A stretch of 64,000 nucleotides of DNA from Thermithiobacillus tepidarius DSM 3134 (lineage in GTDB: Bacteria; Pseudomonadota; Gammaproteobacteria; Acidithiobacillales; Thermithiobacillaceae), in assembly GCF_000423825.1 (NCBI RefSeq), contig NZ_AUIS01000003.1, positions 124,001-188,000 of the forward strand, in the 5' to 3' direction. The translations under genes were made by a program, and so were the position numbers. A model generated the notes under the pieces. It was not told the DNA's origin. It saw only the letters and a list, made by a program, of their open reading frames with translations, and did not search any database. Shown here one piece after another: positions 1 through 64,000 of the stretch (positions within the stretch are counted from its first letter, which is position 1; each line of letters opens with the position of its first letter).

Positions 1-88
1 CCACGGCGAGCAGCTCGCAGCCGGGAGGGGCGTTGCGCTGCAGTTCCTGGCCGAGCTGGCCGGTGGCGCCGGTGATGAGGACTTTCAT
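1..88 (-). CDS. rfbD: dTDP-4-dehydrorhamnose reductase, N-terminal fragment (RmlD/RfbD)
   Basis: Only the first 29 codons lie in the window; the gene continues past base 1. The fragment begins MKVLITGATGQLG, the N-terminal Rossmann beta-strand and GxxGxxG dinucleotide loop of short-chain reductases. Its place next to rmlC and rmlA on the same strand points to RmlD, which reduces dTDP-4-keto-L-rhamnose to dTDP-L-rhamnose with NAD(P)H in the cytoplasm. No Shine-Dalgarno sequence is visible before the ATG. The 509 bases upstream are filled with REP elements, so it is probably no longer tightly coupled to rmlC. The family call rests on a short stretch plus context. Confidence 0.8.
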   Translation of the reverse strand, partial: MKVLITGATGQLGQELQRNAPPGCELLAV

Positions 89-116
89 GGGATGGGGCTC
101 GCTGGGGTGGGGGTGG

Positions 117-599
117 TTATCGCGAGCGAGCTTGCTCCTACGGTTCCGGGCTGGGAAGGAGCAGCGCGGCGAAGTGAGGTGACTATCGCGGGCAAGCCCG
201 CTCCTACGGGATCGGGCTGTGGGGATGTGCCTCGGCGTAAACGGATGCTTATGGCGGGCGAGCCGGTTTTCATAATCCCGGGCTGCGGGGAGGCAGCGCA
301 GCGAAGGGGAGTGGCGATCGCGAGCGAGCTCGCTCCTACGGGGTCGGGTTGCCGGGAGGCACTGCGGTGAAGGGTAGCGTTGATCGCGGGCAAGCCCGCT
401 CCTACGGTCCTGGGCCGCGAGAAAGCATTGGGGCGGAAACGGATGTTGATCGCGGGCGAGCCCGCTCCTGCGGGATCGGGTTGCCGGCGACGAAGGGGGG
501 CGTTGGTCGTGGGCGAGCTCGCTCCTCCGATCATTCTGGATCGGGGGGATGCACCGCTGCTGTGTAGGAGCGGGCTTGCCCGCGATGCGGTGTGTGCTG
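117..599. repeat. REP cluster A (8 elements)
   Basis: Eight copies of a roughly 25-base imperfect palindrome with core TCGCGRGCRAGCYCGCTCCT then ACGG. Direct copies lie near 119-143, 184-209, 251-275 (decayed), 316-341, 382-407, 448-473 and 505-530. One inverted copy lies at 563-586, 13 bases from the RAYT stop codon. The direct copies repeat about every 66 bases. Several share a tail of the type GGGCTGCGGGGAGGCAGC that can form a second hairpin. The whole rmlD-RAYT gap is made of these repeats; the short open frames across it are translations of the repeat. Confidence 0.9.
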
Positions 600-1082
600 T
601 CATAGCCATTTCGCGTCCCAGAACGGGTAGTCCCCGATGCGTTTCACCAAGCCCGCGCGCAGCGGATTGGCGATGATGTAGCGCGCCACGCCTTGCACGT
701 CTTCTTCCGCGCGCAGGGCGTGGTCGTGATAGCCTTTTTGCCAGATTTGGCCATCCTCGCCCAGGTGGCGGTTGATGGCGATGGCGCTGCGGGATTTCAG
801 TGTGCGCATGAGCGCGTCCAGCGATGCCTCTTTCAGCTCCAGCAGCCAGTGGAAGTGGTCGGGCATGATGACCCAGGCCAGGGAGCCGACTCGCCGGGAG
901 GCCACCGCCTGCTGGATCTCGGCGACCAGGGCCCGGCCGGCCTGCCAGTCGCGAAAGAGCGGGCGGCGCTGGTGGGTGGCCGAGGTGAGCAGGTATAGCC
1001 GCCCCGGCTCGGAGACCCGGCCTTTGCGCAGGCTTTGGCTGTGGGGCGGAGTTTGGCTAGGCATGGGGGCGGATTGGGTCAA
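600..1082 (-). CDS. REP-associated tyrosine transposase (RAYT, IS200/IS605 TnpA-like)
   Basis: A 160-residue Y1-HUH protein. The HUH metal-binding motif is in PDHFHWLLEL (near residues 74-83), and the candidate catalytic tyrosine is in ARYIIANPLRAGLV (near residue 133), the usual spacing in the TnpA_REP family. The conserved N-terminal LRKGRVSEPGRLYLLT also fits. RAYTs are domesticated single-copy relatives of IS200 transposases that nick and join REP hairpins and are thought to spread them. Here the gene sits between two REPs in inverted orientation, 13 bases beyond its stop and 10 bases before its start, so its translation signals lie against or inside a REP. An internal ATG at codon 7 is an alternative start. 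The gene looks intact. Confidence 0.92.
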   Translation of the reverse strand: MTQSAPMPSQTPPHSQSLRKGRVSEPGRLYLLTSATHQRRPLFRDWQAGRALVAEIQQAVASRRVGSLAWVIMPDHFHWLLELKEASLDALMRTLKSRSAIAINRHLGEDGQIWQKGYHDHALRAEEDVQGVARYIIANPLRAGLVKRIGDYPFWDAKWL

Positions 1083-1092
1083 GGCAATGTGT

Positions 1093-1521
1093 GATCGCGG
1101 GCGAGCCCGCTCCTACGGGCTGCATGCCCTCACCCTGGCCCGCTCCCAGTGAGAGAGGGAGAAATGCGGCGGCAGGGAGTGCGGGCGAGCCCGCGGCTGC
1201 GGGGCGGGCCGGACGTGTGATCGCGAGCGAGCTCGCTCCTACGGTATCGAGCTGCGAGGAAGCAGCGCGACGAAGGGGAGCGTTGATCGCGAGCGAGCTC
1301 GCTCCTACGGGATCGGGTTTGCGGCGCGGCAGGATCGCGGACGAGGCTGTTCGTGCATATGCGGCCATGGCTGCAGGGCGGGTATGGTTGATCGCGAGCA
1401 AGCTCGCTCCTACAAGCCCGGGCTGCGGGGAAGCAGCGCGGCGAAAGGGAGCGTTGATCGCGGGCCATCCCGCTCCTACGGCGACAGCGGAACGCGCTGT
1501 GGGGAGCAAGCCCGCTCCTGC
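1093..1521. repeat. REP cluster B (7 elements)
   Basis: Same family as cluster A. Copies lie at 1093-1118, 1180-1195 (bare palindrome), 1219-1244, 1285-1310, 1390-1414, 1456-1481 and 1501-1521 (partial), all in direct orientation. The units at 1219-1310 and 1390-1481 are separated by 66 bases and carry the tail hairpin GCTGCGRGGAAGCAGC. Together with cluster A the repeats fill both flanks of the RAYT. I see no other gene between the RAYT start (1082) and the rmlC stop (1548). Confidence 0.9.
1120..1163 (+). repeat. Second dispersed repeat, copy 1
   Basis: CTGCATGCCCTCACCCTGGC followed by CCGCTCCCAGTGAGAGAGGGAG. A near copy lies at 2369-2410. Each starts directly after a REP element. It resembles the CTCACCC..GGCCC..CTCCC type of intergenic repeat found in several GC-rich gammaproteobacteria. 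Confidence 0.7.
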
Positions 1522-1547
1522 AACGGCATCCGGCTTGCGGCGCGGCT

Positions 1548-2096
1548 TCAGGGGAAGCATTCGGCCTCCTTCAGCAGGGCGCCGGCGGCGTCCTTGGCCG
1601 AGAGCACGGGGGGCTGGCCATTGACGAGGGGCCAGTCGATGTTCAGGTCCGGGTCGTCCCAGCGCAGGGAGCGCTCGTGCTCGGGGGCGTAGAAGTCGCT
1701 GCATTTGTAGACGACTTCGGCGGTGTCGCTGGTGACGTAGAAACCATGGGCGAAGCCGGGCGGCACCCAGAGCTGGTGCTTGTTGTCCGCCGACAGCAGC
1801 TCGCCCACCCAATGGCCGAAGGTGGGCGAGCCGCGGCGCAGGTCGACGGCCACGTCGAAGACCTCCCCCGCCACCACCCGCACCAGCTTGCCCTGGGGCT
1901 GGCGGACCTGGTAGTGCAGGCCGCGCAGGATGCCCTGGGCCGAGCGGGAGTGGTTGTCCTGGACGAAGGCGGCGTCGATGCCGCCCTCGGCGAATTTGCG
2001 GGCATGCCAGGTTTCCATGAAGAAGCCGCGGTGGTCGCCGAAGACGTCGGGCTGCACCAGGATCACGTCGGGGATGGCGGTCGGGGTGAATTTCAT
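1548..2096 (-). CDS. rfbC: dTDP-4-dehydrorhamnose 3,5-epimerase
   Basis: A 182-residue RmlC cupin that epimerises C3 and C5 of dTDP-4-keto-6-deoxyglucose on the way to dTDP-L-rhamnose. Visible family signatures are the N-terminal DHRGFFMETW, QDNHSRSAQGILRGLHYQ with the catalytic histidine region, GEVFDVAVDLRRGSPTFG, and WVPPGFAHGFYV. The length is typical. It lies between rmlA and rmlD on one strand, as in rhamnose operons, but is separated from both by REP-filled gaps of about 0.5 kb. No clear Shine-Dalgarno sequence precedes the ATG, which follows ACGACCA. The product should feed rhamnose into the exopolysaccharide or LPS made by the adjacent wzc/export genes. Confidence 0.97.
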   Translation of the reverse strand: MKFTPTAIPDVILVQPDVFGDHRGFFMETWHARKFAEGGIDAAFVQDNHSRSAQGILRGLHYQVRQPQGKLVRVVAGEVFDVAVDLRRGSPTFGHWVGELLSADNKHQLWVPPGFAHGFYVTSDTAEVVYKCSDFYAPEHERSLRWDDPDLNIDWPLVNGQPPVLSAKDAAGALLKEAECFP

Positions 2097-2269
2097 TGGT
2101 CGTGGTTCGTGACTCGTGATTGGGAGGCTCGGCAGAGCCTAGCCTTTCCGTAGCAAGTGGTTTTTGAGGCCCGTGATCAGAGCGCGCATGTGGTTCGGCC
2201 TTTCCGTGGTTTGGTCAAAGGTGCCATAGACCAGGCGGGCTGCGATGATTTTCCGGGCGTCCGGGCGCC

Positions 2270-2579
2270 AATCGCGAGCAAGCTCGCTCCTACGGTATCG
2301 GGCTGCGGGGAGGCAGCGCGGCGAAGGGCGGTGGTTATCGCGGGCCAGCCCGCTCCCACGGTTCCGGGCTGCATGCCCTCACCCCGGCCCGCTCCCGGCG
2401 CGAGAAGGAACCGTTCGCCCTTCCCAGCGAAGAGGGTGTGCAGGGCGTCGGCCGGCCTGGAGTGCGTAGGAGCGGGCTGGCCCGCGATAACCGGCCGCGA
2501 CCGCCCAAAATCGCGGGCCAGCCCGCCCCTACAGGTCAAGCCGGCCGGCGCATCAATCGCGGGCCAGCCCGCTCCCACA
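2270..2579. repeat. REP cluster C (5 elements)
   Basis: Copies lie at 2270-2295, 2336-2361, 2465-2489 (inverted), 2510-2532 and 2555-2579, between rmlA and rmlC. Three are of the GGGCCAGCCCGC subtype, where the centre is CCAG rather than CGAG or CAAG, so subtypes are mixed. The rest of the gap 2097-2610 holds the second copy of the dispersed repeat (2369-2410) and no gene that I can support. Confidence 0.88.
2369..2410 (+). repeat. Second dispersed repeat, copy 2
   Basis: CTGCATGCCCTCACCCCGGC followed by CCGCTCCCGGCGCGAGAAGG, closely matching 1120-1163. Like that copy it lies just right of a direct REP (2336-2361), which suggests the two repeats travel or persist as one composite block. Confidence 0.65.
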
Positions 2580-2610
2580 AGGTCCGTGTCCACGCAGGTT
2601 CCGGCAGAAT

Positions 2611-3504
2611 TCACGTCAACACCCTTTCCTGCAGCATGCGCAGCAGGTATTGGCCGTAGCCGTTTTTCTTGAGGGGCTGGGCCAGGCGTTCCACCTGGGC
2701 GGCGTCGATGTAGCCCATGCGGTAGGCGATTTCCTCGGGGCAGGCGACTTTCAGGCCCTGGCGTTGTTCGATGGTCTCGATGAATTGGCTGGCGGCGAGC
2801 AGGGATTCGTGGGTGCCGGTGTCGAGCCAGGCGCTGCCGCGGCCCAGGATCTCCACTTGCAGCAGGCCCATCTGCAGATAGCATTCATTGACGGAGGTGA
2901 TCTCCAGCTCGCCGCGCGCCGAGGGCTTGATCTCGCGGGCGATGTCCACCACCAGGTTGTCGTAGAAGTAGAGCCCGGTCACGGCGTAGTTGGAGCGCGG
3001 CTGGGCCGGCTTTTCCTCCAGGCCGATGGCGCGGCCGTCGGCGTCGAACTCCACGACGCCGTAGGCGCGCGGGTCCTTGACGTGATAGCCGAAAACGGTG
3101 GCGCCGCGGTCCTGGATGCAGGCCCGCTGCAGCACCTCGCTCATGTCATGCCCGTAGAAGATGTTGTCGCCCAGCACCAGGGCGCTCGGAGCGCCGTCCA
3201 GGAACTCGCGGCCGATGATGAAGGCCTGCGCGAGGCCGTCCGGCGAGGGCTGGACGGCGTAGGAGAAGCTCAGGCCCCAGTCGCTGCCGTCGCCCAGGAG
3301 CTGCTCGAAGCGCGGCAGGTCCTCGGGCGTGGAGATGATCAGGATCTCGCGGATCCCCGCCAGCATCAGCGTGGACAAGGGATAGTAGATCATGGGCTTG
3401 TCATAGATCGGCATGAGCTGCTTGCTGACCGCCCGGGTGATGGGATACAGACGGGTGCCGGAGCCGCCGGCGAGGATGATGCCTTTGCGGGAAAGGGGAT
3501 TCAT
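2611..3504 (-). CDS. rfbA: Glucose-1-phosphate thymidylyltransferase
   Basis: A 297-residue RmlA nucleotidyltransferase that joins dTTP and glucose-1-phosphate to give dTDP-glucose, the first step of dTDP-rhamnose synthesis. The N-terminal [16 protein letters not shown] is the nucleotide-binding signature. [15 protein letters not shown], the LGDNIFYG metal-binding loop, EEKP and the [13 protein letters not shown] segment are all present. The length matches the family. It lies 72 bases after galU on the same strand, so galU and rmlA are probably co-transcribed. The downstream rmlC is separated by REP cluster C, which could act as an mRNA-stabilising or attenuating structure at the 3' end. Confidence 0.97.
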
Positions 3505-3576
3505 AAGGTGCGCTGTTTCTTTAGTAATTGAAGCAGTTAAGCTGCATGGGCCAGGAAACGCAATCCGCCGAAGGGC

Positions 3577-4494
3577 TTAGCCACGGGCGGCCTTGGGCTT
3601 GGCCGGGGCGCCGTCGCCGCCCAGTTCCTGGCAGTAGTGGCTGAGGTATTGGGCGAAGGCTTGGCCGACCTGCGGGTGGCGCAGGGCGTATTCGAGGGTG
3701 GCCTTGAGGTAGCCGAGCTTGTCGCCGCAGTCAAAGCGCTGACCGGCAAACTGGTAGGCCAGCACCTGCTTTTCTTCGAGCAGCCGGGCAATGGCGTCGG
3801 TGAGCTGGATCTCGCCGCCCGCCCCCGTCGGGGTGTGCTCCAGGTGATGGAAAATGCGCGCCGGCAGGATGTAGCGGCCGATCACCGCCAGGTTGGAGGG
3901 CGCCGTCTCGGGACTGGGCTTTTCCACCAGGCCGGCAACATGGTGCAGCCGCTCGTCCCAGGGCTTGCCGTCCACCACGCCGTAGTGCTTGGTCTCGGCG
4001 CGCGGCACTTCCTGCACCGCCAGAAGACCGACGTTGTAGCGCTCGAAGCGCTCGACCATCTGCGCCAGTACCGGCTGCTCGGCCAGGATGAGGTCGTCGG
4101 CCAGCAAGACGGCAAAGGGCTCGTCGCCGATCACCGGGCGCGCGCAGTAGACCGCGTGCCCCAGCCCCAGCGGCTGGGCCTGGCGGATGAACACCGCCGA
4201 GACGTGCTTGGGCAGAATCTTGCGCACCTGCTCCAAGAGCGCCTGCTTGCCGCGGCTTTCCAGTTCCGCTTCGAGTTCGTAGGAGACGTCGAAGTGGTCG
4301 GCAATGGCGCGCTTGCCGCGCCCGGTGACAAAGATGAGCTGGTCGCAGCCGGCGGCAATGGCTTCCTCGGCGGCATACTGGATCAGCGGCTTGTCGACAA
4401 TCGGCAGCATCTCCTTCGGGCTGGCCTTGGTCGCCGGCAAAAACCGCGTCCCCAATCCACCCACCGGAAATACCGCCTTGCGTATCTTGGTCAT
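3577..4494 (-). CDS. galU: UTP--glucose-1-phosphate uridylyltransferase
   Basis: A 305-residue GalU that makes UDP-glucose from UTP and glucose-1-phosphate for exopolysaccharide and LPS precursors. The sequence begins [20 protein letters not shown]. Conserved blocks [18 protein letters not shown], the LADDLI metal site and [20 protein letters not shown] are present. The frame is open 31 codons further upstream, but the ATG at 4494 has AGGA upstream at a suitable distance and matches the family N terminus. It lies 158 bases downstream of wzc, from which it is separated by two strong hairpins. Confidence 0.97.
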
Positions 4495-4568
4495 AAGCAA
4501 ATCCTGATTTGAGTTGAACCCGAGTGTGAAGCGCCACTGGGCGCCTCGGAAACGACGCTTTGAATGGA

Positions 4569-4642
4569 GGGCCGCCGTGTTTGGCAACGGGCGGCCCGGG
4601 TGTGTCCGAGTATTGCCCGCGGGCGGCCTGCCGCCCGCGGGC
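4569..4642 (-). terminator. Two tandem GC hairpins after wzc
   Basis: Just beyond the wzc stop is a perfect 12-bp inverted repeat, GCCCGCGGGCGG (4615-4626) and its complement (4631-4642), with a 4-base loop. A second hairpin, GGGCCGCC (4569-4576) with GGCGGCCC (4590-4597), follows. No T-run is present, so these are better read as an attenuator or 3'-end stabiliser than as a classical terminator. They could set the galU/rmlA level relative to wzc. Confidence 0.55.
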
Positions 4643-4652
4643 CGGTGGCGGC

Positions 4653-7067
4653 TTAGGTGTACTTGTTGGCGTACTTGTAGCCGTAGCCGTACACGTCAGC
4701 CATTCTGACGTCGTTGATGAGCAGGCCGTAGGGCTTCTCCATGTTGCCGAAGCGCCGGACATGCTCGATGGTCGGCCGCCGCGGCGAGTTCTTGACCCGG
4801 ACCACCGACAGGATGCGGTCGGCGTGCTGGGCCAGCAGCATGGCATCCGAGACCAGCGGATACGGAGCGGAGTCGATCAGGATGTAGTCATAATCCTGCT
4901 TGGCTTCGTCCAGGAGTTCGCCCAGCTTCTCGCTGGACAGCAGCTGCGTGCGGTTGGGCGAGAGCGTGCCGGCGTTGATGACGTCCACCACGCCGTTGGG
5001 CGACTGCTTGAAGCTCTGGCGCACTTGCCGCCAGTTGCGCTCGCCCTTCAGCACTTCGCTCAAGCCGGCCGGCTGGGCGCTGCCCGGCTGGGCGGGCTTG
5101 CGCAGGTCGGCGTCCACCAGCAGGACGCGCTTGCCGTCCTGGGCCAGGGTGTTGGCCAGATTGAAGGCCGCCGTGGTCTTGCCGTCGCCGGGCGCGCTGG
5201 AGGTCATGAGCACCACACGGTTGATGCCGTTGGGATCCGTGTAGTACAGATTGGCCCGCAGGGATCGGTATGCCTCCGCGAAGTGGGAGTAGATGTCCGT
5301 GTCGATCGCCGCGTCGTAGCGCGTGACGTTTTTACCGGGCACGGCCCGCAGTTCGCCATGCGGCACGGTGGCCAGCAACGGCACCTGGGCGAAGCGCTGG
5401 CGGATTTCCTCCTCGGTCTGGAAGGAGCTGGCGAAGCGCGAGCGCAGCAGGGCCGCCAGGACTCCCAGGAACAGGCCCAGCAGCGTGCCCAGCAGGATAT
5501 TGCGCTTCAGCTGCGGCCGCACCGCCTGCTCCGGCGCGGTGGCCCGATCCAGGATGCGGTTGTTGGAGATGGTGGCAGCCTTGGCCAGTTCCGCTTCCTG
5601 CTGCTTCTCGAGCAGGAACTGGTAGGTCTTGCCCAGCACCTCGGTCAGGCGGGTCTGGGAAGCGATCTGCAGCTCGGCTTCGGGCAGGGTCTTCAGCTTG
5701 CTGTTGGACTCATCGATCACCCGGTTCAGATCGGCAACCTGCATGTTGGCCATCTTGCTCCGGTTGGCGATGTAGCCCCGGATCGCCTCCTGCTGCTGCT
5801 GCACGACGGCCTGGGCCTGCCGCACCTGCGGCGAGCGGTCGGTGAAGTCCGCACGCAGCTTCCTCAGCTCCTCCTGCGCCTTGTTCAGATTGGTGCTCAT
5901 GGCGCTCAGCACGTCGTCACCCACCTGGCTGAGCAGATACGCCTCAATGGGCGCATTGGGCCGGCTGAGCACACTGTTGATCTGCTGCAGGGCATAAGCC
6001 TGCAAGCGTGCCGCCGTGCGCTGGGTCTCGTAGTCGGCGAGCTGCCGGATGCGGGCGTTGGCCTCCTCGCTCATGATCACCACGCCGCTGCGCCGCTTGA
6101 AGTCGGCCAGGCGCTGGTCGGCCTGGGCCAGCTCGTTGCGCACGCCCGCCAGCTGATCGCGGACGAAGCTCTCGGTCGCCGCCGCCTCCTCGGTCTTCCA
6201 CTGGAGATTCTGGGCCAGGTAGTTCTTCATCAACTGGTCCAGGAATCCTTCCGCCTTGGCTGGCGTGCTGTCCGTGTAGGCCAGGCTCACCACGTTGGCG
6301 GACTTGTCTTCGCTGCCCTTGGGCACCGTGGTTTCGAATTTCCCGATCACTTCTTCGTACATCTGGTTGGGATTCACCACGGTCAGCGTGTACTGCGCCC
6401 CGGCGGCCGGAACATAGTTGGCGTGCGCGGCATCCAGGCGCAGGCTCACCCCTTGGCCGTTCATCTGCTTGCCGAGCTCGCCCTCGCCCAGAAGGCGCTT
6501 GTTCTCATCCCGGATCTGGTAGCGGCCGTCCCGTTGGAAGGTGATCTGCAGGGGTTTGCCCGACAGATCAGGGCTGGACACGGTGGCGAAGCGGGCCTTC
6601 ATGGCGGTCGGCCCCGGCTCCAGCACGCGCCGGTCCTTGCCGCTGGTCATCCAGCGCCATACAGTGATGGACTTGTCCTGGTCCGAGGTCACCGAGGCGT
6701 TGAGACCGGTTTCCAGCACGGCCTTGTTCACCAGGGTGCGGCTTTTCAGGATTTCCATTTCGGCCTGCAGGGCGGCCGGGCGATCCGTCGAGCGGAGGCT
6801 CATCCCCCCTTCGCCGGTCTGCTCCTTGCCGCCGGTGTCACCCAGATACAGGCTGCCAATGGATTGGAACTGCATCGGCGAGCGCAGGGTGTAAAGGGTT
6901 ACCAGGGCCGCCACCGCCAGGGTGACGGCGACGATCCACCAGACATTGTCCGCAAGCGCAGAGCGGACCTGGGCAAAGTCGATTTCAGGGCGTTCCGCAG
7001 GAGCGGTGGCTGGCTCGGCTACGAACGGCTTGCTTTCAATCTCTTTGGCAATGGTCACTGTATTCAT
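4653..7067 (-). CDS. wzc: Wzc-type polysaccharide co-polymerase with tyrosine autokinase domain
   Basis: An 804-residue fused Wzc/BY-kinase. A membrane segment (about residues 42-62, [19 protein letters not shown]) begins the Wzz domain. A long coiled-coil periplasmic stretch runs to the second membrane segment near residue 525 ([18 protein letters not shown]). The cytoplasmic kinase follows: Walker [11 protein letters not shown] with its lysine near residue 630, Walker A' [11 protein letters not shown], Walker [10 protein letters not shown]. Five tyrosines fall in the last dozen residues ([11 protein letters not shown]), the usual autophosphorylation cluster. BY-kinases set exopolysaccharide chain length and export with an outer-membrane Wza protein, encoded 14 bases upstream. 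No phosphatase gene (wzb) lies nearby in the window. Confidence 0.93.
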
Positions 7068-7081
7068 GGCGGCACGCTCGC

Positions 7082-8173
7082 TTAATCACTCAGGAATTTG
7101 ATCTGCACAAACGGATTGAGCAGGCTGGAAACCAATTGCAGCGACGGCACGATCTGGCCGATCACCTCGTTCCAGCTGCCCACCTTGCTCAGCGGCACAT
7201 ACACGATGTCGCCCGACTCGAGCAGGAACGGCGCGGCCTCGCCGCGCATGATCCGCGAGGCGTCTACCGTAATGAACGTGGCCCGGTCGCCCTCCGCCCG
7301 AATGATGCGAATATCCTCGAGTCGGCCGCGGGTAATGTCGGTCGAGCTCAAGCCGGCCAGGCTCAATGCCTGCAGCAGATCCAGGCGGCCGTTCGTGAAC
7401 GGCACCGCGCCGCCCTTGGACACGGCGCCGAAGACGAAGGCCTGTTCGCTGCTTTTGTCGGGAATGAAGATGGTATCGCCGGCGCGCAGGCGGATGTTCT
7501 GGGAGAGGTCCCCCTGGCGCAACAGGCGGTAGAAGTTGATGGGCAGCTTCTGCCCGTCGCGCACGATGTAAGCCCCACGCAGGTTGGCGTTGGCCAGATT
7601 GACCGAGCCGCCCAGCGCCAGCGCCTCCATCAGATGAAGCGGACGGTCCGAAAACTTCAGGCCCGGCTGGGCGAACTCGCCGATCAGGTTGTAGCGCATG
7701 CTGCCGTTGTTCTGCACCTGCACGGAGACGGAAGGATCCTTGATGTATTCGGACAAGCGCTGCTGCAACAGTGTCCGGATCTCCGCGGTGGTCTTGCCGG
7801 CCACCGGCACCGGGCCGAGGAGCGGCACCTGAATGGTGCCGTCGTTGTCCACCACGGTGCCCGCCCCCCTGCCGGACAGGATGGGCGCATTCATGCTGGA
7901 CAGCTCGGGATGGCGGTAAACGTCGATGCGCAGCAGATCGCCCGGACCCACGCGATAGGTCAGGCCCTCCTGCTCATCCAGCTTGGACTGCATGATGGTT
8001 CTTTCCAGAAACTCCGCATGCTGCGATCGCACCGGACTGGGCAGGGCAATCTCTTTGGCGGAGGTCACCGACTCACCTGCCTGCATTGCAGGTTTGTTGG
8101 CCGCACATCCCCCAAGGGCCACGAGCGAAGCAATGCCAAACAGCGCTGTAGATACTCCTAGCTTGGTGTTCAA
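7082..8173 (-). CDS. Outer-membrane polysaccharide export lipoprotein (Wza/poly_export family)
   Basis: About 363 residues. A lipoprotein signal (ALFGIASLVALGGC) is followed by the poly_export/SLBB core: EGLTYRVGPGDLLRIDVYRHPELS, DGTIQVPLLGPVPVAGKTTAEI, then LRAGDTIFIPD and LLESGDIVYVPL from two SLBB repeats. It should form the export channel partnered with the adjacent Wzc. The frame also has an ATG at 8188, but that has no Shine-Dalgarno sequence, whereas GAGGGGGG lies 5 bases before the TTG at 8173 (next residues NTKLG). I therefore prefer the TTG. It is the first gene of the leftward exopolysaccharide block and lies downstream of a 640-base intergenic region. Confidence 0.9.
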   Translation of the reverse strand: MNTKLGVSTALFGIASLVALGGCAANKPAMQAGESVTSAKEIALPSPVRSQHAEFLERTIMQSKLDEQEGLTYRVGPGDLLRIDVYRHPELSSMNAPILSGRGAGTVVDNDGTIQVPLLGPVPVAGKTTAEIRTLLQQRLSEYIKDPSVSVQVQNNGSMRYNLIGEFAQPGLKFSDRPLHLMEALALGGSVNLANANLRGAYIVRDGQKLPINFYRLLRQGDLSQNIRLRAGDTIFIPDKSSEQAFVFGAVSKGGAVPFTNGRLDLLQALSLAGLSSTDITRGRLEDIRIIRAEGDRATFITVDASRIMRGEAAPFLLESGDIVYVPLSKVGSWNEVIGQIVPSLQLVSSLLNPFVQIKFLSD

Positions 8174-8411
8174 GGTATCCCCCCTCATTTACCAGAGCGC
8201 CCAATGCAAAATCGCAGCAAATACGTTTGCATGCGAGGCCGAACCACTTTGATGCTTCAGAATCCAGGAGTTTCGCTTTTTAAGCTTGGGATTAAGGTTG
8301 ATAGCGGTCTTTCTGCCGCCGGAAAATACAATGAAGCCACATATTTATTTTTGTCGGCGCGCATCAGCACAGTGATGTCCCGCCGACGCGGCCGCTCATC
8401 CGTCCTGCATC

Positions 8412-8476
8412 AAACATGCAAGAGCGGCCAAGCTCATTGCCTCCCCAAACGGGTGTTTGGCTAATCTTGCATGTTT
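8412..8476. promoter_or_regulatory. Perfect 12-bp inverted repeat pair, candidate operator
   Basis: AAACATGCAAGA at 8412-8423 and its exact reverse complement at 8465-8476, separated by 41 bases (centres 53 bases apart, about five helical turns). Inside lies a second perfect repeat, CCAAAC-GGGT-GTTTGG. It sits 240-300 bases upstream of the export gene. It may be a regulator-binding pair or the stem of a structured RNA. Confidence 0.45.
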
Positions 8477-8797
8477 CATAAGGAGAAAATATCAGACCAT
8501 CGACCGAGCGCCTGCTCGTTTCGCGCGGCCTGCAAAAACGCGATAAATTCAAGAGGCAACAGGCTGGCAGTACGGCGCGGCCCCATGGCAGGAGCATTCT
8601 ACCGATCCCGCGCCGCCGCCCATTGAGGCAATGGTCCTAGGACTTACGTTGCAAGACGGCAAGAACCCGCTTGCGGTGCTTGCTGGATGGCGCTGCAGCT
8701 TGCCGACATAGGGGACAGACAGCGGAAAGAAGCTTTGCAGGCGGAAAGCGAACTCAGCGAAGACAGGTGAATGGGGGTGAGGACGGAGTGAGCATGC

Positions 8798-8825
8798 AAA
8801 AAGGGCCGCATTGACATGCGGCCCT
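8798..8825 (-). terminator. Rho-independent terminator after tRNA-Met
   Basis: On the minus strand a GGGCCGCAT/ATGCGGCCC stem with a 4-base loop (8803-8824) is followed by five T residues (8798-8802). It lies a few bases beyond the tRNA 3' end and would end the ychF/tRNA-Met transcript. Confidence 0.9.
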
Positions 8826-8831
8826 GGGAGA

Positions 8832-8908
8832 TGGTGGCGCTTCAGGGACTCGAACCCCGGACACGCGGATTATGATTCCGCTGCTCTAACCAACTGAGCT
8901 AAAGCGCC
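8832..8908 (-). tRNA. tRNA-Met (anticodon CAT)
   Basis: A 77-base cloverleaf with CCA encoded. The acceptor GGCGCTT pairs with AAGCGCC. The D arm contains AGCTCAGTTGGTTAGAGC. The anticodon stem GCGGA/TCCGC encloses the loop ATCATAA, giving CAT, and the T arm contains GGTTCGAGTCC. CAT could also belong to tRNA-Ile2, whose C34 is changed to lysidine. The paired first acceptor base excludes an initiator tRNA. I favour elongator Met. It lies 45 bases after ychF. Confidence 0.9.
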
Positions 8909-8953
8909 TTTTGGATTAGCTGTATTTTCCGGTTTAAGCGCGCGCCTGTCAAC

Positions 8954-10045
8954 CTAGACGTTGAAGCGGAAATGCACCACGTCGCCGTCCTGCATGACGT
9001 ACTCCTTGCCCTCCAGGCGCGCCTTGCCGGTTTCGCGGGCGCCCTGCTCGCCGCGGTACTGGATGAAATCGGCATAGCTGATCACTTCGGCACGGATGAA
9101 GCCGCGCTCGAAGTCGCTGTGGATCACGCCAGCGGCCTGGGGCGCGGTGTCGCCCTTGTGGATGGTCCAGGCGCGCACTTCCTTGACCCCGGCGGTGAAG
9201 TAGGTCTGCAGCCCCAGCAGGTCGTAGCCGGCCCGGATCACCCGGTTCAGGCCCGGCTCCGAGAGCCCCATCTCCCGCAGGAACTCGACCTTGTCCGCCT
9301 CATCCAGCTCGGCGATCTCCGCTTCCAGCGCGGCGCAGACGGGCACCACGCTGGCCTTCTCCCGTGCCGCCCAGGCCTGCACGGCGTCCAGCAGCGGGTT
9401 GTCCTGGAAGCCGTCCTCGGCCACGTTGGCGATCACCATGGCCGGCTTGGCGGTGAGCAGGCACAGGGGCTTCAGGCGCGCGGCCTGGTCGGCGTCCATG
9501 TCCAGGCTGCGGGCGGTGTGTCCGGCATCCAGGTGCTTCAAAAGGCGCTCGAAGAAGTCGCGCTCGGCCTGGGCGTCCTTGTTGCCGCTCTTGGCGTTCT
9601 TCTGGGCGCGCTGCAGCGCCTTGTCCACGGTTTCCATGTCCGCCAGCACCAGCTCGGTGAGCACGATGTCCAGATCGCGCACCGGGTCCACGCTGCCGGC
9701 CACGTGCACGATGTCCGTGTCCTCGAAGCAGCGGGCCACGAAGGCGACGGCGTCGGTTTCGCGGATGTGGGCCAGGAACTTGTTGCCCAGCCCCTCACCC
9801 TTGGAAGCGCCCGCCACCAGGCCCGCGATGTCCACGAACTCCATGGTGGCCGGCACCACCCGCTCCGGCTTCGCGATCTCCGCCAAGGCATCCAGACGCG
9901 GATCCGGCACCGCCACGATGCCCACGTTGGGCTCGATGGTGCAGAAGGGGTAGTTTTCGGCGGCGATGCCCGCCTTGGTCAGTGCGTTGAAGAGCGTGGA
10001 CTTGCCGACGTTGGGCAGACCCACGATACCACATTTGAATCCCAT
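8954..10045 (-). CDS. ychF: Redox-regulated ribosome-binding ATPase YchF
   Basis: A 363-residue Obg-family protein. The G1 loop [15 protein letters not shown] is at residues 8-22, followed by [22 protein letters not shown], the G3 region [22 protein letters not shown], and the C-terminal TGS domain ([42 protein letters not shown] at the end). YchF binds ribosomes and hydrolyses ATP rather than GTP; it acts in stress and translation quality control. It follows pth by 14 bases, the usual gamma/betaproteobacterial order, so it probably shares the pth transcript. Length and both termini are typical. Confidence 0.97.
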
Positions 10046-10059
10046 GCTATCTCCGCGGA

Positions 10060-10638
10060 TTATTTGGCACTGTGCAAGACCTGCATGGCGGCTTCCAGGC
10101 GGCCGTCCAGGATGTCGGGCAGCACGCCCAGGGCCCGGTCGATCGCCTCGCGGATCAACTCCTCCTCCGCCGGCGTCGGTCGGCCCAGCACGTAGGATAC
10201 CACCTGATCCCGATGGCCGGGATGGCCGATGCCGATGCGCAGGCGCAGATACTCGCGCGTGCCCAGATGGGCGTCGAGGTCGCGCAGGCCGTTGTGCCCG
10301 CCGTGACCGCCGCCGCGCTTGAGCCGGACCACGCCGGGGGCCAGGTCCAGGTCGTCATGGGCGACCAGGATGCGCTCCGGCGGAATGCGGTAGAAGCGCG
10401 CCATGCCGGCTGCCGGCAGGCCGCTCTTGTTCATGTAGAGCTGGGGCAGGCACAGGAAGACGTCCGCCTCCCGCACCCGCAGGCGGCCGCTCAGGCAATG
10501 GTGGGACTTGTCCGCGCGCAGGGCGACGCCGGCCTGCCGGCTCAACGCCTCCAGAAACCAGAACCCGGCGTTGTGCCGGGTTCTGTCGTACTCCGCGCCG
10601 GGATTGCCCAGACCGACCAGCAGCCAGGATGCGGACAT
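10060..10638 (-). CDS. pth: Peptidyl-tRNA hydrolase
   Basis: A 192-residue Pth that cleaves the ester bond of peptidyl-tRNAs dropped from ribosomes. The start [24 protein letters not shown] contains the conserved catalytic histidine in TRHNAGF. The tRNA-clamping [13 protein letters not shown] and [27 protein letters not shown] blocks are intact. It lies 15 bases after rplY and 14 before ychF, so all three are likely one transcript. The C terminus is of normal length. I see nothing unusual. Confidence 0.97.
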
Positions 10639-10653
10639 CGGTGCAAGCGCGGC

Positions 10654-11265
10654 TTAGGCGGCGCCTTCTTCGGTCGGTGCTTCCTCGGCGGCGCCGCGGG
10701 GAGCGGACACGTTCACCACCGCCTTGTCGTCGCCGTGGGCCAGGGCCGGCATGGTCACGCCGGCGGGCAGCTGCAGATCGGACAGGTGCAGGGTCTGGCC
10801 CTTGTCCAGCTTGGCCACGTCCACCTCGATGAACTCGGGCAGGCGGTCGGCCGGCGCGCTCACCTCGACCTCGACCAGGATGTGATGCAGTTGGCCGCCG
10901 CCCAGGCGCACGCCGACGCACTCGGCCTCGCCGACGAAGTGCAGGGGCACGTGGACCAGGATCTGCTGACCGGCCTTCACGCGCTGCAGGTCCACATGCA
11001 GGATGCGGGGCTTGTAGGGATGCATCTGCAGATCGCGGATCACGACGTCCTGCGCCGCGCCGTCCGTCTTCAGGCTGATGATGTGGGAGAAGGCGCGCTC
11101 ATCCTCGATCAGCTTGGCCACCTCGCGGTGCTCCAGGCTGATGGACTGGGCGGGCTCGCCGCCGCCGTAGACCACCGCCGGCAGGCGCTCTCCCCGGCGC
11201 ATGCGCCGGCTGGCCCGACGGCCGCTCTCTTCCCGCAGTTGGGCGCTCAAAGCGAATTCAGTCAT
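10654..11265 (-). CDS. rplY: 50S ribosomal protein L25, long (CTC/TL5) form
   Basis: A 203-residue L25 with the N-terminal 5S rRNA-binding beta-barrel (FALSAQLREESGRRASRRMR, LPAVVYGGGEPAQSISLEHRE) plus the C-terminal domain of the general-stress CTC/TL5 form (VHVPLHFVGEAECVGVRLGG, SDLQLPAGVTMPALAHGDDKAV) and an acidic tail. The ATG at 11265 is preceded by AGAGGAG at 8 bases, so the in-frame upstream extension is not used. It binds 5S rRNA in the large subunit. It lies downstream of prs, separated by a terminator-like hairpin at 11333-11362. Confidence 0.96.
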   Translation of the reverse strand: MTEFALSAQLREESGRRASRRMRRGERLPAVVYGGGEPAQSISLEHREVAKLIEDERAFSHIISLKTDGAAQDVVIRDLQMHPYKPRILHVDLQRVKAGQQILVHVPLHFVGEAECVGVRLGGGQLHHILVEVEVSAPADRLPEFIEVDVAKLDKGQTLHLSDLQLPAGVTMPALAHGDDKAVVNVSAPRGAAEEAPTEEGAA

Positions 11266-11332
11266 TGTGTTTACTCCTCTAGCGTCTATATGAGCGGGGC
11301 GAGGGTTGACGAAACCTTTCTCCCCATTGCCA

Positions 11333-11362
11333 AACAAAACCCTGCCGCCTGACCGGCGGCAG
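11333..11362 (-). terminator. Terminator or attenuator after prs
   Basis: On the minus strand the stem CTGCCGCC/GGCGGCAG (11342-11349 with 11355-11362, 5-base loop) is followed by GGTTTTGTTT. It begins 7 bases after the prs stop. The T-run is interrupted, so termination may be partial, allowing some read-through to rplY. Confidence 0.7.
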
Positions 11363-11368
11363 AGCGGG

Positions 11369-12316
11369 TTACTCCATGAACAGCGAGCTGACGGAATCCT
11401 CGTCGGAGATGCGGCGGATGGTCTCCGCCAGCAATTCCGCCACGCTCAGGGTGCGGATCTTGGACGACTGCTGTCCCCGTTCGTTCAGCGGAATGGTATC
11501 CGTGACCACCACCTCGTCCAGGGCCGAGCCCTCGATGCGCTCCACCGCAGTGCCGGACAGCACGGGGTGGGTGGCATAGGCGAACACCTTCTCGGCGCCG
11601 TGCTCCTTCAGTGCCGCGGCCGCCTCGCACAGGGTCTTGGCGGTGTCCACCATGTCGTCCATGAGCACGCAGGTGCGGCCGGCCACCTCGCCGATGATGT
11701 TCATGACCTGCGCCTCGTTCGGACGCGGTCGGCGCTTGTCGATGATGGCCAGATCCACTTCCAGGCGCTTGGCGATGGCGCGGGCCCGCACCACGCCGCC
11801 CACGTCGGGCGAGACGACGATCAGGTTCGGGTAGTTGCGCCGCCAGATGTCGCCGAGCAGGATGGGCGAGGCGTAGATGTTGTCCACCGGCACGTCGAAA
11901 AAGCCCTGGATCTGGTCGGCGTGGAGATCCATGGTCAGCACGCGGTCGGCGCCGGCGGTGGTGATCAGGTCGGCCACCAGCTTGGCGGTGATCGGCGTGC
12001 GGGCGCGCGACTTACGGTCCTGGCGCGCGTAGCCGTAGTAGGGCACGGCAGCGGTGATGCGGTTGGCCGAGGCGCGCTTGAGCGCGTCGATCATGGCCAG
12101 CAGCTCCATCAGATTGTCATTGGTGGGCGCACAGGTGGGCTGCACCACGAAGACATCCTTGCCGCGCACGTTTTCCAGGATTTCGACGAAGACCTCGCCG
12201 TCGCTGAAAACACCGACCTCCGCCCGGCCGAGCGGGATGTGGAGATAGCGGGCAATCGCCGCTGCCAAGGAAGGGTTCGCATTGCCCGTGAACACCATCA
12301 AGCTGCCGTAGGCCAT
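11369..12316 (-). CDS. prs: Ribose-phosphate pyrophosphokinase (PRPP synthetase)
   Basis: A 315-residue Prs that transfers pyrophosphate from ATP to ribose-5-phosphate, giving PRPP for nucleotide, histidine, tryptophan and NAD synthesis. Class I landmarks are [35 protein letters not shown], the ATP-binding region [11 protein letters not shown], the [17 protein letters not shown] metal site, [12 protein letters not shown], and the PRPP loop [17 protein letters not shown]. It sits between tRNA-Gln and rplY, the standard gamma-type order. Length is normal. Confidence 0.98.
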
Positions 12317-12375
12317 GGTGTTGATTCTCCCTCAAAGCATGAACATCCTGGCATCAGCCGGGCCGGCCGCCGCGC

Positions 12376-12405
12376 AAAAATGAAGCAGGCCGTACCGCGC
12401 CTGCT
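12376..12405 (-). terminator. Terminator-like hairpin between tRNA-Gln and prs
   Basis: On the minus strand AGCAGGC/GCCTGCT (12399-12405 with 12384-12390, 8-base loop) is followed by TCATTTTTG. It sits about 50 bases past the tRNA-Gln 3' end and 60 before the prs start, so prs likely has its own promoter in between or is fed by read-through. Confidence 0.6.
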
Positions 12406-12455
12406 CTTTCGCAGTGCATTCTGTCCGACGCCGAACACCCGGGCTGACTTTCAAA

Positions 12456-12530
12456 TGGCTGGGGCGCTAGGATTCGAACCTAGGAATGCCGGAATCAAAA
12501 TCCGGTGCCTTACCGCTTGGCGACGCCCCA
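12456..12530 (-). tRNA. tRNA-Gln (anticodon TTG)
   Basis: A 75-base cloverleaf with CCA encoded. The acceptor TGGGGCG pairs with CGCCCCA. The anticodon stem CCGGA/TCCGG holds the loop TTTTGAT, giving TTG, and the T arm is TAGGTTCGAATCCTA. The weak U1-A72 pair and G73 discriminator are identity marks of tRNA-Gln. The position between ispE and prs is widely conserved. Confidence 0.97.
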
Positions 12531-12568
12531 ATGACCTCGGGAAATCCCTGCAAAACTGCAATAAATTA

Positions 12569-13423
12569 CTACAATCCGAGCTGTTCGTGTAGAGGATGGC
12601 GATTGACGCCCGGGGCCGCGAAGGCCGTCCAGGGCGCGGGGACGCGGGCAGCGACAGTCCGGGCCGCTTCCGCATCGCCGCAAGCGCCGAAGACGCAGGC
12701 ACCGCTGCCGGTGAGCCGCGCGTCCCGGGCGCCTTGCGCCGCCAGCCAGCTCAGGGCCTGCGCCACCGCGGGATAGCGCGCCTGCACCACGGGCTGCAAG
12801 GTGTTCTCCTGCGCCCCCTCCAAGAAGTCGCGTATTGTGAGCAGTGAATGGGACCGTGTCAATTCCGGCGCGGAAAAAACTTCCCGCGTGGACACGGCCA
12901 CGCCGGGATGCACCACCACGTACCAAGGCGTGGGCAGGTCGGGCAGCGGCTGCAATGCCTCGCCCACCCCCTCGGCCCATGCCGCCCGGCCGCGCACGAA
13001 AACAGGCACATCCGCTCCCAGGCGCAAGCCCAGCTCGGCCAGCTCGTCCATGCTCAGACCGAGATCCAGCAGCCGGTTGAGCACCAGCAGGGTGGTGGCG
13101 GCGTCGGAGCTGCCGCCGCCCAGGCCGCCGCCGAGCGGCAGGTGCTTGTCCAGGTGGATGCCCACCCCTTCGCGCTGGCCGGTTTCGTCCTGCAGCAGCT
13201 GCGCCGCCCGCACGCAGAGGTCATCCGCCGGCGCCACGCCGTCCAGGCCGCTCAGGCGCCGCGGCCCGCGCCCGGGCAAGGAAAGATAGGCGAGCCGGTC
13301 GCCATGCCCCAGGAACTGAAAGGCCGTCTGCAACAGATGATAGCCGTCGTCGCGCCGGCCGACGACGCGCAGCATGAGATTCAGCTTCGCCGGCGCCGGA
13401 TACCAAACCAACTCCTCAGCCAT
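12569..13423 (-). CDS. ispE: 4-diphosphocytidyl-2-C-methyl-D-erythritol kinase
   Basis: A 284-residue GHMP kinase that phosphorylates CDP-methylerythritol in the non-mevalonate isoprenoid pathway. The N-terminal PAPAKLNLMLRVVGRRDDGYH is the substrate-binding signature. The ATP loop LPLGGGLGGGSSDAATTL is intact, as is the C-terminal LTGSGACVFG glycine-rich motif. It begins 6 bases after the lolB stop, so it is translationally close to lolB, as in most gammaproteobacteria. Nothing is unusual in length or motifs. Confidence 0.97.
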   Translation of the reverse strand: MAEELVWYPAPAKLNLMLRVVGRRDDGYHLLQTAFQFLGHGDRLAYLSLPGRGPRRLSGLDGVAPADDLCVRAAQLLQDETGQREGVGIHLDKHLPLGGGLGGGSSDAATTLLVLNRLLDLGLSMDELAELGLRLGADVPVFVRGRAAWAEGVGEALQPLPDLPTPWYVVVHPGVAVSTREVFSAPELTRSHSLLTIRDFLEGAQENTLQPVVQARYPAVAQALSWLAAQGARDARLTGSGACVFGACGDAEAARTVAARVPAPWTAFAAPGVNRHPLHEQLGL

Positions 13424-13429
13424 GGGTCT

Positions 13430-14101
13430 TCAGCCGTTGGGCCGCGCCGCAGCGGTGGGCAGCGGGGCGGCAAAGCGCAGATCCCAGCGGCGCACCAGCA
13501 CCTTGACCGTCACCTGATTGGGCCCGCTGACCAGCAGGCGCGCCGGCATATAGACGCCTTCCACCGGGGTGTAGTCCTGGTACCGCACCTCCCAATCCCC
13601 CTGCCGCAAAGTCGCGGGCCGGCCCTCGGCGTCGTGGGTCACCGCGGCCGGCTGGCCCGGCTCGGGCTGCCCCCGCAGCCAGTAGGACAGTCCCTCCAGC
13701 GGCAAGGGGAGCGGCGAGCGCTGGGCCAGCAGCGCAGCCATGTCACTGCCACGCACCTCGTAGCCGTCGGCGAACTTCGCATAGGCGCCCTGGGCATCCT
13801 GGCTCAGCAGCAGCACGGTCCGGCCCAGCGGGTCGGTCATGCGCAGGACCTCGGCCCCGTTGTCGCGCTGCCACTGGAAGCCCACGCTGTTGCCGTCGTT
13901 GCCGACCTGCACTGCCGCCCGCCCTTCCGCGGACCAGGACTGCAGCTTCGCCAGCACGAGCTCGCGCTCAGCCGGCGGCAACGGCGGCAGCGGCCCTGGC
14001 GGTACCGTGGCGCAGCCCTGGACCAGCAGCGCGCACGCCCCGAGCGCGGCCAGCCGCAGCCTGACGCGATATGTAACAGATAAGCATTTCCGGATCTTCA
14101 C
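13430..14101 (-). CDS. lolB: Outer-membrane lipoprotein insertion protein LolB
   Basis: A 223-residue lipoprotein. The signal peptide ends in LLVQGC, an acceptable lipobox. The mature protein has the LolB pattern LQSWSAEGRAAVQ, GFQWQRDNGAEVLRMTDPLGRT, LPLPLEGLSYWLRGQPEPG and WEVRYQDYTPVEGVYMPARL. LolB receives lipoproteins from LolA and inserts them in the outer membrane. Its ATG overlaps the stop of the upstream TPR gene (ATGA), which implies translational coupling. LolB sequences diverge, so the call leans on this pattern together with the position before ispE. Confidence 0.92.
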   Translation of the reverse strand: MKIRKCLSVTYRVRLRLAALGACALLVQGCATVPPGPLPPLPPAERELVLAKLQSWSAEGRAAVQVGNDGNSVGFQWQRDNGAEVLRMTDPLGRTVLLLSQDAQGAYAKFADGYEVRGSDMAALLAQRSPLPLPLEGLSYWLRGQPEPGQPAAVTHDAEGRPATLRQGDWEVRYQDYTPVEGVYMPARLLVSGPNQVTVKVLVRRWDLRFAAPLPTAAARPNG

Positions 14102-15870
14102 TGCTTCAGACGCTCCTGCAGGGCGGCGTGGCCGGGATCGGCCTGGGCGGCGGCGCGCCAGACCATGCGGGCTTCATCCTTGCGGCCCAACGCCCAGAGC
14201 ACGTCGCCCAGGTGGGTGGCGATTTCGGGGTCGTTGGGACGCCGCTCCAGCGCTTTGCGCAGGTAGGCTTCGGCCTCGCGGCTCTTGCCCTGCCGGTGCA
14301 GGACCCAGCCCATGCTGTCCAGGATGAAGGGATCTTCGGGCGCCAACTCCAACGCCTTGCGCAGCAGCGACTCGGCCTCCGGCAGCCGCACGCCGCGCTC
14401 GGCCAGACTGTAGCCGATGAAGTTGTAGGCATGAGCGTTGCGCGGCTCCAGCTTGATCACCTCGCGCATGTCCCGCTCCATGGCGGCGTAGTCGCCCAGG
14501 CGCTCATGCACGGCGGCGCGCTGGTACAGGAGATCGCCCTGGCGCGGCTGACGGGCCAGCGCCCCGTTGATTATGGCCAGCGCCTGCCGGGGCTGCTTGT
14601 CCTCCAGCGCCAGCTCCGCCTGCATCAGGGGCACCTGGATCAGATCCGGAAACTGCTTCTCCAACGCGGCGAGCCGGGCGCGCGCCGCCGCGGCATTGCC
14701 GAGCTTGTGCTCCAGCTGCGCCATGCGAAGCTGCGCCTCGGGATAGAGGCTCCCCTTGTTGATGTCCGCATACCACTGCAGAGCCTGGGCGGCCTGCCCC
14801 CGCTCCTCATTCAGGCGGCCCAGGTAGTAGCGCGCGGTGACCTGCTCCGGCGCCAGCTCCAGGGCGCGCCGCAGCTGCACCTCGGCACTGTCCCAGCGCC
14901 CACGCTGCATGTCGATGAGCCCGAGCGCCAGCGCCACGTCGGGATTGTCCGGCTGATCCTGGCGCATGCGCTCATAGGCGGCGTAGGCCTCGTCCCAGCG
15001 CTCCTGGCGCAGGAGCAGGGCGGCCTGATACAGGCGCACGTCCTGGGCACCGGGGTGCTTGTCCAGATACTCCTGCAGGAAACGGCTGGCGTCCTGGTCA
15101 CCCTGGCCGCGGGCCAGGGCGACGGCAAGGGCAAGGGCGGCATCGTCCCAGTCCGGGCGCTTGGCCAGGGCGGTGCGGAACGCCTCGACGGCCGCCGCAT
15201 CCTGGCCCCGGCGCATCTGCAGGTGGCCCAGCGCATAGTAGGCGGCCGGCATCTCGGGATTACGCTTGACGAAATCCTGCAGCACCAGCTCGGCCTGCTG
15301 GAGCTGGCCATTGGCCGCCAGGATCTCGCTCAGCTGCAAGTATACGTCGGCGCGTTCGGGGTAGCGCTCCAGCAGACTCTGCAGCAGGCGCACCCCCTCC
15401 TCCCGCTGGCCCGTGCTGACCAGCAGGGCGGCAAGATACTGGGTGGGCTCAGGCTGGTCCGGCGCCAGCGCGGCCCAGCGCCGGGCCAGCGGGAGGGCAT
15501 CCTGCAGCCGGCCCACCTGGGTCAGGGCACGAGTGGCTCGCGCCAGCACCACCGCATCCGGTGTGACTTCCGCGGCCTGCTTCCAGGCTTCCGCCGCCAG
15601 GGGCAGATTGCCGCTTTGCAGAGCGAACTCGGCCAGCAGCAGATCGAACATGCCCTGGCCGGTCAGCAGGCTGGGCTTGCCCTCGGCCTGGGCGACGCGC
15701 GCCTCGGATGGCTGCTTGGCCGCTTCCTTGGCCTCCTTCGCCTCCTTCGCCTCCTTCGCCTCCTTGGCGTCCTGCTGCGCCGCCTGCGGCTTGCCGGCCA
15801 TGGCCGCGCACCCGCCCAAGGTCATGAGCAGCGGCAGCAGCACAGCCATCCGTAAGTATTTCTCTTTCAC
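14098..15870 (-). CDS. TPR-repeat lipoprotein
   Basis: About 590 residues. The GTG at 15870 is preceded by AGGA at 6 bases and starts VKEKYLRMAVLLPLLMTLGG then C, a lipoprotein signal. The mature N terminus carries an Ala/Lys/Glu-rich stretch with five consecutive KEA units, then roughly a dozen 34-residue TPR repeats to the C terminus (for example PEARLRMAQLEHKLGN and PEDPFILDSMGWVLHRQGKS). Such proteins are scaffolds, probably on the periplasmic face of a membrane. A tetratricopeptide gene upstream of lolB-ispE is common in gamma- and betaproteobacteria. The exact partner is unknown. It is divergent from hemA across 237 bases. Confidence 0.88.
   Translation of the reverse strand: MKEKYLRMAVLLPLLMTLGGCAAMAGKPQAAQQDAKEAKEAKEAKEAKEAAKQPSEARVAQAEGKPSLLTGQGMFDLLLAEFALQSGNLPLAAEAWKQAAEVTPDAVVLARATRALTQVGRLQDALPLARRWAALAPDQPEPTQYLAALLVSTGQREEGVRLLQSLLERYPERADVYLQLSEILAANGQLQQAELVLQDFVKRNPEMPAAYYALGHLQMRRGQDAAAVEAFRTALAKRPDWDDAALALAVALARGQGDQDASRFLQEYLDKHPGAQDVRLYQAALLLRQERWDEAYAAYERMRQDQPDNPDVALALGLIDMQRGRWDSAEVQLRRALELAPEQVTARYYLGRLNEERGQAAQALQWYADINKGSLYPEAQLRMAQLEHKLGNAAAARARLAALEKQFPDLIQVPLMQAELALEDKQPRQALAIINGALARQPRQGDLLYQRAAVHERLGDYAAMERDMREVIKLEPRNAHAYNFIGYSLAERGVRLPEAESLLRKALELAPEDPFILDSMGWVLHRQGKSREAEAYLRKALERRPNDPEIATHLGDVLWALGRKDEARMVWRAAAQADPGHAALQERLKQ
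15725..15769 (-). repeat. 9-bp tandem repeat in the TPR lipoprotein gene
   Basis: About five consecutive copies of GCGAAGGAG-type units (minus strand) encode a KEA repeat near the mature N terminus. The unit length keeps the frame, so copy-number change would alter linker length only. Confidence 0.8.
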
Positions 15871-16107
15871 AGGCTTTCCTTTGGACCCGATGACATTGCG
15901 GCAGTCGCCCGGCATGCCGCGGCCGAGGCAGCCGGCGGCTCATCCCCGTCCGGCCGATCGACTTGCATTGCGGGTGCGCTTTTCGGAAAATTGACGGGTT
16001 GCGCCCACCGATCATTTCGCCCCACGCAAAGAAACGCGCCGAATATGGCAGCACGTTGGGCAAGGGGCAAGGCGGCAGCCGAGCGTGCCCACCCATTACG
16101 GCAGGAC

Positions 16108-17366
<1,259 letters not shown>

Positions 17367-17370
<4 letters not shown>

Positions 17371-18461
17371 CATTGAACCCCCGCCTTCAGGAAAAGCTGG
17401 AACGTCTCGCCGAGCGCTTCGAAGAGGTCAACGGCCTGCTCGCCGACCCGCAGATCATCCAGGACCAGACCCGCTTCCAGCAACTGTCCCGGGAGCACGC
17501 CGAGCTGAGCCCCATGGTGGACGCGCTGACGCGTCACCGCAAGGCCAGCGAGGAACTGGAGCAGGCGCGCAGCATGGCCGCCTCCGAGAGCGATCCCGAG
17601 CTGCGCGAGCTGGCGGTCCAGGAAGCCGAGGACATCCAGCAGCGCCTGGACGCGCTCGCCCTGGAGCTGCAGAAGCTCATGCTGCCCAAGGATCCCAACG
17701 ACGAACGCAACATCTTCCTCGAGATCCGCGCCGGCACCGGCGGCGAGGAAGCCGCCCTCTTCGCCGGCGACCTGCTGCGCATGTACAGCCGCTACGCGGA
17801 GAATCGCGGCTGGCGCGCCGAGATAGTCTCCGCTTCCGAGTCGGACCTGGGCGGCTACAAGGAGGCCATCGTGGAGATCACCGGGCGCGGCGCCTACTCG
17901 CGCCTGAAATTCGAGTCCGGCGGTCACCGCGTGCAGCGGGTGCCGGAAACCGAGACTCAGGGCCGCATTCATACCTCCGCCTGCACGGTGGCCGTGCTGC
18001 CCGTGGCCGACGAAGTCACCGCCGTGGACATCAACCCCGCCGACCTGCGCGTCGACACCTACCGCGCCAGCGGCGCCGGCGGCCAGCACGTGAACAAGAC
18101 CGACTCGGCGGTGCGCATCACCCACCTGCCCACCGGCATCGTGGTGGCCTGCCAGGAGGATCGCTCCCAGCACAAGAACCGGGCGCGCGCCATGAGCCTG
18201 CTGGCGGCCAAGCTGCTGGAGATCGAGCAGGAAAAGCAGAGCAGCGCCCAGGCCAGCGCGCGCAAGCTGATGGTCGGCTCGGGCGACCGCTCCGAACGCA
18301 TCCGCACCTACAACTTCCCCCAAGGCCGCGTCACCGACCACCGCATCAATCTGACCCTCTACAAGCTGGACCAGGTCCTGGCCGGCAACCTGGACCCGCT
18401 CATCGAGCCGCTGATCAACGAGTATCAGGCGGATCAGTTGGCAGCGCTGGGCGGGGAGTGA
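17367..18461 (+). CDS. prfA: Peptide chain release factor 1
   Basis: A 364-residue RF1 that terminates translation at UAA and UAG. The peptidyl-hydrolase motif is in [18 protein letters not shown], and the codon-recognition region near the central domain is normal. The N-terminal coiled coil [20 protein letters not shown] is typical. It overlaps hemA by four bases and is followed 15 bases later by prmC, whose product methylates the GGQ glutamine, so hemA-prfA-prmC form one transcript as in E. coli. Confidence 0.98.
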
Positions 18462-18476
18462 CGTGGGCGGTGAAGG

Positions 18477-19373
18477 GTGAAAGGTGACAACGGCGACACG
18501 GCCGACCGCGCCTCACCGAGCGCGGGTCGCTCCGTCAAGCAGGCACTGCAAGCGGCGCAGGCGCAACTGGCGGCGGTTTCCGACACGCCGCGCCTGGATG
18601 CGGAGCTGCTTCTGGCCCACGCGCTCGAGCGGGACCGGGGTTTTCTCCGGCGCGAGCCCGAATACCGCCTGACTGACGAGGCCGCGGCGCGCTTCACGGC
18701 TCTGCTCGAACGCCGTCGGGCCGGCGAGCCGGTGGCCTACCTCATCGGACGCGGCGGCTTCTGGAGCCTCGAACTGGCGCTGAGCCCGGCGGTGCTCATC
18801 CCGCGTCCGGACACCGAGGCCCTGGTGGAGCAGGCGCTGGCAGCCCTGCCCCCGACATCGCCGGCGCGCGCGCTGGACCTTGGCACCGGCAGCGGCGCCG
18901 TCGCCTTGGCCATCGCCGCCGAGCGGCCGCAGGCGGAAGTCTGGGCGGTCGAACGCAGCCCAGCGGCCCTGGCGGTGGCGGAGGCCAATGGCCGCGCCCT
19001 GGGCCTAAGCGTGCACTGGCTGCTCGGCGACTGGTTCAGTCCCCTGCCCGCCGAGCTGCGCTTCGATCTCATCCTGAGCAACCCCCCCTACATCGCCGCC
19101 GCCGACCCGCACCTGGCGCAACTGCGCTTCGAGCCGCAGGCAGCCCTGGTCAGCGGCCCGGACGGCTTGGACGACATCCGCCACCTCATTCGACACGCCC
19201 CCCAGCGCCTGCACCCCGGCGGCCGGCTTCTGCTGGAGCACGGCTGGGAGCAGGGAGCCGCCGTGCGGGCTCTGCTCGCGCAGCGCGGCTTTGCCGAGGT
19301 GGAGACCTGGCGGGACCTGGGAGGGCGGGAGCGGGTGAGCGGCGGGGTTTGGCAGGGGGAGCGCCAAGGCTGA
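18477..19373 (+). CDS. prmC: Release factor glutamine N5-methyltransferase
   Basis: A 298-residue SAM-dependent methyltransferase that modifies the GGQ glutamine of RF1 and RF2. It has the N-terminal helical substrate-binding domain, RPDTEALVEQAL, the SAM loop ALDLGTGSGAVALAIA and the catalytic LSNPPYIAAADPHL (NPPY). The start used here is a GTG at 18477. The first 15 or so residues (GDNGDTADRASPSAGRS) are not conserved, so the true start could be internal. Its downstream side is a REP cluster before mutM. Confidence 0.95.
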   Translation: MKGDNGDTADRASPSAGRSVKQALQAAQAQLAAVSDTPRLDAELLLAHALERDRGFLRREPEYRLTDEAAARFTALLERRRAGEPVAYLIGRGGFWSLELALSPAVLIPRPDTEALVEQALAALPPTSPARALDLGTGSGAVALAIAAERPQAEVWAVERSPAALAVAEANGRALGLSVHWLLGDWFSPLPAELRFDLILSNPPYIAAADPHLAQLRFEPQAALVSGPDGLDDIRHLIRHAPQRLHPGGRLLLEHGWEQGAAVRALLAQRGFAEVETWRDLGGRERVSGGVWQGERQG

Positions 19374-19416
19374 AACGCATGCGACACCTCGCCAAGCCAG
19401 GCAGCCGCCGCAAATT

Positions 19417-19753
19417 GCAGGAGCGAGCTCGCTCGCGATCACCCAGCCGGCCGGCGCGCTATCGCGGGCAAGCCCGCTCCCACGGCCCGTACCTTGCCCT
19501 TTCCGGGCGGAAGAGGTTCTCCGGGGAGCGCGGCGGGCGCAGGATGTAGGAGCGAGCTTGCTCGCGATTAACGGGCGGCCGCCACGGCGGATCGCGAGCC
19601 AGTCCGCCCCTATGGCCGGCGGCGACAGCGGGATGGCAGGGGGAGCTCCACCTCGGCGTCGCGCCGGACCGGCGCGCACAAGGATCGTAGGAGCGAGCTT
19701 GCTCGCAATCCGCCGTGCCGGCCGCCCGAGCATCGCGGGTCTGGCCGCTCCGG
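19417..19753. repeat. REP cluster D (6 elements, alternating orientation)
   Basis: Elements lie at 19417-19439 (inverted), 19460-19485 (direct), 19545-19569 (inverted), 19590-19615 (direct), 19685-19710 (inverted) and 19731-19753 (direct, decayed). They form three head-to-head pairs with about 20 bases inside each pair, the arrangement of REPINs. They occupy most of the 447-base gap between prmC and mutM (19374-19820). I see no gene there. Confidence 0.9.
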
Positions 19754-19820
19754 CTTGCAGCCACCCCTCACTCCTTCCACAATTCCCCGCACCTCCTTAC
19801 GCGAGCAAAGCCAAACGCCC

Positions 19821-20633
19821 ATGCCCGAACTGCCCGAAGTCGAGACCACCCGCCGCGGCATCGCGCCGCATCTGACCGGCCGGCGCATCGCAGATGTCAC
19901 CGTCCGCAACCCCAATCTGCGCTGGCCGGTGCCCGCCGACCTGGCCGAGCGGGTGCGCGGCCGGCAGATCCAGGCGGTGCGGCGGCGCGCCAAGTACCTG
20001 GTGCTGGAGTTGGATGCCGGCGCCCTGCTCATCCACCTCGGGATGTCCGGCAACCTGCGGGTGCTGCCGGGCGACAGTCCCGCCCGTCCGCACGACCATG
20101 TGGACCTGATGCTGGATGACGGCCGCATGCTGCGCCTGAACGACCCGCGCCGCTTCGGCGCCGTGCTGTGGACCGCCGACTGGCGCAGCCATCCGCTCAT
20201 CGCCGGTTTGGGCCCGGAACCCTTTGACGAGGCGTTCACGGGGGACTACCTGTATGAGCGCGCCCAAGGGCGCCAGCAGGCGGTCAAGAACTTCATCATG
20301 GATGCGCGGGTGGTGACCGGCGTCGGCAACATCTACGCCAGCGAGGCCCTGTTCCGGGCAGGCATCCATCCGGCGCGTGCCGCCGGCCGCATCGGACGGG
20401 AGCGCTATGGACGCCTGGCCGCCGCCATCCGCGAAGTACTGGAGGCCTCCATCGCCGCCGGCGGCACGACTCTGCGCGATTTCACCGACCCGAGTGGCAA
20501 ACCGGGCTACTTTGTTCTATCTCTACAGGTATACGGCCGGGCGGATCTGCCCTGCCCCCGTTGCGGCGGCGCCGTCCGCCAGCAGCGGATCGGGCAGCGC
20601 AGCAGCTTTTTTTGTGCCCGCTGCCAGCACTAG
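19821..20633 (+). CDS. mutM: Formamidopyrimidine-DNA glycosylase (Fpg)
   Basis: A 270-residue Fpg/MutM that excises 8-oxoguanine and other oxidised purines and nicks the abasic site. The start MPELPEVETTRRGI provides the catalytic Pro2 and Glu3. The conserved RRRAKYLVLEL lysine, HLGMSGNLRVL, NIYASEALFRAGIHP, and the C-terminal zinc finger (CPRCGGAV and CARC, four cysteines) are intact. The ATG at 19821 gives the required MPE N terminus; the longer frame would bury the catalytic proline. No strong Shine-Dalgarno sequence is visible. The gene follows REP cluster D and so probably has its own promoter. Confidence 0.97.
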   Translation: MPELPEVETTRRGIAPHLTGRRIADVTVRNPNLRWPVPADLAERVRGRQIQAVRRRAKYLVLELDAGALLIHLGMSGNLRVLPGDSPARPHDHVDLMLDDGRMLRLNDPRRFGAVLWTADWRSHPLIAGLGPEPFDEAFTGDYLYERAQGRQQAVKNFIMDARVVTGVGNIYASEALFRAGIHPARAAGRIGRERYGRLAAAIREVLEASIAAGGTTLRDFTDPSGKPGYFVLSLQVYGRADLPCPRCGGAVRQQRIGQRSSFFCARCQH

Positions 20634-20681
20634 AAGAACGACAACACCAGAATAACGAGACGAACGCCACACAGGGTGCCC

Positions 20682-23582
<2,901 letters not shown>

Positions 23583-23607
23583 CTATCCTCCCGCATGATC
23601 GGCGCCG

Positions 23608-24171
23608 TCAGCCCACCTGCTGGCGCTCACACAGATTATAACCGATCCCGCCGCTGCGTTTGGCCCGGATGAGCCGCCAGGTGGGCGGCACGAGCTGCGG
23701 CAGTTCGGCCGTCCGCTCCGCCTCCAGCTCCACATAGATCATGGCCTCCGGAGCCAGCCAGCCGCCCTGCTCCAGCAGCGCCGCCACCCGCGGAATCCAG
23801 TTCTGCCCGTAGGGGGGGTCCAGGAACACGATGTCGAAGGACGTGGCCGGCCCTTTCAGGTAGGCCAGCGCATCCATGGCCTTCACCACGGCGCCGGGCA
23901 GGGCGCAGAGGCCGACGTTCTCCTGCAGCACCGCCAGATGCCGCCGGTCCCTTTCCACCAGCACCGCTTCCCGCGCCCCGCGGGACAGGGCCTCCAGCCC
24001 CAGGGCGCCGCTGCCGGCGAAGAGGTCCAGGACCCGGGCGCCGGGCAGCCGCGGCGCCAGCCAATTGAACAGCGTCTCGCGCACCCGGTCGGCGGTGGGA
24101 CGCACCCCCCGACCGGTCGGGGTCTTCAGGCGCCGGCCCCGGCACTGACCGCCGATGATGCGCAGGCTCAC
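23608..24171 (-). CDS. rsmD: 16S rRNA (guanine966-N2)-methyltransferase
   Basis: A 187-residue RsmD that methylates G966 of 16S rRNA. Visible are RIIGGQCRGRRLKTPTGRGVRPTADRVRETLFNWL, the SAM loop VLDLFAGSGALGLEALSRGA, and the catalytic FLDPPYGQNW (DPPY). The start ATG overlaps the stop of the upstream M16 gene by four bases, and coaD follows closely, giving the common order M16-M16-rsmD-coaD. It is of normal length with no oddities. Confidence 0.97.
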   Translation of the reverse strand: MSLRIIGGQCRGRRLKTPTGRGVRPTADRVRETLFNWLAPRLPGARVLDLFAGSGALGLEALSRGAREAVLVERDRRHLAVLQENVGLCALPGAVVKAMDALAYLKGPATSFDIVFLDPPYGQNWIPRVAALLEQGGWLAPEAMIYVELEAERTAELPQLVPPTWRLIRAKRSGGIGYNLCERQQVG

Positions 24172-25493
24172 TTGGCGGCGACGAAGTCCGGCCCCGGCGG
24201 CTGGGTGCCGACGGCCACCACCACCATGCGCGCCGGGTCCAGGTGCCGGGCGAGCGCCCGGCGGATGTCCTCGGCGCTCACCGCTTCCACCCGCTGCCGG
24301 AAGGTGTCCAGATAGTCGAGCGGCAGCCCGTACACGCCGATGAGGCTCAAGTACTCCAGAATCTTGGCGTTGGAATCGATGCGCAGGGGAAAGCCGCCGG
24401 TCAGGTTGTCCTTGGCCGCTTTCAGCTCGGCGGGCGTGGGGCCGCTCTGGATGTAGCGGCTCATGGCCTGGCGCATGACTTTCAAGGCCTCGCCGGCCTG
24501 CTGGGTAGCGGTCTGCAGACCGGCCTGGAAGGGCCCCTCCCGGCGCAGGGGCAAATTGTAGCTGTAAACGCTGTAGGACAAGCCGCGCTTCTCGCGCACC
24601 TCCTCCATGAGCCGCGAACTGAAGCCGCCGCCGCCCAGGGTGTAATTGCCCACCAGCATGGGAAAGTAGTCGGGATCCAGGCGCGCAATGCTCGGCTGCC
24701 CCATCAGCACATAGGTCTGGTTCACGGGCATGGCGATGTGGAGCAGCTTGCCCGCCGCCAAGGACGGGACGCTCGGCAGAGCCGGCAGCGGCTCGCCCTT
24801 GGGCAGGCTTCCCACCACCTGGCGCACCCAGGCCTCCGCCTCGGCCCGGCTGAGGTCGCCCACCACGGCCACCACCGCGCTGGCGCCGGTGTAATGGCGG
24901 CGGTAGAACTCCGCCACCGCCGCCCGGCTGAACTGCGGCACGGCGGCGCGCGTGCCGATCACCGGATGGGCGTAGGGATGCTGGCCGTACGCGGCCTCAT
25001 AGAATTTCCATTCCGCCACCGTATCCGGGTCCTCTTCCCCTTGGGCGATGGCCGCCAGCGTGCGCTGCCGCTCGCGCTGCAGGGCATCCTCGGGGAAGGT
25101 GGGCTGGGTCAGGATCAGGCCGGCCAGTTCGGCTACGGCATTGCGCAGCTTGGGATCGCTCAGGGTTTTGAGCTGAATGCCCGCCTGGTCGCGATCGGCA
25201 AAGGCGCTCAATTGCGCGCCGGTGCGGTCCAGCGCTTCGGCAAGGGCGTCGCCGCTCAACTTGCCGGCGCCCTCCTCCAGCAGGCCCGCGGTAAAGGAAG
25301 CCAGGCCCGGCAGCGCCGCCGGGTCGCGGGCGGAACCGGCATCGAAGCTCACGCGCATGGCCGCCATGGGAATTTCATGGTTCTCCACGAAGAGCACCCG
25401 CGCCCCGTTGTCCAGGCGCCAGGTCTGGATATCGACCGCCAGGGCGGGCAACGGCAGGCAGAGCAGCAGGAAGGCGAAAAACTTAATGCGCAT
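24168..25493 (-). CDS. M16-family peptidase-like protein, non-catalytic subunit
   Basis: A 441-residue pitrilysin-fold protein with a signal peptide (FFAFLLLCLPLPALAV), so periplasmic. The zinc-binding HxxEH is missing: the aligned position reads LASFTAGLLEEG. The C-terminal half keeps the arginine/tyrosine substrate-binding pair (FSSRLMEEVREKRGLSYSVY). This is the expected inactive partner of a heterodimeric M16B protease, like the beta subunit of mitochondrial processing peptidase. The upstream gene, which it overlaps by 11 bases, encodes the HxxEH subunit. The natural substrate is unknown. Confidence 0.93.
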   Translation of the reverse strand: MRIKFFAFLLLCLPLPALAVDIQTWRLDNGARVLFVENHEIPMAAMRVSFDAGSARDPAALPGLASFTAGLLEEGAGKLSGDALAEALDRTGAQLSAFADRDQAGIQLKTLSDPKLRNAVAELAGLILTQPTFPEDALQRERQRTLAAIAQGEEDPDTVAEWKFYEAAYGQHPYAHPVIGTRAAVPQFSRAAVAEFYRRHYTGASAVVAVVGDLSRAEAEAWVRQVVGSLPKGEPLPALPSVPSLAAGKLLHIAMPVNQTYVLMGQPSIARLDPDYFPMLVGNYTLGGGGFSSRLMEEVREKRGLSYSVYSYNLPLRREGPFQAGLQTATQQAGEALKVMRQAMSRYIQSGPTPAELKAAKDNLTGGFPLRIDSNAKILEYLSLIGVYGLPLDYLDTFRQRVEAVSAEDIRRALARHLDPARMVVVAVGTQPPGPDFVAAK

Positions 25494-26877
25494 GCTTGAG
25501 ATCTCCCTCGGCGGGCGGGGTGTTCGGGTCGATGGGCAAGGGCTCCAGCTCGGCCACGGTGCGGTTGGCCGGCACCAGGTACTTGCGCGCCACGGCCTGC
25601 ACCTGGGCCGGCGTCACGGCGCGGATGCCGGGCACGTACTGATCCACCATGCGCCAGTCCAGGCCCACCGTTTCGTAGGTGCCCAGGCGCATGGCCTGAT
25701 AGAAGCCCGAATCCAGCCCATAGACCTCCTGCGCCGCCAGCTGGGTCTTGACCTTCTCCAGCTCGGCCTCGCCGACCGGGGTCTCCTGCAGGGTTTGGAT
25801 CTGCGCATCGAGCGCGGCCAGCAGATCGGCGGGGCGCTTGCCCTGGGCCGGCGTGCCGCCCAGGTAGAAGAGTCCCGGATCGCGGCTGACCAGATCATAG
25901 CCCGCCTCCACGCTGCTGGCCACCTGGGATTTGCGCACCAGGTCCTGCTCCAGGCGCGCGCTCTTGCCCTGCGCCAGGACGCCGGCCAGCACCTCCAGGG
26001 CGTAGGCTTCCTCGTTGGGGCCGTCCCGGCGCAGGTTGGGCACGTGATAGCCCACCAGCAGATAGGGCAGCTGCGCCGGCGCCTTTACCTGCACCCGCCG
26101 TTCTCCCTGCTGCCGGGGCTCGGGCCTGGGCTTGACCTCGGGCACCCGGCGCGGCTTCAGCGGACCGTAGTAGCGCTCCGCCAGGGCCCTGACCTGCTGC
26201 GGCTTGACGTCGCCGACCACCACCAGGGTCGCGTTGTTGGGCGCGTAGAATTGCTGATACCAGGGACGCAGGTCGGTCACCCGCAGGCTGTCCAGGTCGC
26301 CCATCCAGCCGATGACCGGATGCTGGTAGCCGTTGGCCACGTAGGCGGTGGCCATCAGCATCTCCTGGGTCTTGGCCCGGGGATTGTTCTCGGTGCGCAG
26401 ACGCCGCTCCTCCTTGACCACTTCGACTTCTTTCTTAAAATCCTCGGGACGCAGCAGCAGGTTCTGCATGCGGTCCGCCTCCAGGCGGAAGCTGATGGGC
26501 AGGCGGTCGGCGGCCAACTGCTGGAAATAGGCGGTATAATCGAGCCCGGTGAAGGCGTTTTCGCGTCCGCCCTGGCTGGCGATGATGCGGGAGAACTGGC
26601 CCGGGCCGAGCTGGGTGGTGCCCTTGAACATCATGTGCTCGAGCACGTGCGACAGGCCCGTATAGCCCCCGCTCTCGTAGCTGGAGCCCACCTTGTACCA
26701 GATCTGGGCGGTGGCCACCGGCGCCCGGTGGTCGGGCTTGACTAGCACCCGCAGCCCGTTGGGCAGGGTGAATTCGGTCACGGGCTCGGCGGCGGCACCG
26801 CCGCCGAGCGCCAGGCCGAGCCACAGGCCGAAGGCCGCCGCGACATGAGGTCTTGATATTTTCCGTCTTTGCGTCAT
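25483..26877 (-). CDS. M16-family zinc metallopeptidase, catalytic subunit
   Basis: A 464-residue periplasmic protease. The ATG at 26877 has GAGGATC upstream and leads into a signal peptide ending near GGGAAA. The catalytic HVLEH lies at residues 77-81, followed by the downstream glutamate region (GRENAFTGLDYTAYFQQ), and the second domain runs to the C terminus. It should pair with the inactive M16 protein translated from the overlapping next gene. In similar clusters the pair is a general periplasmic protease. It is divergent from ftsY across about 170 bases, the conserved arrangement M16 / ftsYEX. Confidence 0.94.
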   Translation of the reverse strand: MTQRRKISRPHVAAAFGLWLGLALGGGAAAEPVTEFTLPNGLRVLVKPDHRAPVATAQIWYKVGSSYESGGYTGLSHVLEHMMFKGTTQLGPGQFSRIIASQGGRENAFTGLDYTAYFQQLAADRLPISFRLEADRMQNLLLRPEDFKKEVEVVKEERRLRTENNPRAKTQEMLMATAYVANGYQHPVIGWMGDLDSLRVTDLRPWYQQFYAPNNATLVVVGDVKPQQVRALAERYYGPLKPRRVPEVKPRPEPRQQGERRVQVKAPAQLPYLLVGYHVPNLRRDGPNEEAYALEVLAGVLAQGKSARLEQDLVRKSQVASSVEAGYDLVSRDPGLFYLGGTPAQGKRPADLLAALDAQIQTLQETPVGEAELEKVKTQLAAQEVYGLDSGFYQAMRLGTYETVGLDWRMVDQYVPGIRAVTPAQVQAVARKYLVPANRTVAELEPLPIDPNTPPAEGDLKHAH

Positions 26878-27044
26878 AGTGATCCTCAATGTGTATGTGT
26901 TCGACCAGCCACAGCACCGATTTCCATCGCCCGCGACCGGCCCACGCCGGCCCCGGCGCTTTTCCAGACTGGCTGCGCACGCCCTGGCGGCTATATTAGC
27001 CGCAATCACCCCGACACTGACAAGCCTGGCTACGGAAAATTCAT

Positions 27045-28274
27045 ATGTTCGACTTCTTCAAGCGCAACAAGGGCAAATCACCGGAGAGCGGAACCGAGCC
27101 GTCCGAGCCGCCGGCAGCGGCGCCCCAAGCTCCCGAGCAACCTGCGGACACGCCGGCGCCTGAAGCGGAGAAGGGCCTCTTCGGCCTGTTCAAGAAAGCC
27201 CCGGCACCCGAGCCGGAAAGCGCGCCCGCCGAGCCGGAGGAGGCGGCAGCCGCACCGGCGGCCGAGCCGGGACTGCGGGGAATGTTCCGGAAGGCGCCGC
27301 CTCCCGAAGCCGCGCCGGCCGAGCCGGCGGCGGAAAACGAAAAGAAGGGCTTCTTCGCCCGCCTCAAGGACGGCCTGACCCGCACCCGCGAAGGGCTGGT
27401 CAACGGCATTGACCGCCTCACCTTCGGCAAGAAGCAGATCGACGACGAACTGCTGGAGGACCTGGAAGGCCTGCTCCTGAGCGCCGACATCGGCGTCGAG
27501 GCCACCAATGAAATCATCCGCAACGTGACCGAGCGCGTCCGGCGCAAGGACCTGACCGACCCCGCCGCCCTCGCGCAGGCGGTGCGCCAGTCGCTGCTGG
27601 ACATCCTGCGGCCGCGGGCGCAGCCCTGGCAGCCGCCCCGCGGCCAAGGCACCCGGGTGCTGATGATGGTGGGCATCAACGGCGCCGGCAAGACCACCAC
27701 CATCGGCAAGCTGGCCGCCGCCTGGCAGGCGCAGGGCAGCAAGGTGGTGCTGGCGGCCGGCGACACCTTCCGCGCCGCCGCCGTGGAGCAGCTGCAGCGC
27801 TGGGGCGAGCGCATCGGCGTGCCGGTGATTGCCCAGCATACCGGCGCCGACAGCGCCTCGGTGGTCTACGACGGCTTCGCCGCCGCCCAGAGCCGGCAGG
27901 CGGACGTGCTGATCGCCGACACCGCCGGACGCCTGCACACCCAGAGCAACCTCATGGAGGAGCTGAAAAAGATCAAGCGCGTGCTCGGCAAGCTCGATCC
28001 GCAGGCGCCCCACGAGATCTGGCTGGTGCTCGACGCCGGCACGGGCCAGAATGCCATCAACCAAGCCAAGCAGTTCCACGAAGCCGTGGGCCTGACCGGC
28101 ATCTGCATCACCAAGCTGGACGGCACGGCCAAGGGCGGCGTCATCGCCGCCATCGCCAAGGCGCTGCCCATCCCCATCCGCTACATCGGCGTCGGCGAAA
28201 AGCCCGAGGATCTGCGCCCCTTCGACGCGGAGGCCTTCGTCGAGGCCCTGTTCAGCACGACCACCCGGCAGTGA
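27045..28274 (+). CDS. ftsY: Signal recognition particle receptor FtsY
   Basis: A 409-residue SRP receptor GTPase that docks ribosome-SRP complexes at the membrane. The first about 100 residues are an acidic Pro/Ala/Glu A-domain. The NG domain holds [18 protein letters not shown] (G1), [16 protein letters not shown], the G3 [18 protein letters not shown] and [10 protein letters not shown] (G4). The A-domain contains short amphipathic segments repeated three times (see findings). It heads ftsY-ftsE-ftsX, with ftsE beginning at its stop. Confidence 0.97.
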
Positions 28275-28279
28275 GCTCC

Positions 28280-28948
28280 ATGATCCGCGCCATCAACGTC
28301 AGCAAGCACTATCCCGGCGGCCGCAACGTGCTGCAGGAAATCGACCTGCATCTGCCCAAGGGGCAGATGGCCTTCCTCACCGGCCCCTCGGGAGCGGGCA
28401 AGAGCACGCTCCTGAAGCTCATCGCCCGCATCGAGACCGTCAGCCGCGGCACCCTGCTACTCGACGGCCAGGATCTGGCCAAGCTCAAGCGGCGCCACAT
28501 CCCGCAACTGCGCCGCCAGCTGGGCATCGTGTTCCAGGACCACAAGCTGCTGGCGGACCGCAGCGTCTTCGCCAATGTGGCGCTGACGCTGCAGGTGGCG
28601 GGGGTGCGGCGCGCCCATATCAAAAGCCGGGTGCGCGCCGCCCTGGATCAGGTGGGCCTGAGCGGGCGGGAGCAGGACTCGCCCCTGAGCCTGTCGGGCG
28701 GCGAGCAGCAGCGGGTGGGCATCGCCCGCGCCATCGTCCATAGCCCCAAGGTGCTCATCGCCGACGAACCGACCGGCAACCTGGACCCGCAACTGAGCAG
28801 CGAAATCATGGACCTTTTCCGCAATCTCAACCGGCACGGCATGACCCTGCTGATCGCCACCCACGATCTCGGCCAGGTGGAGCGTCTGGATTGTCCCGTC
28901 TATGCCCTGCAGCATGGCCGCCTGCAAAATCAGGAGGCCCGCCCATGA
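28280..28948 (+). CDS. ftsE: Cell-division ATP-binding protein FtsE
   Basis: A 222-residue ABC ATPase. Walker A is TGPSGAGKSTLLKLIAR, the Q-loop GIVFQDHKLL, the signature LSGGEQQRVGIARAI, Walker B VLIADEPTGNL and the H-loop ATHD. FtsEX couples ATP hydrolysis to activation of periplasmic amidases through EnvC; an envC-like gene begins at the right edge of this window. I chose the ATG at 28280 (MIRAINVSKHY), the usual FtsE start, over a GTG at 28271 that overlaps ftsY. It overlaps ftsX by ATGA. Confidence 0.97.
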   Translation: MIRAINVSKHYPGGRNVLQEIDLHLPKGQMAFLTGPSGAGKSTLLKLIARIETVSRGTLLLDGQDLAKLKRRHIPQLRRQLGIVFQDHKLLADRSVFANVALTLQVAGVRRAHIKSRVRAALDQVGLSGREQDSPLSLSGGEQQRVGIARAIVHSPKVLIADEPTGNLDPQLSSEIMDLFRNLNRHGMTLLIATHDLGQVERLDCPVYALQHGRLQNQEARP

Positions 28949-29847
28949 GCCTGTACCGCCACTGGGACGCCCTCGGCAGCTCCCTGCGTCATCTGGTGAC
29001 CCATCCCGTGGGCAGCCTCATGACGCTGAGCGTGCTGGCCATCGCACTGGCCCTGCCCGCCGGGCTCTATGTCCTGCTCCACAATGCCGGCAATCTGCTG
29101 TCGGCCTGGGAGGAGCAGGCGCAGGTCTCGCTTTTTCTGAAAGACGAGGTCTCCACGGCAGAAGCGCAGGCGCTGCGGGCCGAAATCGCCCGCCTGCCGG
29201 GCATCCGGGAGGTCAAGTACGTGGACAAGGAGGCGGCCCGCCAGGAGTTCAAACAGCTGTCCGGCTTCGGCGACGCCCTGGATGCGCTGGAGGACAATCC
29301 CCTGCCCGCTTCCCTGGTGGTCGGCATCGATCCGACTCATTACCGCCCGCAACAGATCCAGGCGCTGGTGCAGCGCTGGTCCGAGGACCCGCGGGTGGAC
29401 ACGGCCCAGTACGATCTCGACTGGGTGGCGCGCCTGCAGGCCATGCTGGATCTGGCCGAGCGCGCCGTCAGCATCCTCGCCGTGCTGCTGGCCGTCGGCG
29501 TGGTGCTGATCGTCGGCAACACCATCCGCCTGAACATCATGAATCGCCGCGAGGAAATCGCCGTGGCCAAGCTGGTGGGCGCCAGCAACAGCTTCGTGCG
29601 CCTGCCCTTTCTGTACCACGGCTTCATCCAGGGAGCGCTGGCCGGCGCCCTGGCCTGGGCCACCGTGGTGATCGGCATCGCGCTCCTGCAGGATCCCACG
29701 GCGCACCTGGCCAATCTTTACGGCGCCATCTTCCGGCTCCGCTATCTATCGCCGGAGCAGGGCGGCGCCCTGGTGCTCGGCGGCGCCCTGCTCGGCTGGC
29801 TGGGCTCGGCGCTGGCCGCGCAGCGGCACTTGCGGGCGATTCAATGA
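28945..29847 (+). CDS. ftsX: Cell-division ABC permease FtsX
   Basis: A 300-residue FtsX with four membrane segments: one near residues 22-47, a periplasmic loop, then three in the C-terminal FtsX domain (ILAVLLAVGVVLIVGNTIRL, GALAGALAWATVVIGIALL and a last one near 275-290). The NRREEIAVAKLVGAS coupling motif is present. The ATG at 28945 overlaps the ftsE stop and is preceded by AGGAGG. The periplasmic loop recruits EnvC in gammaproteobacteria. rpoH follows after 98 bases, as in E. coli. Confidence 0.96.
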   Translation: MSLYRHWDALGSSLRHLVTHPVGSLMTLSVLAIALALPAGLYVLLHNAGNLLSAWEEQAQVSLFLKDEVSTAEAQALRAEIARLPGIREVKYVDKEAARQEFKQLSGFGDALDALEDNPLPASLVVGIDPTHYRPQQIQALVQRWSEDPRVDTAQYDLDWVARLQAMLDLAERAVSILAVLLAVGVVLIVGNTIRLNIMNRREEIAVAKLVGASNSFVRLPFLYHGFIQGALAGALAWATVVIGIALLQDPTAHLANLYGAIFRLRYLSPEQGGALVLGGALLGWLGSALAAQRHLRAIQ

Positions 29848-29945
29848 TGGGGCATGATCAACAAAGCGGACCTGTTGGTACGATATAAACTTTTGATAGT
29901 CTCGCCGGTCTAAGAAGCTCAGCTTATGGGAGTGGGAGGGTATCG

Positions 29946-30803
29946 ATGAACACATTGCCTATCACGCTTGCGCCGTCTGCCGAGGACATGAGCAGCTATC
30001 TGCGCGCGGTGAACAGCCAACCCATACTCAGCCTGGAAGAAGAAATCCAGTTGGGCCGCGCCCTGCGCGACCACAACGACCTCAACGCCGCCTACCGGCT
30101 CATCATGAGCCACTTGCGCTTCGTGGTGCGCATCGCGCGCGGCTACCGGGGCTACGGCCTGCCGGAACCGGACCTGATCCAGGAAGGCAACATCGGCCTC
30201 ATGAAGGCGGTGCGGCGCTTCGATCCCGATCGCGGCGTGCGCCTGGTCTCCTTCGCCGTGCACTGGATCAAGGCGGAAATCCAGGAGTTCATCATCCGCA
30301 ACTGGCGCATCGTCAAGGTGGCCACCACCAAGTCCCAGCGCAAGCTGTTCTTCAATCTGCGCAGCAGTCGGCAGAAGCTGGGCTGGATCGGCGAGCAGGA
30401 GAGCCAGGCGCTGGCCGCCGAGCTGGGGGTCAGCCCGGCCGAAGTGCTGGAGATGGAGTCCCGCCTCAGCGGGCGCGACCTGCCGCTGGAACAGCCCGAC
30501 GAAAACGGCGACGCGCCGGGCTATACCTATGTGGCCGACCTGGTGGACGAGTCGCCGTCCCCGGTCGAGCAGCTCACCGCCAAGGACTGGGACGAACGCC
30601 AGCATGCCTCGCTGGCGGAAGCCCTGGAGCATCTGCCGGAACGCGACCGCGTGATCATCCAGAACCGCTGGCTGCGGGAAGAGCCCAAGACCCTGCAGGC
30701 GCTGGGAGACGAGCTGGGAGTCTCCGCCGAGCGCGTGCGCCAGCTGGAAAAGCAGGCCATGGGCAAGCTGAAGCAGTACCTGGGCCCCTTGCAGGAAGGC
30801 TGA
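29946..30803 (+). CDS. rpoH: RNA polymerase heat-shock sigma factor (sigma-32)
   Basis: A 285-residue sigma-32. Region 2 is visible as DLIQEGNIGLMKAVRRFDPDRGVRLVSFAVHWIKAEIQEFI. The RpoH-box region QRKLFFNLR, which carries the FtsH/DnaK-sensitive segment, follows, and region 4.2 is LGVSAERVRQLEKQAMGKL. It directs heat-shock promoters. GGGAGGG lies 5 bases before the ATG. The 98-base gap after ftsX is AT-richer and contains TTGGTA and GATATAAAC, so rpoH probably has its own promoter. A strong terminator follows at 30847. Confidence 0.97.
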   Translation: MNTLPITLAPSAEDMSSYLRAVNSQPILSLEEEIQLGRALRDHNDLNAAYRLIMSHLRFVVRIARGYRGYGLPEPDLIQEGNIGLMKAVRRFDPDRGVRLVSFAVHWIKAEIQEFIIRNWRIVKVATTKSQRKLFFNLRSSRQKLGWIGEQESQALAAELGVSPAEVLEMESRLSGRDLPLEQPDENGDAPGYTYVADLVDESPSPVEQLTAKDWDERQHASLAEALEHLPERDRVIIQNRWLREEPKTLQALGDELGVSAERVRQLEKQAMGKLKQYLGPLQEG

Positions 30804-30846
30804 TCCCGCGCGCCCGGTTCAGGCGTCCCAGCGGCGTCTTGCCGAC

Positions 30847-30884
30847 ACCCCTCCGCCCGTCCGGGCCGAGGGGTTGCTTATTTT
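30847..30884 (+). terminator. Rho-independent terminator after rpoH
   Basis: ACCCCTC (30847-30853) pairs with GAGGGGT (30868-30874), with an inner GCCCG/CGGGC extension, followed by TGCTTATTTT. It lies 43 bases past the rpoH stop. The following 200 bases up to 31084 hold the M23 promoter region and an 8-bp GC dyad near 31028-31050, but no gene. Confidence 0.85.
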
Positions 30885-31084
30885 CCCCACGGGACGGTAC
30901 TGCCGGGAGGGCGGGCTGGCCTGGGGACACCGCGCTTTTCCGGCGCTCCATTGCGACGCGCCAGCATCGTCAATTTTTTGACGAACCCGCCTTGCATTTG
31001 ACCGAAGCTGGGCTATTTCCCTGAACGAACCCGCGCCGCCGAGCGGCGCGACCCGAATAAAAAGCTGTTGGAGTTTGCTGCATC

Positions 31085-32044
31085 ATGAAGTTCGGAACCC
31101 TCCCCCTGCAGTTCGCCCTGCTCATGGGCCTGTGTCATCTGCCCCTGAGCGCCGGCGCCGCCGGCTATCCCTTCAGCATCGAAACCCAAAAAGCCGAAGA
31201 CCGCGCCGCCATCGTCGCCACCAACACCGGCCTGGCTCCGGTGCAGCTGAAGCTGACCTTTACCGGCAGTCAAAACGCCTCGGTCGCCCCCGGGGGCATC
31301 CTGGACTTCCTGGTGCCGCCGCAAAGCAGCGTCCGGGTCGCCGACATCGCCCGCGCCGAGCCCAGCCGTCCCTGGTCCTACGATTACAAGTACGACTGGT
31401 GCATCGGCGATCCGGCGGCCAGTCCCGCCGCCGATGCCGTCTACCGGCTGCCCTTCGCCGACGGCGAGCAGTACAAGCTGACCCAGGCCCCGGGCGGCCC
31501 GGTCATCACCCACGACACGCCCGACTCCCGCTACGCGGTGGATATCGCCATGCCCAAAGGCGCCCCCGTGCTCGCGGCGCGCGGCGGCATCGTGATGGAT
31601 GCGGTCAGCCGCTACGGCGACGGCCGCAAGGCGGAGGAATTCCGGGACAAGGCGAACTACGTGCGCATCCTGCACGACGACGGCACCTGGGCCGAATACT
31701 TCCACCTGCTGCGCGACAGCATCCCGGTCGTTCCCGGCCAGCGGGTCGAAGCCGGCGCGCTCATCGGCTTGGCCGGCACCAGCGGCTACTCGGATGGGCC
31801 GCACCTGCACTTCTCGGTGCAAAGAAACGCGGGCAACCAGGTGGTGTCGCTGCCGTTCCAGTTCTATACCGCGGACCGGGGCACCTTCGTGCCGGCGGCG
31901 GGCGAAGTGCTCTACGCCGATTACCGGAATCCCGCCCGCCAACTGGCTGCCCAGGAAGCCGGCGCCGCGCTGCCCGATAGTGGACAGCCGTCCACCGGCA
32001 GCGGCGCCAAAGCCGCGGACGGCGCTCGCCCCCGCGCCGAATGA
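31085..32044 (+). CDS. Secreted M23-family peptidase (LytM domain)
   Basis: A 319-residue protein with a signal peptide (ALLMGLCHLPLSAGAAG). An immunoglobulin-like N-terminal region (residues about 28-120) is followed by the LytM domain: SRYAVDIAMPKGAPVLAARGG, then AEYFHLL and DGPHLHFSVQ. The HxH zinc pair (HLHF) and the aspartate are clear. The usual HxxxD histidine is not at the standard place; H in ITHDTPDSRYAVD may serve, as in the AVDxAMPxGTPV subgroup. Likely a cell-wall hydrolase or regulator. The C-terminal 40 residues are low complexity. It is convergent with the WYL gene, 7 bases apart. Confidence 0.85.
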   Translation: MKFGTLPLQFALLMGLCHLPLSAGAAGYPFSIETQKAEDRAAIVATNTGLAPVQLKLTFTGSQNASVAPGGILDFLVPPQSSVRVADIARAEPSRPWSYDYKYDWCIGDPAASPAADAVYRLPFADGEQYKLTQAPGGPVITHDTPDSRYAVDIAMPKGAPVLAARGGIVMDAVSRYGDGRKAEEFRDKANYVRILHDDGTWAEYFHLLRDSIPVVPGQRVEAGALIGLAGTSGYSDGPHLHFSVQRNAGNQVVSLPFQFYTADRGTFVPAAGEVLYADYRNPARQLAAQEAGAALPDSGQPSTGSGAKAADGARPRAE

Positions 32045-32051
32045 ATCCGGG

Positions 32052-32384
32052 TCAGCGCCGGTCGACGGCGCACAGGACCTGACCACCGAACTCCGGTCCG
32101 TAGGAACTGAACCCCTCGACCGTCTCAAAGCACTGCCCGGTCACGTGCAGATTGCGGATCAGCCCAAGCTCGAACTTGCGCGGCTCGGGCTCCCGTTGCG
32201 GCTTGGCGTCGTCGGCCGTCTGCATGCCGCTGACGACGATGCGGCCGGTACCGGAGCGGTAGACCACGTAGGGCTCGAAGGCACGGTAAGTGAACTCCCG
32301 GGCATAGCGAAAGCGCAGCACCCGCCGTTGCCGGATAGCGGTGCATATCTCCTGTTCCAGCAGCAATTTCCGATACGCCGTCAT
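32052..32384 (-). CDS. Small WYL-like domain protein
   Basis: A 110-residue protein. ICTAIRQRRVLRFRYAREFTYRAFEPYVVYRSGTGRIVVSGMQ follows the WYL pattern, in which an N-terminal helix is followed by a beta-barrel-like fold that binds ligands or nucleic acid. Here it is alone, without the helix-turn-helix of WYL transcription factors. The ATG at 32384 is preceded by AGAGG at 8 bases. The C terminus ends GGQVLCAVDRR. It is divergent from the sensor kinase across about 270 bases and convergent with the M23 peptidase. The role is unknown; a small signal-binding protein is a guess. Confidence 0.75.
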   Translation of the reverse strand: MTAYRKLLLEQEICTAIRQRRVLRFRYAREFTYRAFEPYVVYRSGTGRIVVSGMQTADDAKPQREPEPRKFELGLIRNLHVTGQCFETVEGFSSYGPEFGGQVLCAVDRR

Positions 32385-32652
32385 GGCTGCGCCTCTGGCC
32401 ATCACCGTACACGTGAAAGGACTCAGCGCATCATAAAACCACCCCCTCGCCTGGTCATGCTCCTTTGGTCGAGGGCCGTCCGCGCGGGGCTTTCGCGAAT
32501 CCATGAAGGCCGGGCATCGGCATGCTATACTGCTTGTCCATGCCACATCCCCGTACAACCGCATCCAACCTGGCCAGCAAGCACCCTTTCCATGCCCATT
32601 ACCCCGCTCCCGGCAGCCGCGGCCGGCCGATGTCCCCGATGATGGTGCCCGG

Positions 32653-35259
32653 ATGAACGGATCCCGCCAAGCCGGCAATGGCGGCCTGTCCGTGCGCCAC
32701 TTCCTGCGGGTGCCTGCGGCTTGGCTGGTGCTCGCCGTTTCCCTGGCCATCACGGCATGGGCCTGGTATCTGACCCGGCAGGACGTGCTGGAAACCGCGC
32801 TCATCCGCTTCGACAGCCGCGTGGAGCAGATCCGCTCGGCCATCCAGACCCGCATGCAGCACTACGGCCAGGCCCTGCGTGGCGGCGTCGCCCTCTTTGC
32901 CGCCTCCGACAAGGTGACCCGTGCGGAATGGCATGCCTACGTCGACAACCTGGAGACCCTGGAAAACTATCCCGGCATCGAAGGCATCGGCTTCGCCGTG
33001 CGCGTGCCGGAAGCGGCCTTGGCGCGGCACGTCGACGCCGTCCGGGCGGAAGGCTTTCCCGACTATGCCGTCAAGCCGGCCGGCGAGCGGCCGGTGTATT
33101 ATCCCATTTCGTTCCTGGAGCCCTTCGCCGGGCGCAACCTGCAGGCCTTCGGCTACGACATGTTCGCCGAACCGGTGCGCCGTGCCGCCATGGCCCGGGC
33201 CCGGGACACGGGCAAGCCGGCCTTGTCGGGCAAGGTCACCCTGGTGCAGGAGACCGGCCAGCGCCAGCAGCAGGCCGGCTTCCTGATGTACTTCCCCGTC
33301 TACCGCCACGGGCAGGAGCCCGACACCGTCGAAGCACGTCGCGAAGCCATCACCGGCTTCGTCTACAGCCCCTTTCGCATGAACGACCTGATGCGCGGGG
33401 TGCTAGGCGAGGGTGCCCGCGACGTGGACCTGGAGATCTTCGACGGTCGCAACACGGCCCCAGGGGCCATGATGTACGACGATCGGCCCGACCCCACCCC
33501 CGCTGCGCATCGCCCCCCGCCTGTCTTCACCCGCACCATACCGCTGGAGATTGCCGGGCATGCTTGGACGCTGCAGATGAAAAGCCGCTCCGCCTTCGAA
33601 GCGACGATCGACACCCGCAAACCGCTCATCGTCCTTTTCGGCGGCTTGGTTACGAGCGGCCTGCTCTTCGTCCTGACTGGCGCGCTGACCCTCACCCGGA
33701 GCCGGGCTGCCGCCCTGCAGGCCAGCGAGGCGCGCTTTCGTGCCGCCTTCGACCAGGCGGCGGCGGGCATTGCCGAAATCGCCCTGGACGGCCGCTTTCT
33801 GCAGGTAAACCAGAAGCTTTGCGACATCCTCGGCTATGCCTGCGGACAGCTCCTGGAGAGGCGCTTCCAGGATATCACCCACCCCGACGATCTGGCGGCC
33901 GACTTGGCCGACATGCACAGGCTGCTGATCGGCGAAAGCAGCTCCTATGTCAAGGAAAAGCGCTACCTGCGCGAGGACGGCACGGTCATCTGGATTCACA
34001 AATCCCGCTCGCTGGTGCGCGACAGCGCCGGCCGGCCCGCCTATGTCATCGCCGTGGTCGAAGACATCACCGAGCGCAAGCGGGCGGAGGCGGCGCTGCG
34101 CGAAAGCGAGGCCCGCTACCGCTCGGTGGTCACCGCCTTGACCGAGGGCATCGTCCTGCACGACCGCAGCGGCCGCATCGTGGACTGCAACGCCAGCGCG
34201 GCGCGCCTCCTCGGCTTGAGCATGGCACAGCTCATGGGCCGCAGTTCCACCGACCCGCAGTGGCAAGTCATCCATGAGGACGGCTCCCCCTTCCCGGGCG
34301 ACAGCCACCCAGCCATGATTGCGTTGCGTAGCGGACAACCCCAAGAGGCCACGGTCATGGGCGTGCGCAGGCCGGATGGCGCCCTCGTCTGGCTCTCCGT
34401 CAACGCGCAGCCCCTGTTCCGCGGGTCGGAGCCCGCCCCGCACGGGACGGTGGTCTCCTTCACCGACATCACCGAACGCAAGCGGGCTGAGGAAGAAATC
34501 CGCCAACTCAACGCCGGGCTCGAACAGCGGGTGCGGGAACGCACCGCCGAACTGGAATCCTTCAACTACTCGGTATCGCACGACCTGCGCGCGCCGCTGC
34601 GCGCCATCGACGGCTTCAGTTTGGTGCTGCTGGAAGACTACGACGGTATCCTCGATACCGCTGGCCGGGACTACCTGGCACGCATCCGCCGGGCCAGCCA
34701 GCGCATGGGCCAGCTCATCGACGACCTGCTGAACCTGTCGCGCATCACCCGCAGCGAAATGCACCGGGAGGCAGTCGACCTCAGCGAACTCGCGCAAGAA
34801 ATTGCCGAAACGCTGCAAGCCGACCACCCGGAGCGCCGGGCAAGCTTCGCCATCGCTCCGGGGGTGACGGCGCATGGCGATCCCAAGCTGCTGGAAATTC
34901 TGCTGGAGAATCTGCTGGGCAACGCCTGGAAATTCACCGGCAAGCACGAGCGGGCGCACATCGAATTCGGCGCGCGGGAGGAAGCCGGGGAGCGGGTCTA
35001 CTTCGTACGCGACGACGGCGCAGGCTTCGACATGGCCTATGCCGGCAAGCTCTTCGGTCCCTTCCAGCGCCTGCACGGCCCCGGCGAGTTCGAGGGCACC
35101 GGCATCGGCTTGGCCATCGTGCAACGCATCATCGATCGCCACGGCGGCCGCATCTGGGCCGAAGGCGCCGTCGGCCAGGGCGCCACCTTCTACTTCACCC
35201 TGCCCGCCACGCCGGAACCCGGGCACACGCGCCAAGGCATGGCGGAGCAGCCCGGCTGA
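32653..35259 (+). CDS. CHASE-PAS-PAS hybrid-less sensor histidine kinase (orphan)
   Basis: An 868-residue membrane kinase. Membrane segment 1 is near residues 20-42. A periplasmic CHASE domain follows ([38 protein letters not shown]). Membrane segment 2 is near 323-347. PAS/PAC 1 spans about 359-480 and PAS/PAC 2 about 485-610, each ending in [10 protein letters not shown] short coiled coil leads to HisKA with the phospho-acceptor in [16 protein letters not shown] (near residue 643), then HATPase ([31 protein letters not shown]). There is no receiver domain and no adjacent response regulator. The phytochrome-like kinase core often acts on single-domain receivers. The ATG at 32653 has only a weak ribosome-binding site. 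Confidence 0.9.
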
Positions 35260-35310
35260 CGGCTATGCCCCGCATACCGCAGATGCACACGGCAAGCACG
35301 CTGCATACAC

Positions 35311-35350
35311 AAAAAGCAGACACCCCACCCGGCTTTGTAGCCGGGCGGGG
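35311..35350. terminator. Bidirectional terminator-like hairpin between kinase and cco cluster
   Basis: CCCCACCCGGC (35323-35333) pairs with GCCGGGCGGGG (35340-35350) with one mismatch and a 6-base loop. On the minus strand a T-run (35311-35315) follows 7 bases after the stem. It marks the likely 3' end of the leftward ccoGHIS transcript, just beyond a short peptide frame. Confidence 0.6.
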
Positions 35351-35375
35351 CGTCAAGGTATCGCGAAGCGGGCGC

Positions 35376-35462
35376 TTAGCCGGCGACCAGCACCGAAGCG
35401 AGGCTGAACCAGGAAAACGCGACCAGCGCGAACACGATCATCAAAGGCAACTGTCTGAACAT
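35376..35462 (-). CDS. Putative 28-residue single-span membrane peptide
   Basis: ATG to TAA encodes 28 residues: MFRQLPLMIVFALVAF then SWFSLASVLVAG. It has one hydrophobic span with a positively charged N terminus. GGGGAG lies 5 bases before the ATG, as good a ribosome-binding site as any in the window. It starts 48 bases after the ccoS stop on the same strand and ends just before the terminator at 35311-35350, so it would be the last gene of the cbb3 assembly operon. Small single-span subunits are known in cbb3 oxidases (for example CcoM in pseudomonads), but I see no sequence match to those. Unrecognised family. Confidence 0.5.
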   Translation of the reverse strand: MFRQLPLMIVFALVAFSWFSLASVLVAG

Positions 35463-35510
35463 GCAAGCTCCCCAATGCAAACGAAATTTAAAATCACAAA
35501 CCCCGTTAGT

Positions 35511-35747
35511 CTATGTGCCCGCCTTTCCGGAGTCAACTTCGTCGGCCTGCGCCTCGCCGGCCCCGGCTTCGCCCTGACTGCGCCTGCGGTTGGCCGGGAT
35601 CATGGGATCGTCATCATCGTATAAAATGCGGTAGGCGGGCCCCTCCAGGTCATCGAACTGACCGGACTTCATGGCCCACAAAAACACGAGACCCGCACCG
35701 ATGGCACCCACGACGGCAGCCCCGATGAAAAAATACAGGACGTTCAT
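35511..35747 (-). CDS. ccoS: cbb3-type cytochrome oxidase assembly protein CcoS
   Basis: A 78-residue protein starting MNVLYFFIGAAVVGAIGAGL, with one membrane span followed by the family signature FLWAMKSGQFDDLEGPAYRILYDDD. CcoS is needed for cofactor (haem/copper) insertion into cbb3 oxidase. The ATG at 35747 has AAAGGAGG upstream and overlaps the ccoI stop (ATGA). The C-terminal 25 residues are charged and not conserved. Confidence 0.95.
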   Translation of the reverse strand: MNVLYFFIGAAVVGAIGAGLVFLWAMKSGQFDDLEGPAYRILYDDDDPMIPANRRRSQGEAGAGEAQADEVDSGKAGT

Positions 35748-38293
35748 GCGGTCCTCCTTTCCTTGAGCAGAGTGCCTTGCCGGGCCGCGCCCAGCTCCCC
35801 CGCCTCGCTGCGCACCAGGCGCATGGCGTTGGCCACCACGATGAGCGAACTGGCCGACATGCCGATGGCGGCCATCCACGGCGTCAGCACGCCGGTCATG
35901 GCCAGCGGCAGAGAGATCACATTATAGCCCACCGCCCAGCCCAGGTTCTGCCGGATGATCCGAAGCGTGTCGCGGGCCAGCTGCAAGGTGGCCGGAATCT
36001 GCTGCAACTGGTTGGAGAGCAGGATCATGTCGGCGCCCGCGTGCGCCACCGCCGTGCCGGCGCCCATGGCCATGCTCACCTGCGCCCCGGCCAGCACCGG
36101 ACCGTCGTTGACCCCATCGCCCACCATGCACACCACCGCGCCCGCCGCCTGCAGGGCGCGCAACTGCGCCAGCTTGTCCTCGGGCCGCAAGCCCGCCCGC
36201 CAATGGGCAACGCCGGTATCCGCTGCCGCCAAGGCCACCGCGCCCGCGTGATCGCCGCTCAGCAGCCAGACCTCGTAGCCCGCCGCCTGCAGATCCGCCA
36301 CCGTTTGCCGCGCCTCGTGGCGCAAACTGTCGCCCAAGGCGAAAAGGCCGAGCCAGGCGCCGTGCCGGCCGACCGCCACCAGACTCAGTCCTTCCGCCTG
36401 CCAGGCCGCCACCAGAGCGCGCCAGTCGGCCGGCAATTCGCCGGCGATCTCGCCCACGAAGTCCAGCTTGCCCAGGCGCTGCACCTCCCCGTCCCGGGTC
36501 GCCTCCATGCCGGATCCGGGCACATTGCGGCCGGCGCGCGCGGGCTCGACAGCAATGCCCCGCTCCTTGGCATGCGCCAGCAGGGCCAGGCTGAGCGGGT
36601 GCTCGGACAACTGCGCCAGCGCGGCAGCGACGGTCCACAATGCTGCCTCATCCCCGTCGGGCGCCGGCAGGACGTGGCGCACCCGATGCCGCCCTTCGCT
36701 CAAGGTGCCGGTCTTGTCGAAGACCACGTGCGTGACCCGCGCCATGCTCTCCAGGGCATGCCCGCGCGTGCTCACCACCCCCTCGCGCGCCAAGCGGCCG
36801 GTGGCCGCCGTCACCGCCACCGGCGTCGCCAGGCCCAGGGCGCAGGGACAGGTCACCACCAGGACCGCCACCACGATCCAGTAGGCTCGCACCGGATCGA
36901 TCTGGTACCACCACAAGCCCGCGCCCAGGGCGAGCAGGAGCACGATGGACACGAACCAGCGCGAGGCCCGATCCGCCAGATAGGCGATGGGCGGCCGCTC
37001 GGCCTGGGCGCGCTCCAGCAGGCGGGCGATGCCGTTGATGACCAGATCCTCGCCCACGCGCAGCACGCGGATGCGCAGCGGCCCGTCCTCATTCACCGTG
37101 CCGCCGATCACCTGCGCGCCGGGCCGCTTCGGCACCGGCCGGCTTTCACCGGTCAGCAGGGACTCGTTGACGTCGCTGCAGCCCTCGACCACCTCGGCGT
37201 CCAGCGGGATGGTCTCGCCAGGCTGCACCAGCAGCATGTCCCCGGGCACGATCTCGGCCACTGGCACCCAGTCCGCCGTCCCTTCGCGCTCCCGCCGCGC
37301 CAAGGCGGGAATAACCCGGCTCAGCACGTCCAACGCGTGAGCAGCCTTGCGCCGGGCGCTCATCTCCAGGAAGCGGGCACCCAGCAGCAGGAAGATGAAC
37401 ATGGTCACCGTGTCGTAATAGACCGGCCCCTGGCCGCTCAGCGTGGCCCACACGCTGGCGGCGAAGGCGGCGATGATGCCGAGGCTGACCGGCACATCCA
37501 TGCCCGGCTGCAGGCGCCGCAGATCGCGCCAGGCGCCGACCAGGAAGGGCCAGCCCGAGTACAGCGCCACCGGCAGGGTGAAAAGCAGGCTGACATAGCG
37601 GAAGAACTCCGCCATGTCGGGGCTGATGCCGTAGTAATCCCCGGCATAGAGGGCCACCGCCAGCATCATCACCTGGGCCATGCCCAGGCCGGCCACGAAG
37701 AGGCGGCGCAGCATGCCCCGGCGCTCGCGCTCCATGACCTGCTCGCGCTTGCCGGGATCGAAGGGGTGAGCACGATAGCCGATGGCGGCCACCGCGGCGA
37801 TGATTTCGGAGAGCTTGATCTGGCTGTCGTCCCAGCGCACCGTGGCGCGCTGGGTGGAATAGTTGATGGTGACGTCCAGGACGCCCGGCACGGTGCGCAG
37901 GTGGCGCTCGTTGAGCCAGACACAGGCGGCGCAGGTGATGCCCTCCAGGATCAGGGCCGCCTCCTTGACGTGCTCCCCCGTGCTGCGGACGAAGCTTTTC
38001 TGCACCGCGGGCTCGTCGTAGAGGCTGAGATTGCGCAGGAACTCGGGCACGCTGTCGGCGCGGTCCGCCGGCTTGGTGCGGTAGCGGTAATAGTCCCCCA
38101 GTCCGGCCTGCTCGATGGCCTCGGCCACGGCCTGACAACCGGCACAGCAGAACTCACGCTCCTGCCCGTCCACGCGGGCACGGTACGGGCTGCCGGCCGG
38201 ATTGGGAGAACCGCAGTGGAAGCAGGCCTCCCCGGCAGCGACCGGAGCTGCCGTCGCCGTCCGCTCGGCCGCTGACGCACTCAGTGTTTTCAC
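35744..38293 (-). CDS. ccoI: Copper-exporting P1B-type ATPase for cbb3 assembly (CcoI/FixI)
   Basis: An 849-residue P-type ATPase. The N-terminal cysteine-rich region CFHCGSPN and CCAGCQAVAEAI is characteristic of CcoI. It is followed by a heavy-metal domain with GITCAACVWLNE. The core has TGES, the transmembrane CPC (TCPCALGLATPVAV), the phosphorylation site DKTGTLSEG and the hinge GDGVNDGPVLAGA. CcoI exports Cu(I) to the periplasm for the haem-copper centre of cbb3 oxidase. It lies between ccoH and ccoS, as in ccoGHIS operons. Confidence 0.96.
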   Translation of the reverse strand: MKTLSASAAERTATAAPVAAGEACFHCGSPNPAGSPYRARVDGQEREFCCAGCQAVAEAIEQAGLGDYYRYRTKPADRADSVPEFLRNLSLYDEPAVQKSFVRSTGEHVKEAALILEGITCAACVWLNERHLRTVPGVLDVTINYSTQRATVRWDDSQIKLSEIIAAVAAIGYRAHPFDPGKREQVMERERRGMLRRLFVAGLGMAQVMMLAVALYAGDYYGISPDMAEFFRYVSLLFTLPVALYSGWPFLVGAWRDLRRLQPGMDVPVSLGIIAAFAASVWATLSGQGPVYYDTVTMFIFLLLGARFLEMSARRKAAHALDVLSRVIPALARREREGTADWVPVAEIVPGDMLLVQPGETIPLDAEVVEGCSDVNESLLTGESRPVPKRPGAQVIGGTVNEDGPLRIRVLRVGEDLVINGIARLLERAQAERPPIAYLADRASRWFVSIVLLLALGAGLWWYQIDPVRAYWIVVAVLVVTCPCALGLATPVAVTAATGRLAREGVVSTRGHALESMARVTHVVFDKTGTLSEGRHRVRHVLPAPDGDEAALWTVAAALAQLSEHPLSLALLAHAKERGIAVEPARAGRNVPGSGMEATRDGEVQRLGKLDFVGEIAGELPADWRALVAAWQAEGLSLVAVGRHGAWLGLFALGDSLRHEARQTVADLQAAGYEVWLLSGDHAGAVALAAADTGVAHWRAGLRPEDKLAQLRALQAAGAVVCMVGDGVNDGPVLAGAQVSMAMGAGTAVAHAGADMILLSNQLQQIPATLQLARDTLRIIRQNLGWAVGYNVISLPLAMTGVLTPWMAAIGMSASSLIVVANAMRLVRSEAGELGAARQGTLLKERRTA

Positions 38294-38308
38294 TCAAGCG
38301 CTCCTAAG

Positions 38309-38806
38309 CTAACCAGCGGGAACCACCCACACTTCCGCCTGCTGTTCATGGGTGTCCTGGCCACGCTGCATCTGCAGCAGCAGGTCCCAGTTGCCTGGCC
38401 GCGGCAAGTTTATCGTGCCTTGGTAGTCGCCGGGGGCTACTTCATGCAGGACGAGCCGCTGATCCGCTTTGGGCTCGCCCGGACGCAGCAGCTTCACCTC
38501 CACCTTGGCGCCGCTCAGGGGCTTGCCCTGCTTGTCCACCGCCAGGCAGCGCAGCGTGGCGGGCTCGCCCACCTGCGGCTCCTGCACCCAACCGAGATTC
38601 AGCTTCCAGCCGCGGAGGCGCTGCTGCTCCATGCGCGACAAGTATTCGTTGTAATACATGCCTTTGTCGTAGTAATCATTCTCCACGACACCCGGGAAGT
38701 CCTTGTTGGCGATATAGAGCAGGCCGGCATTGACCACCATGACGAACAGCAGGCCGCCAACGATGACCCAGGGGCGCCACTCCCGAAAGGCGGTACTTTT
38801 CAGCAT
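38309..38806 (-). CDS. ccoH: FixH/CcoH family cbb3 assembly protein
   Basis: A 165-residue protein with one N-terminal membrane span (WVIVGGLLFVMVVNAGLLYI) and a periplasmic beta domain. Family marks are FPGVVENDYYDKGMYYNEYL and the C-terminal LPRPGNWDLLLQMQRGQDTHE. CcoH binds CcoN during cbb3 assembly. The ATG immediately follows the ccoG stop (TAAATG), so the two are translationally linked. Confidence 0.94.
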   Translation of the reverse strand: MLKSTAFREWRPWVIVGGLLFVMVVNAGLLYIANKDFPGVVENDYYDKGMYYNEYLSRMEQQRLRGWKLNLGWVQEPQVGEPATLRCLAVDKQGKPLSGAKVEVKLLRPGEPKADQRLVLHEVAPGDYQGTINLPRPGNWDLLLQMQRGQDTHEQQAEVWVVPAG

Positions 38807-40228
38807 TTATTTATCCCTCACCAAGCTTTCCGGCGCATAGAAGTCGATGGTGTAGATCTTCTCCTCGCGGCCACTCAGGTCTGTGATCTTGAACTCGAAG
38901 TGCTGCTTTTCCTCGTGCAGCGCCTGCGGCGGAACGCGCACGAAGACGTTGACTTTCGCCGTCTTGCCGGGCGCCACGGCCAACTGCTCCTGATTCACCT
39001 GCAGCTCAGCCTGCGGCAAACCCGTCATCTGGATCCGGTACGCAGCCGGTTGCGCCTGCTTGTTGGTCACCTTCACGATGTACTTGTTCTGGATGCGGCC
39101 ATCGGAAAGCTGCACATAGAGCGGTTGGCGCTCCTGCTGCACGTCCACCACCATGTGGCTGCGCGTCGCCATGCTGTAGCCGAAGACCAGCACCGCCAGA
39201 CTCAGCACGGCGACATAGGCGATGTTCTTCGGGGTCCAGTGCTTGGTCGGCTTGTGCTCCAACTCGTTTTCCGAGCTGTAGCGGATCAGGCCGCGCGGCT
39301 GGTTGATGCTGTCCATGATGGTATCGCAGGCATCGATGCATAGGGCGCAACTGATGCATTGGTACTGCAAGCCGTTGCGAATATCAATACCCGTCGGACA
39401 GACCTGCACGCACAACCCGCAATCGATGCAGTCGCCGTAGCCCGCCGCCTGGCGCTGCTCGTGAGTGACGCCCTTCTGCGGCTTGTGCCGGCCATTGCTC
39501 CCTTCGCCGCGCACCTTGTCATAGGCCACGATCATGGTGTTTTCATCGAACATCACGCTCTGGAAACGGCCATAGGGGCAAAAAGTGGTGCACACCTGCT
39601 CTTTCATGAGGCCGGCCATGGTGTACGTGGTCGCGCTCAGGATCAGAATGGTCACATAGGCCGGTACCGCCGCCTCCAGCAAGAAGAACTCCTGTGCCAG
39701 CTGCAGGCTGTCGGTGAAGTAGCCGGTAAAGGCGAAGGCTGTGGCAAAGGCGACCAGCAGCCACAGCAAATGCTTGGTAACCTTCAGTCCGATCTTGTGG
39801 ACGCTGAGCCGCTCCTTGTCCAGCCGCATGCGGGCCGGCCGCTCGCCCTCGATCCAGCGCTCAATCATGAAGAAGAGATCGGTCCACAGGGTCTGAAAGC
39901 AGAAGTAGCCGCACCAGACGCGCCCGGCCATGCCGGTCACGAAGAACAGCAGCACCGCGGCGAAAAGCAGGAGGATGGCCAGCCAGAAGATTTCCTGCGG
40001 CCATACGGTCAGGCCGAAAATGTAGAAAGCCCGCCCCGGCAAATCGAAGAGCACCGCCTGGTCCGGAAAGCCGGGTCCACGATCCCAGCGCACGAAGGGC
40101 AACAGAAAGAAGACGGCATAGGCGAGCCCCAGGATGGCGGTCTTGATGTCCCGGAAACGGCCCTTGATGGAGCGCGGATAGATTTTCGGACGCTTTTCAA
40201 AATAAACAAGCGGCTGTTCGGTAGCCAT
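38807..40228 (-). CDS. ccoG: cbb3 oxidase accessory protein CcoG/RdxA (cupric reductase)
   Basis: A 473-residue membrane iron-sulfur protein. Several membrane spans in the N-terminal half include the NapH-like GRVWCGYFCFQTLWTDLF and FCPYGRFQSVMFDENT motifs. Two [4Fe-4S] sites follow: CIDCGLCVQVCPTGIDIRNG and CISCALCIDACD. A C-terminal immunoglobulin-like (FixG_C) domain ends the protein. CcoG reduces Cu(II) to Cu(I) ahead of CcoI. The ATG at 40228 has GGAGATG upstream; a start 7 codons earlier is less likely. It lies downstream of the terminator that ends ccoNOQP, so ccoGHIS is a separate unit. Confidence 0.95.
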   Translation of the reverse strand: MATEQPLVYFEKRPKIYPRSIKGRFRDIKTAILGLAYAVFFLLPFVRWDRGPGFPDQAVLFDLPGRAFYIFGLTVWPQEIFWLAILLLFAAVLLFFVTGMAGRVWCGYFCFQTLWTDLFFMIERWIEGERPARMRLDKERLSVHKIGLKVTKHLLWLLVAFATAFAFTGYFTDSLQLAQEFFLLEAAVPAYVTILILSATTYTMAGLMKEQVCTTFCPYGRFQSVMFDENTMIVAYDKVRGEGSNGRHKPQKGVTHEQRQAAGYGDCIDCGLCVQVCPTGIDIRNGLQYQCISCALCIDACDTIMDSINQPRGLIRYSSENELEHKPTKHWTPKNIAYVAVLSLAVLVFGYSMATRSHMVVDVQQERQPLYVQLSDGRIQNKYIVKVTNKQAQPAAYRIQMTGLPQAELQVNQEQLAVAPGKTAKVNVFVRVPPQALHEEKQHFEFKITDLSGREEKIYTIDFYAPESLVRDK

Positions 40229-40331
40229 ATTGCATCTCCAGCAAAGCAAGTCTTGTTATTAGACATTCATCAAAAGCTAATGTTCTTCCAAGCAGAGACT
40301 GATTTTAAAATTTCGAGGGGGGAGCAATGAC

Positions 40332-40364
40332 AAAAAAGGCCCAGGTCAGGAAGCAACCCGGGCC
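40332..40364 (-). terminator. Terminator after ccoP
   Basis: On the minus strand GGCCCGGGT/ACCTGGGCC (40356-40364 with 40338-40346; one G-T pair) is followed by six T residues (40332-40337). It begins 38 bases beyond the ccoP stop and separates ccoNOQP from ccoGHIS. Confidence 0.92.
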
Positions 40365-40401
40365 AGTTCCAACTTACAGGAGATAGGGTTCCAGCTGCCG
40401 C

Positions 40402-41310
40402 TTACTGGCCGCCGCCCAATTCGTGCACGTACACGGTGAGGATCTTGATCTGATCGGGGCTCAGACGACCGGCCCAGGCGGGCATCACACCGCGATTCAG
40501 ACCGTTGCTGATAACGTTTTCCAGAGCCGCGCGGCTGGGGGCGCCGGTCTTGGGATCCACCTTGGCCCAGAGCCAGATGTTGTCGGTCAGGTTGGCCGAG
40601 CCGATCATCTGATTGCCCTTGCCCTCGACGCCGTGACAACCGAAGCAGCCCACCTTGTCGCTGTGGAAGAGCGCATCACCCGCCTTGGCCAGGTTGGCAT
40701 CGGTGGAGTGGCCGGACAGGCTGAGCTCGTATTCGGCGAGGGCCGCGATTTCCTGTGGCTTGAGGGCCTGGCCGAAAGCGGGCATGAAACCGTGGCGACC
40801 GTTGGTAATGGTCTCCTGGATCTTGTCCAGGGTACCGCCGTAGAGCCAATCGTCATCCACCAGCGCGGGAGCCACACCCGGGGTACCCTGGCCGCCGGCG
40901 CGGTGACAGGCGGCGCAGTTGTCGCCGAACAGCACGGCACCGGCGCTTTGCACGAAGCCCATGAGCTGCGGATCCTTGCTGATCTGCTGCGGAGTCATGC
41001 CGCTGATCTGGTTGTAGAACTTGGCCTGCTGCTCCCGACCCTTCTGCATGTCCTTGATCAGGGCGATGCGGGTGTTCCAGTGGGAAGTGACCTCCTGGCC
41101 ATTCACCTGCACCGTCTCCTTCAGCAGGCCCGGGGTGAAGCTCTTGCCAATGGGCCAGGCCGGAAAGATGAACCAGTACACAATCGAGAAGATGACGGTG
41201 CCGTAGAAGGCCCACACCCACCAGGTGGGCAGCGGGTTGTTGTACTCCGCCAGATCCCCGTCCCACACGTGGCCCGTCGTTTCAACCTTGGGTTTATTAC
41301 TCTTTTCCAT
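40402..41310 (-). CDS. ccoP: cbb3 cytochrome c oxidase subunit III (di-haem CcoP)
   Basis: A 302-residue subunit. The N-terminal cytoplasmic stretch HVWDGDLAEYNNPLPTWWVW leads into one membrane span (AFYGTVIFSIVYWFIFPAWP), then two cytochrome c domains with CAACH (near residue 134) and CFGCH (near 220). CcoP passes electrons from soluble cytochromes to CcoO. The ATG at 41310 has AGGAAG 9 bases upstream; another ATG lies three codons earlier. The start lies inside the 3' end of ccoQ (14-base overlap). Confidence 0.96.
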   Translation of the reverse strand: MEKSNKPKVETTGHVWDGDLAEYNNPLPTWWVWAFYGTVIFSIVYWFIFPAWPIGKSFTPGLLKETVQVNGQEVTSHWNTRIALIKDMQKGREQQAKFYNQISGMTPQQISKDPQLMGFVQSAGAVLFGDNCAACHRAGGQGTPGVAPALVDDDWLYGGTLDKIQETITNGRHGFMPAFGQALKPQEIAALAEYELSLSGHSTDANLAKAGDALFHSDKVGCFGCHGVEGKGNQMIGSANLTDNIWLWAKVDPKTGAPSRAALENVISNGLNRGVMPAWAGRLSPDQIKILTVYVHELGGGQ

Positions 41311-41524
41311 CTTTAGCATCTTCCTTTTGGCGTTGCCCTGGCTCCAAGCCGCCATCCTCCTCGAAGATGACGTACTTTGCGGATTCGAGGTGTTTGCCGC
41401 GTTTCCTTCCACCCAGGACATAGATCAAAATGCCCACAAAAGTCACGAAGAACAGGACCAGCACGAAGGGCTTGGTATTCTCCATCTCCGTGAACCAGCG
41501 CAGCAGGCCGAGAAACTGCTCCAT
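41297..41524 (-). CDS. ccoQ: cbb3 cytochrome c oxidase subunit IV (CcoQ)
   Basis: A 75-residue single-span protein: FVLVLFFVTFVGILIYVLGG is followed by a basic patch RKRGKHLESA and an acidic tail. The pattern of a span followed by YxxGxxRK and an amphipathic tail fits CcoQ, which stabilises the cbb3 complex. It is a little longer than the usual 50-65 residues. It lies 5 bases after ccoO and overlaps the ccoP start. Confidence 0.9.
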   Translation of the reverse strand: MEQFLGLLRWFTEMENTKPFVLVLFFVTFVGILIYVLGGRKRGKHLESAKYVIFEEDGGLEPGQRQKEDAKDGKE

Positions 41525-41529
41525 GGCGG

Positions 41530-42507
41530 TTAACGGAACTGCGACAGGTAGCCTTCGTCGTACTTCTTGAAGTCAACCAGCGTGCCCAGCATCTGCAGAT
41601 AGGCCACCACCGCATCCATTTCGGTCAGGCGCTTCGGGTCACCGTCGTAGTTGGCTTCGGCCTCGGCCAGCAGGTTTTCCTTGGCGCTGGGCAGGTGCAG
41701 CGTCTTCTGGCCATTGGCATCGGCCTTGACCAAGCCGTTCAGCACGTTGGCGGCATCCGCCTTGACGTTCTGGACATAGGCCGGGATGTCGGCCTCACGC
41801 ACCACCTTGGAACTGCTGAACACCAGGGCCGGCTTGCCATCGACCGTGCGACTGGCCCGGTTGATCACCTGGTCGAGCTGGGCATTCAGACCGTTCAGGA
41901 AAGCATCCACCTCGGCACCGCGGTAGTCCTTGCCGTTGATGCGCAACTTGAGGGCCGTGGCGGCGCCGAAGTTGGCGATGTTGTCGATGAATTCCGCCTC
42001 GTTGCTGCTGTAGGGCACGCCGGTCTTCTTCAGGGCGGCCATGTGGGCGCCGATGTCGTCATACTTCAGGTTGTCCTGCATCAGCCAGGGGTAGTTGGGC
42101 ATGACCGATTCGGGCACCACGTCGCGTGGGGCGATCAGGTGCGCCACGTGCCACTCGTTGGAGTATTTGCCGCCCACGCGCGCCAGGTCCGGACCGGTGC
42201 GCTTGGAGCCCCATTGGAAGGGATGGTCGTACATGCTCTCCGCCGCCAGCGAGTAATGGCCGTAGCGCATGGCCTCGTCACGGAAGGGGCGGATCATCTG
42301 GGAATGGCAGTAGAAGCAACTTTCCCGCTGATAGATGTCCCGGCCCGCCAGCTCCAGGGGGGTGTAGGGCCGCACGCCGTCGACCTTCTCGATGGTCTTG
42401 TCGATGAAGAAGAGCGGCACAATTTCCACCAGACCGCCGATGCTGATCACGATCATGACCAGCACCAGCATCAGGCCGATATTCGTTTCTATTGTTTCAT
42501 GCTTCAT
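41530..42507 (-). CDS. ccoO: cbb3 cytochrome c oxidase subunit II (mono-haem CcoO), enlarged
   Basis: A 325-residue subunit; the family is usually about 200-240. The N-terminal membrane anchor, [24 protein letters not shown] (haem site CFYCH, residues 64-68), the [30 protein letters not shown] block and the methionine ligand in [10 protein letters not shown] are normal. So is the C-terminal [15 protein letters not shown]. About 100 extra residues (roughly 175-285) lie between GVPYSSNE and that end; they include [20 protein letters not shown] and have no extra CxxCH. Function in the oxidase should be intact. See findings. Confidence 0.93.
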
Positions 42508-42567
42508 TTCTCGATCCCTTAATGCCCGCGGCCGGGACCGCGGGCGCTGCTGATGTGATAACGAGTC

Positions 42568-44013
42568 TTAGGCGCGGGCCACTGCCGGGACCGCCTTGGC
42601 CTGCTTGATGGTCATGTACACGTTGTAGACCATCAGCAGCATGCCGGCCACGAAGAAGGCACCGCCCAACGCACGCATGGCGTAGAAGGGATGCATGGCG
42701 GCGACGGACTCGGCGAAGCGGTACATGAGGTTGCCATAGTCGTCGAAGGCGCGCCACATCAGACCCTGGGCGATGCCGCTGATCCACATGGCGACGATAT
42801 AGAGCAGCACACCGATGGTGGCCAGCCAGAAATGCACGTTGATCAAGCGGGTGCTGTAGATCTCCGTATCCCACAGCTTGGGCACTAGATGGTAGAGCGA
42901 GCCGAAGGTGATCATGGCCACCCAGCCCAACGCACCGGAGTGCACGTGGCCGACGGTCCAATCGGTGTAGTGGGACAGCGCGTTTACGCTCTTCAGCGCC
43001 ATCATCGGGCCCTCGAAGGTGGACATGCCGTAGAAGGACAGGGCCACGATCAGGAACTTCATGATGGGATCGGTGCGCAACTTCTCCCAGGAGCCGGACA
43101 GAGTCATGATGCCGTTGATCATGCCGCCCCAGGAGGGCATCAGCAGCATGATGGAGAAGGTCGCGGCCAGGGTCGAGGTCCAATCCGGCAGCGCGGTCCA
43201 GTGCAGGTGATGAGCGCCGACCCACATGTACATGAAGATCAGTGCCCAGAAGTGGATGATGGACAGCCGGTAGGAGTAGATCGGACGGCCGGCCTGCTTG
43301 GGCACGAAGTAGTACATCATGCCGAGGAAGGCGGCGGTCAGGTAGAAGCCCACGGCGTTGTGGCCGTACCACCACTGGGTCATGGCGTCCTGCACGCCCG
43401 AGAACAGGGAGTAGGACTTGGTCAGGGAGACCGGCACCGCCAGGTTGTTGAAGACGTGGAGGATGATGGTCGCCAGAATGTAGGCCAGGAAGAACCAGTT
43501 GGCCACGTAGATGTGGCGCTGCCGGCGCTTCATGATGGTGCCGGTGAAGACCACCAGATAGACCACGTAAACGGCGGCAATCAGCAGGTCGATGGGCCAC
43601 TCGAACTCGGCGTACTCGCGGGTCTGGCTGAAGCCCAGCATGTAGGTGATCTGAGCCAGCACGATGACCGCCAGCCAACCCCAGAAGGTGAAGTTGGCCA
43701 TGGCGTCACTGAAGAGGCGCGCCTGGCAGGTGCGCTGAACGACATAATAGGAGGTCGCGAACAGGGCGCTGCCGCCGAAGCCGAAGATCACCGTCGTGGT
43801 GTGCACCGGACGGAAGCGGCCAAAGGTGATGTAAGGATTATTGAAGTTCAGAAACGGCCAAGCCAGTTCCGAGGCGATGTAAAGCCCCACCGACATGCCG
43901 ACCACGCCCCAGATCAGGGCCATGATGGTAAATTTCTTGACGATGTCATAGTTGTATTCGACCGCTGCCGAACTGGCGGTAGCTGTCGAAGCCGTTGCCG
44001 TAGCCGTAGCCAT
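42568..44013 (-). CDS. ccoN: cbb3 cytochrome c oxidase subunit I (CcoN)
   Basis: A 481-residue catalytic subunit with 12 membrane helices. Present are [22 protein letters not shown] (haem b ligand region), [20 protein letters not shown] with the active-site histidine, and [23 protein letters not shown] with the CuB histidines. Further conserved blocks are [30 protein letters not shown] and YHLVPKLW. The first 18 residues are an unusual Ala/Thr/Ser run ([16 protein letters not shown]). It reduces oxygen at high affinity. It is the first gene of ccoNOQP, preceded by a sigma-70-like promoter at 44116-44144. Confidence 0.97.
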
Positions 44014-44115
44014 AACCCCTCCGTAGAAGCTTACTTATTACCTTTGAACCAAGCTGCGCGCCGTCCCATCCGGCCGCCCTGCCCGCACAGGAGGGAGGAT
44101 CGGATATAGCGCGAG

Positions 44116-44144
44116 AAAATAAGACACATGTATCTTTATGTCAA
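44116..44144 (-). promoter_or_regulatory. Candidate sigma-70 promoter of ccoNOQP
   Basis: On the minus strand TTGACA (44139-44144), 17-base spacer, TATTTT (44116-44121), about 100 bases before the ccoN ATG. No convincing ANR/FNR box (TTGAT-N4-ATCAA) is present nearby. Confidence 0.6.
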
Positions 44145-44315
44145 CAAATTTTCGCCCCCGGCACTTGCCATAAGGAACTTTTTGCTGGCATAAATTGTCT
44201 TTGTTAATTGGCCTGGTTCCCCAAAACATATTGATGATGCCATAGGCGATCAGAAAATTACCAATTAATTTAGTGCGAATACATATAGAAATTTTCTAAA
44301 GGGAGTTCCTGCCCG

Positions 44316-44537
44316 ATGCACAAGTGCCCTGGACGCGTCCGAGCCATGACCTACCTCATCTGGGGGACGATCAGCGTCCTGCTCCTGGGCTTCTGGGCAA
44401 CCCGGGCCGCCTCGCAGCAGCCCGCTCTGCATGAACCATCCTTTTCGATGCAGCCGCGCGGGCCTGACGCCCCGCAACGGCGGGGCGACCCGGCCCATGG
44501 CCGGATCACACCCCGCTTGGTCCCCAGCCGGATGTGA
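44316..44537 (+). CDS. Possible small membrane protein, unrecognised
   Basis: A 73-codon frame. An ATG 10 bases after GGGAG begins MHKCPGRVRA, then a hydrophobic span TYLIWGTISVLLLGFWATRA and a Pro/Arg-rich tail that looks non-conserved. It would be divergent from ccoN. The tail covers a GC hairpin and reads like untranslated DNA, so the frame may be spurious or truncated. No family recognised. Confidence 0.25.
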   Translation: MHKCPGRVRAMTYLIWGTISVLLLGFWATRAASQQPALHEPSFSMQPRGPDAPQRRGDPAHGRITPRLVPSRM

Positions 44538-44803
44538 CCGTCAAGCTTCAGGCAAGCCGCAACGCGGCATCCCATCACGGATGCCGGTGCGAAACACGGC
44601 TGGCACCGACGCGCAGCCGGTATCCTCTAGTATAAACCCGATGGGGAACGCTTCACGAGCCCTGTTGCGGGCAGAAGGGACATCTCATGGAAGGAGGCGG
44701 GGGCTGAAGTTCAGGCCAACCGCGGCGCGTCAAGGCAAAGCGTCCACGGCCGGCGTCCACCCAGGACCAGTTGGAGCGCGGACGCCCTGGAGCCGCCCTG
44801 CCG

Positions 44804-45142
44804 TCAATCGTGGGCGACCTTGTACAAGGTGTGGAAGAGCTCATTGAAGGAGACCTCGGCGTTTCTCACAAAACAAGCCACTTCGCCCATGGCGCACACG
44901 GACAACTCCGGTCCGCTCATGGCCCAGCCGCGTGGCGGGGTCCACCCCCCCATGCCGGAAAAGGCGGTCAACATGTCGCCTTGCTGCTGCAGGATGCGGC
45001 CGTTGGCGTAGCACAGCTCTGCTGCCAGTCCAGCATAACCGGGGTCGATCTCGCCCACCGCCTCCGCCAGGCTGCCGTCATCATAGAAGCGCAAGGCGGC
45101 GACGGTCCCCTTGACCGAAAGCAGACTCTCCAATCTCATCAT
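44804..45142 (-). CDS. DUF2173-like (roadblock/LC7-like) protein, paralogue 3
   Basis: A 112-residue soluble protein, the last of three tandem paralogues. The shared core is LxxLxGxxAALxF..DGxLxE..G..xPxxAxLAAxLCxANxR..Q; here it reads LLSVKGTVAALRFYDDGSLAEAVGEIDPGYAGLAAELCYANGRILQQQG. The second half (GWAMSGPELSVCAMGEVACFVRN) matches paralogue 1 closely. I assign it by recall to DUF2173, a roadblock/LC7-like family seen in sulfur-oxidising proteobacteria; its function is unknown. The ATG at 45142 follows AAGGAGG. It lies 88 bases after paralogue 2. Its CANN-like cysteine motif reads CYAN instead of CAAN. Confidence 0.7.
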   Translation of the reverse strand: MMRLESLLSVKGTVAALRFYDDGSLAEAVGEIDPGYAGLAAELCYANGRILQQQGDMLTAFSGMGGWTPPRGWAMSGPELSVCAMGEVACFVRNAEVSFNELFHTLYKVAHD

Positions 45143-45230
45143 GGACCTACCCTCCTTTTGCGCCCGTTCCGACCGCATGCCGGGCCGCGCTTCACTGGAG
45201 ACATCCCTCCCGATGGCATCGCCGCGGCGG

Positions 45231-45563
45231 TCAGACCCGATCGTTCAGGACGCGGAAGCTCAGGTCATAGTCGACATCCCGGCTGCGGGCAAAGAGCGCC
45301 TTCGTTCCCATGGCCATGATCACGTAGTCCAGGCCAATGAAGAAAAAGCCCTGCTCCGGAAAGAACCCCCCCTCTCCAGTGTGCTTGGCCCAGCCGAGCG
45401 CCTGCATGCGGTAATTGGCCATGTTGGCGGCGCACAGCTGGGCCGCGACTTCCGCGAAATCCGGCTGGAGATCGCCGCGGGACTCGATCAAATCCCCGGT
45501 GCAGGAAAACTCCAGCGCACCGAAGGCCCCAGGCAACGACATGAGCTGGTCCAATGTAGGCAT
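45231..45563 (-). CDS. DUF2173-like (roadblock/LC7-like) protein, paralogue 2
   Basis: A 110-residue soluble protein. LDQLMSLPGAFGALEFSCTGDLIESRGDLQPDFAEVAAQLCAANMANYRMQ shows the shared core including LPGA and CAANxxxxRMQ. The second half differs from the other two: GWAKHTGEGGFFPEQGFFFIGLDYVIMAMGTKALFA, more aromatic and lacking the GWAMxGPEL motif. The ATG at 45563 has AAGGAG 6 bases upstream. It is the most divergent copy, which suggests a distinct partner or role within a shared complex. It lies 37 bases after paralogue 1. Confidence 0.75.
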   Translation of the reverse strand: MPTLDQLMSLPGAFGALEFSCTGDLIESRGDLQPDFAEVAAQLCAANMANYRMQALGWAKHTGEGGFFPEQGFFFIGLDYVIMAMGTKALFARSRDVDYDLSFRVLNDRV

Positions 45564-45600
45564 AAAGCGCTCCTTGTTGTTCGTGGAGGGGGTCGGTCGC

Positions 45601-45945
45601 CTACCCTTCAACACCGGCGGCCGTACGCATGGCCTCGATTACCTGGTTGAAGGAGCTTTCCCGGATGCGCAGCATGCACATGGCATCATCCACCGCCACC
45701 ATCGCCAGTTCCGGCCCGACCATGGCCCAGCCCACGTAGGCCGTCCAGCCCGGCTGGCCGGACAGATCGGCCAGCAGGCGGCCCTGCATGCGCATGGTCA
45801 TGGAGTTGGCCGCGCACATGCGCGCCGCCAGTTCGGCGTACTCGTCGGGCAGCGGTCCCTCGAAGTCATTCAGCAGGCCCTTTCTGGAAAAGACACCCGC
45901 CGCCACGGCGCCCGGCAGCTCGAGCATGTCCGTTACTCTTGACAT
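45601..45945 (-). CDS. DUF2173-like (roadblock/LC7-like) protein, paralogue 1
   Basis: A 114-residue soluble protein and the first gene of the three. VTDMLELPGAVAAGVFSRKGLLNDFEGPLPDEYAELAARMCAANSMTMRMQ is the canonical form of the core. The second half GWTAYVGWAMVGPELAMVAVDDAMCMLRIRESSFNQVIEAM looks like the alternating strand/helix of roadblock/LC7 folds. The ATG at 45945 follows GGAGG at 5 bases. It sits behind the candidate activated promoter at 46015-46061. Roadblock proteins often scaffold or regulate small GTPases; no GTPase gene lies next to these. Confidence 0.78.
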   Translation of the reverse strand: MSRVTDMLELPGAVAAGVFSRKGLLNDFEGPLPDEYAELAARMCAANSMTMRMQGRLLADLSGQPGWTAYVGWAMVGPELAMVAVDDAMCMLRIRESSFNQVIEAMRTAAGVEG

Positions 45946-46014
45946 AAGGCCTCCAGGATCGGGCTGGACAGAAGTGTGGATAGCGGCCGCGCAGCAATGG
46001 CCGCCTCTGATATG

Positions 46015-46061
46015 AGTATAGTTTGGGAGGGAGCACGCAGGGGCGGAATAGTACCTAAGTA
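46015..46061 (-). promoter_or_regulatory. Candidate activator-dependent promoter of the DUF2173-like genes
   Basis: On the minus strand TATACT (46015-46020) serves as -10 with no good -35. A dyad TACTTAGGTA (TAC-N4-GTA, 46052-46061) is centred about 48 bases before the expected start. The half-sites resemble NarL/FixJ/LuxR-type sites. It lies just after the bioD stop, so these genes need not depend on the biotin operon. Confidence 0.4.
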
Positions 46062-46080
46062 GGAGGGCCGGCAACCGGCT

Positions 46081-46758
46081 TCAGACGGCCAACTGATCGA
46101 GCCGCAGATGGGCGGCCAGTGCACGCCAGGGTGCTGGGCCATCGACGTGGGGCAGGATGCCCAGGCAGGGAGCGGTCAGCAGGGCCTGCAAGCTCTCCAC
46201 GGTGCCGGGGGCAGCTTCCCCGGGCGCGGCCGCATTGCCCACCCAACCGGCCAGCGGCAAGCCGCGGCGGGTGATGGCCTCGGCAGAAAGCAGGGCGTGA
46301 TTGATGGCGCCCAGGCGCAGGCTCACCACCAAGATCACCGGCAACGCCAGCCGGCAGGCCAGGTCGGCGAAGGAAGCGCCGTCGCTGAGCGGCACCAGGA
46401 AACCGCCGGCGCCCTCGACGACCACGCGCTCGGCCTGCGCCGCCACCCCGCGCACGTGCCCGACCAGCCAGTCCAGGTCCACCGCGACCCCGGCCTGCCG
46501 CGCCGCCCAGTGCGGGGCGATGGGCGGCGCGAAGGCGTACGGGTTGACCACAGCGTAGTCCAGGCGCACGTTTGCCGCGGCCATGAGCGCTTCGGCGTCC
46601 TCGTTGCGCAGGCCGACTGCCGTCTTCCGGCAGCCGGAAGCGACCGGCTTCAGGCCCGCTACCCGTTCGCCGCAGGCAGCCAGGGCGCTGAGCAGAGCGC
46701 AGGCCACCTGGGTCTTGCCTACGCCGGTATCGGTACCGGTGACGAAGAAGCCGCGCAT
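46081..46758 (-). CDS. bioD: Dethiobiotin synthetase
   Basis: A 225-residue BioD that closes the ureido ring of dethiobiotin from DAPA, CO2 and ATP. The start FFVTGTDTGVGKTQVACALL contains the Walker A-like P-loop. GLKPVASG, the EGAGGFLVPLSDG loop and VVSLRLGAINHALLSAEAI are family marks. Its ATG overlaps the bioC stop (TGATG). It is the last gene of the leftward bioB-F-H-C-D run. Length is typical. Confidence 0.96.
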   Translation of the reverse strand: MRGFFVTGTDTGVGKTQVACALLSALAACGERVAGLKPVASGCRKTAVGLRNEDAEALMAAANVRLDYAVVNPYAFAPPIAPHWAARQAGVAVDLDWLVGHVRGVAAQAERVVVEGAGGFLVPLSDGASFADLACRLALPVILVVSLRLGAINHALLSAEAITRRGLPLAGWVGNAAAPGEAAPGTVESLQALLTAPCLGILPHVDGPAPWRALAAHLRLDQLAV

Positions 46759-47639
46759 CAGGAGCGCCGACGCAACTGGCTCAGCGGCACGCCGACACGG
46801 CCGTCGGACAGCGGCCGGTTGTCCGGGCGGCGGCCGGCCCAGGCATGACCGTAAACCACCTCATAGGTGGCAGGCAGGCCGTCGGGCCGGCGGAAGCGCT
46901 CGTAGGCATCGCTCAACGCCTGCAGACGGCGGGCCGTCATCAAGCCGCGAGGACGGGCACTGGTGGCATTCTGCGCACCGATGGCCTTGAGGTCACGCAT
47001 GACGGCACGCACGTCCGCATAGGTAAGCGTGAAGTGCTCCACATCCATGACCGGCATCTCGAAGGCATTGCGCACCAGGGCGTCGCCGATGTCGTGCATG
47101 TCGATGAAATCGCTGACGTGGCTGTGCGCGTCATCCACGGCACGGAACACTTGGCGCAGCTCCTTCAGCGTGTCCGGGCCGAAGGTGGTGAACATGAGCA
47201 GGCCGCCGGGCCGGAGCACGCGGGCGAATTCCGCCAATGTGCGGTCCAGATCGTTGCACCACTGCAGGGACAGGCTGGAAAAGACCAGGTCGAAGCGCGC
47301 GTCCTGGAACGGCAGGCTCTCCAGGTCGCCGCAGACGAAGTGCTGCCTGGCGAACCAGCCCTTGGCCTTGCGCGCGCGCCGCAGCATGGCGTCGGCCAGG
47401 TCGAAGGCCAGCACCCGGGCCTTCGGGTAGCGCTTGTTGAGGGCGCGGCTGCAATAACCGGTGCCGCTGCCGGCGTCCAGGATCCAGTGGGGCTCGAGCT
47501 TCACCAAGTCCAGGCGCTCCAAGAGGCGGCTCGCCACCTCGCGCTGCAGCACGGCCGCGTCGTCGTAGGTGGCGGCCGCCTTGTTGAAGGCGCGGCGCAC
47601 CGCGCGCTTGTCGATGGGGGTCAGGGAACTGTCCTTCAT
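46758..47639 (-). CDS. bioC: Malonyl-ACP O-methyltransferase
   Basis: A 293-residue SAM methyltransferase that methylates malonyl-ACP to disguise it for fatty-acid elongation to pimeloyl-ACP methyl ester. Family marks are DKRAVRRAFNKAAATYDDAAVLQREVA, the SAM loop ILDAGSGTGYCSRALNKRYP, LSLQWCNDL and GGLLMFTTFGPDTLKELRQ. The start at 47639 (MKDSSLTP) is 12 bases after GGGAGG. The much longer open frame upstream covers bioH out of frame and is not a fusion. It lies 8 bases after bioH. Confidence 0.96.
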   Translation of the reverse strand: MKDSSLTPIDKRAVRRAFNKAAATYDDAAVLQREVASRLLERLDLVKLEPHWILDAGSGTGYCSRALNKRYPKARVLAFDLADAMLRRARKAKGWFARQHFVCGDLESLPFQDARFDLVFSSLSLQWCNDLDRTLAEFARVLRPGGLLMFTTFGPDTLKELRQVFRAVDDAHSHVSDFIDMHDIGDALVRNAFEMPVMDVEHFTLTYADVRAVMRDLKAIGAQNATSARPRGLMTARRLQALSDAYERFRRPDGLPATYEVVYGHAWAGRRPDNRPLSDGRVGVPLSQLRRRS

Positions 47640-47647
47640 GTCCGTCG

Positions 47648-48436
47648 TCAACCTCCCGCGTCCGCCAGGAATGCCCGGATGGCGGCGGCGCAGGTCTCGG
47701 GGGCGCTCAAAAAGGGTGCGTGTCCCACGCCCGGCAGATGCAGCAGCCGAGCCTGCGGCAGCGCATCCAGCAGGTAGGCCGCCGTCGCCGGCGCCACGAG
47801 GCGGTCCAGCCCACCCTGCATGAGCAGGACGGGCAAGTCCAGGGTAGCCAGCGACGCGCGCAGATCCGTGCTGCGCAGGATCTCCAGCGCCTCCCGCAGG
47901 CAACGCGGTTCCGGCACGCGCGCCAGCAGCGCCGCCTGCAGGCTGCGCAGATGCTTGCGGGCTTCGCCGTCTTCCAGGGTCTGCAGCGCCAGGAAGCGCT
48001 TCAGCGTGGCCGTCGCGTCCTGGAGCAGATCGGCGGCGAACCGTTGAAAGACGGCCGGGGCCATGCCCCAGGGCCAGTCGGGCCCAGCCACGAAACGCGG
48101 GGTGGCGCCGACCAGAATCAGCTTGGACAGACGCCGCGGCTGCACATGAGCCAGCGCCAAGCCCACCTGCCCGCCCAGGGACCAGCCCAGGAAGGCGGGC
48201 TGCTGCAGATCCAGGGCGGCCAGCGTGGCCAGCAGTCCGTCCACGGCGCTCGCCAGATTGAGCGGCCCGGCACACGGAGTCCGGCCGTGGCCGGGCAGAT
48301 CCAGGGCAGTCACCCGGAAATCCGGGGCCAGGCTCTCCGCCAACGGGGCAAAGATCGCGCTCTGCATGCCCCAGCCGTGCAGCATGACGAGATCCGGCCC
48401 CCGCCCGGACTGCCGCCAAGCCCAAGCCTCAGCCAC
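47648..48436 (-). CDS. bioH: Pimeloyl-ACP methyl ester carboxylesterase
   Basis: A 262-residue alpha/beta hydrolase. The oxyanion region VMLHGWGMQS, nucleophile elbow LGWSLGGQVG (serine near 80), aspartate in QGGLDRLVAP and histidine in GVGHAPFLSAPE form the triad. BioH removes the methyl ester from pimeloyl-ACP and so ends chain elongation, paired with BioC. Its start overlaps the bioF stop by 8 bases. The W-S-L-G-G elbow and the bioF-H-C order are the classical gammaproteobacterial form. Confidence 0.95.
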   Translation of the reverse strand: MAEAWAWRQSGRGPDLVMLHGWGMQSAIFAPLAESLAPDFRVTALDLPGHGRTPCAGPLNLASAVDGLLATLAALDLQQPAFLGWSLGGQVGLALAHVQPRRLSKLILVGATPRFVAGPDWPWGMAPAVFQRFAADLLQDATATLKRFLALQTLEDGEARKHLRSLQAALLARVPEPRCLREALEILRSTDLRASLATLDLPVLLMQGGLDRLVAPATAAYLLDALPQARLLHLPGVGHAPFLSAPETCAAAIRAFLADAGG

Positions 48437-49598
48437 TGGCCAGTTCTCTTAGAGCCCGCACCAGGCGCTCCACGTCGGTGGCGGTGTGGGCGGCGCTCAG
48501 GGTGATGCGCAGGCGGGCCGTGCCCTGCGGCACCGTGGGCGGGCGCACGGCGGGCACGTAGATGCCGCGTGCGCGCAGCGCCTCGCTGAGCGTCACGGCG
48601 GCATCCGCCCCGCCGACCAGCAGCGGCTGGATGGGCGTGTCCGAGGGCAGCAGGGTCCAGGGCAGCCCGGCCAAGCCGGCGCGCAGGGCGTGGACATGTT
48701 CGCGCAGCCGCTCACGCCGCCACGGCTCGCCGCGCACGCAGTCAAGCGCCGTCAGCGTGGCATGGGCCAGGGCCGGCGGCAGGGCCGTGGTGTAGATGTA
48801 GGTGCGGGCGCGCTGCAGCAGGGTATCGACCAGGATGCGGCTGCCGGCCACGAAGGCACCGTACACCCCGAAGGCCTTGCCCAGCGTGCCCATCAGCACC
48901 GGCACGGCAGCCTCGTCGAGACCGGCAGCGGCAACGCTGCCTCGCCCGTCGGGCCCCAGCACGCCAAGACCATGGGCATCATCCACTACCAGCCAGGCGC
49001 GATGGCGCCGCGCCAGTTCGGTCAGCGCGACCAGCGGGGCCACGTCGCCATCCATGCTGAACACGCCGTCGGTGACGATCAGCCGGCGCCCGCGGGCCGG
49101 CGCCGTCTTGAGCAGGTCTTCCAGATGCTGCAGATCCGCATGACGATAGCGCAGCAGCCGGGCCCGCGACAGCAGCGCCGCGTCCACCAGCGAGGCATGG
49201 TTGAGGCGGTCGGCGAAGATCGTGTCGCCGCGCCCGGCCAGGGCGCCGATCATGCCCAGATTGGCCAGATAGCCGTTGCCGAAGAGCAGCGCCGCCTCCC
49301 GCCCGGCGAAGGCCGCCAGCGCCTCCTCCAGCGCCTGGTGCACGCCGCGGTGCCCGCCCAGCAGATGGGCCGCGCCGCTGCCCACCCCGTCCCGGGCCGC
49401 GCCCGCGCACAGCGCTGCCTGCAGGCGGTCATCCCGGGCCAAACCCAGGTAGTCGTTGCTGGAAAAGGACAGCAGCGCAGCTTCGGCGGCCCGCAGGCTG
49501 GCGCCGTCGACGGCGTCCATGGGTTGCAGCCGGCGCCGCAGCCGCAACGCCTCCAGCCGCGCCAGCTCGGGCGCGAGGGCGGCATCCAGATCGGTCAT
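48429..49598 (-). CDS. bioF: 8-amino-7-oxononanoate synthase
   Basis: A 389-residue PLP-dependent enzyme that condenses pimeloyl-ACP with alanine to KAPA. Marks are FSSNDYLGLARDDRL, GSGAAHLLGGHRGVHQALEEALAAF, the DDAHGLGVLGPDGRG segment, and the PLP lysine in MGTLGKAFGVYGAFVAGS. It lies 12 bases after bioB on the same strand. bioA, which makes DAPA from KAPA, is not in this cluster and must be elsewhere or replaced. Confidence 0.97.
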   Translation of the reverse strand: MTDLDAALAPELARLEALRLRRRLQPMDAVDGASLRAAEAALLSFSSNDYLGLARDDRLQAALCAGAARDGVGSGAAHLLGGHRGVHQALEEALAAFAGREAALLFGNGYLANLGMIGALAGRGDTIFADRLNHASLVDAALLSRARLLRYRHADLQHLEDLLKTAPARGRRLIVTDGVFSMDGDVAPLVALTELARRHRAWLVVDDAHGLGVLGPDGRGSVAAAGLDEAAVPVLMGTLGKAFGVYGAFVAGSRILVDTLLQRARTYIYTTALPPALAHATLTALDCVRGEPWRRERLREHVHALRAGLAGLPWTLLPSDTPIQPLLVGGADAAVTLSEALRARGIYVPAVRPPTVPQGTARLRITLSAAHTATDVERLVRALRELASG

Positions 49599-49610
49599 GC
49601 GCGCCTGCTG

Positions 49611-50672
49611 CTAGTGCGCAGCCCCGTTGCGTGCCGCCTGCTGCTCGCCGCCGGCCGCCCGCGCCCGGCGCTGGAAGGTATCGCCGCGCACTTCGAGGCC
49701 CAGATCCCGGAACATCTGCAGGTCGTCCTCCACTTTGCGCCCGGCGGTGGTCAGATAATCGCCGATCATGACGCCGGAGGCGCCGGCATAGAAGATCATG
49801 GCCTGCAGATCACGCAGATGGGTGCGTCCGCCAGCGATGCGGATCTCGGCCCGCGGCAGCAGGTAGCGGAACACGGCGATCATGTGCAGGCACTCCATGG
49901 GCTCCATCTTGGGCAGGTGCCCCATGGGCGTGCCGGGCTGCGGATTGAGGAAGTTGAGCGGTACCGACTCCACGTTCAGCGAGCGCAGGGTCATGGCCAG
50001 TTCGACGCGCTGATCCAGGCTCTCGCCCATGCCGAGAATGCCGCCGGCGCAGACGCGCAAACCGGCCTGCTGGGCAGCCGCAATGGTGTCGATGTTCTCC
50101 TGGTAGCTGTGCGTGGTGCAGACCTGGTCGAAGAAGGACTCGGCGCACTCCAGATTATGGTGGTAATTCTCCAGGCCCATGGACTTGAGCTCCCGGGCCA
50201 TGTCTTCGTCCAGGGCGCCCAGGGAGGCGCAACGGCCAATGTCGGTGCGCGCCTGCAGGGATTCCAAGTATTCGCGCATCTGCGCCTTTTCTTTCGGCCC
50301 GCGCACGCCCCAGCCCTTGGAGACGATGCCGAAGTCGCTGGCACCCAGGCTGCGCAGACGCTCGGCCTGGCTTACCAGCTTATCTTCGGCGATGTAGCCG
50401 TAGACGGGCGCCGCGGCCTGCTTGTGATGACCGCTCTGGGAACAGAAGCTGCAATTCTCGCTGCAGTTGCCGGAACGCACGTTGCTGATGCCGCAGACCT
50501 CGATCCGGTCACCGCGGAAATGACGGCGGATGCGGTCGGCGCCGGCCATGAGCTGCGGCAGGTAAGCCGGCTCCAGGCGAATGAGCCAGCGGCCTTCGGT
50601 CTCGCTGAGATCGCCGCCGGCGAGCACCCGCTCGGTGAGGCCGCTCAGGGCGGTCAGGATGTCCTCTTGCAT
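49611..50672 (-). CDS. bioB: Biotin synthase
   Basis: A 353-residue radical-SAM enzyme that inserts sulfur into dethiobiotin. The radical-SAM motif is in GNCSENCSFCSQSGHH (CxxxCxxC). YHHNLECAESFFDQVCTTHSYQEN, CAGGILGMGESLDQRVELA and FLNPQPGTPMG supply the [2Fe-2S] ligands and substrate pocket. The start is 3 bases after the unknown membrane gene, so the two are translationally coupled. The C-terminal tail is about 10 residues longer than in E. coli. Confidence 0.97.
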   Translation of the reverse strand: MQEDILTALSGLTERVLAGGDLSETEGRWLIRLEPAYLPQLMAGADRIRRHFRGDRIEVCGISNVRSGNCSENCSFCSQSGHHKQAAAPVYGYIAEDKLVSQAERLRSLGASDFGIVSKGWGVRGPKEKAQMREYLESLQARTDIGRCASLGALDEDMARELKSMGLENYHHNLECAESFFDQVCTTHSYQENIDTIAAAQQAGLRVCAGGILGMGESLDQRVELAMTLRSLNVESVPLNFLNPQPGTPMGHLPKMEPMECLHMIAVFRYLLPRAEIRIAGGRTHLRDLQAMIFYAGASGVMIGDYLTTAGRKVEDDLQMFRDLGLEVRGDTFQRRARAAGGEQQAARNGAAH

Positions 50673-50675
50673 GCG

Positions 50676-51152
50676 TTACTCCTGGGAAGAGGTGTTCTGG
50701 ACGATGTCATGCCATTCGGTGCGCTGGATCTGCAGCAGCGCGACGATTGAGGTCGGCAGCAGCACGACGAAGAGCAGAGCCCACATGGCGACCAGCAGCG
50801 CCATCAGGTTGGGATCCAGGCCCAGCAGATGGTGGCCCAGGGTATCCAGGCCCAGGCTGTGCAACAGCCTGTTGATGCCGAGCTTTTCGGTCAGGCCGCC
50901 GAAGCCGGCGCCGACGATGAGCAGCACGAAGGCCATGACGGGATAAAAGTTCCGGGCGGCGCGGCGATTGAAGTCCAGCACCCGCGGATCGGGATGATGG
51001 CTGTTGACGGCGAAGACCAGCATGGACAGCCCGAACCACAAAATGGCAAAGCCCGGCACCAGCGCGGCGACGATGTTGCCGTAGTGGAACATGCTGGCGG
51101 CGCGCTTGGCGGAGGCGGCACTGATTGTTTTGAAGCGTTCTGACGTGGCCAT
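50676..51152 (-). CDS. Unknown small membrane protein, first gene of the biotin operon
   Basis: A 158-residue protein with three hydrophobic spans: about residues 24-50 (GNIVAALVPGFAILWFGLSM and onwards), 68-87 (NFYPVMAFVLLIVGAGFGGL) and 114-140 (NLMALLVAMWALLFVVLLPT and onwards). The N terminus is basic; a histidine-rich loop (LGHHLLGLD) lies before the last span. I recognise no family; it is not BioY or YigM. It lies 3 bases upstream of bioB and is the first gene after a BirA-type operator, so it should be induced when biotin is scarce. AAGGAG lies 5 bases before the ATG. A transport or membrane-anchoring role is a guess from context. Confidence 0.8.
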   Translation of the reverse strand: MATSERFKTISAASAKRAASMFHYGNIVAALVPGFAILWFGLSMLVFAVNSHHPDPRVLDFNRRAARNFYPVMAFVLLIVGAGFGGLTEKLGINRLLHSLGLDTLGHHLLGLDPNLMALLVAMWALLFVVLLPTSIVALLQIQRTEWHDIVQNTSSQE

Positions 51153-51160
51153 AGTGACTC

Positions 51161-51190
51161 CTTATAGGCTGGGGCATGGCGATCTGTCAA
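51161..51190 (-). promoter_or_regulatory. Candidate promoter of the biotin operon
   Basis: On the minus strand TTGACA (51185-51190), 18-base spacer, TATAAG (51161-51166). The -35 lies inside the BirA-type operator. The -10 overlaps the Shine-Dalgarno sequence AAGGAG, which would put the transcript start only one or two bases before the ATG. Confidence 0.5.
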
Positions 51191-51216
51191 CCGCGGACCG
51201 CTGTTCTGGTTAACAA
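51184..51216. promoter_or_regulatory. BirA-type biotin operator
   Basis: CTGTCAACC (51184-51192), 15-base spacer, GGTTAACAA (51208-51216). The arms match as an inverted repeat at 7 of 9 positions and fit the known BirA box pattern TTGTTAACC-N15-GGTTAACAA. It lies 32-64 bases before the first gene of the biotin operon. The left arm contains the -35 hexamer, so BirA binding would block transcription. Confidence 0.75.
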
Positions 51217-51271
51217 CTTCTACACCCTGCATCGCTGCAAGCCGCTGCATGCGGCGGGCCATCGTGCTAGC

Positions 51272-51979
51272 ATGACGGAAAACGAGCAACGAACCGCCAT
51301 GGCCGCCTTGCTGGACTACCTCTACCCACCGCGCTGCCTGCTCTGCCACGCGCCCGGCGCCCGGCTGTGCCGCGATTGCGCCGACGGCATGCCGCGACTG
51401 GCCGCCGCCCGCTGCGTGCAATGCGCGCATCCGCTGGCCGGATCGGCTGCCGGCCGCTGCGGCCGCTGTCAGCGCCACCCGCCGGCCTTCGATTACACGG
51501 CGGCGGCTTTTGCCTACGGCGCGCCGCTGGATATTGCGGTCCAGCAGTGGAAATATGCCGGCCGGCTGGCCTGGGCCGCGCCACTGGCGGAAGGTTGGCT
51601 GTCCGCCTGGGATGAGCCGCCAGCGCGGCCCGAGGCCTTGATCCCCGTCCCGCTGCACTGGCGCCGCCTGCTGCGGCGCGGCTTCAACCAGGCGGGGCTG
51701 CTGGCCCAGCACTGGGGCCGGGCGTGCCGAATCCCGGTGCTGCACCACCAGGCCCGGCGGCGCCGCCACACGCCGCAGCAGGCGCAACTGGCCGTGGCGG
51801 AGCGGCGGCAGAACGTCAGCGGGGCCTTCGCCGTCAAGCCGCTGCGCGTCAGGCACGTGGCCATCGTCGATGACGTCATGACCACGGGCAGCACCGCCCA
51901 TGCCCTGGCCGCGGCACTGCGCCAGGCCGGGGCCGAGCGGGTGGATCTGTGGGTCCTGGCCCGCGCCGTCGACCGCTGA
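51272..51979 (+). CDS. comF: ComF family phosphoribosyltransferase-like protein
   Basis: About 235 residues. The N-terminal zinc-ribbon has paired cysteines (CLLCHAPGARLCRDC, then CVQCAHPL and CGRCQ). The C-terminal PRTase domain has the loop VAIVDDVMTTGSTAHALAAAL. RGFNQAGLLAQHWGR and HTPQQAQLAVAERRQNVSGAF are typical. ComF proteins act with ComFA/PriA-like functions in natural transformation and DNA repair. The ATG at 51272 is weakly supported; another lies at 51299 (MAALLDYLYPPRC). It is divergent from the biotin operon, as in many gammaproteobacteria. Confidence 0.93.
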   Translation: MTENEQRTAMAALLDYLYPPRCLLCHAPGARLCRDCADGMPRLAAARCVQCAHPLAGSAAGRCGRCQRHPPAFDYTAAAFAYGAPLDIAVQQWKYAGRLAWAAPLAEGWLSAWDEPPARPEALIPVPLHWRRLLRRGFNQAGLLAQHWGRACRIPVLHHQARRRRHTPQQAQLAVAERRQNVSGAFAVKPLRVRHVAIVDDVMTTGSTAHALAAALRQAGAERVDLWVLARAVDR

Positions 51980-52014
51980 CCCGTCATTCGCATCCGTCGA
52001 CCTCAGGGTAACCC

Positions 52015-52479
52015 ATGTTCGATGTCGTGCTCTACCAGCCGGAGATCCCGCCCAACACGGGCAACGTCATCCGCCTCTGCGCCAACACCGGCGCCCGCCT
52101 GCATCTGATCGAGCCGCTCGGCTTCACGCTGGACGACAGCAAGCTGCGCCGGGCGGGCCTGGATTATCATGAATGGGCCGCGCTTCAGACCCATCCGGAC
52201 TGGCCCGCCTTCCTGCGCCGGGTGGCTCCCCGGCGCCTCTTCGCCCTGAGCACCCGAGGCCGGCAGCACTACCACGAAGTGCGCTTCCAGGCGGGTGACG
52301 CCCTCCTCTTCGGCCCGGAAACCCGCGGGTTGCCAGCCGAACTGCTGGACTCGCTGCCGCCCGAACGGCGCCTGCGCCTGCCCATGCGTCCCCACAGCCG
52401 CAGCCTCAATCTCTCCAACTCGGTGGCGGTGGTCGTCTACGAGGCGTGGCGGCAACTGGGTTTCGAGGGAGGATGCTAG
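52015..52479 (+). CDS. trmL: tRNA (cytidine34-2'-O)-methyltransferase TrmL
   Basis: A 154-residue SPOUT methyltransferase that modifies the wobble base of tRNA-Leu. [37 protein letters not shown] is the family start. [11 protein letters not shown] and the knot residues [27 protein letters not shown] complete the trefoil. AGGG lies before the ATG. It lies 35 bases after comF and is convergent with gpsA. Length is normal. Confidence 0.96.
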
Positions 52480-52518
52480 GGTACCGAGCGACGAACAGCA
52501 GCGAAAAACGCCATCGCG

Positions 52519-53553
52519 CTACTCGCCGCTGTCTTCCCGCTTGGGCTGCCGATGCATCAGCGCCGCCTGGGCAGCGCGCGGGTCCAGTCCTTCATAGAGC
52601 ACCCGGTAGACCTGTTCGACGATGGGCATGTCGATGCCGCGGCGGTGGGCCAACTGATAGAGGGCGCGGGCGGTGTGCACGCCTTCCGCCTCCATGCGCA
52701 GGTCGGCGAGGATGGCGTCCAGGGATTCGCCGCGCCCCAGGCGCATACCGACGGTGCGGTTGCGCGACAGGTCGCCGGTGCAGGTGAGGATCAGGTCGCC
52801 GGCGCCCGCCAAGCCCATGAAGGTCTCCTTCTGCCCGCCCAGCGCCTGGCCCAGGCGCAGCAATTCCGCCAGCCCGCGCGTAATCAGGGCGGCCCGGGCA
52901 TTGTGCCCGTAGCCCAGGCCGTCGGAGATGCCGGCGGCGATGGCCATGACGTTCTTGATGGCCCCGCCCAGACACACGCCCGCCACGTCTTGGCTGGTAT
53001 AGGCGCGCATGGCATCACCCCGCAGCCAGCCGGCGACCCGCTCGGCGACCTCGAGGTCCGGCGAGGCGACGGTCAGCGCCGTGGGCAGGCCCTGCACCAC
53101 TTCGGCGGCGAAGGTCGGTCCCGAAACGACCGCCACCGCCGCGCCCGCCGGCAGCTCCTCGGCCGCTACCTCATCCAGCCGCAGGCCGGAACCCTCCTCC
53201 AGGCCCTTGCTGGCCCAGGCGACGATGCTGCCCGGACGCAGGTAAGGCAGCGCCTGGCGCAGCACGCCGCGGAAAAAGCGGCTGGGCACGGCCATCAGCA
53301 GCGCGTCGCTGCCGTCCAGCGCCGCGGCCAGGTCCGGGTTGGGATGGAGGTTTCCAGGCAAGGGATGCTGCGGGAAGACCGGGGCCAAGGTGCCGCTGGC
53401 GGCCATGGCCGCCAGCGGTGCCGGACTGTGGCCCCAGAGCTGCACCGGGCGGCCCATGCGGGCCAGATGCGCCGCCAGGGCCGTGCCCCAGTGGCCGGCC
53501 CCCAGCACCGCGATGCGATCACCGGCGGCGGGCTTGGATGCTGGCAGCGCCAC
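52519..53553 (-). CDS. gpsA: Glycerol-3-phosphate dehydrogenase [NAD(P)+]
   Basis: A 344-residue GpsA that reduces dihydroxyacetone phosphate to sn-glycerol-3-phosphate for phospholipids. The N-terminal Rossmann loop AVLGAGHWGTALAAHLA, the catalytic KNVMAIAAGISDGLGYGHNARAALITRG, and GLAGAGDLILTCTGDLSRNRTVG are intact. It starts 3 bases after the secB stop, the conserved gamma order rhodanese-grxC-secB-gpsA. The C-terminal 20 residues (DPRAAQAALMHRQPKREDSGE) are a hydrophilic tail. Confidence 0.97.
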   Translation of the reverse strand: MALPASKPAAGDRIAVLGAGHWGTALAAHLARMGRPVQLWGHSPAPLAAMAASGTLAPVFPQHPLPGNLHPNPDLAAALDGSDALLMAVPSRFFRGVLRQALPYLRPGSIVAWASKGLEEGSGLRLDEVAAEELPAGAAVAVVSGPTFAAEVVQGLPTALTVASPDLEVAERVAGWLRGDAMRAYTSQDVAGVCLGGAIKNVMAIAAGISDGLGYGHNARAALITRGLAELLRLGQALGGQKETFMGLAGAGDLILTCTGDLSRNRTVGMRLGRGESLDAILADLRMEAEGVHTARALYQLAHRRGIDMPIVEQVYRVLYEGLDPRAAQAALMHRQPKREDSGE

Positions 53554-53556
53554 GGC

Positions 53557-54006
53557 CTACTGCGCCGTTGCCTGGGCCTGCTGCTCCGCGCCGGCCTGGA
53601 AGAGCGCCTCGAAGTTGATGGGGTTGAGATGCAGCGGCTGGAAGCCGCCCTTGCCGATGAGGTCGGCAATGGCCTCGCGGGCGAAGGGGAAGAGGATGTT
53701 GGGGCAGTGCACGCCCAGCAGCACGGGCATGTGCTCATCGGGCACGTTCTGGATGCGGAACAGGCCAGCCTGCTGTACCTCCACCATGAAATAGGCCTTG
53801 TCCTCGCCCTTGGCGGTCACGCCCACGGTCAGCACCACCTCGAGGAGACCGTCGAAACCCTCCATGGGCTGGCTCTGGGTGGACAGGCTCACATCCACGG
53901 TCGGCACCTCGGTCGCCATGAACACGCTTGGCGCGTTGGGTGCCTCGAAGGAGGCGTCCTTGAGATAGATCTTTTCGATGTTGAAGACGGCTTGCTGCTC
54001 TTCCAT
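53557..54006 (-). CDS. secB: Protein-export chaperone SecB
   Basis: A 149-residue SecB tetramer subunit that keeps preproteins unfolded for SecA. FNIEKIYLKDASFEAPNAP, LLEVVLTVGVTAKGEDKAYFMVEVQQAGLF and the CPNILFPFAREAIADLIGKGGFQPLHLNPINFEALF signature are all present. The ATG at 54006 has AAAGGA upstream; the longer frame is not conserved. It lies between trxC and gpsA. Confidence 0.97.
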   Translation of the reverse strand: MEEQQAVFNIEKIYLKDASFEAPNAPSVFMATEVPTVDVSLSTQSQPMEGFDGLLEVVLTVGVTAKGEDKAYFMVEVQQAGLFRIQNVPDEHMPVLLGVHCPNILFPFAREAIADLIGKGGFQPLHLNPINFEALFQAGAEQQAQATAQ

Positions 54007-54132
54007 GCAATGATCCTTTGTGGCGATAAAGGTAGCTGGTTCTTGGGGCCGGAGCCTGACACATCCGCGCGAATTCATCAACCGGCGCGGCCGGACCCGG
54101 CCACGCGGGCCTGCCCCCGGATACCGCGGGAC

Positions 54133-54570
54133 TCAGGACGGCATGTGCTGCTCGACCCAGCGGATCAGATCGGCCTTGCCCATGGCGCCGCTCATGCGGG
54201 CGACCTCGCGCCCGCCCTGGAACAGCACCAGCGTGGGAATGGAACGGATACCGTATTGGGCGGCCAACTGCTGCTCTGCTTCGGTGTTCAGCTTGGCGAA
54301 AACCGCCTGGCCGGCCATGGCTTCGGCGGCCTGGGCGAAATGGGGGGCCATCATCCGGCAAGGGCCGCACCAGGGCGCCCAGAAGTCCACCACCACGGGC
54401 AGGTCGTTCTTCTGGACGTGCTTGGCAAAAGTGCCGGCATCCAGCTCCACCGGCTGCTCGTCGAAGAGCGGACCGTGGCATTTGCCGCAGCGGGGCTGGT
54501 CGCGCAGCTTCTGCGAAGGCAGGCGGTTGGTCGTATGACAGGAAGGGCAAACCACATGGACATCGGACAT
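54133..54570 (-). CDS. trxC: Thioredoxin 2 (TrxC-like, with N-terminal zinc finger)
   Basis: A 145-residue thioredoxin. The N-terminal zinc-binding region CPSCHTTNRLPSQKLRDQPRCGKCHG (CxxC twice) marks TrxC. The thioredoxin fold follows with VVDFWAPWCGPCRMMAP and the cis-proline loop YGIRSIPTLVLFQGG. TrxC reduces disulfides and is usually induced by oxidative stress. Here it interrupts the conserved grxC-secB pair, 86 bases after grxC. The ATG at 54570 follows AGGAG. Confidence 0.95.
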   Translation of the reverse strand: MSDVHVVCPSCHTTNRLPSQKLRDQPRCGKCHGPLFDEQPVELDAGTFAKHVQKNDLPVVVDFWAPWCGPCRMMAPHFAQAAEAMAGQAVFAKLNTEAEQQLAAQYGIRSIPTLVLFQGGREVARMSGAMGKADLIRWVEQHMPS

Positions 54571-54656
54571 AGCGCACTCCTGATCTGGGGTTTTCACTAT
54601 GCGCAGCAATCCGTGGCGGCTTGGCGCCGCTGCCCTGCCCGCCGGCGGCGAGCCGC

Positions 54657-54917
54657 CTAGGCGAGGTTGAGCAGGGAGTTCAACTGGCCGCTGCGATCCA
54701 GAGCGGCCAGATCGTCATAGCCGCCCACATGGAAATCGCCGATGAAGATCTGCGGCACCGTGCGCCGACCGTTGCTGCGCTCCTGCATGATCACGCGTTC
54801 TTCCGGGTCGATGTCCACCCGGATCTTGCGAACCTGCACCCCCTTGCGGCGCAGCAGCGCCTCCGCCATATTGCAGTAGGGGCAGATCGCGGTGGCGTAC
54901 ATCACAACTTGCACCAT
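54657..54917 (-). CDS. grxC: Glutaredoxin 3
   Basis: An 86-residue glutaredoxin. MYATAICPYCNMAEALLRRKGV has the CPYC dithiol site, and RTVPQIFIGDFHVGGYDDLAALDRSGQL holds the TVP cis-proline and the glutathione-binding GGYDD. The ATG at 54917 follows GAGGAAAG. The longer open frame around it covers the rhodanese gene out of frame. It lies 11 bases after the rhodanese gene, a conserved pair (yibN-grxC). Confidence 0.96.
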   Translation of the reverse strand: MVQVVMYATAICPYCNMAEALLRRKGVQVRKIRVDIDPEERVIMQERSNGRRTVPQIFIGDFHVGGYDDLAALDRSGQLNSLLNLA

Positions 54918-54928
54918 GCTTTCCTCGA

Positions 54929-55345
54929 CTAATCGCGCTCCAGGGGCAGGCCGGCACTGCGCCAGGCCATGATGCCGCCCTTCAGGTTGTAGATCTTGGC
55001 GAAACCGGCCTTCTTCAGCGCCGCGGCGGCGGCTGCCGAGCGCATGCCGCTGCGGCACTGGGTGATGACCGGGCGCTCCTTGAGCTTCTCCAGGCTCGCC
55101 ATCTGGCTGCCCAACTGGCCCAAGGGCACGTGGCGGGCACCGGGGATATGCCCCTCCGCCCACTCCTTGGGCTCCCGCACATCCAGCACGACCGCGTTCT
55201 CGTGGTTGATGAGCTGCGTGGCCTGCAGCGGGTCCACCTCGCCGTAGCCCGACAGGCGCTTGCTGATGGCCCCCTTGCTCAGCATGAAGATCACAAAAAC
55301 CAGAGCAAGAATCAAATACCAGTTTTGCGCCAGATAATCGAGCAC
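54929..55345 (-). CDS. Membrane-anchored rhodanese-like sulfurtransferase (YibN type)
   Basis: A 138-residue protein with one N-terminal membrane span (YLILALVFVIFMLSKG) and a single rhodanese domain. Conserved features are VVLDVREPKEWAEGHIPGARHVPLGQL and the active-site loop TQCRSGMRSAAAAAAL with the catalytic cysteine. It likely transfers or carries sulfane sulfur. It stands in the conserved yibN-grxC-secB-gpsA order. Its position next to a DUF2892 protein fits rhodanese/DUF2892 pairs such as YgaP. Confidence 0.92.
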   Translation of the reverse strand: MLDYLAQNWYLILALVFVIFMLSKGAISKRLSGYGEVDPLQATQLINHENAVVLDVREPKEWAEGHIPGARHVPLGQLGSQMASLEKLKERPVITQCRSGMRSAAAAAALKKAGFAKIYNLKGGIMAWRSAGLPLERD

Positions 55346-55368
55346 CGCTCACTCCCTTGCTTGAAAAC

Positions 55369-55590
55369 TCACCGGCCGCAGCCGCCCGCGACGGGCACCC
55401 CCAGCTTCACGAGGACCCGGTCCAGGGGACAAAGCCGGGTGAAGCCGCTCTGAAAGAGATTCAATCCCACGAAGGCGGTGAAGAAGAGCCAGTCGCTGCT
55501 TTGATACAGCGGGCTCCACTCCGCCCCCAGCAGCAGGCTCAGCAGAATGAAGAAACCTGCCACTATACGGACAATTCGTTCCGTTGTCAT
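55369..55590 (-). CDS. DUF2892 (YgaP-transmembrane-like) protein
   Basis: A 73-residue protein. MTTERIVRIVAGFFILLSLLLG is followed by SSDWLFFTAFVGLNLFQSGFTRLCPLDRVLVKLGVP, the two-helix DUF2892 pattern with the conserved FTRLCPL cysteine. The same module is fused to rhodanese in E. coli YgaP, where it is the membrane anchor. Here it is a separate gene directly before a membrane rhodanese (23-base gap) and 32 bases after the RND pump gene. The ATG at 55590 lies among the last bases of the gap; a ribosome-binding site reads GGAGGG. Confidence 0.9.
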   Translation of the reverse strand: MTTERIVRIVAGFFILLSLLLGAEWSPLYQSSDWLFFTAFVGLNLFQSGFTRLCPLDRVLVKLGVPVAGGCGR

Positions 55591-55622
55591 TGCACACCCT
55601 CCAAACCTCAAGGCCGGGCCGC

Positions 55623-58600
55623 TCAGGCGGCCCGCTGCTCCGAACGCCGCTGCCACAGATAATAGACCAGCGGAATGACGACCAGGGTCAAGGCGGTGGA
55701 GGCGAAGGTCCCGAAGATCAGGGACACGGCCAGCCCGCCGAAGACCGGGTCGGTGATCATGATGGCCGAGCCCAGAATGATCGCCAGGGCGGTCAGCAGG
55801 ATCGGCCGGAAGCGCACCGCACCCGCCTGGATCACCGCCTCCTCCAGGGAATAGCCCCGCGCCCGGTAATCGAGAATGAAGTCGATCAGGAGCAGCGAGT
55901 TGCGCACCACGATGCCGGCCAGGGCGATCACGCCGATCATGGAAGTGGCGGTGAAGGCCTGCTGGGTGATCCAGTGGCCCGGAAACACGCCGACCAGTGT
56001 CAGCGGAATGGCGCCCATGACGATGATCGGCATCATGAAGGACTTGTAGTAGCCCACCAGCACCAGATAGATGAAGACCAACGCCACGATGAAAGCGCTG
56101 CCCAGGTCGCGGAACACGTCCAGGGTCAGGCGCATTTCGCCGCCCCACAGCAGCTTGTAGTGCAGCACGTCGTCGGGCACCGCCTCGTTGAAGCCCAAGT
56201 TGCCGGTGCTGAAGCGCACGCCGCTCGCGGGCAGGCGATGCTCGTCCAGCATCTGATCCAGGGACAGCACCGCATAGACCGGACTGGAGCGCAGCAGTTC
56301 ACCGCTGACGTAGACCACCGGGTGCTGATCCCGATAGTTGATGGGCTTGACCACCTGCGAACGCTCCACCCGCGCGATGGCGCTCAACGGCACCTGCTGA
56401 CCCATGCGGTTGGTGATGCGCAGGGACAGGATCTGTTCGGGTGTGCTGCGCTCCGCGCGCGGCAACCGCACCTGAATGCTGATCGGCTCGCGCGCGTCGG
56501 CCACGTGCAGGGTGCCGATGGAGAAGCCGGTCACATAGTCGTGCAGGAGCTTGGCCACCTGCGCCGGCGCCACCCCGGCCAGGGTGGCCTTTTCCCGGTC
56601 CACCAGCACGTGATAGCCCGCCAGGTCGGCCGTCACCGAGTCGTCCACGTTCACCATGCCGTAGATCTGCCGGAAGGCGCGGTTCACGTCCTGGGCGGCC
56701 AGGCGCAGCTTGTCGTAGTCGGGACCGTAGAGCTCCGCCAGGATTTGCGCCTGCACCGGCGGTCCGGGCGGCAGCTCGTAGAGCTTGATCCGGGCCTGCG
56801 GGAAGGCGCGGCGCACCGGCTCCAGGCGCCGATCCAGATCCAGCACGACGTCGTGCGAGCTGGCCGAACGCTCGTGCTTGTCCACCAGGTTGACGCGGAT
56901 CTGCGCCAGGTTGCTGCCGCGCTTCATCAGGTCGCCGCGCACCAGCGCCGCGAAATCCACCGGCGCGGCCACGCCCAGGAAGGTCTGGTAGTTGGTCACC
57001 AGCGGCAGACGGCCGATGACGTCGCCGACCGCCTGGGCCACTTGGTCGGTGCCGGCCAGGGCCGTGCCCGCGGGCGTGTCCACCTGCACCAGGAAGGTGT
57101 TGGTGTCGTCGTTGGGCAGCATCTTCAGCTCGACGCCCAGCGGGCTGAGCGGCCCGTTCATGCCCTGCGGCCGCACGAACTGCCAGGCCGGCTGCAGCAT
57201 GGCCAGCAGCAGGAGCAGCGCGACGATCAGAAAAAACACGTTGCGCCGGCCGCTGTGGCGGATCAGGGGAGTGAGCACCGCCACGTAGGCCTGATGCAGA
57301 CGGTCCTTGTGGCCGGCATGTTCCGGGTGCTCGTCTTCCAGGGATGGCTCTTGGGCCAGGTGCCTGCGCGCCTTCTTGCCCAGCCAGCGGTAGGCGGCCC
57401 AGGGCACCACCATGTAGGCGATCACCAGCGAGGCGATCATGGCCACCGGCACGTTGAAGGGAATGGGCCGCATGAAGGGTCCCATCATGCCGGTCACGAA
57501 GGCCATGGGAATGAAGGCCACGATCACGGCGACGGTGGCGATGTTGGTGGGATTGCCGATCTCGTCGGTGGCCTGCACCAGGGTCTGGTCGAAGGGCTTG
57601 GGATCACCGTAGTGGAGATGGCGATGGATGTTCTCGATCACCACGATGGCGGCGTCCACCAGCAAACCCAGGGAGAGGATCAGGGCAAAGAGCGTGATGC
57701 GGTTGATGGTCTGCCCGGCGACGAGCCCCACTGCCAGCACCACGAAGAGGATGAGCGGCACGGTCAGGGTCACGATGGCCGCCTCGCGCCAGCCCAGGAA
57801 GAGAATCAGGATCAGCACCACCGAGCCGACAGCGATGGCCAGATGCTCCACCAGCGTGTTCACCGCGGCATTGGCCTTTTCGCCGTCGTCGCGGGTCACC
57901 ACCACGTCCACGCCCTGGGGTATGACGCCGCGCTCCAGCGCGGCCAGCTTGGCGCGCACATCGCGGGTCACCACCACCGCATTGGTGCCGGGCTTCTTGG
58001 CCAGGGCGATGGTCACCGCCGCCTGCTCGCCGCGCGTCCGCTTGGCTGCCGCCGGGCCGTAGGCAAAGCGCGAGTAATCCTCCAGCTCCGCCGGACCATC
58101 CTCGACGCGTGCCACGTCCTTCAGGTAAATGGGCCGCCCGCGCGGCGCGCCGACGACGATGTCGCCGACCTCGTCGGCATTGCCGAGATAGCCGGTCACC
58201 CGCAGGGGGTGATTGCGGTTGCCGCTGACCAGCTCGCCCGCCGGCAGGGTGACGTTGGCCCCCTGCAGCATCTGGTCCACCTGATCCAGGGATAGGCCGT
58301 AGGCCGCCAGCTTCTGGGCATCCAGCCAGACGTTGACCGCCCGCTGACGCCCGCCGCTGAGCTGGGTGAAGGACACCCCGGGCACGTTGCGCAACTGCTC
58401 CAGCACGCGCGCGCCGATGCTGCGCAGCTCATAATCGCTGAGCTGGCTGGAAGCCAGCGTCACGGTCATGATGGGCACGTCGTCGACGTTGATGGGCTTG
58501 ACCAGCGGCTGCATGGTGCCGGGCGGCATGCGGTCCATGTTCTGCATCAGCTGGTTGTAGAGCTTGACCAGGCTGTCCTCCTGGTTTTCGCCCACGTCGA

Positions 58601-58922
58601 ACTGCACCGTGACCACGCCCATGTCGTTGGTGGCGTAGCCGAAGGTATGCTTGACCCCCGACTGGGAGTTCATAATGGCCTCCAGCGGCTTGACCACCAT
58701 ATTGGCCACCTCCTCGGCGCTGGAGCCCGGCCGCATGACCATGATGTTGGCCGCCGGCACGACGATCTGCGGGTTGTACTCGCGCGGAGTGACCAGCAGC
58801 GCCACCATGCCCACCAGGAAGACCGCCAGCATGATCATGGCCGTGATCTTGGAGCGCAGGAAGGCGCTGGCCAGCTTGCCCGCCAGGTTCAAGCGCGGCG
58901 CCTGCTCGTGCCGCTCAGCCAT
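55623..58922 (-). CDS. RND efflux transporter permease (AcrB-like family)
   Basis: About 1099 residues with 12 membrane helices and two large periplasmic loops. Helix 4 GLLVDAAIVVIENIHRHLHYGD carries the proton-relay aspartate of HAE-type pumps. AGQTINRITLFALILSLG and ALAGIVVRNSLLLIDFI are conserved. The EYNPQIVVPAANIMVMRPGSS start is typical of a family common in chemolithotrophs. The substrate cannot be told from sequence. It overlaps the adaptor gene by 8 bases and follows tolC, giving a complete tripartite pump. The ATG at 58922 (MAERHEQ) is preferred over one 15 codons upstream. Confidence 0.93.
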   Translation of the reverse strand: MAERHEQAPRLNLAGKLASAFLRSKITAMIMLAVFLVGMVALLVTPREYNPQIVVPAANIMVMRPGSSAEEVANMVVKPLEAIMNSQSGVKHTFGYATNDMGVVTVQFDVGENQEDSLVKLYNQLMQNMDRMPPGTMQPLVKPINVDDVPIMTVTLASSQLSDYELRSIGARVLEQLRNVPGVSFTQLSGGRQRAVNVWLDAQKLAAYGLSLDQVDQMLQGANVTLPAGELVSGNRNHPLRVTGYLGNADEVGDIVVGAPRGRPIYLKDVARVEDGPAELEDYSRFAYGPAAAKRTRGEQAAVTIALAKKPGTNAVVVTRDVRAKLAALERGVIPQGVDVVVTRDDGEKANAAVNTLVEHLAIAVGSVVLILILFLGWREAAIVTLTVPLILFVVLAVGLVAGQTINRITLFALILSLGLLVDAAIVVIENIHRHLHYGDPKPFDQTLVQATDEIGNPTNIATVAVIVAFIPMAFVTGMMGPFMRPIPFNVPVAMIASLVIAYMVVPWAAYRWLGKKARRHLAQEPSLEDEHPEHAGHKDRLHQAYVAVLTPLIRHSGRRNVFFLIVALLLLLAMLQPAWQFVRPQGMNGPLSPLGVELKMLPNDDTNTFLVQVDTPAGTALAGTDQVAQAVGDVIGRLPLVTNYQTFLGVAAPVDFAALVRGDLMKRGSNLAQIRVNLVDKHERSASSHDVVLDLDRRLEPVRRAFPQARIKLYELPPGPPVQAQILAELYGPDYDKLRLAAQDVNRAFRQIYGMVNVDDSVTADLAGYHVLVDREKATLAGVAPAQVAKLLHDYVTGFSIGTLHVADAREPISIQVRLPRAERSTPEQILSLRITNRMGQQVPLSAIARVERSQVVKPINYRDQHPVVYVSGELLRSSPVYAVLSLDQMLDEHRLPASGVRFSTGNLGFNEAVPDDVLHYKLLWGGEMRLTLDVFRDLGSAFIVALVFIYLVLVGYYKSFMMPIIVMGAIPLTLVGVFPGHWITQQAFTATSMIGVIALAGIVVRNSLLLIDFILDYRARGYSLEEAVIQAGAVRFRPILLTALAIILGSAIMITDPVFGGLAVSLIFGTFASTALTLVVIPLVYYLWQRRSEQRAA

Positions 58923-60012
58923 GGCGGGCGGCTCCGATGATCCGGTCTCCGGACTGCAGGGTGGCATTGTTGCTGACCACCACCCGCTCGCCCGGATTCA
59001 ATCCGGCCTGGATCTCGACGCGGCCGTCCGTTTCGGCGCCGGTGCGCACCATGCGGTAGTGGGCGATGCCCTGGGCATCGACCACGAAGACGCCGGGAAT
59101 GCCGGCGCGCTCGAGCACGGCGCTCCTGGGCACCTGGATGGCCTCGCGCGTGCCCTGGGCGAAGCCGACCCGGGCGAAGCTGCCGCTGCGCACCCCGCTC
59201 ACTCCGGGCAAGGCGACCTTGATCGTGTAGCTGTGCGTGGCCGGATCCGCGGCCGGCAGGATGCGCAGCACCGTCCCGGTGACCGGTTCCGCGCGCCCCT
59301 CCAGGCGCACCTGCACCGGATCACCCTGCTTCACGGTAGCATAGGTGTCGCCGCTGACCGCCACCTGCACCTGCAGGGCGGCGGGGTTCTCCAGCACCAG
59401 GATGGGCCGGCCGGGCGCGGCAAGGTCGCCGGCCACGCCGAGCTTCTGCACCACCACGCCGTCGATGGGCGAGCGCACGTCGGCGTAGCGCAGTTGCGCG
59501 CCGGCGGCATTGAGGCCGGCCCGGGCCGCGGCCACCTGGCTCTGGGCCATCTGATATTGGGTCCGGGCCTGCTCGAACTGGGCCTTCGGGATGGATTCGT
59601 CCCGGTACAAGGCGCTGTAGCGCTCGTAATTCAGCCGCGCGCCCGCCAGCGCCGCCTCGGCCTGGGCCAGCCCGGCACGCGCCTGGTTGATCTGCGCCTG
59701 GACGTCGGCGGGATCGATGCTGAAAAGGAGCTGCCCCTTGCGCACGGCCTCGCCTTCCTGGACCTTGATGTCGCGGATGTAGCCCATCAGCCGGGAGGAC
59801 ACCTGCACCTGCTGATCCGAAATCACCGTGCCGGGCACCTCGGTGCTGATCTGCATCGGGGCGGCGGCCACCGTGACCATCTCGGCCCGCACCGTGGCGC
59901 CGGCCGGCTCAGCCTGCCGGCCTTCCTCCTTGCCGCCGCAGGCGCTCAGGGCCAGGGCGGCCGCGCCCAGGGCCAGGAGCATCCAATTCCGTGAACGGGT
60001 GTTCGCACGCAT
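58915..60012 (-). CDS. RND efflux periplasmic adaptor (membrane fusion lipoprotein)
   Basis: A 365-residue HlyD/AcrA-type adaptor. The lipoprotein signal ends LALSACG. A lipoyl half (VSSRLMGYIRDIKVQEGEAV, LLFSIDPADVQAQINQARAGLAQAEAALAGARLNYERY) and a hairpin are followed by the second half APGRPILVLENPAALQVQVAVSG and the beta-barrel. The ATG at 60012 follows AGGAGAAG. It lies 41 bases after tolC and overlaps the pump gene, so all three are one transcript. Confidence 0.95.
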   Translation of the reverse strand: MRANTRSRNWMLLALGAAALALSACGGKEEGRQAEPAGATVRAEMVTVAAAPMQISTEVPGTVISDQQVQVSSRLMGYIRDIKVQEGEAVRKGQLLFSIDPADVQAQINQARAGLAQAEAALAGARLNYERYSALYRDESIPKAQFEQARTQYQMAQSQVAAARAGLNAAGAQLRYADVRSPIDGVVVQKLGVAGDLAAPGRPILVLENPAALQVQVAVSGDTYATVKQGDPVQVRLEGRAEPVTGTVLRILPAADPATHSYTIKVALPGVSGVRSGSFARVGFAQGTREAIQVPRSAVLERAGIPGVFVVDAQGIAHYRMVRTGAETDGRVEIQAGLNPGERVVVSNNATLQSGDRIIGAARHG

Positions 60013-60053
60013 TCGTCTTCTTCTCCTTTTCCTGAAATCCCCGCCGGCGCCCC

Positions 60054-61472
60054 TCAAAGCTGCTCCGGGGACAAGCCGCCCACGGCCAGCCGCAGGGCCG
60101 CCCATTGCACGCTCCGGTCATAGCGGGCCTGCACCAGGTCGGCACGGGCCTTGTCCAGCTGGGCCTGATTGGAGAGGACCTCGACCATGGTCGTCACGCC
60201 GTTTTCAAAGCGCTTGTTCACCAGCCGCTGCGCCTCCTCCGCCTGGCGCACCGCCAGTTCGCGCGTGGCCACCCGGCGCTCCGCCTCCTGTGCCTTGCGC
60301 CAGGCATCGGCCACCCGCAGACGGACGCCGTCCTCCGCCTGCTGCAGGCGCGCCAGCAGCTCGGTGCGCGCCGCCTCCGCCCGCGCCACGCCGGCCCGGC
60401 TGCTGCCGGCATCGAAGAGCTGCCAGGACAGCACGCCCGCCACCGTGTAGGACGGCGCGCCCAGGCTCAGGTCGCCGCTGTTCCAGTCCTGACGGGCCAT
60501 GGCATTGAAATGGGGATAGTAGGCCGCGCGCGCCACCTGCACGCCGGCGCGCGCGCCGTCGAGCTGCTGGCGCAGGGCCAGGATCTGAGGATTGTTGGCC
60601 ACCGCCTGGCGCTGCAGTTCCGCCAGGCTGCCTTCAGGGGCGGTCAGCGTCGCCGAGGGACCCAGCTCCAGCGGCTGGTCCAGCGGAATGCCCAGCAAGA
60701 GATGCAGCTGATCCATGGCGGCGGCCTCGGCATTGCGGGCCTGCTCCAGCTGCACCCGGGTGTCCTCCAGGCGCACCTGCGCGGCCAGAAGTTCGCTGCG
60801 CACCACGACCCCGTGCTTGAACAGGTTCTGGGTGGTGTTGACGTAGGCTTGGCCGGCCTCCTCCGCCTGCCGCGCCACGCCGACGTAGGCGCGCGCCGCG
60901 TGCACGCCCTCGTAGGCCTGCACCACGTTGTAGGCCAGCTGCTGGCGGGCGGCGACATCGCCGTGCTGGGCGGCGCGCACCTGGGCGCGCGCCTGCTCGA
61001 TGAAGCCGCGGATCTGGCCGCCGTTGTAGATGGGGATCTGCAGCTCCAGGCGGGTGTTGAGATTGCTGACGCCGCCCGGATGGTTGAGGTTGCGGGGCGC
61101 TACGGAAGGATTGGCCGGATTGAATTCCCCCGCCCCGAAGTCGTCGAAGGTGGCGTTGCGCTGGGACAGCTTCAGGCCGAAGGCGTTGAGAGCGTCGTTG
61201 GTGTGGGTGCCGGTGACCGAGGCGTTCAGGCTGGGGTAACGCTTGCCCTGGGCCTGGCGCAGCCCGGCTTCGGCCTGCTGGAGCTGAGCCTGGCTGACCC
61301 GGATCTCGGGATTCTGCCGCAAGGCCAGTTCAATGCTCTGGCGCAGGTCCAGGGGCTCGGCCTGGGCCGACAGGCCCAGCGGCAGCAGGGCGCTGCCCAG
61401 GGCCAGGGCCAGGGCCAAGCACCAGCGTAGGCGCGGGGACACGGCCGCCCGCGCTGTGGCTCCCTCAGTCAT
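60054..61472 (-). CDS. tolC: TolC-family outer membrane efflux protein
   Basis: A 472-residue outer-membrane channel. The signal peptide ends near LGLSAQAE. Paired OEP domains follow, each with a long coiled coil: LRQSIELALRQNPEIRVSQAQLQQAE and ANNPQILALRQQLDGARAGV, ending EVLSNQAQLDKARADLVQARYD. It forms the exit duct of the adjacent RND pump. The ATG at 61472 has GGAGGAG upstream. It lies 163 bases downstream of arsR; an AT palindrome in that gap may control it. Confidence 0.94.
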   Translation of the reverse strand: MTEGATARAAVSPRLRWCLALALALGSALLPLGLSAQAEPLDLRQSIELALRQNPEIRVSQAQLQQAEAGLRQAQGKRYPSLNASVTGTHTNDALNAFGLKLSQRNATFDDFGAGEFNPANPSVAPRNLNHPGGVSNLNTRLELQIPIYNGGQIRGFIEQARAQVRAAQHGDVAARQQLAYNVVQAYEGVHAARAYVGVARQAEEAGQAYVNTTQNLFKHGVVVRSELLAAQVRLEDTRVQLEQARNAEAAAMDQLHLLLGIPLDQPLELGPSATLTAPEGSLAELQRQAVANNPQILALRQQLDGARAGVQVARAAYYPHFNAMARQDWNSGDLSLGAPSYTVAGVLSWQLFDAGSSRAGVARAEAARTELLARLQQAEDGVRLRVADAWRKAQEAERRVATRELAVRQAEEAQRLVNKRFENGVTTMVEVLSNQAQLDKARADLVQARYDRSVQWAALRLAVGGLSPEQL

Positions 61473-61548
61473 AGCAACTCCTCCGCAGCATCGATCCACA
61501 CAGGTCGCGCGAGGCCAGGGACGGCGCCTCCGAACCTATATTAGATTT

Positions 61549-61562
61549 TAATAATATTATTA
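61549..61562. promoter_or_regulatory. Perfect AT palindrome upstream of tolC
   Basis: TAATAATATTATTA is a perfect 14-bp palindrome, 77-90 bases before the tolC ATG, in an otherwise GC-rich region. It overlaps candidate promoter elements (TTGATA and TAATAT). ArsR/SmtB-type repressors bind AT-rich dyads of this sort. Confidence 0.5.
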
Positions 61563-61635
61563 TCCAGCTATCAAGCACAAGTTGCTCGCCGCTACAGCCT
61601 CCCGCCCCGGCGGCGTCCAGCAGGGAATGGCGCCC

Positions 61636-61944
61636 CTATCTCTGCTGGCAACTACAAAACACTTCCTGCATCATGGAAATCAGACGTAAGGTGCGGGGGT
61701 CGTTAATGCTATAGTAGACCTTGTTGGCGTCCTTGCGGGATTTGAGGATGCCCTTGTCGCGCAGGATGGCCAGGTGCTGGGAGATGTTGCTCTGCGAGGT
61801 GCCGACCGCGTCAACAATCTCTTGCACGCTCAACTCTTCCCCCCCTAAAATACACAGCACCTTGAGGCGCAGGGGATGCGCCATCGCCTTCAGGGAACGG
61901 GACGCCTGGTCAATGTCTTCTTCGCGCTGCAGCAGTTCTTCCAT
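61636..61944 (-). CDS. ArsR/SmtB-family repressor, SqrR/BigR-like
   Basis: A 102-residue winged-helix protein. LKAMAHPLRLKVLCILGGEELSVQEIVDAVGTSQSNISQHLAILRDKGILKSRKDANKVYYSI is the DNA-binding core. It has cysteines at about 31 (KVLCIL), 97 and 99 (EVFCSC). C31 and C97 align with the two sulfide/persulfide-sensing cysteines of BigR/SqrR proteins, by comparison with remembered sequences. No metal-site CxC in the recognition helix is present. The ATG at 61944 follows CGGAG at 6 bases and fits a promoter at 61972-62001; a TTG at 62001 lies upstream of that promoter. It heads the efflux and thiol gene run and is divergent from gpmI. Confidence 0.9.
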   Translation of the reverse strand: MEELLQREEDIDQASRSLKAMAHPLRLKVLCILGGEELSVQEIVDAVGTSQSNISQHLAILRDKGILKSRKDANKVYYSINDPRTLRLISMMQEVFCSCQQR

Positions 61945-61971
61945 ATATGCTCCGTGCATTAAAATTCCGAT

Positions 61972-62017
61972 GTTATATGCAAAGCGCTCATTTCCAGTCA
62001 ATATATAAGAATATATA
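61972..62017 (-). promoter_or_regulatory. arsR promoter with adjacent AT dyad
   Basis: On the minus strand TTGACT (61996-62001), 18-base spacer, TATAAC (61972-61977). Immediately upstream is TATATA-N4-TATATA (62002-62017). The position suggests autoregulation by the ArsR product. Confidence 0.6.
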
Positions 62018-62189
62018 AATTTTTATGGACTGTCAGTTTCCGCATCGCGCCCCCTGGACGCGCCCGGCAACGCCAAGGGGCGCCGCAGCTCCCATCGCCG
62101 CTTCCTCCGCGTCCTTTCCGCCCATTACGGCCGCTACGCGGCGTGGCCCCGCCGGCCGCCTGCCCTAACCGTTTCACGCTGGAGATCAC

Positions 62190-63782
62190 ATGTCCACCTC
62201 GCACCGACCCGTTGTCCTCATCGTCATGGATGGCTGGGGCTACCGGGAAGACCGTCCCGGCAACGCCATTCTCGCCGCCCGCAAGCCGGTCTGGGACCAT
62301 TTGTGGCAGCACTATCCGCACACCCTCATCCAGGCCTCCGCCGCCGCCGTCGGCTTGCCGGCGGCCCAGATGGGCAACAGCGAGGTCGGCCACCTGAACC
62401 TGGGCGCCGGGCGCGTGGTGTACCAGGAGTACACCCGCATCAACCGGGCCATCGAAACCGGCGGCTTTTTCGACAACCCGGTGCTCACCGGCGCCGTGGA
62501 CAAGGCCAAGGCCGCGGGCCGTGCGGTGCACATTCTCGGCCTGCTGTCGGACGGCGGCGTGCACAGCCATGAGGAGCACATCCACGCCATGCTGGAGCTG
62601 GCGATCCGGCGGGGTGCCGAGCGCGTGTACGTGCACGCGTTCCTGGATGGCCGCGACACCGCGCCCAAGAGCGCCGAAATCTACCTGCGCCGGCTGGAAG
62701 CCAAGATGGCGGCGCTCGGCGGCGGCAGCATCGCCTCCATGATCGGCCGCTACTACGCCTTGGATCGGGACAATCGCTGGGAGCGGGTGCAGGCCGCCTA
62801 CGACCTGCTGACCCAGGGGATCGGCCAGCGCGCCGACAGCGCCCTGGCCGGCCTGGAGGCGGCCTATGCCCGCGGCGAGACGGACGAGTTCGTGGGCGCC
62901 ACCAGCATCCATCCCGCCGGCGGCGAGCCGGTCGTCATCCGCGACGGCGATGCGGTGGTGTTCATGAACTATCGCGCCGATCGCGCCCGCGAACTCACCC
63001 AGACCTTCGTCGAGCCCGGTTTCCGAGGCTTTGTGCGCAGCGCCTGGCCGCGGGTGGGCATCTTCGCGTGCCTGACCGAATACCAGGAGGGCCTCGACGC
63101 CGCCGTCGCCTATCCGCCGGAGCGGCTGAAAAACGGCTTCGGCGAGTACGTCTCCCAGCTGGGCCTGCACCAGCTGCGCATCGCCGAAACGGAGAAGTAC
63201 GCGCACGTCACCTTCTTTTTCAACGGCGGCACGGAACAGCCCTTCCCCGGCGAGGACCGGATGCTCATTCCCTCGCCCAAAGTACCCACCTACGACCTGC
63301 AGCCGGAGATGAGCGCTCCGTTGCTCACCGACGAACTGGTGGCGCGCATCCGCAGCGGCGCCTATGACGTGATCATCTGCAATTACGCCAATCCGGACAT
63401 GGTGGGCCACACGGGCAACTTCGAGGCAGCGGTCAAGGCGATCGAGGCCCTGGACGCCTGCCTGGGGCGGGTGATCGAGGCCGCGCAGGCGGTGGGCGGC
63501 GAGGTGCTGATCACGGCGGACCACGGCAACGCCGAGCAGATGACCAATGCCGAAACCGGCCAGGCGCACACCGCGCACACCTGCAACCCGGTGCCCTTCG
63601 TCTACGTGGGCCGACCGGCCCGAATGGCCGCCACCGGCGCCCTGGAGGACATCAGCCCGACCATGCTCTACCTGCTGGGCTTGCCGATCCCGCCCGAGAT
63701 GACGGGGCGGCCGCTGGTGGAACTGCTGGAAGCGCATGTCGCTCCGAGCGAAGCGCAGCCGGTCCATGGCGCCACGCCCTGA
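62190..63782 (+). CDS. gpmI: 2,3-bisphosphoglycerate-independent phosphoglycerate mutase
   Basis: A 530-residue iPGM that interconverts 3- and 2-phosphoglycerate with Mn2+. The metal/phospho-serine site is in [24 protein letters not shown] (Ser in NSEVGH, near residue 62). [44 protein letters not shown] and [12 protein letters not shown] are intact. It is divergent from arsR and precedes an envC-like gene by 18 bases, as in E. coli. Length is slightly over the usual 510 because of a C-terminal tail. Confidence 0.98.
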
Positions 63783-63800
63783 CGAGCGAAGCCTCCGACC

Positions 63801-64000
63801 TTGAACCGGAAGTTTCCGCATCGCTTGGCTTTGGCATGCCTGCTGGGGCTCCTGGGCCTGCACTTGGCGGTGGCGCACGCCGCCACGCCGGCGTCCAACA
63901 AATCCAAGCAGGACAAGAGCGCCGCGCCCCGGCAGCAGCTCGAGCAGATCCGCAAGGAAATGGGTACCCTGCGCCAGGCGGTCACCCGGACGCGGCGCAG
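63801..64000 (+). CDS. envC: EnvC-like murein hydrolase activator, N-terminal fragment
   Basis: The gene runs off the right end; 66 codons are visible. A TTG at 63801 opens NRKFPHRLALACLLGLLGLH, a signal peptide ending near AHA. A Lys/Gln-rich coiled-coil start follows (QQLEQIRKEMGTLRQAVTRT). The coiled coil after a signal peptide and the position just after gpmI match EnvC, which FtsEX uses to activate amidases. The LytM-like domain is beyond the window. The start codon is uncertain; the ribosome-binding site is weak. Confidence 0.7.
   Translation, partial: MNRKFPHRLALACLLGLLGLHLAVAHAATPASNKSKQDKSAAPRQQLEQIRKEMGTLRQAVTRTRR

What the first reader, a model, noticed from the sequence alone, without database searches (positions are those of the whole stretch)
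44804..45945. Three tandem DUF2173-like (roadblock-like) paralogues: a candidate undescribed system
Three small soluble paralogues share LPGAxAA and CAANxxxRMQ cores but differ in the second half; copy 2 is clearly diverged and copy 3 alters the cysteine motif (CYAN). Each has its own strong ribosome-binding site and all sit behind one candidate promoter. Tandem triplication with divergence suggests a hetero-oligomer, for example a roadblock heterodimer or trimer. A conserved cysteine in every copy could be a redox or sulfur site. No adjacent GTPase explains them.
Basis: partly seen in the sequence, partly recalled or inferred. Interest (0 to 1): 0.8.

Follow-up and report, generated by a model that had tools for sequence, protein, structure and literature searches.

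The report
Ancient three-gene roadblock-fold protein cassette
Three small neighbouring genes in the sulfur-oxidising bacterium Thermithiobacillus tepidarius encode three different roadblock-fold proteins that have been inherited together, in the same order, across many mostly sulfur-oxidising bacteria, which suggests an uncharacterised three-part protein complex that in most of these genomes has no detectable small GTPase switch to work with.

Summary
Three minus-strand genes (alpha 45601-45945, beta 45231-45563, gamma 44804-45142) are members of Pfam DUF2173 (E 6e-30, 1e-29, 4e-35). The genome is Thermithiobacillus tepidarius DSM 3134T. They are not a local triplication. Each falls in its own ancient clade, and the order alpha-beta-gamma holds in 106 of 110 related loci. 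All three are under purifying selection (dN/dS about 0.1), beta and gamma often overlap by 1-8 nt, and one genome carries two whole cassettes. AlphaFold models of beta and gamma (pLDDT 91-94) have the MglB/LAMTOR2-type roadblock fold. I infer an obligate hetero-oligomeric roadblock complex. In 23 of 34 cassette-bearing genomes I found no MglA-like or COG2229-like small GTPase, so GTPase control is unlikely to be general. Neighbouring genes are housekeeping and differ between lineages. All 34 cassette genomes in a 274-genome class sample carry soxB and/or dsrB, against 93 of 240 without it. However, 18 Competibacteraceae-type genomes carry the cassette and lack both, so the sulfur link is correlative. 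The claim of a cysteine in every copy fails: gamma orthologues mostly lack it. Complex formation and function are untested. I found no functional description; the literature search was limited.

The parts
45601..45945 (-). alpha subunit gene, DUF2173 paralogue 1 (114 aa)
   Evidence: PF09941 E 5.8e-30; falls in the alpha clade of the tree
45231..45563 (-). beta subunit gene, DUF2173 paralogue 2 (110 aa)
   Evidence: PF09941 E 1.4e-29; beta clade; roadblock fold, pLDDT 91.5
44804..45142 (-). gamma subunit gene, DUF2173 paralogue 3 (112 aa; a second ATG at 45137-45139 is possible)
   Evidence: PF09941 E 3.5e-35; gamma clade; roadblock fold, pLDDT 93.6
45950..45954 (-). Shine-Dalgarno-like GGAGG before alpha
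   Evidence: read from the sequence
45570..45575 (-). Shine-Dalgarno-like AAGGAG before beta
   Evidence: read from the sequence
45150..45159 (-). Shine-Dalgarno-like AAAAGGAGGG before gamma
   Evidence: read from the sequence

Best explanation
The three genes encode the three different subunits of one cytoplasmic hetero-oligomeric complex built from roadblock folds, comparable in architecture to the LAMTOR/Ragulator roadblock pairs or MglB. Roadblock domains pair edge to edge, so alpha, beta and gamma most likely assemble with one another into a scaffold or sensing platform. In most of its hosts it must work without an MglA-like or COG2229-like small GTPase, so it probably binds another partner or ligand directly. 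Its host range points to respiratory sulfur metabolism or an allied redox process. Shown here: the gene family, the predicted roadblock fold of beta and gamma, ancient divergence of the three, strict co-inheritance, purifying selection, absence of a detectable partner GTPase in most hosts, and association with sox/dsr genomes in the class sample. Inferred: physical complex formation, scaffold or sensor role, and sulfur relevance.
For: Order alpha-beta-gamma in 106 of 110 loci (some loci are the same genome reached twice; about 65 non-redundant sets). Of 34 cassette genomes in the class sample, 29 have exactly 3 copies, G019 has 6 as two whole cassettes in the same order, and only 4 have 1-2 copies. 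Three supported clades, one per position. Beta-gamma overlaps of 1-8 nt in many loci suggest translational coupling. Median dN/dS 0.10-0.12 for each gene. Roadblock fold: VIA-align Z 15.6 to 3kye, 14.3 to Ragulator chains, about 13 to MglB; Foldseek E 1e-4 to 1e-5 with probability 1.00. No MglA-like or COG2229-like GTPase in 23 of 34. SoxB or DsrB in 34/34 cassette genomes against 93/240 without (Fisher 3e-13), while a GTPase family of similar frequency used as control gives only 27/44. A DUF2173 gene in two Sulfolobaceae is up 99- and 32-fold on sulfur (PMC11323534).
Against: No complex could be modelled or measured; only monomers were folded. Competibacteraceae-type genomes (18 tested) carry the cassette but no SoxB or DsrB, and only 7 of 18 have an FccB-type domain. 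The neighbours are housekeeping genes that change between lineages, so context gives no function. Related genomes are not independent, so the Fisher value overstates the case (34 genomes, 21 families). The archaeal DUF2173 is described as a membrane protein, so its behaviour may not transfer. Sulfolobus acidocaldarius and Methanosarcina acetivorans also carry the family.
Confidence: 0.55

Rival explanations
1. They are MglB-like regulators (GAP or effector platform) of a small GTPase encoded elsewhere in the genome.
For: The fold is closest to MglB and Ragulator. T. tepidarius does encode a COG2229-like GTPase cluster with its own canonical roadblock protein, and 10 of 34 cassette genomes have such a GTPase against 34 of 240 others.
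Against: 24 of 34 cassette genomes lack the COG2229-like GTPase at E 1e-25 and only two have an MglA-like one; three single-contig genomes (G019, G080, G269) have neither. The GTPase already has its own PF03259 roadblock partner beside it.
Confidence: 0.15
2. The three are independent homodimers with separate ligands that merely stay in one operon.
For: Many roadblock proteins homodimerise (MglB, archaeal roadblocks). The three differ strongly in the long helix and in their cysteines.
Against: All-or-none inheritance, fixed order and whole-cassette duplication are more than operon convenience would require.
Confidence: 0.2
3. The complex is a thiol redox or metal-binding unit: a helix cysteine in alpha and beta plus a Cys-x6-Cys pair on neighbouring strands in alpha and gamma form a redox switch or metal/persulfide site.
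For: C44 in 64/65 alpha and 55/63 beta; the pair C83/C90 in alpha and C82/C89 in gamma at about 85-92% each. In the gamma model the pair lies on consecutive strands 79-84 and 87-92 with a two-residue turn, so the two should face each other across the hairpin.
Against: The helix cysteine is alanine in 89% of gamma. The window's own alpha has Val at the first pair position, and both pairs are intact together in only 37 of 58 genomes. Buried strand cysteines can be structural.
Confidence: 0.2
4. The link to sulfur oxidation is only shared ancestry; the cassette serves some general redox or storage physiology of these lineages.
For: Competibacteraceae-type genomes keep an intact cassette without SoxB or DsrB; many sox/dsr genomes (93) lack it; no sulfur genes adjoin it in the loci inspected.
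Against: All 34 cassette genomes, from 21 families of the class sample, carry SoxB and/or DsrB, and 7 of 18 Competibacteraceae-type genomes have an FccB-type domain. An archaeal DUF2173 responds to sulfur (PMC11323534).
Confidence: 0.35

Closest known systems
Pfam PF09941 (DUF2173)
   Same: All three proteins score far above its cut-off; same length and motifs.
   Different: The family has no known function; the ordered three-clade cassette is not described in any paper I found.
MglB roadblock GAP of MglA (Myxococcus, Thermus)
   Same: Same fold with the extra C-terminal helix.
   Different: No MglA-like GTPase in 32 of 34 host genomes; three different subunits instead of one; below the PF03259 cut-off by sequence.
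LAMTOR/Ragulator complex (LAMTOR2/p14 and partners)
   Same: Multi-subunit assembly of distinct roadblock folds; gamma matches LAMTOR2 chains at Z about 14.
   Different: Bacterial, no detectable partner GTPase in most hosts, no known membrane anchor, complex not shown.
Bacterial COG2229 GTPase plus Roadblock/LC7 cluster
   Same: Present elsewhere in T. tepidarius with a canonical roadblock protein.
   Different: Separate locus, PF03259 rather than PF09941, and missing from most cassette genomes.

Membership tests
PF09941 (DUF2173) | Score above the curated cut-off of 26.1 bits | tested here: met
   104, 103 and 121 bits; all 46 alpha relatives too
Roadblock/LC7 superfamily | alpha-beta-beta-alpha-beta-beta-beta fold with a long central helix | tested here: met
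   Models of beta and gamma and their matches; alpha was not folded but is close to gamma by profile
Roadblock/LC7 superfamily | Sequence score above the PF03259 cut-off | tested here: not met
   12.7 and 12.5 bits against 23 for alpha and beta, no match listed for gamma
MglB-type GAP | Paired with an MglA-like GTPase, adjacent or in the genome | tested here: not met
   None adjacent; MglA-like GTPase in only 2 of 34 hosts
COG2229-type roadblock/GTPase system | COG2229-like GTPase in the same genome | tested here: inconclusive
   Present in T. tepidarius and 9 others, absent in 24 of 34
Ragulator-like hetero-oligomer | Several distinct roadblock subunits physically assembled | not testable with these tools
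   Only monomers could be folded; co-inheritance is indirect
Sulfur-oxidation accessory system | Genomic linkage to sox, dsr or sHdr genes | tested here: not met
   In the loci whose neighbours I inspected they are housekeeping, bio, cco, pet or suf genes
Sulfur-oxidation accessory system | Found only in sulfur oxidisers | tested here: inconclusive
   34/34 in the class sample, but 18 Competibacteraceae-type genomes lack SoxB and DsrB

The most novel reading that the evidence does not exclude
A bacterial, GTPase-free, three-subunit roadblock platform, analogous in build to Ragulator, that senses or organises sulfur or redox metabolism through its cysteine-bearing subunits.
Probability: 0.25. 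Interest if true: 0.75.

Novelty: new variant of a known kind. Interest (0 to 1): 0.5.

Why it matters
Roadblock proteins are known mainly as partners of small GTPases. A strictly conserved three-part roadblock module that persists where no such GTPase is detectable would show another way of using the fold. It also gives a testable function to a Pfam family of unknown function, in organisms central to the sulfur cycle and to wastewater treatment. The conserved three-gene order makes the hypothesis easy to test by co-expression.

Tried and rejected
PF00025 as a probe for partner GTPases missed the COG2229-like GTPase of T. tepidarius; PF08477 and then an alignment of the GTPase itself corrected this. 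NCBIfam gave no hit for any of the three. The PDB by sequence gave nothing useful (one chance hit at E 0.9). Rfam found nothing in 44000-46800, and there is no tandem DNA repeat, so no recent duplication. Neighbouring genes gave no functional clue: valS/holC/pepA/lptFG/RDD upstream and purL or pcnB downstream in the main type (named from their sequences, not by a family search). I considered that DUF2173 might be the sHdrH subunit of the sHdr system (of unknown function in PMC11582611) but had no sequence to test it. A phylum-wide draw found the family only in the window's own genome (1 of 349), so it is rare outside these families. Searches for papers on DUF2173, COG4831, or roadblock with sulfur oxidation found one relevant paper.

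Full report
What is there. Three genes on the minus strand at 44804-45945 encode proteins of 114, 110 and 112 aa, each with its own Shine-Dalgarno-like site. All are PF09941/DUF2173 with strong scores; the Roadblock/LC7 model PF03259 hits two of them only below its cut-off. The genome is 2,958,498 bp in 43 contigs. Its size equals that published for Thermithiobacillus tepidarius DSM 3134T, an obligate sulfur chemolithoautotroph (PMC5037610). The cassette lies between the biotin genes (upstream, same strand, 135 bp gap) and ccoN of a cbb3 oxidase (downstream). The other genus of the family that was sampled (G026) has the same arrangement. These gene names are read from the sequences and from general knowledge of the families. 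The consensus scan found no promoter just upstream of alpha.

Not a local triplication. In a class-wide sample 34 of 274 genomes carry the family; 29 have exactly three copies, and G019 has six. In a tree of 86 proteins the three window copies fall into three separate, supported clades together with copies from the same position in other genomes. Across 110 loci from two searches, 106 read alpha-beta-gamma on one strand; one is cut by a contig end, two are a two-gene variant and one a single gene. Some of these loci are the same genome reached twice. G019 carries two complete cassettes in the same order. Beta and gamma often overlap by 1-8 bases. All three genes are under purifying selection, median dN/dS 0.12, 0.11 and 0.10. 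A phylum-wide draw found the family in 1 of 349 genomes, the window's own, so the cassette is old but confined to particular lineages.

Fold. AlphaFold models of window gamma (pLDDT 93.6) and beta (91.5) both show the order helix, two strands, long helix, three strands, helix. Foldseek and VIA-align match solved roadblock proteins first: 3kye (Z 15.6), Ragulator chains (about 14), archaeal roadblocks, and MglB (about 13). Alpha was not folded, but its profile aligns to gamma over the whole length with probability 99.8. No solved structure is a sequence relative.

Cysteines. Instead alpha and gamma share a Cys-x6-Cys pair, each cysteine at about 85-92%. In the gamma model the two lie on consecutive strands with a two-residue turn, so they should face each other; I infer this from the strand assignment, having no coordinates. 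The window's gamma keeps both, its alpha only the second. The two pairs are intact together in 37 of 58 genomes.

GTPases. No GTPase gene adjoins the cassette. PF00025 and PF08477 searches found a clear MglA-like GTPase only in G048 and G131. PF08477 also led to a COG2229-like GTPase in T. tepidarius, beside a canonical PF03259 roadblock protein on another contig; the COG number is my own recognition of the sequence, not a database hit. A search with that GTPase found it in 10 of 34 cassette genomes and 34 of 240 others. So 23 of 34 hosts show neither type, including three single-contig genomes. These searches have limited sensitivity, but an obligate GTPase partner of a known kind is unlikely.

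Sulfur link. In the class sample 32 of 34 cassette genomes have SoxB, 24 have DsrB, and all 34 have at least one, against 93 of 240 genomes without the cassette. The COG2229 family, of similar frequency, gives 27 of 44. Relatedness is not corrected for; the 34 genomes come from 21 families. The named loci include Solemya symbionts, Thioalkalivibrio, Thiohalophilus, Thiogranum and Thiohalobacter, but also many Competibacteraceae. Of 18 Competibacteraceae-type genomes tested (15 so named, three others with doubtful or general labels), none has SoxB or DsrB; 7 have an FccB-type domain. One paper reports a DUF2173 gene up 99- and 32-fold on sulfur in two Sulfolobaceae, described there as a membrane protein (PMC11323534).

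Verdict. The best reading is an obligate hetero-oligomeric roadblock complex, in most hosts without a detectable small GTPase, in lineages dominated by sulfur oxidisers. Complex formation, partner and role in sulfur metabolism are inferences that need experiments.

Noticed in passing
L136:8507-13056 (own genome contig C20, about 21.0-25.6 kb): A canonical roadblock/GTPase cluster in T. tepidarius: PF03259 roadblock protein, a 211-aa protein, a COG2229-like GTPase (178 aa), a 405-aa and a 532-aa protein; the same cluster occurs in G026, G172 and G116.
   Followed up: partly
own genome G000: contigs C20, C2 and C4: Three COG2229-like GTPase copies in T. tepidarius; the C2 and C4 copies were not examined for partners.
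   Followed up: no
L122:9420-10574 and L121:1060-1395: The second cassette of G019 lies directly downstream of a suf-type Fe-S cluster operon, and the single DUF2173 gene of G196 lies about 6 kb from one; possibly chance.
   Followed up: no
L125:9331-19284: The first cassette of G019 is next to a cbb3 oxidase operon, as in T. tepidarius and G026, although the genomes belong to different families.
   Followed up: no
L044:13195-17654: In the Solemya velum symbiont a bioB-F-H-C-D cluster lies about 3.5 kb from the cassette; in the window the bio genes adjoin it.
   Followed up: no
L033, L037, L090, L106: Records labelled Rhizobium, Lysobacteraceae, Synechococcaceae and Phycisphaerales carry a gammaproteobacterial-type cassette; their labels or binning look doubtful.
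   Followed up: no
L140:1622-2143 and L141:1338-1832: MglA-like GTPases in G048 and G131, the only clear ones among the 34 cassette genomes; on contigs other than the cassette's.
   Followed up: no
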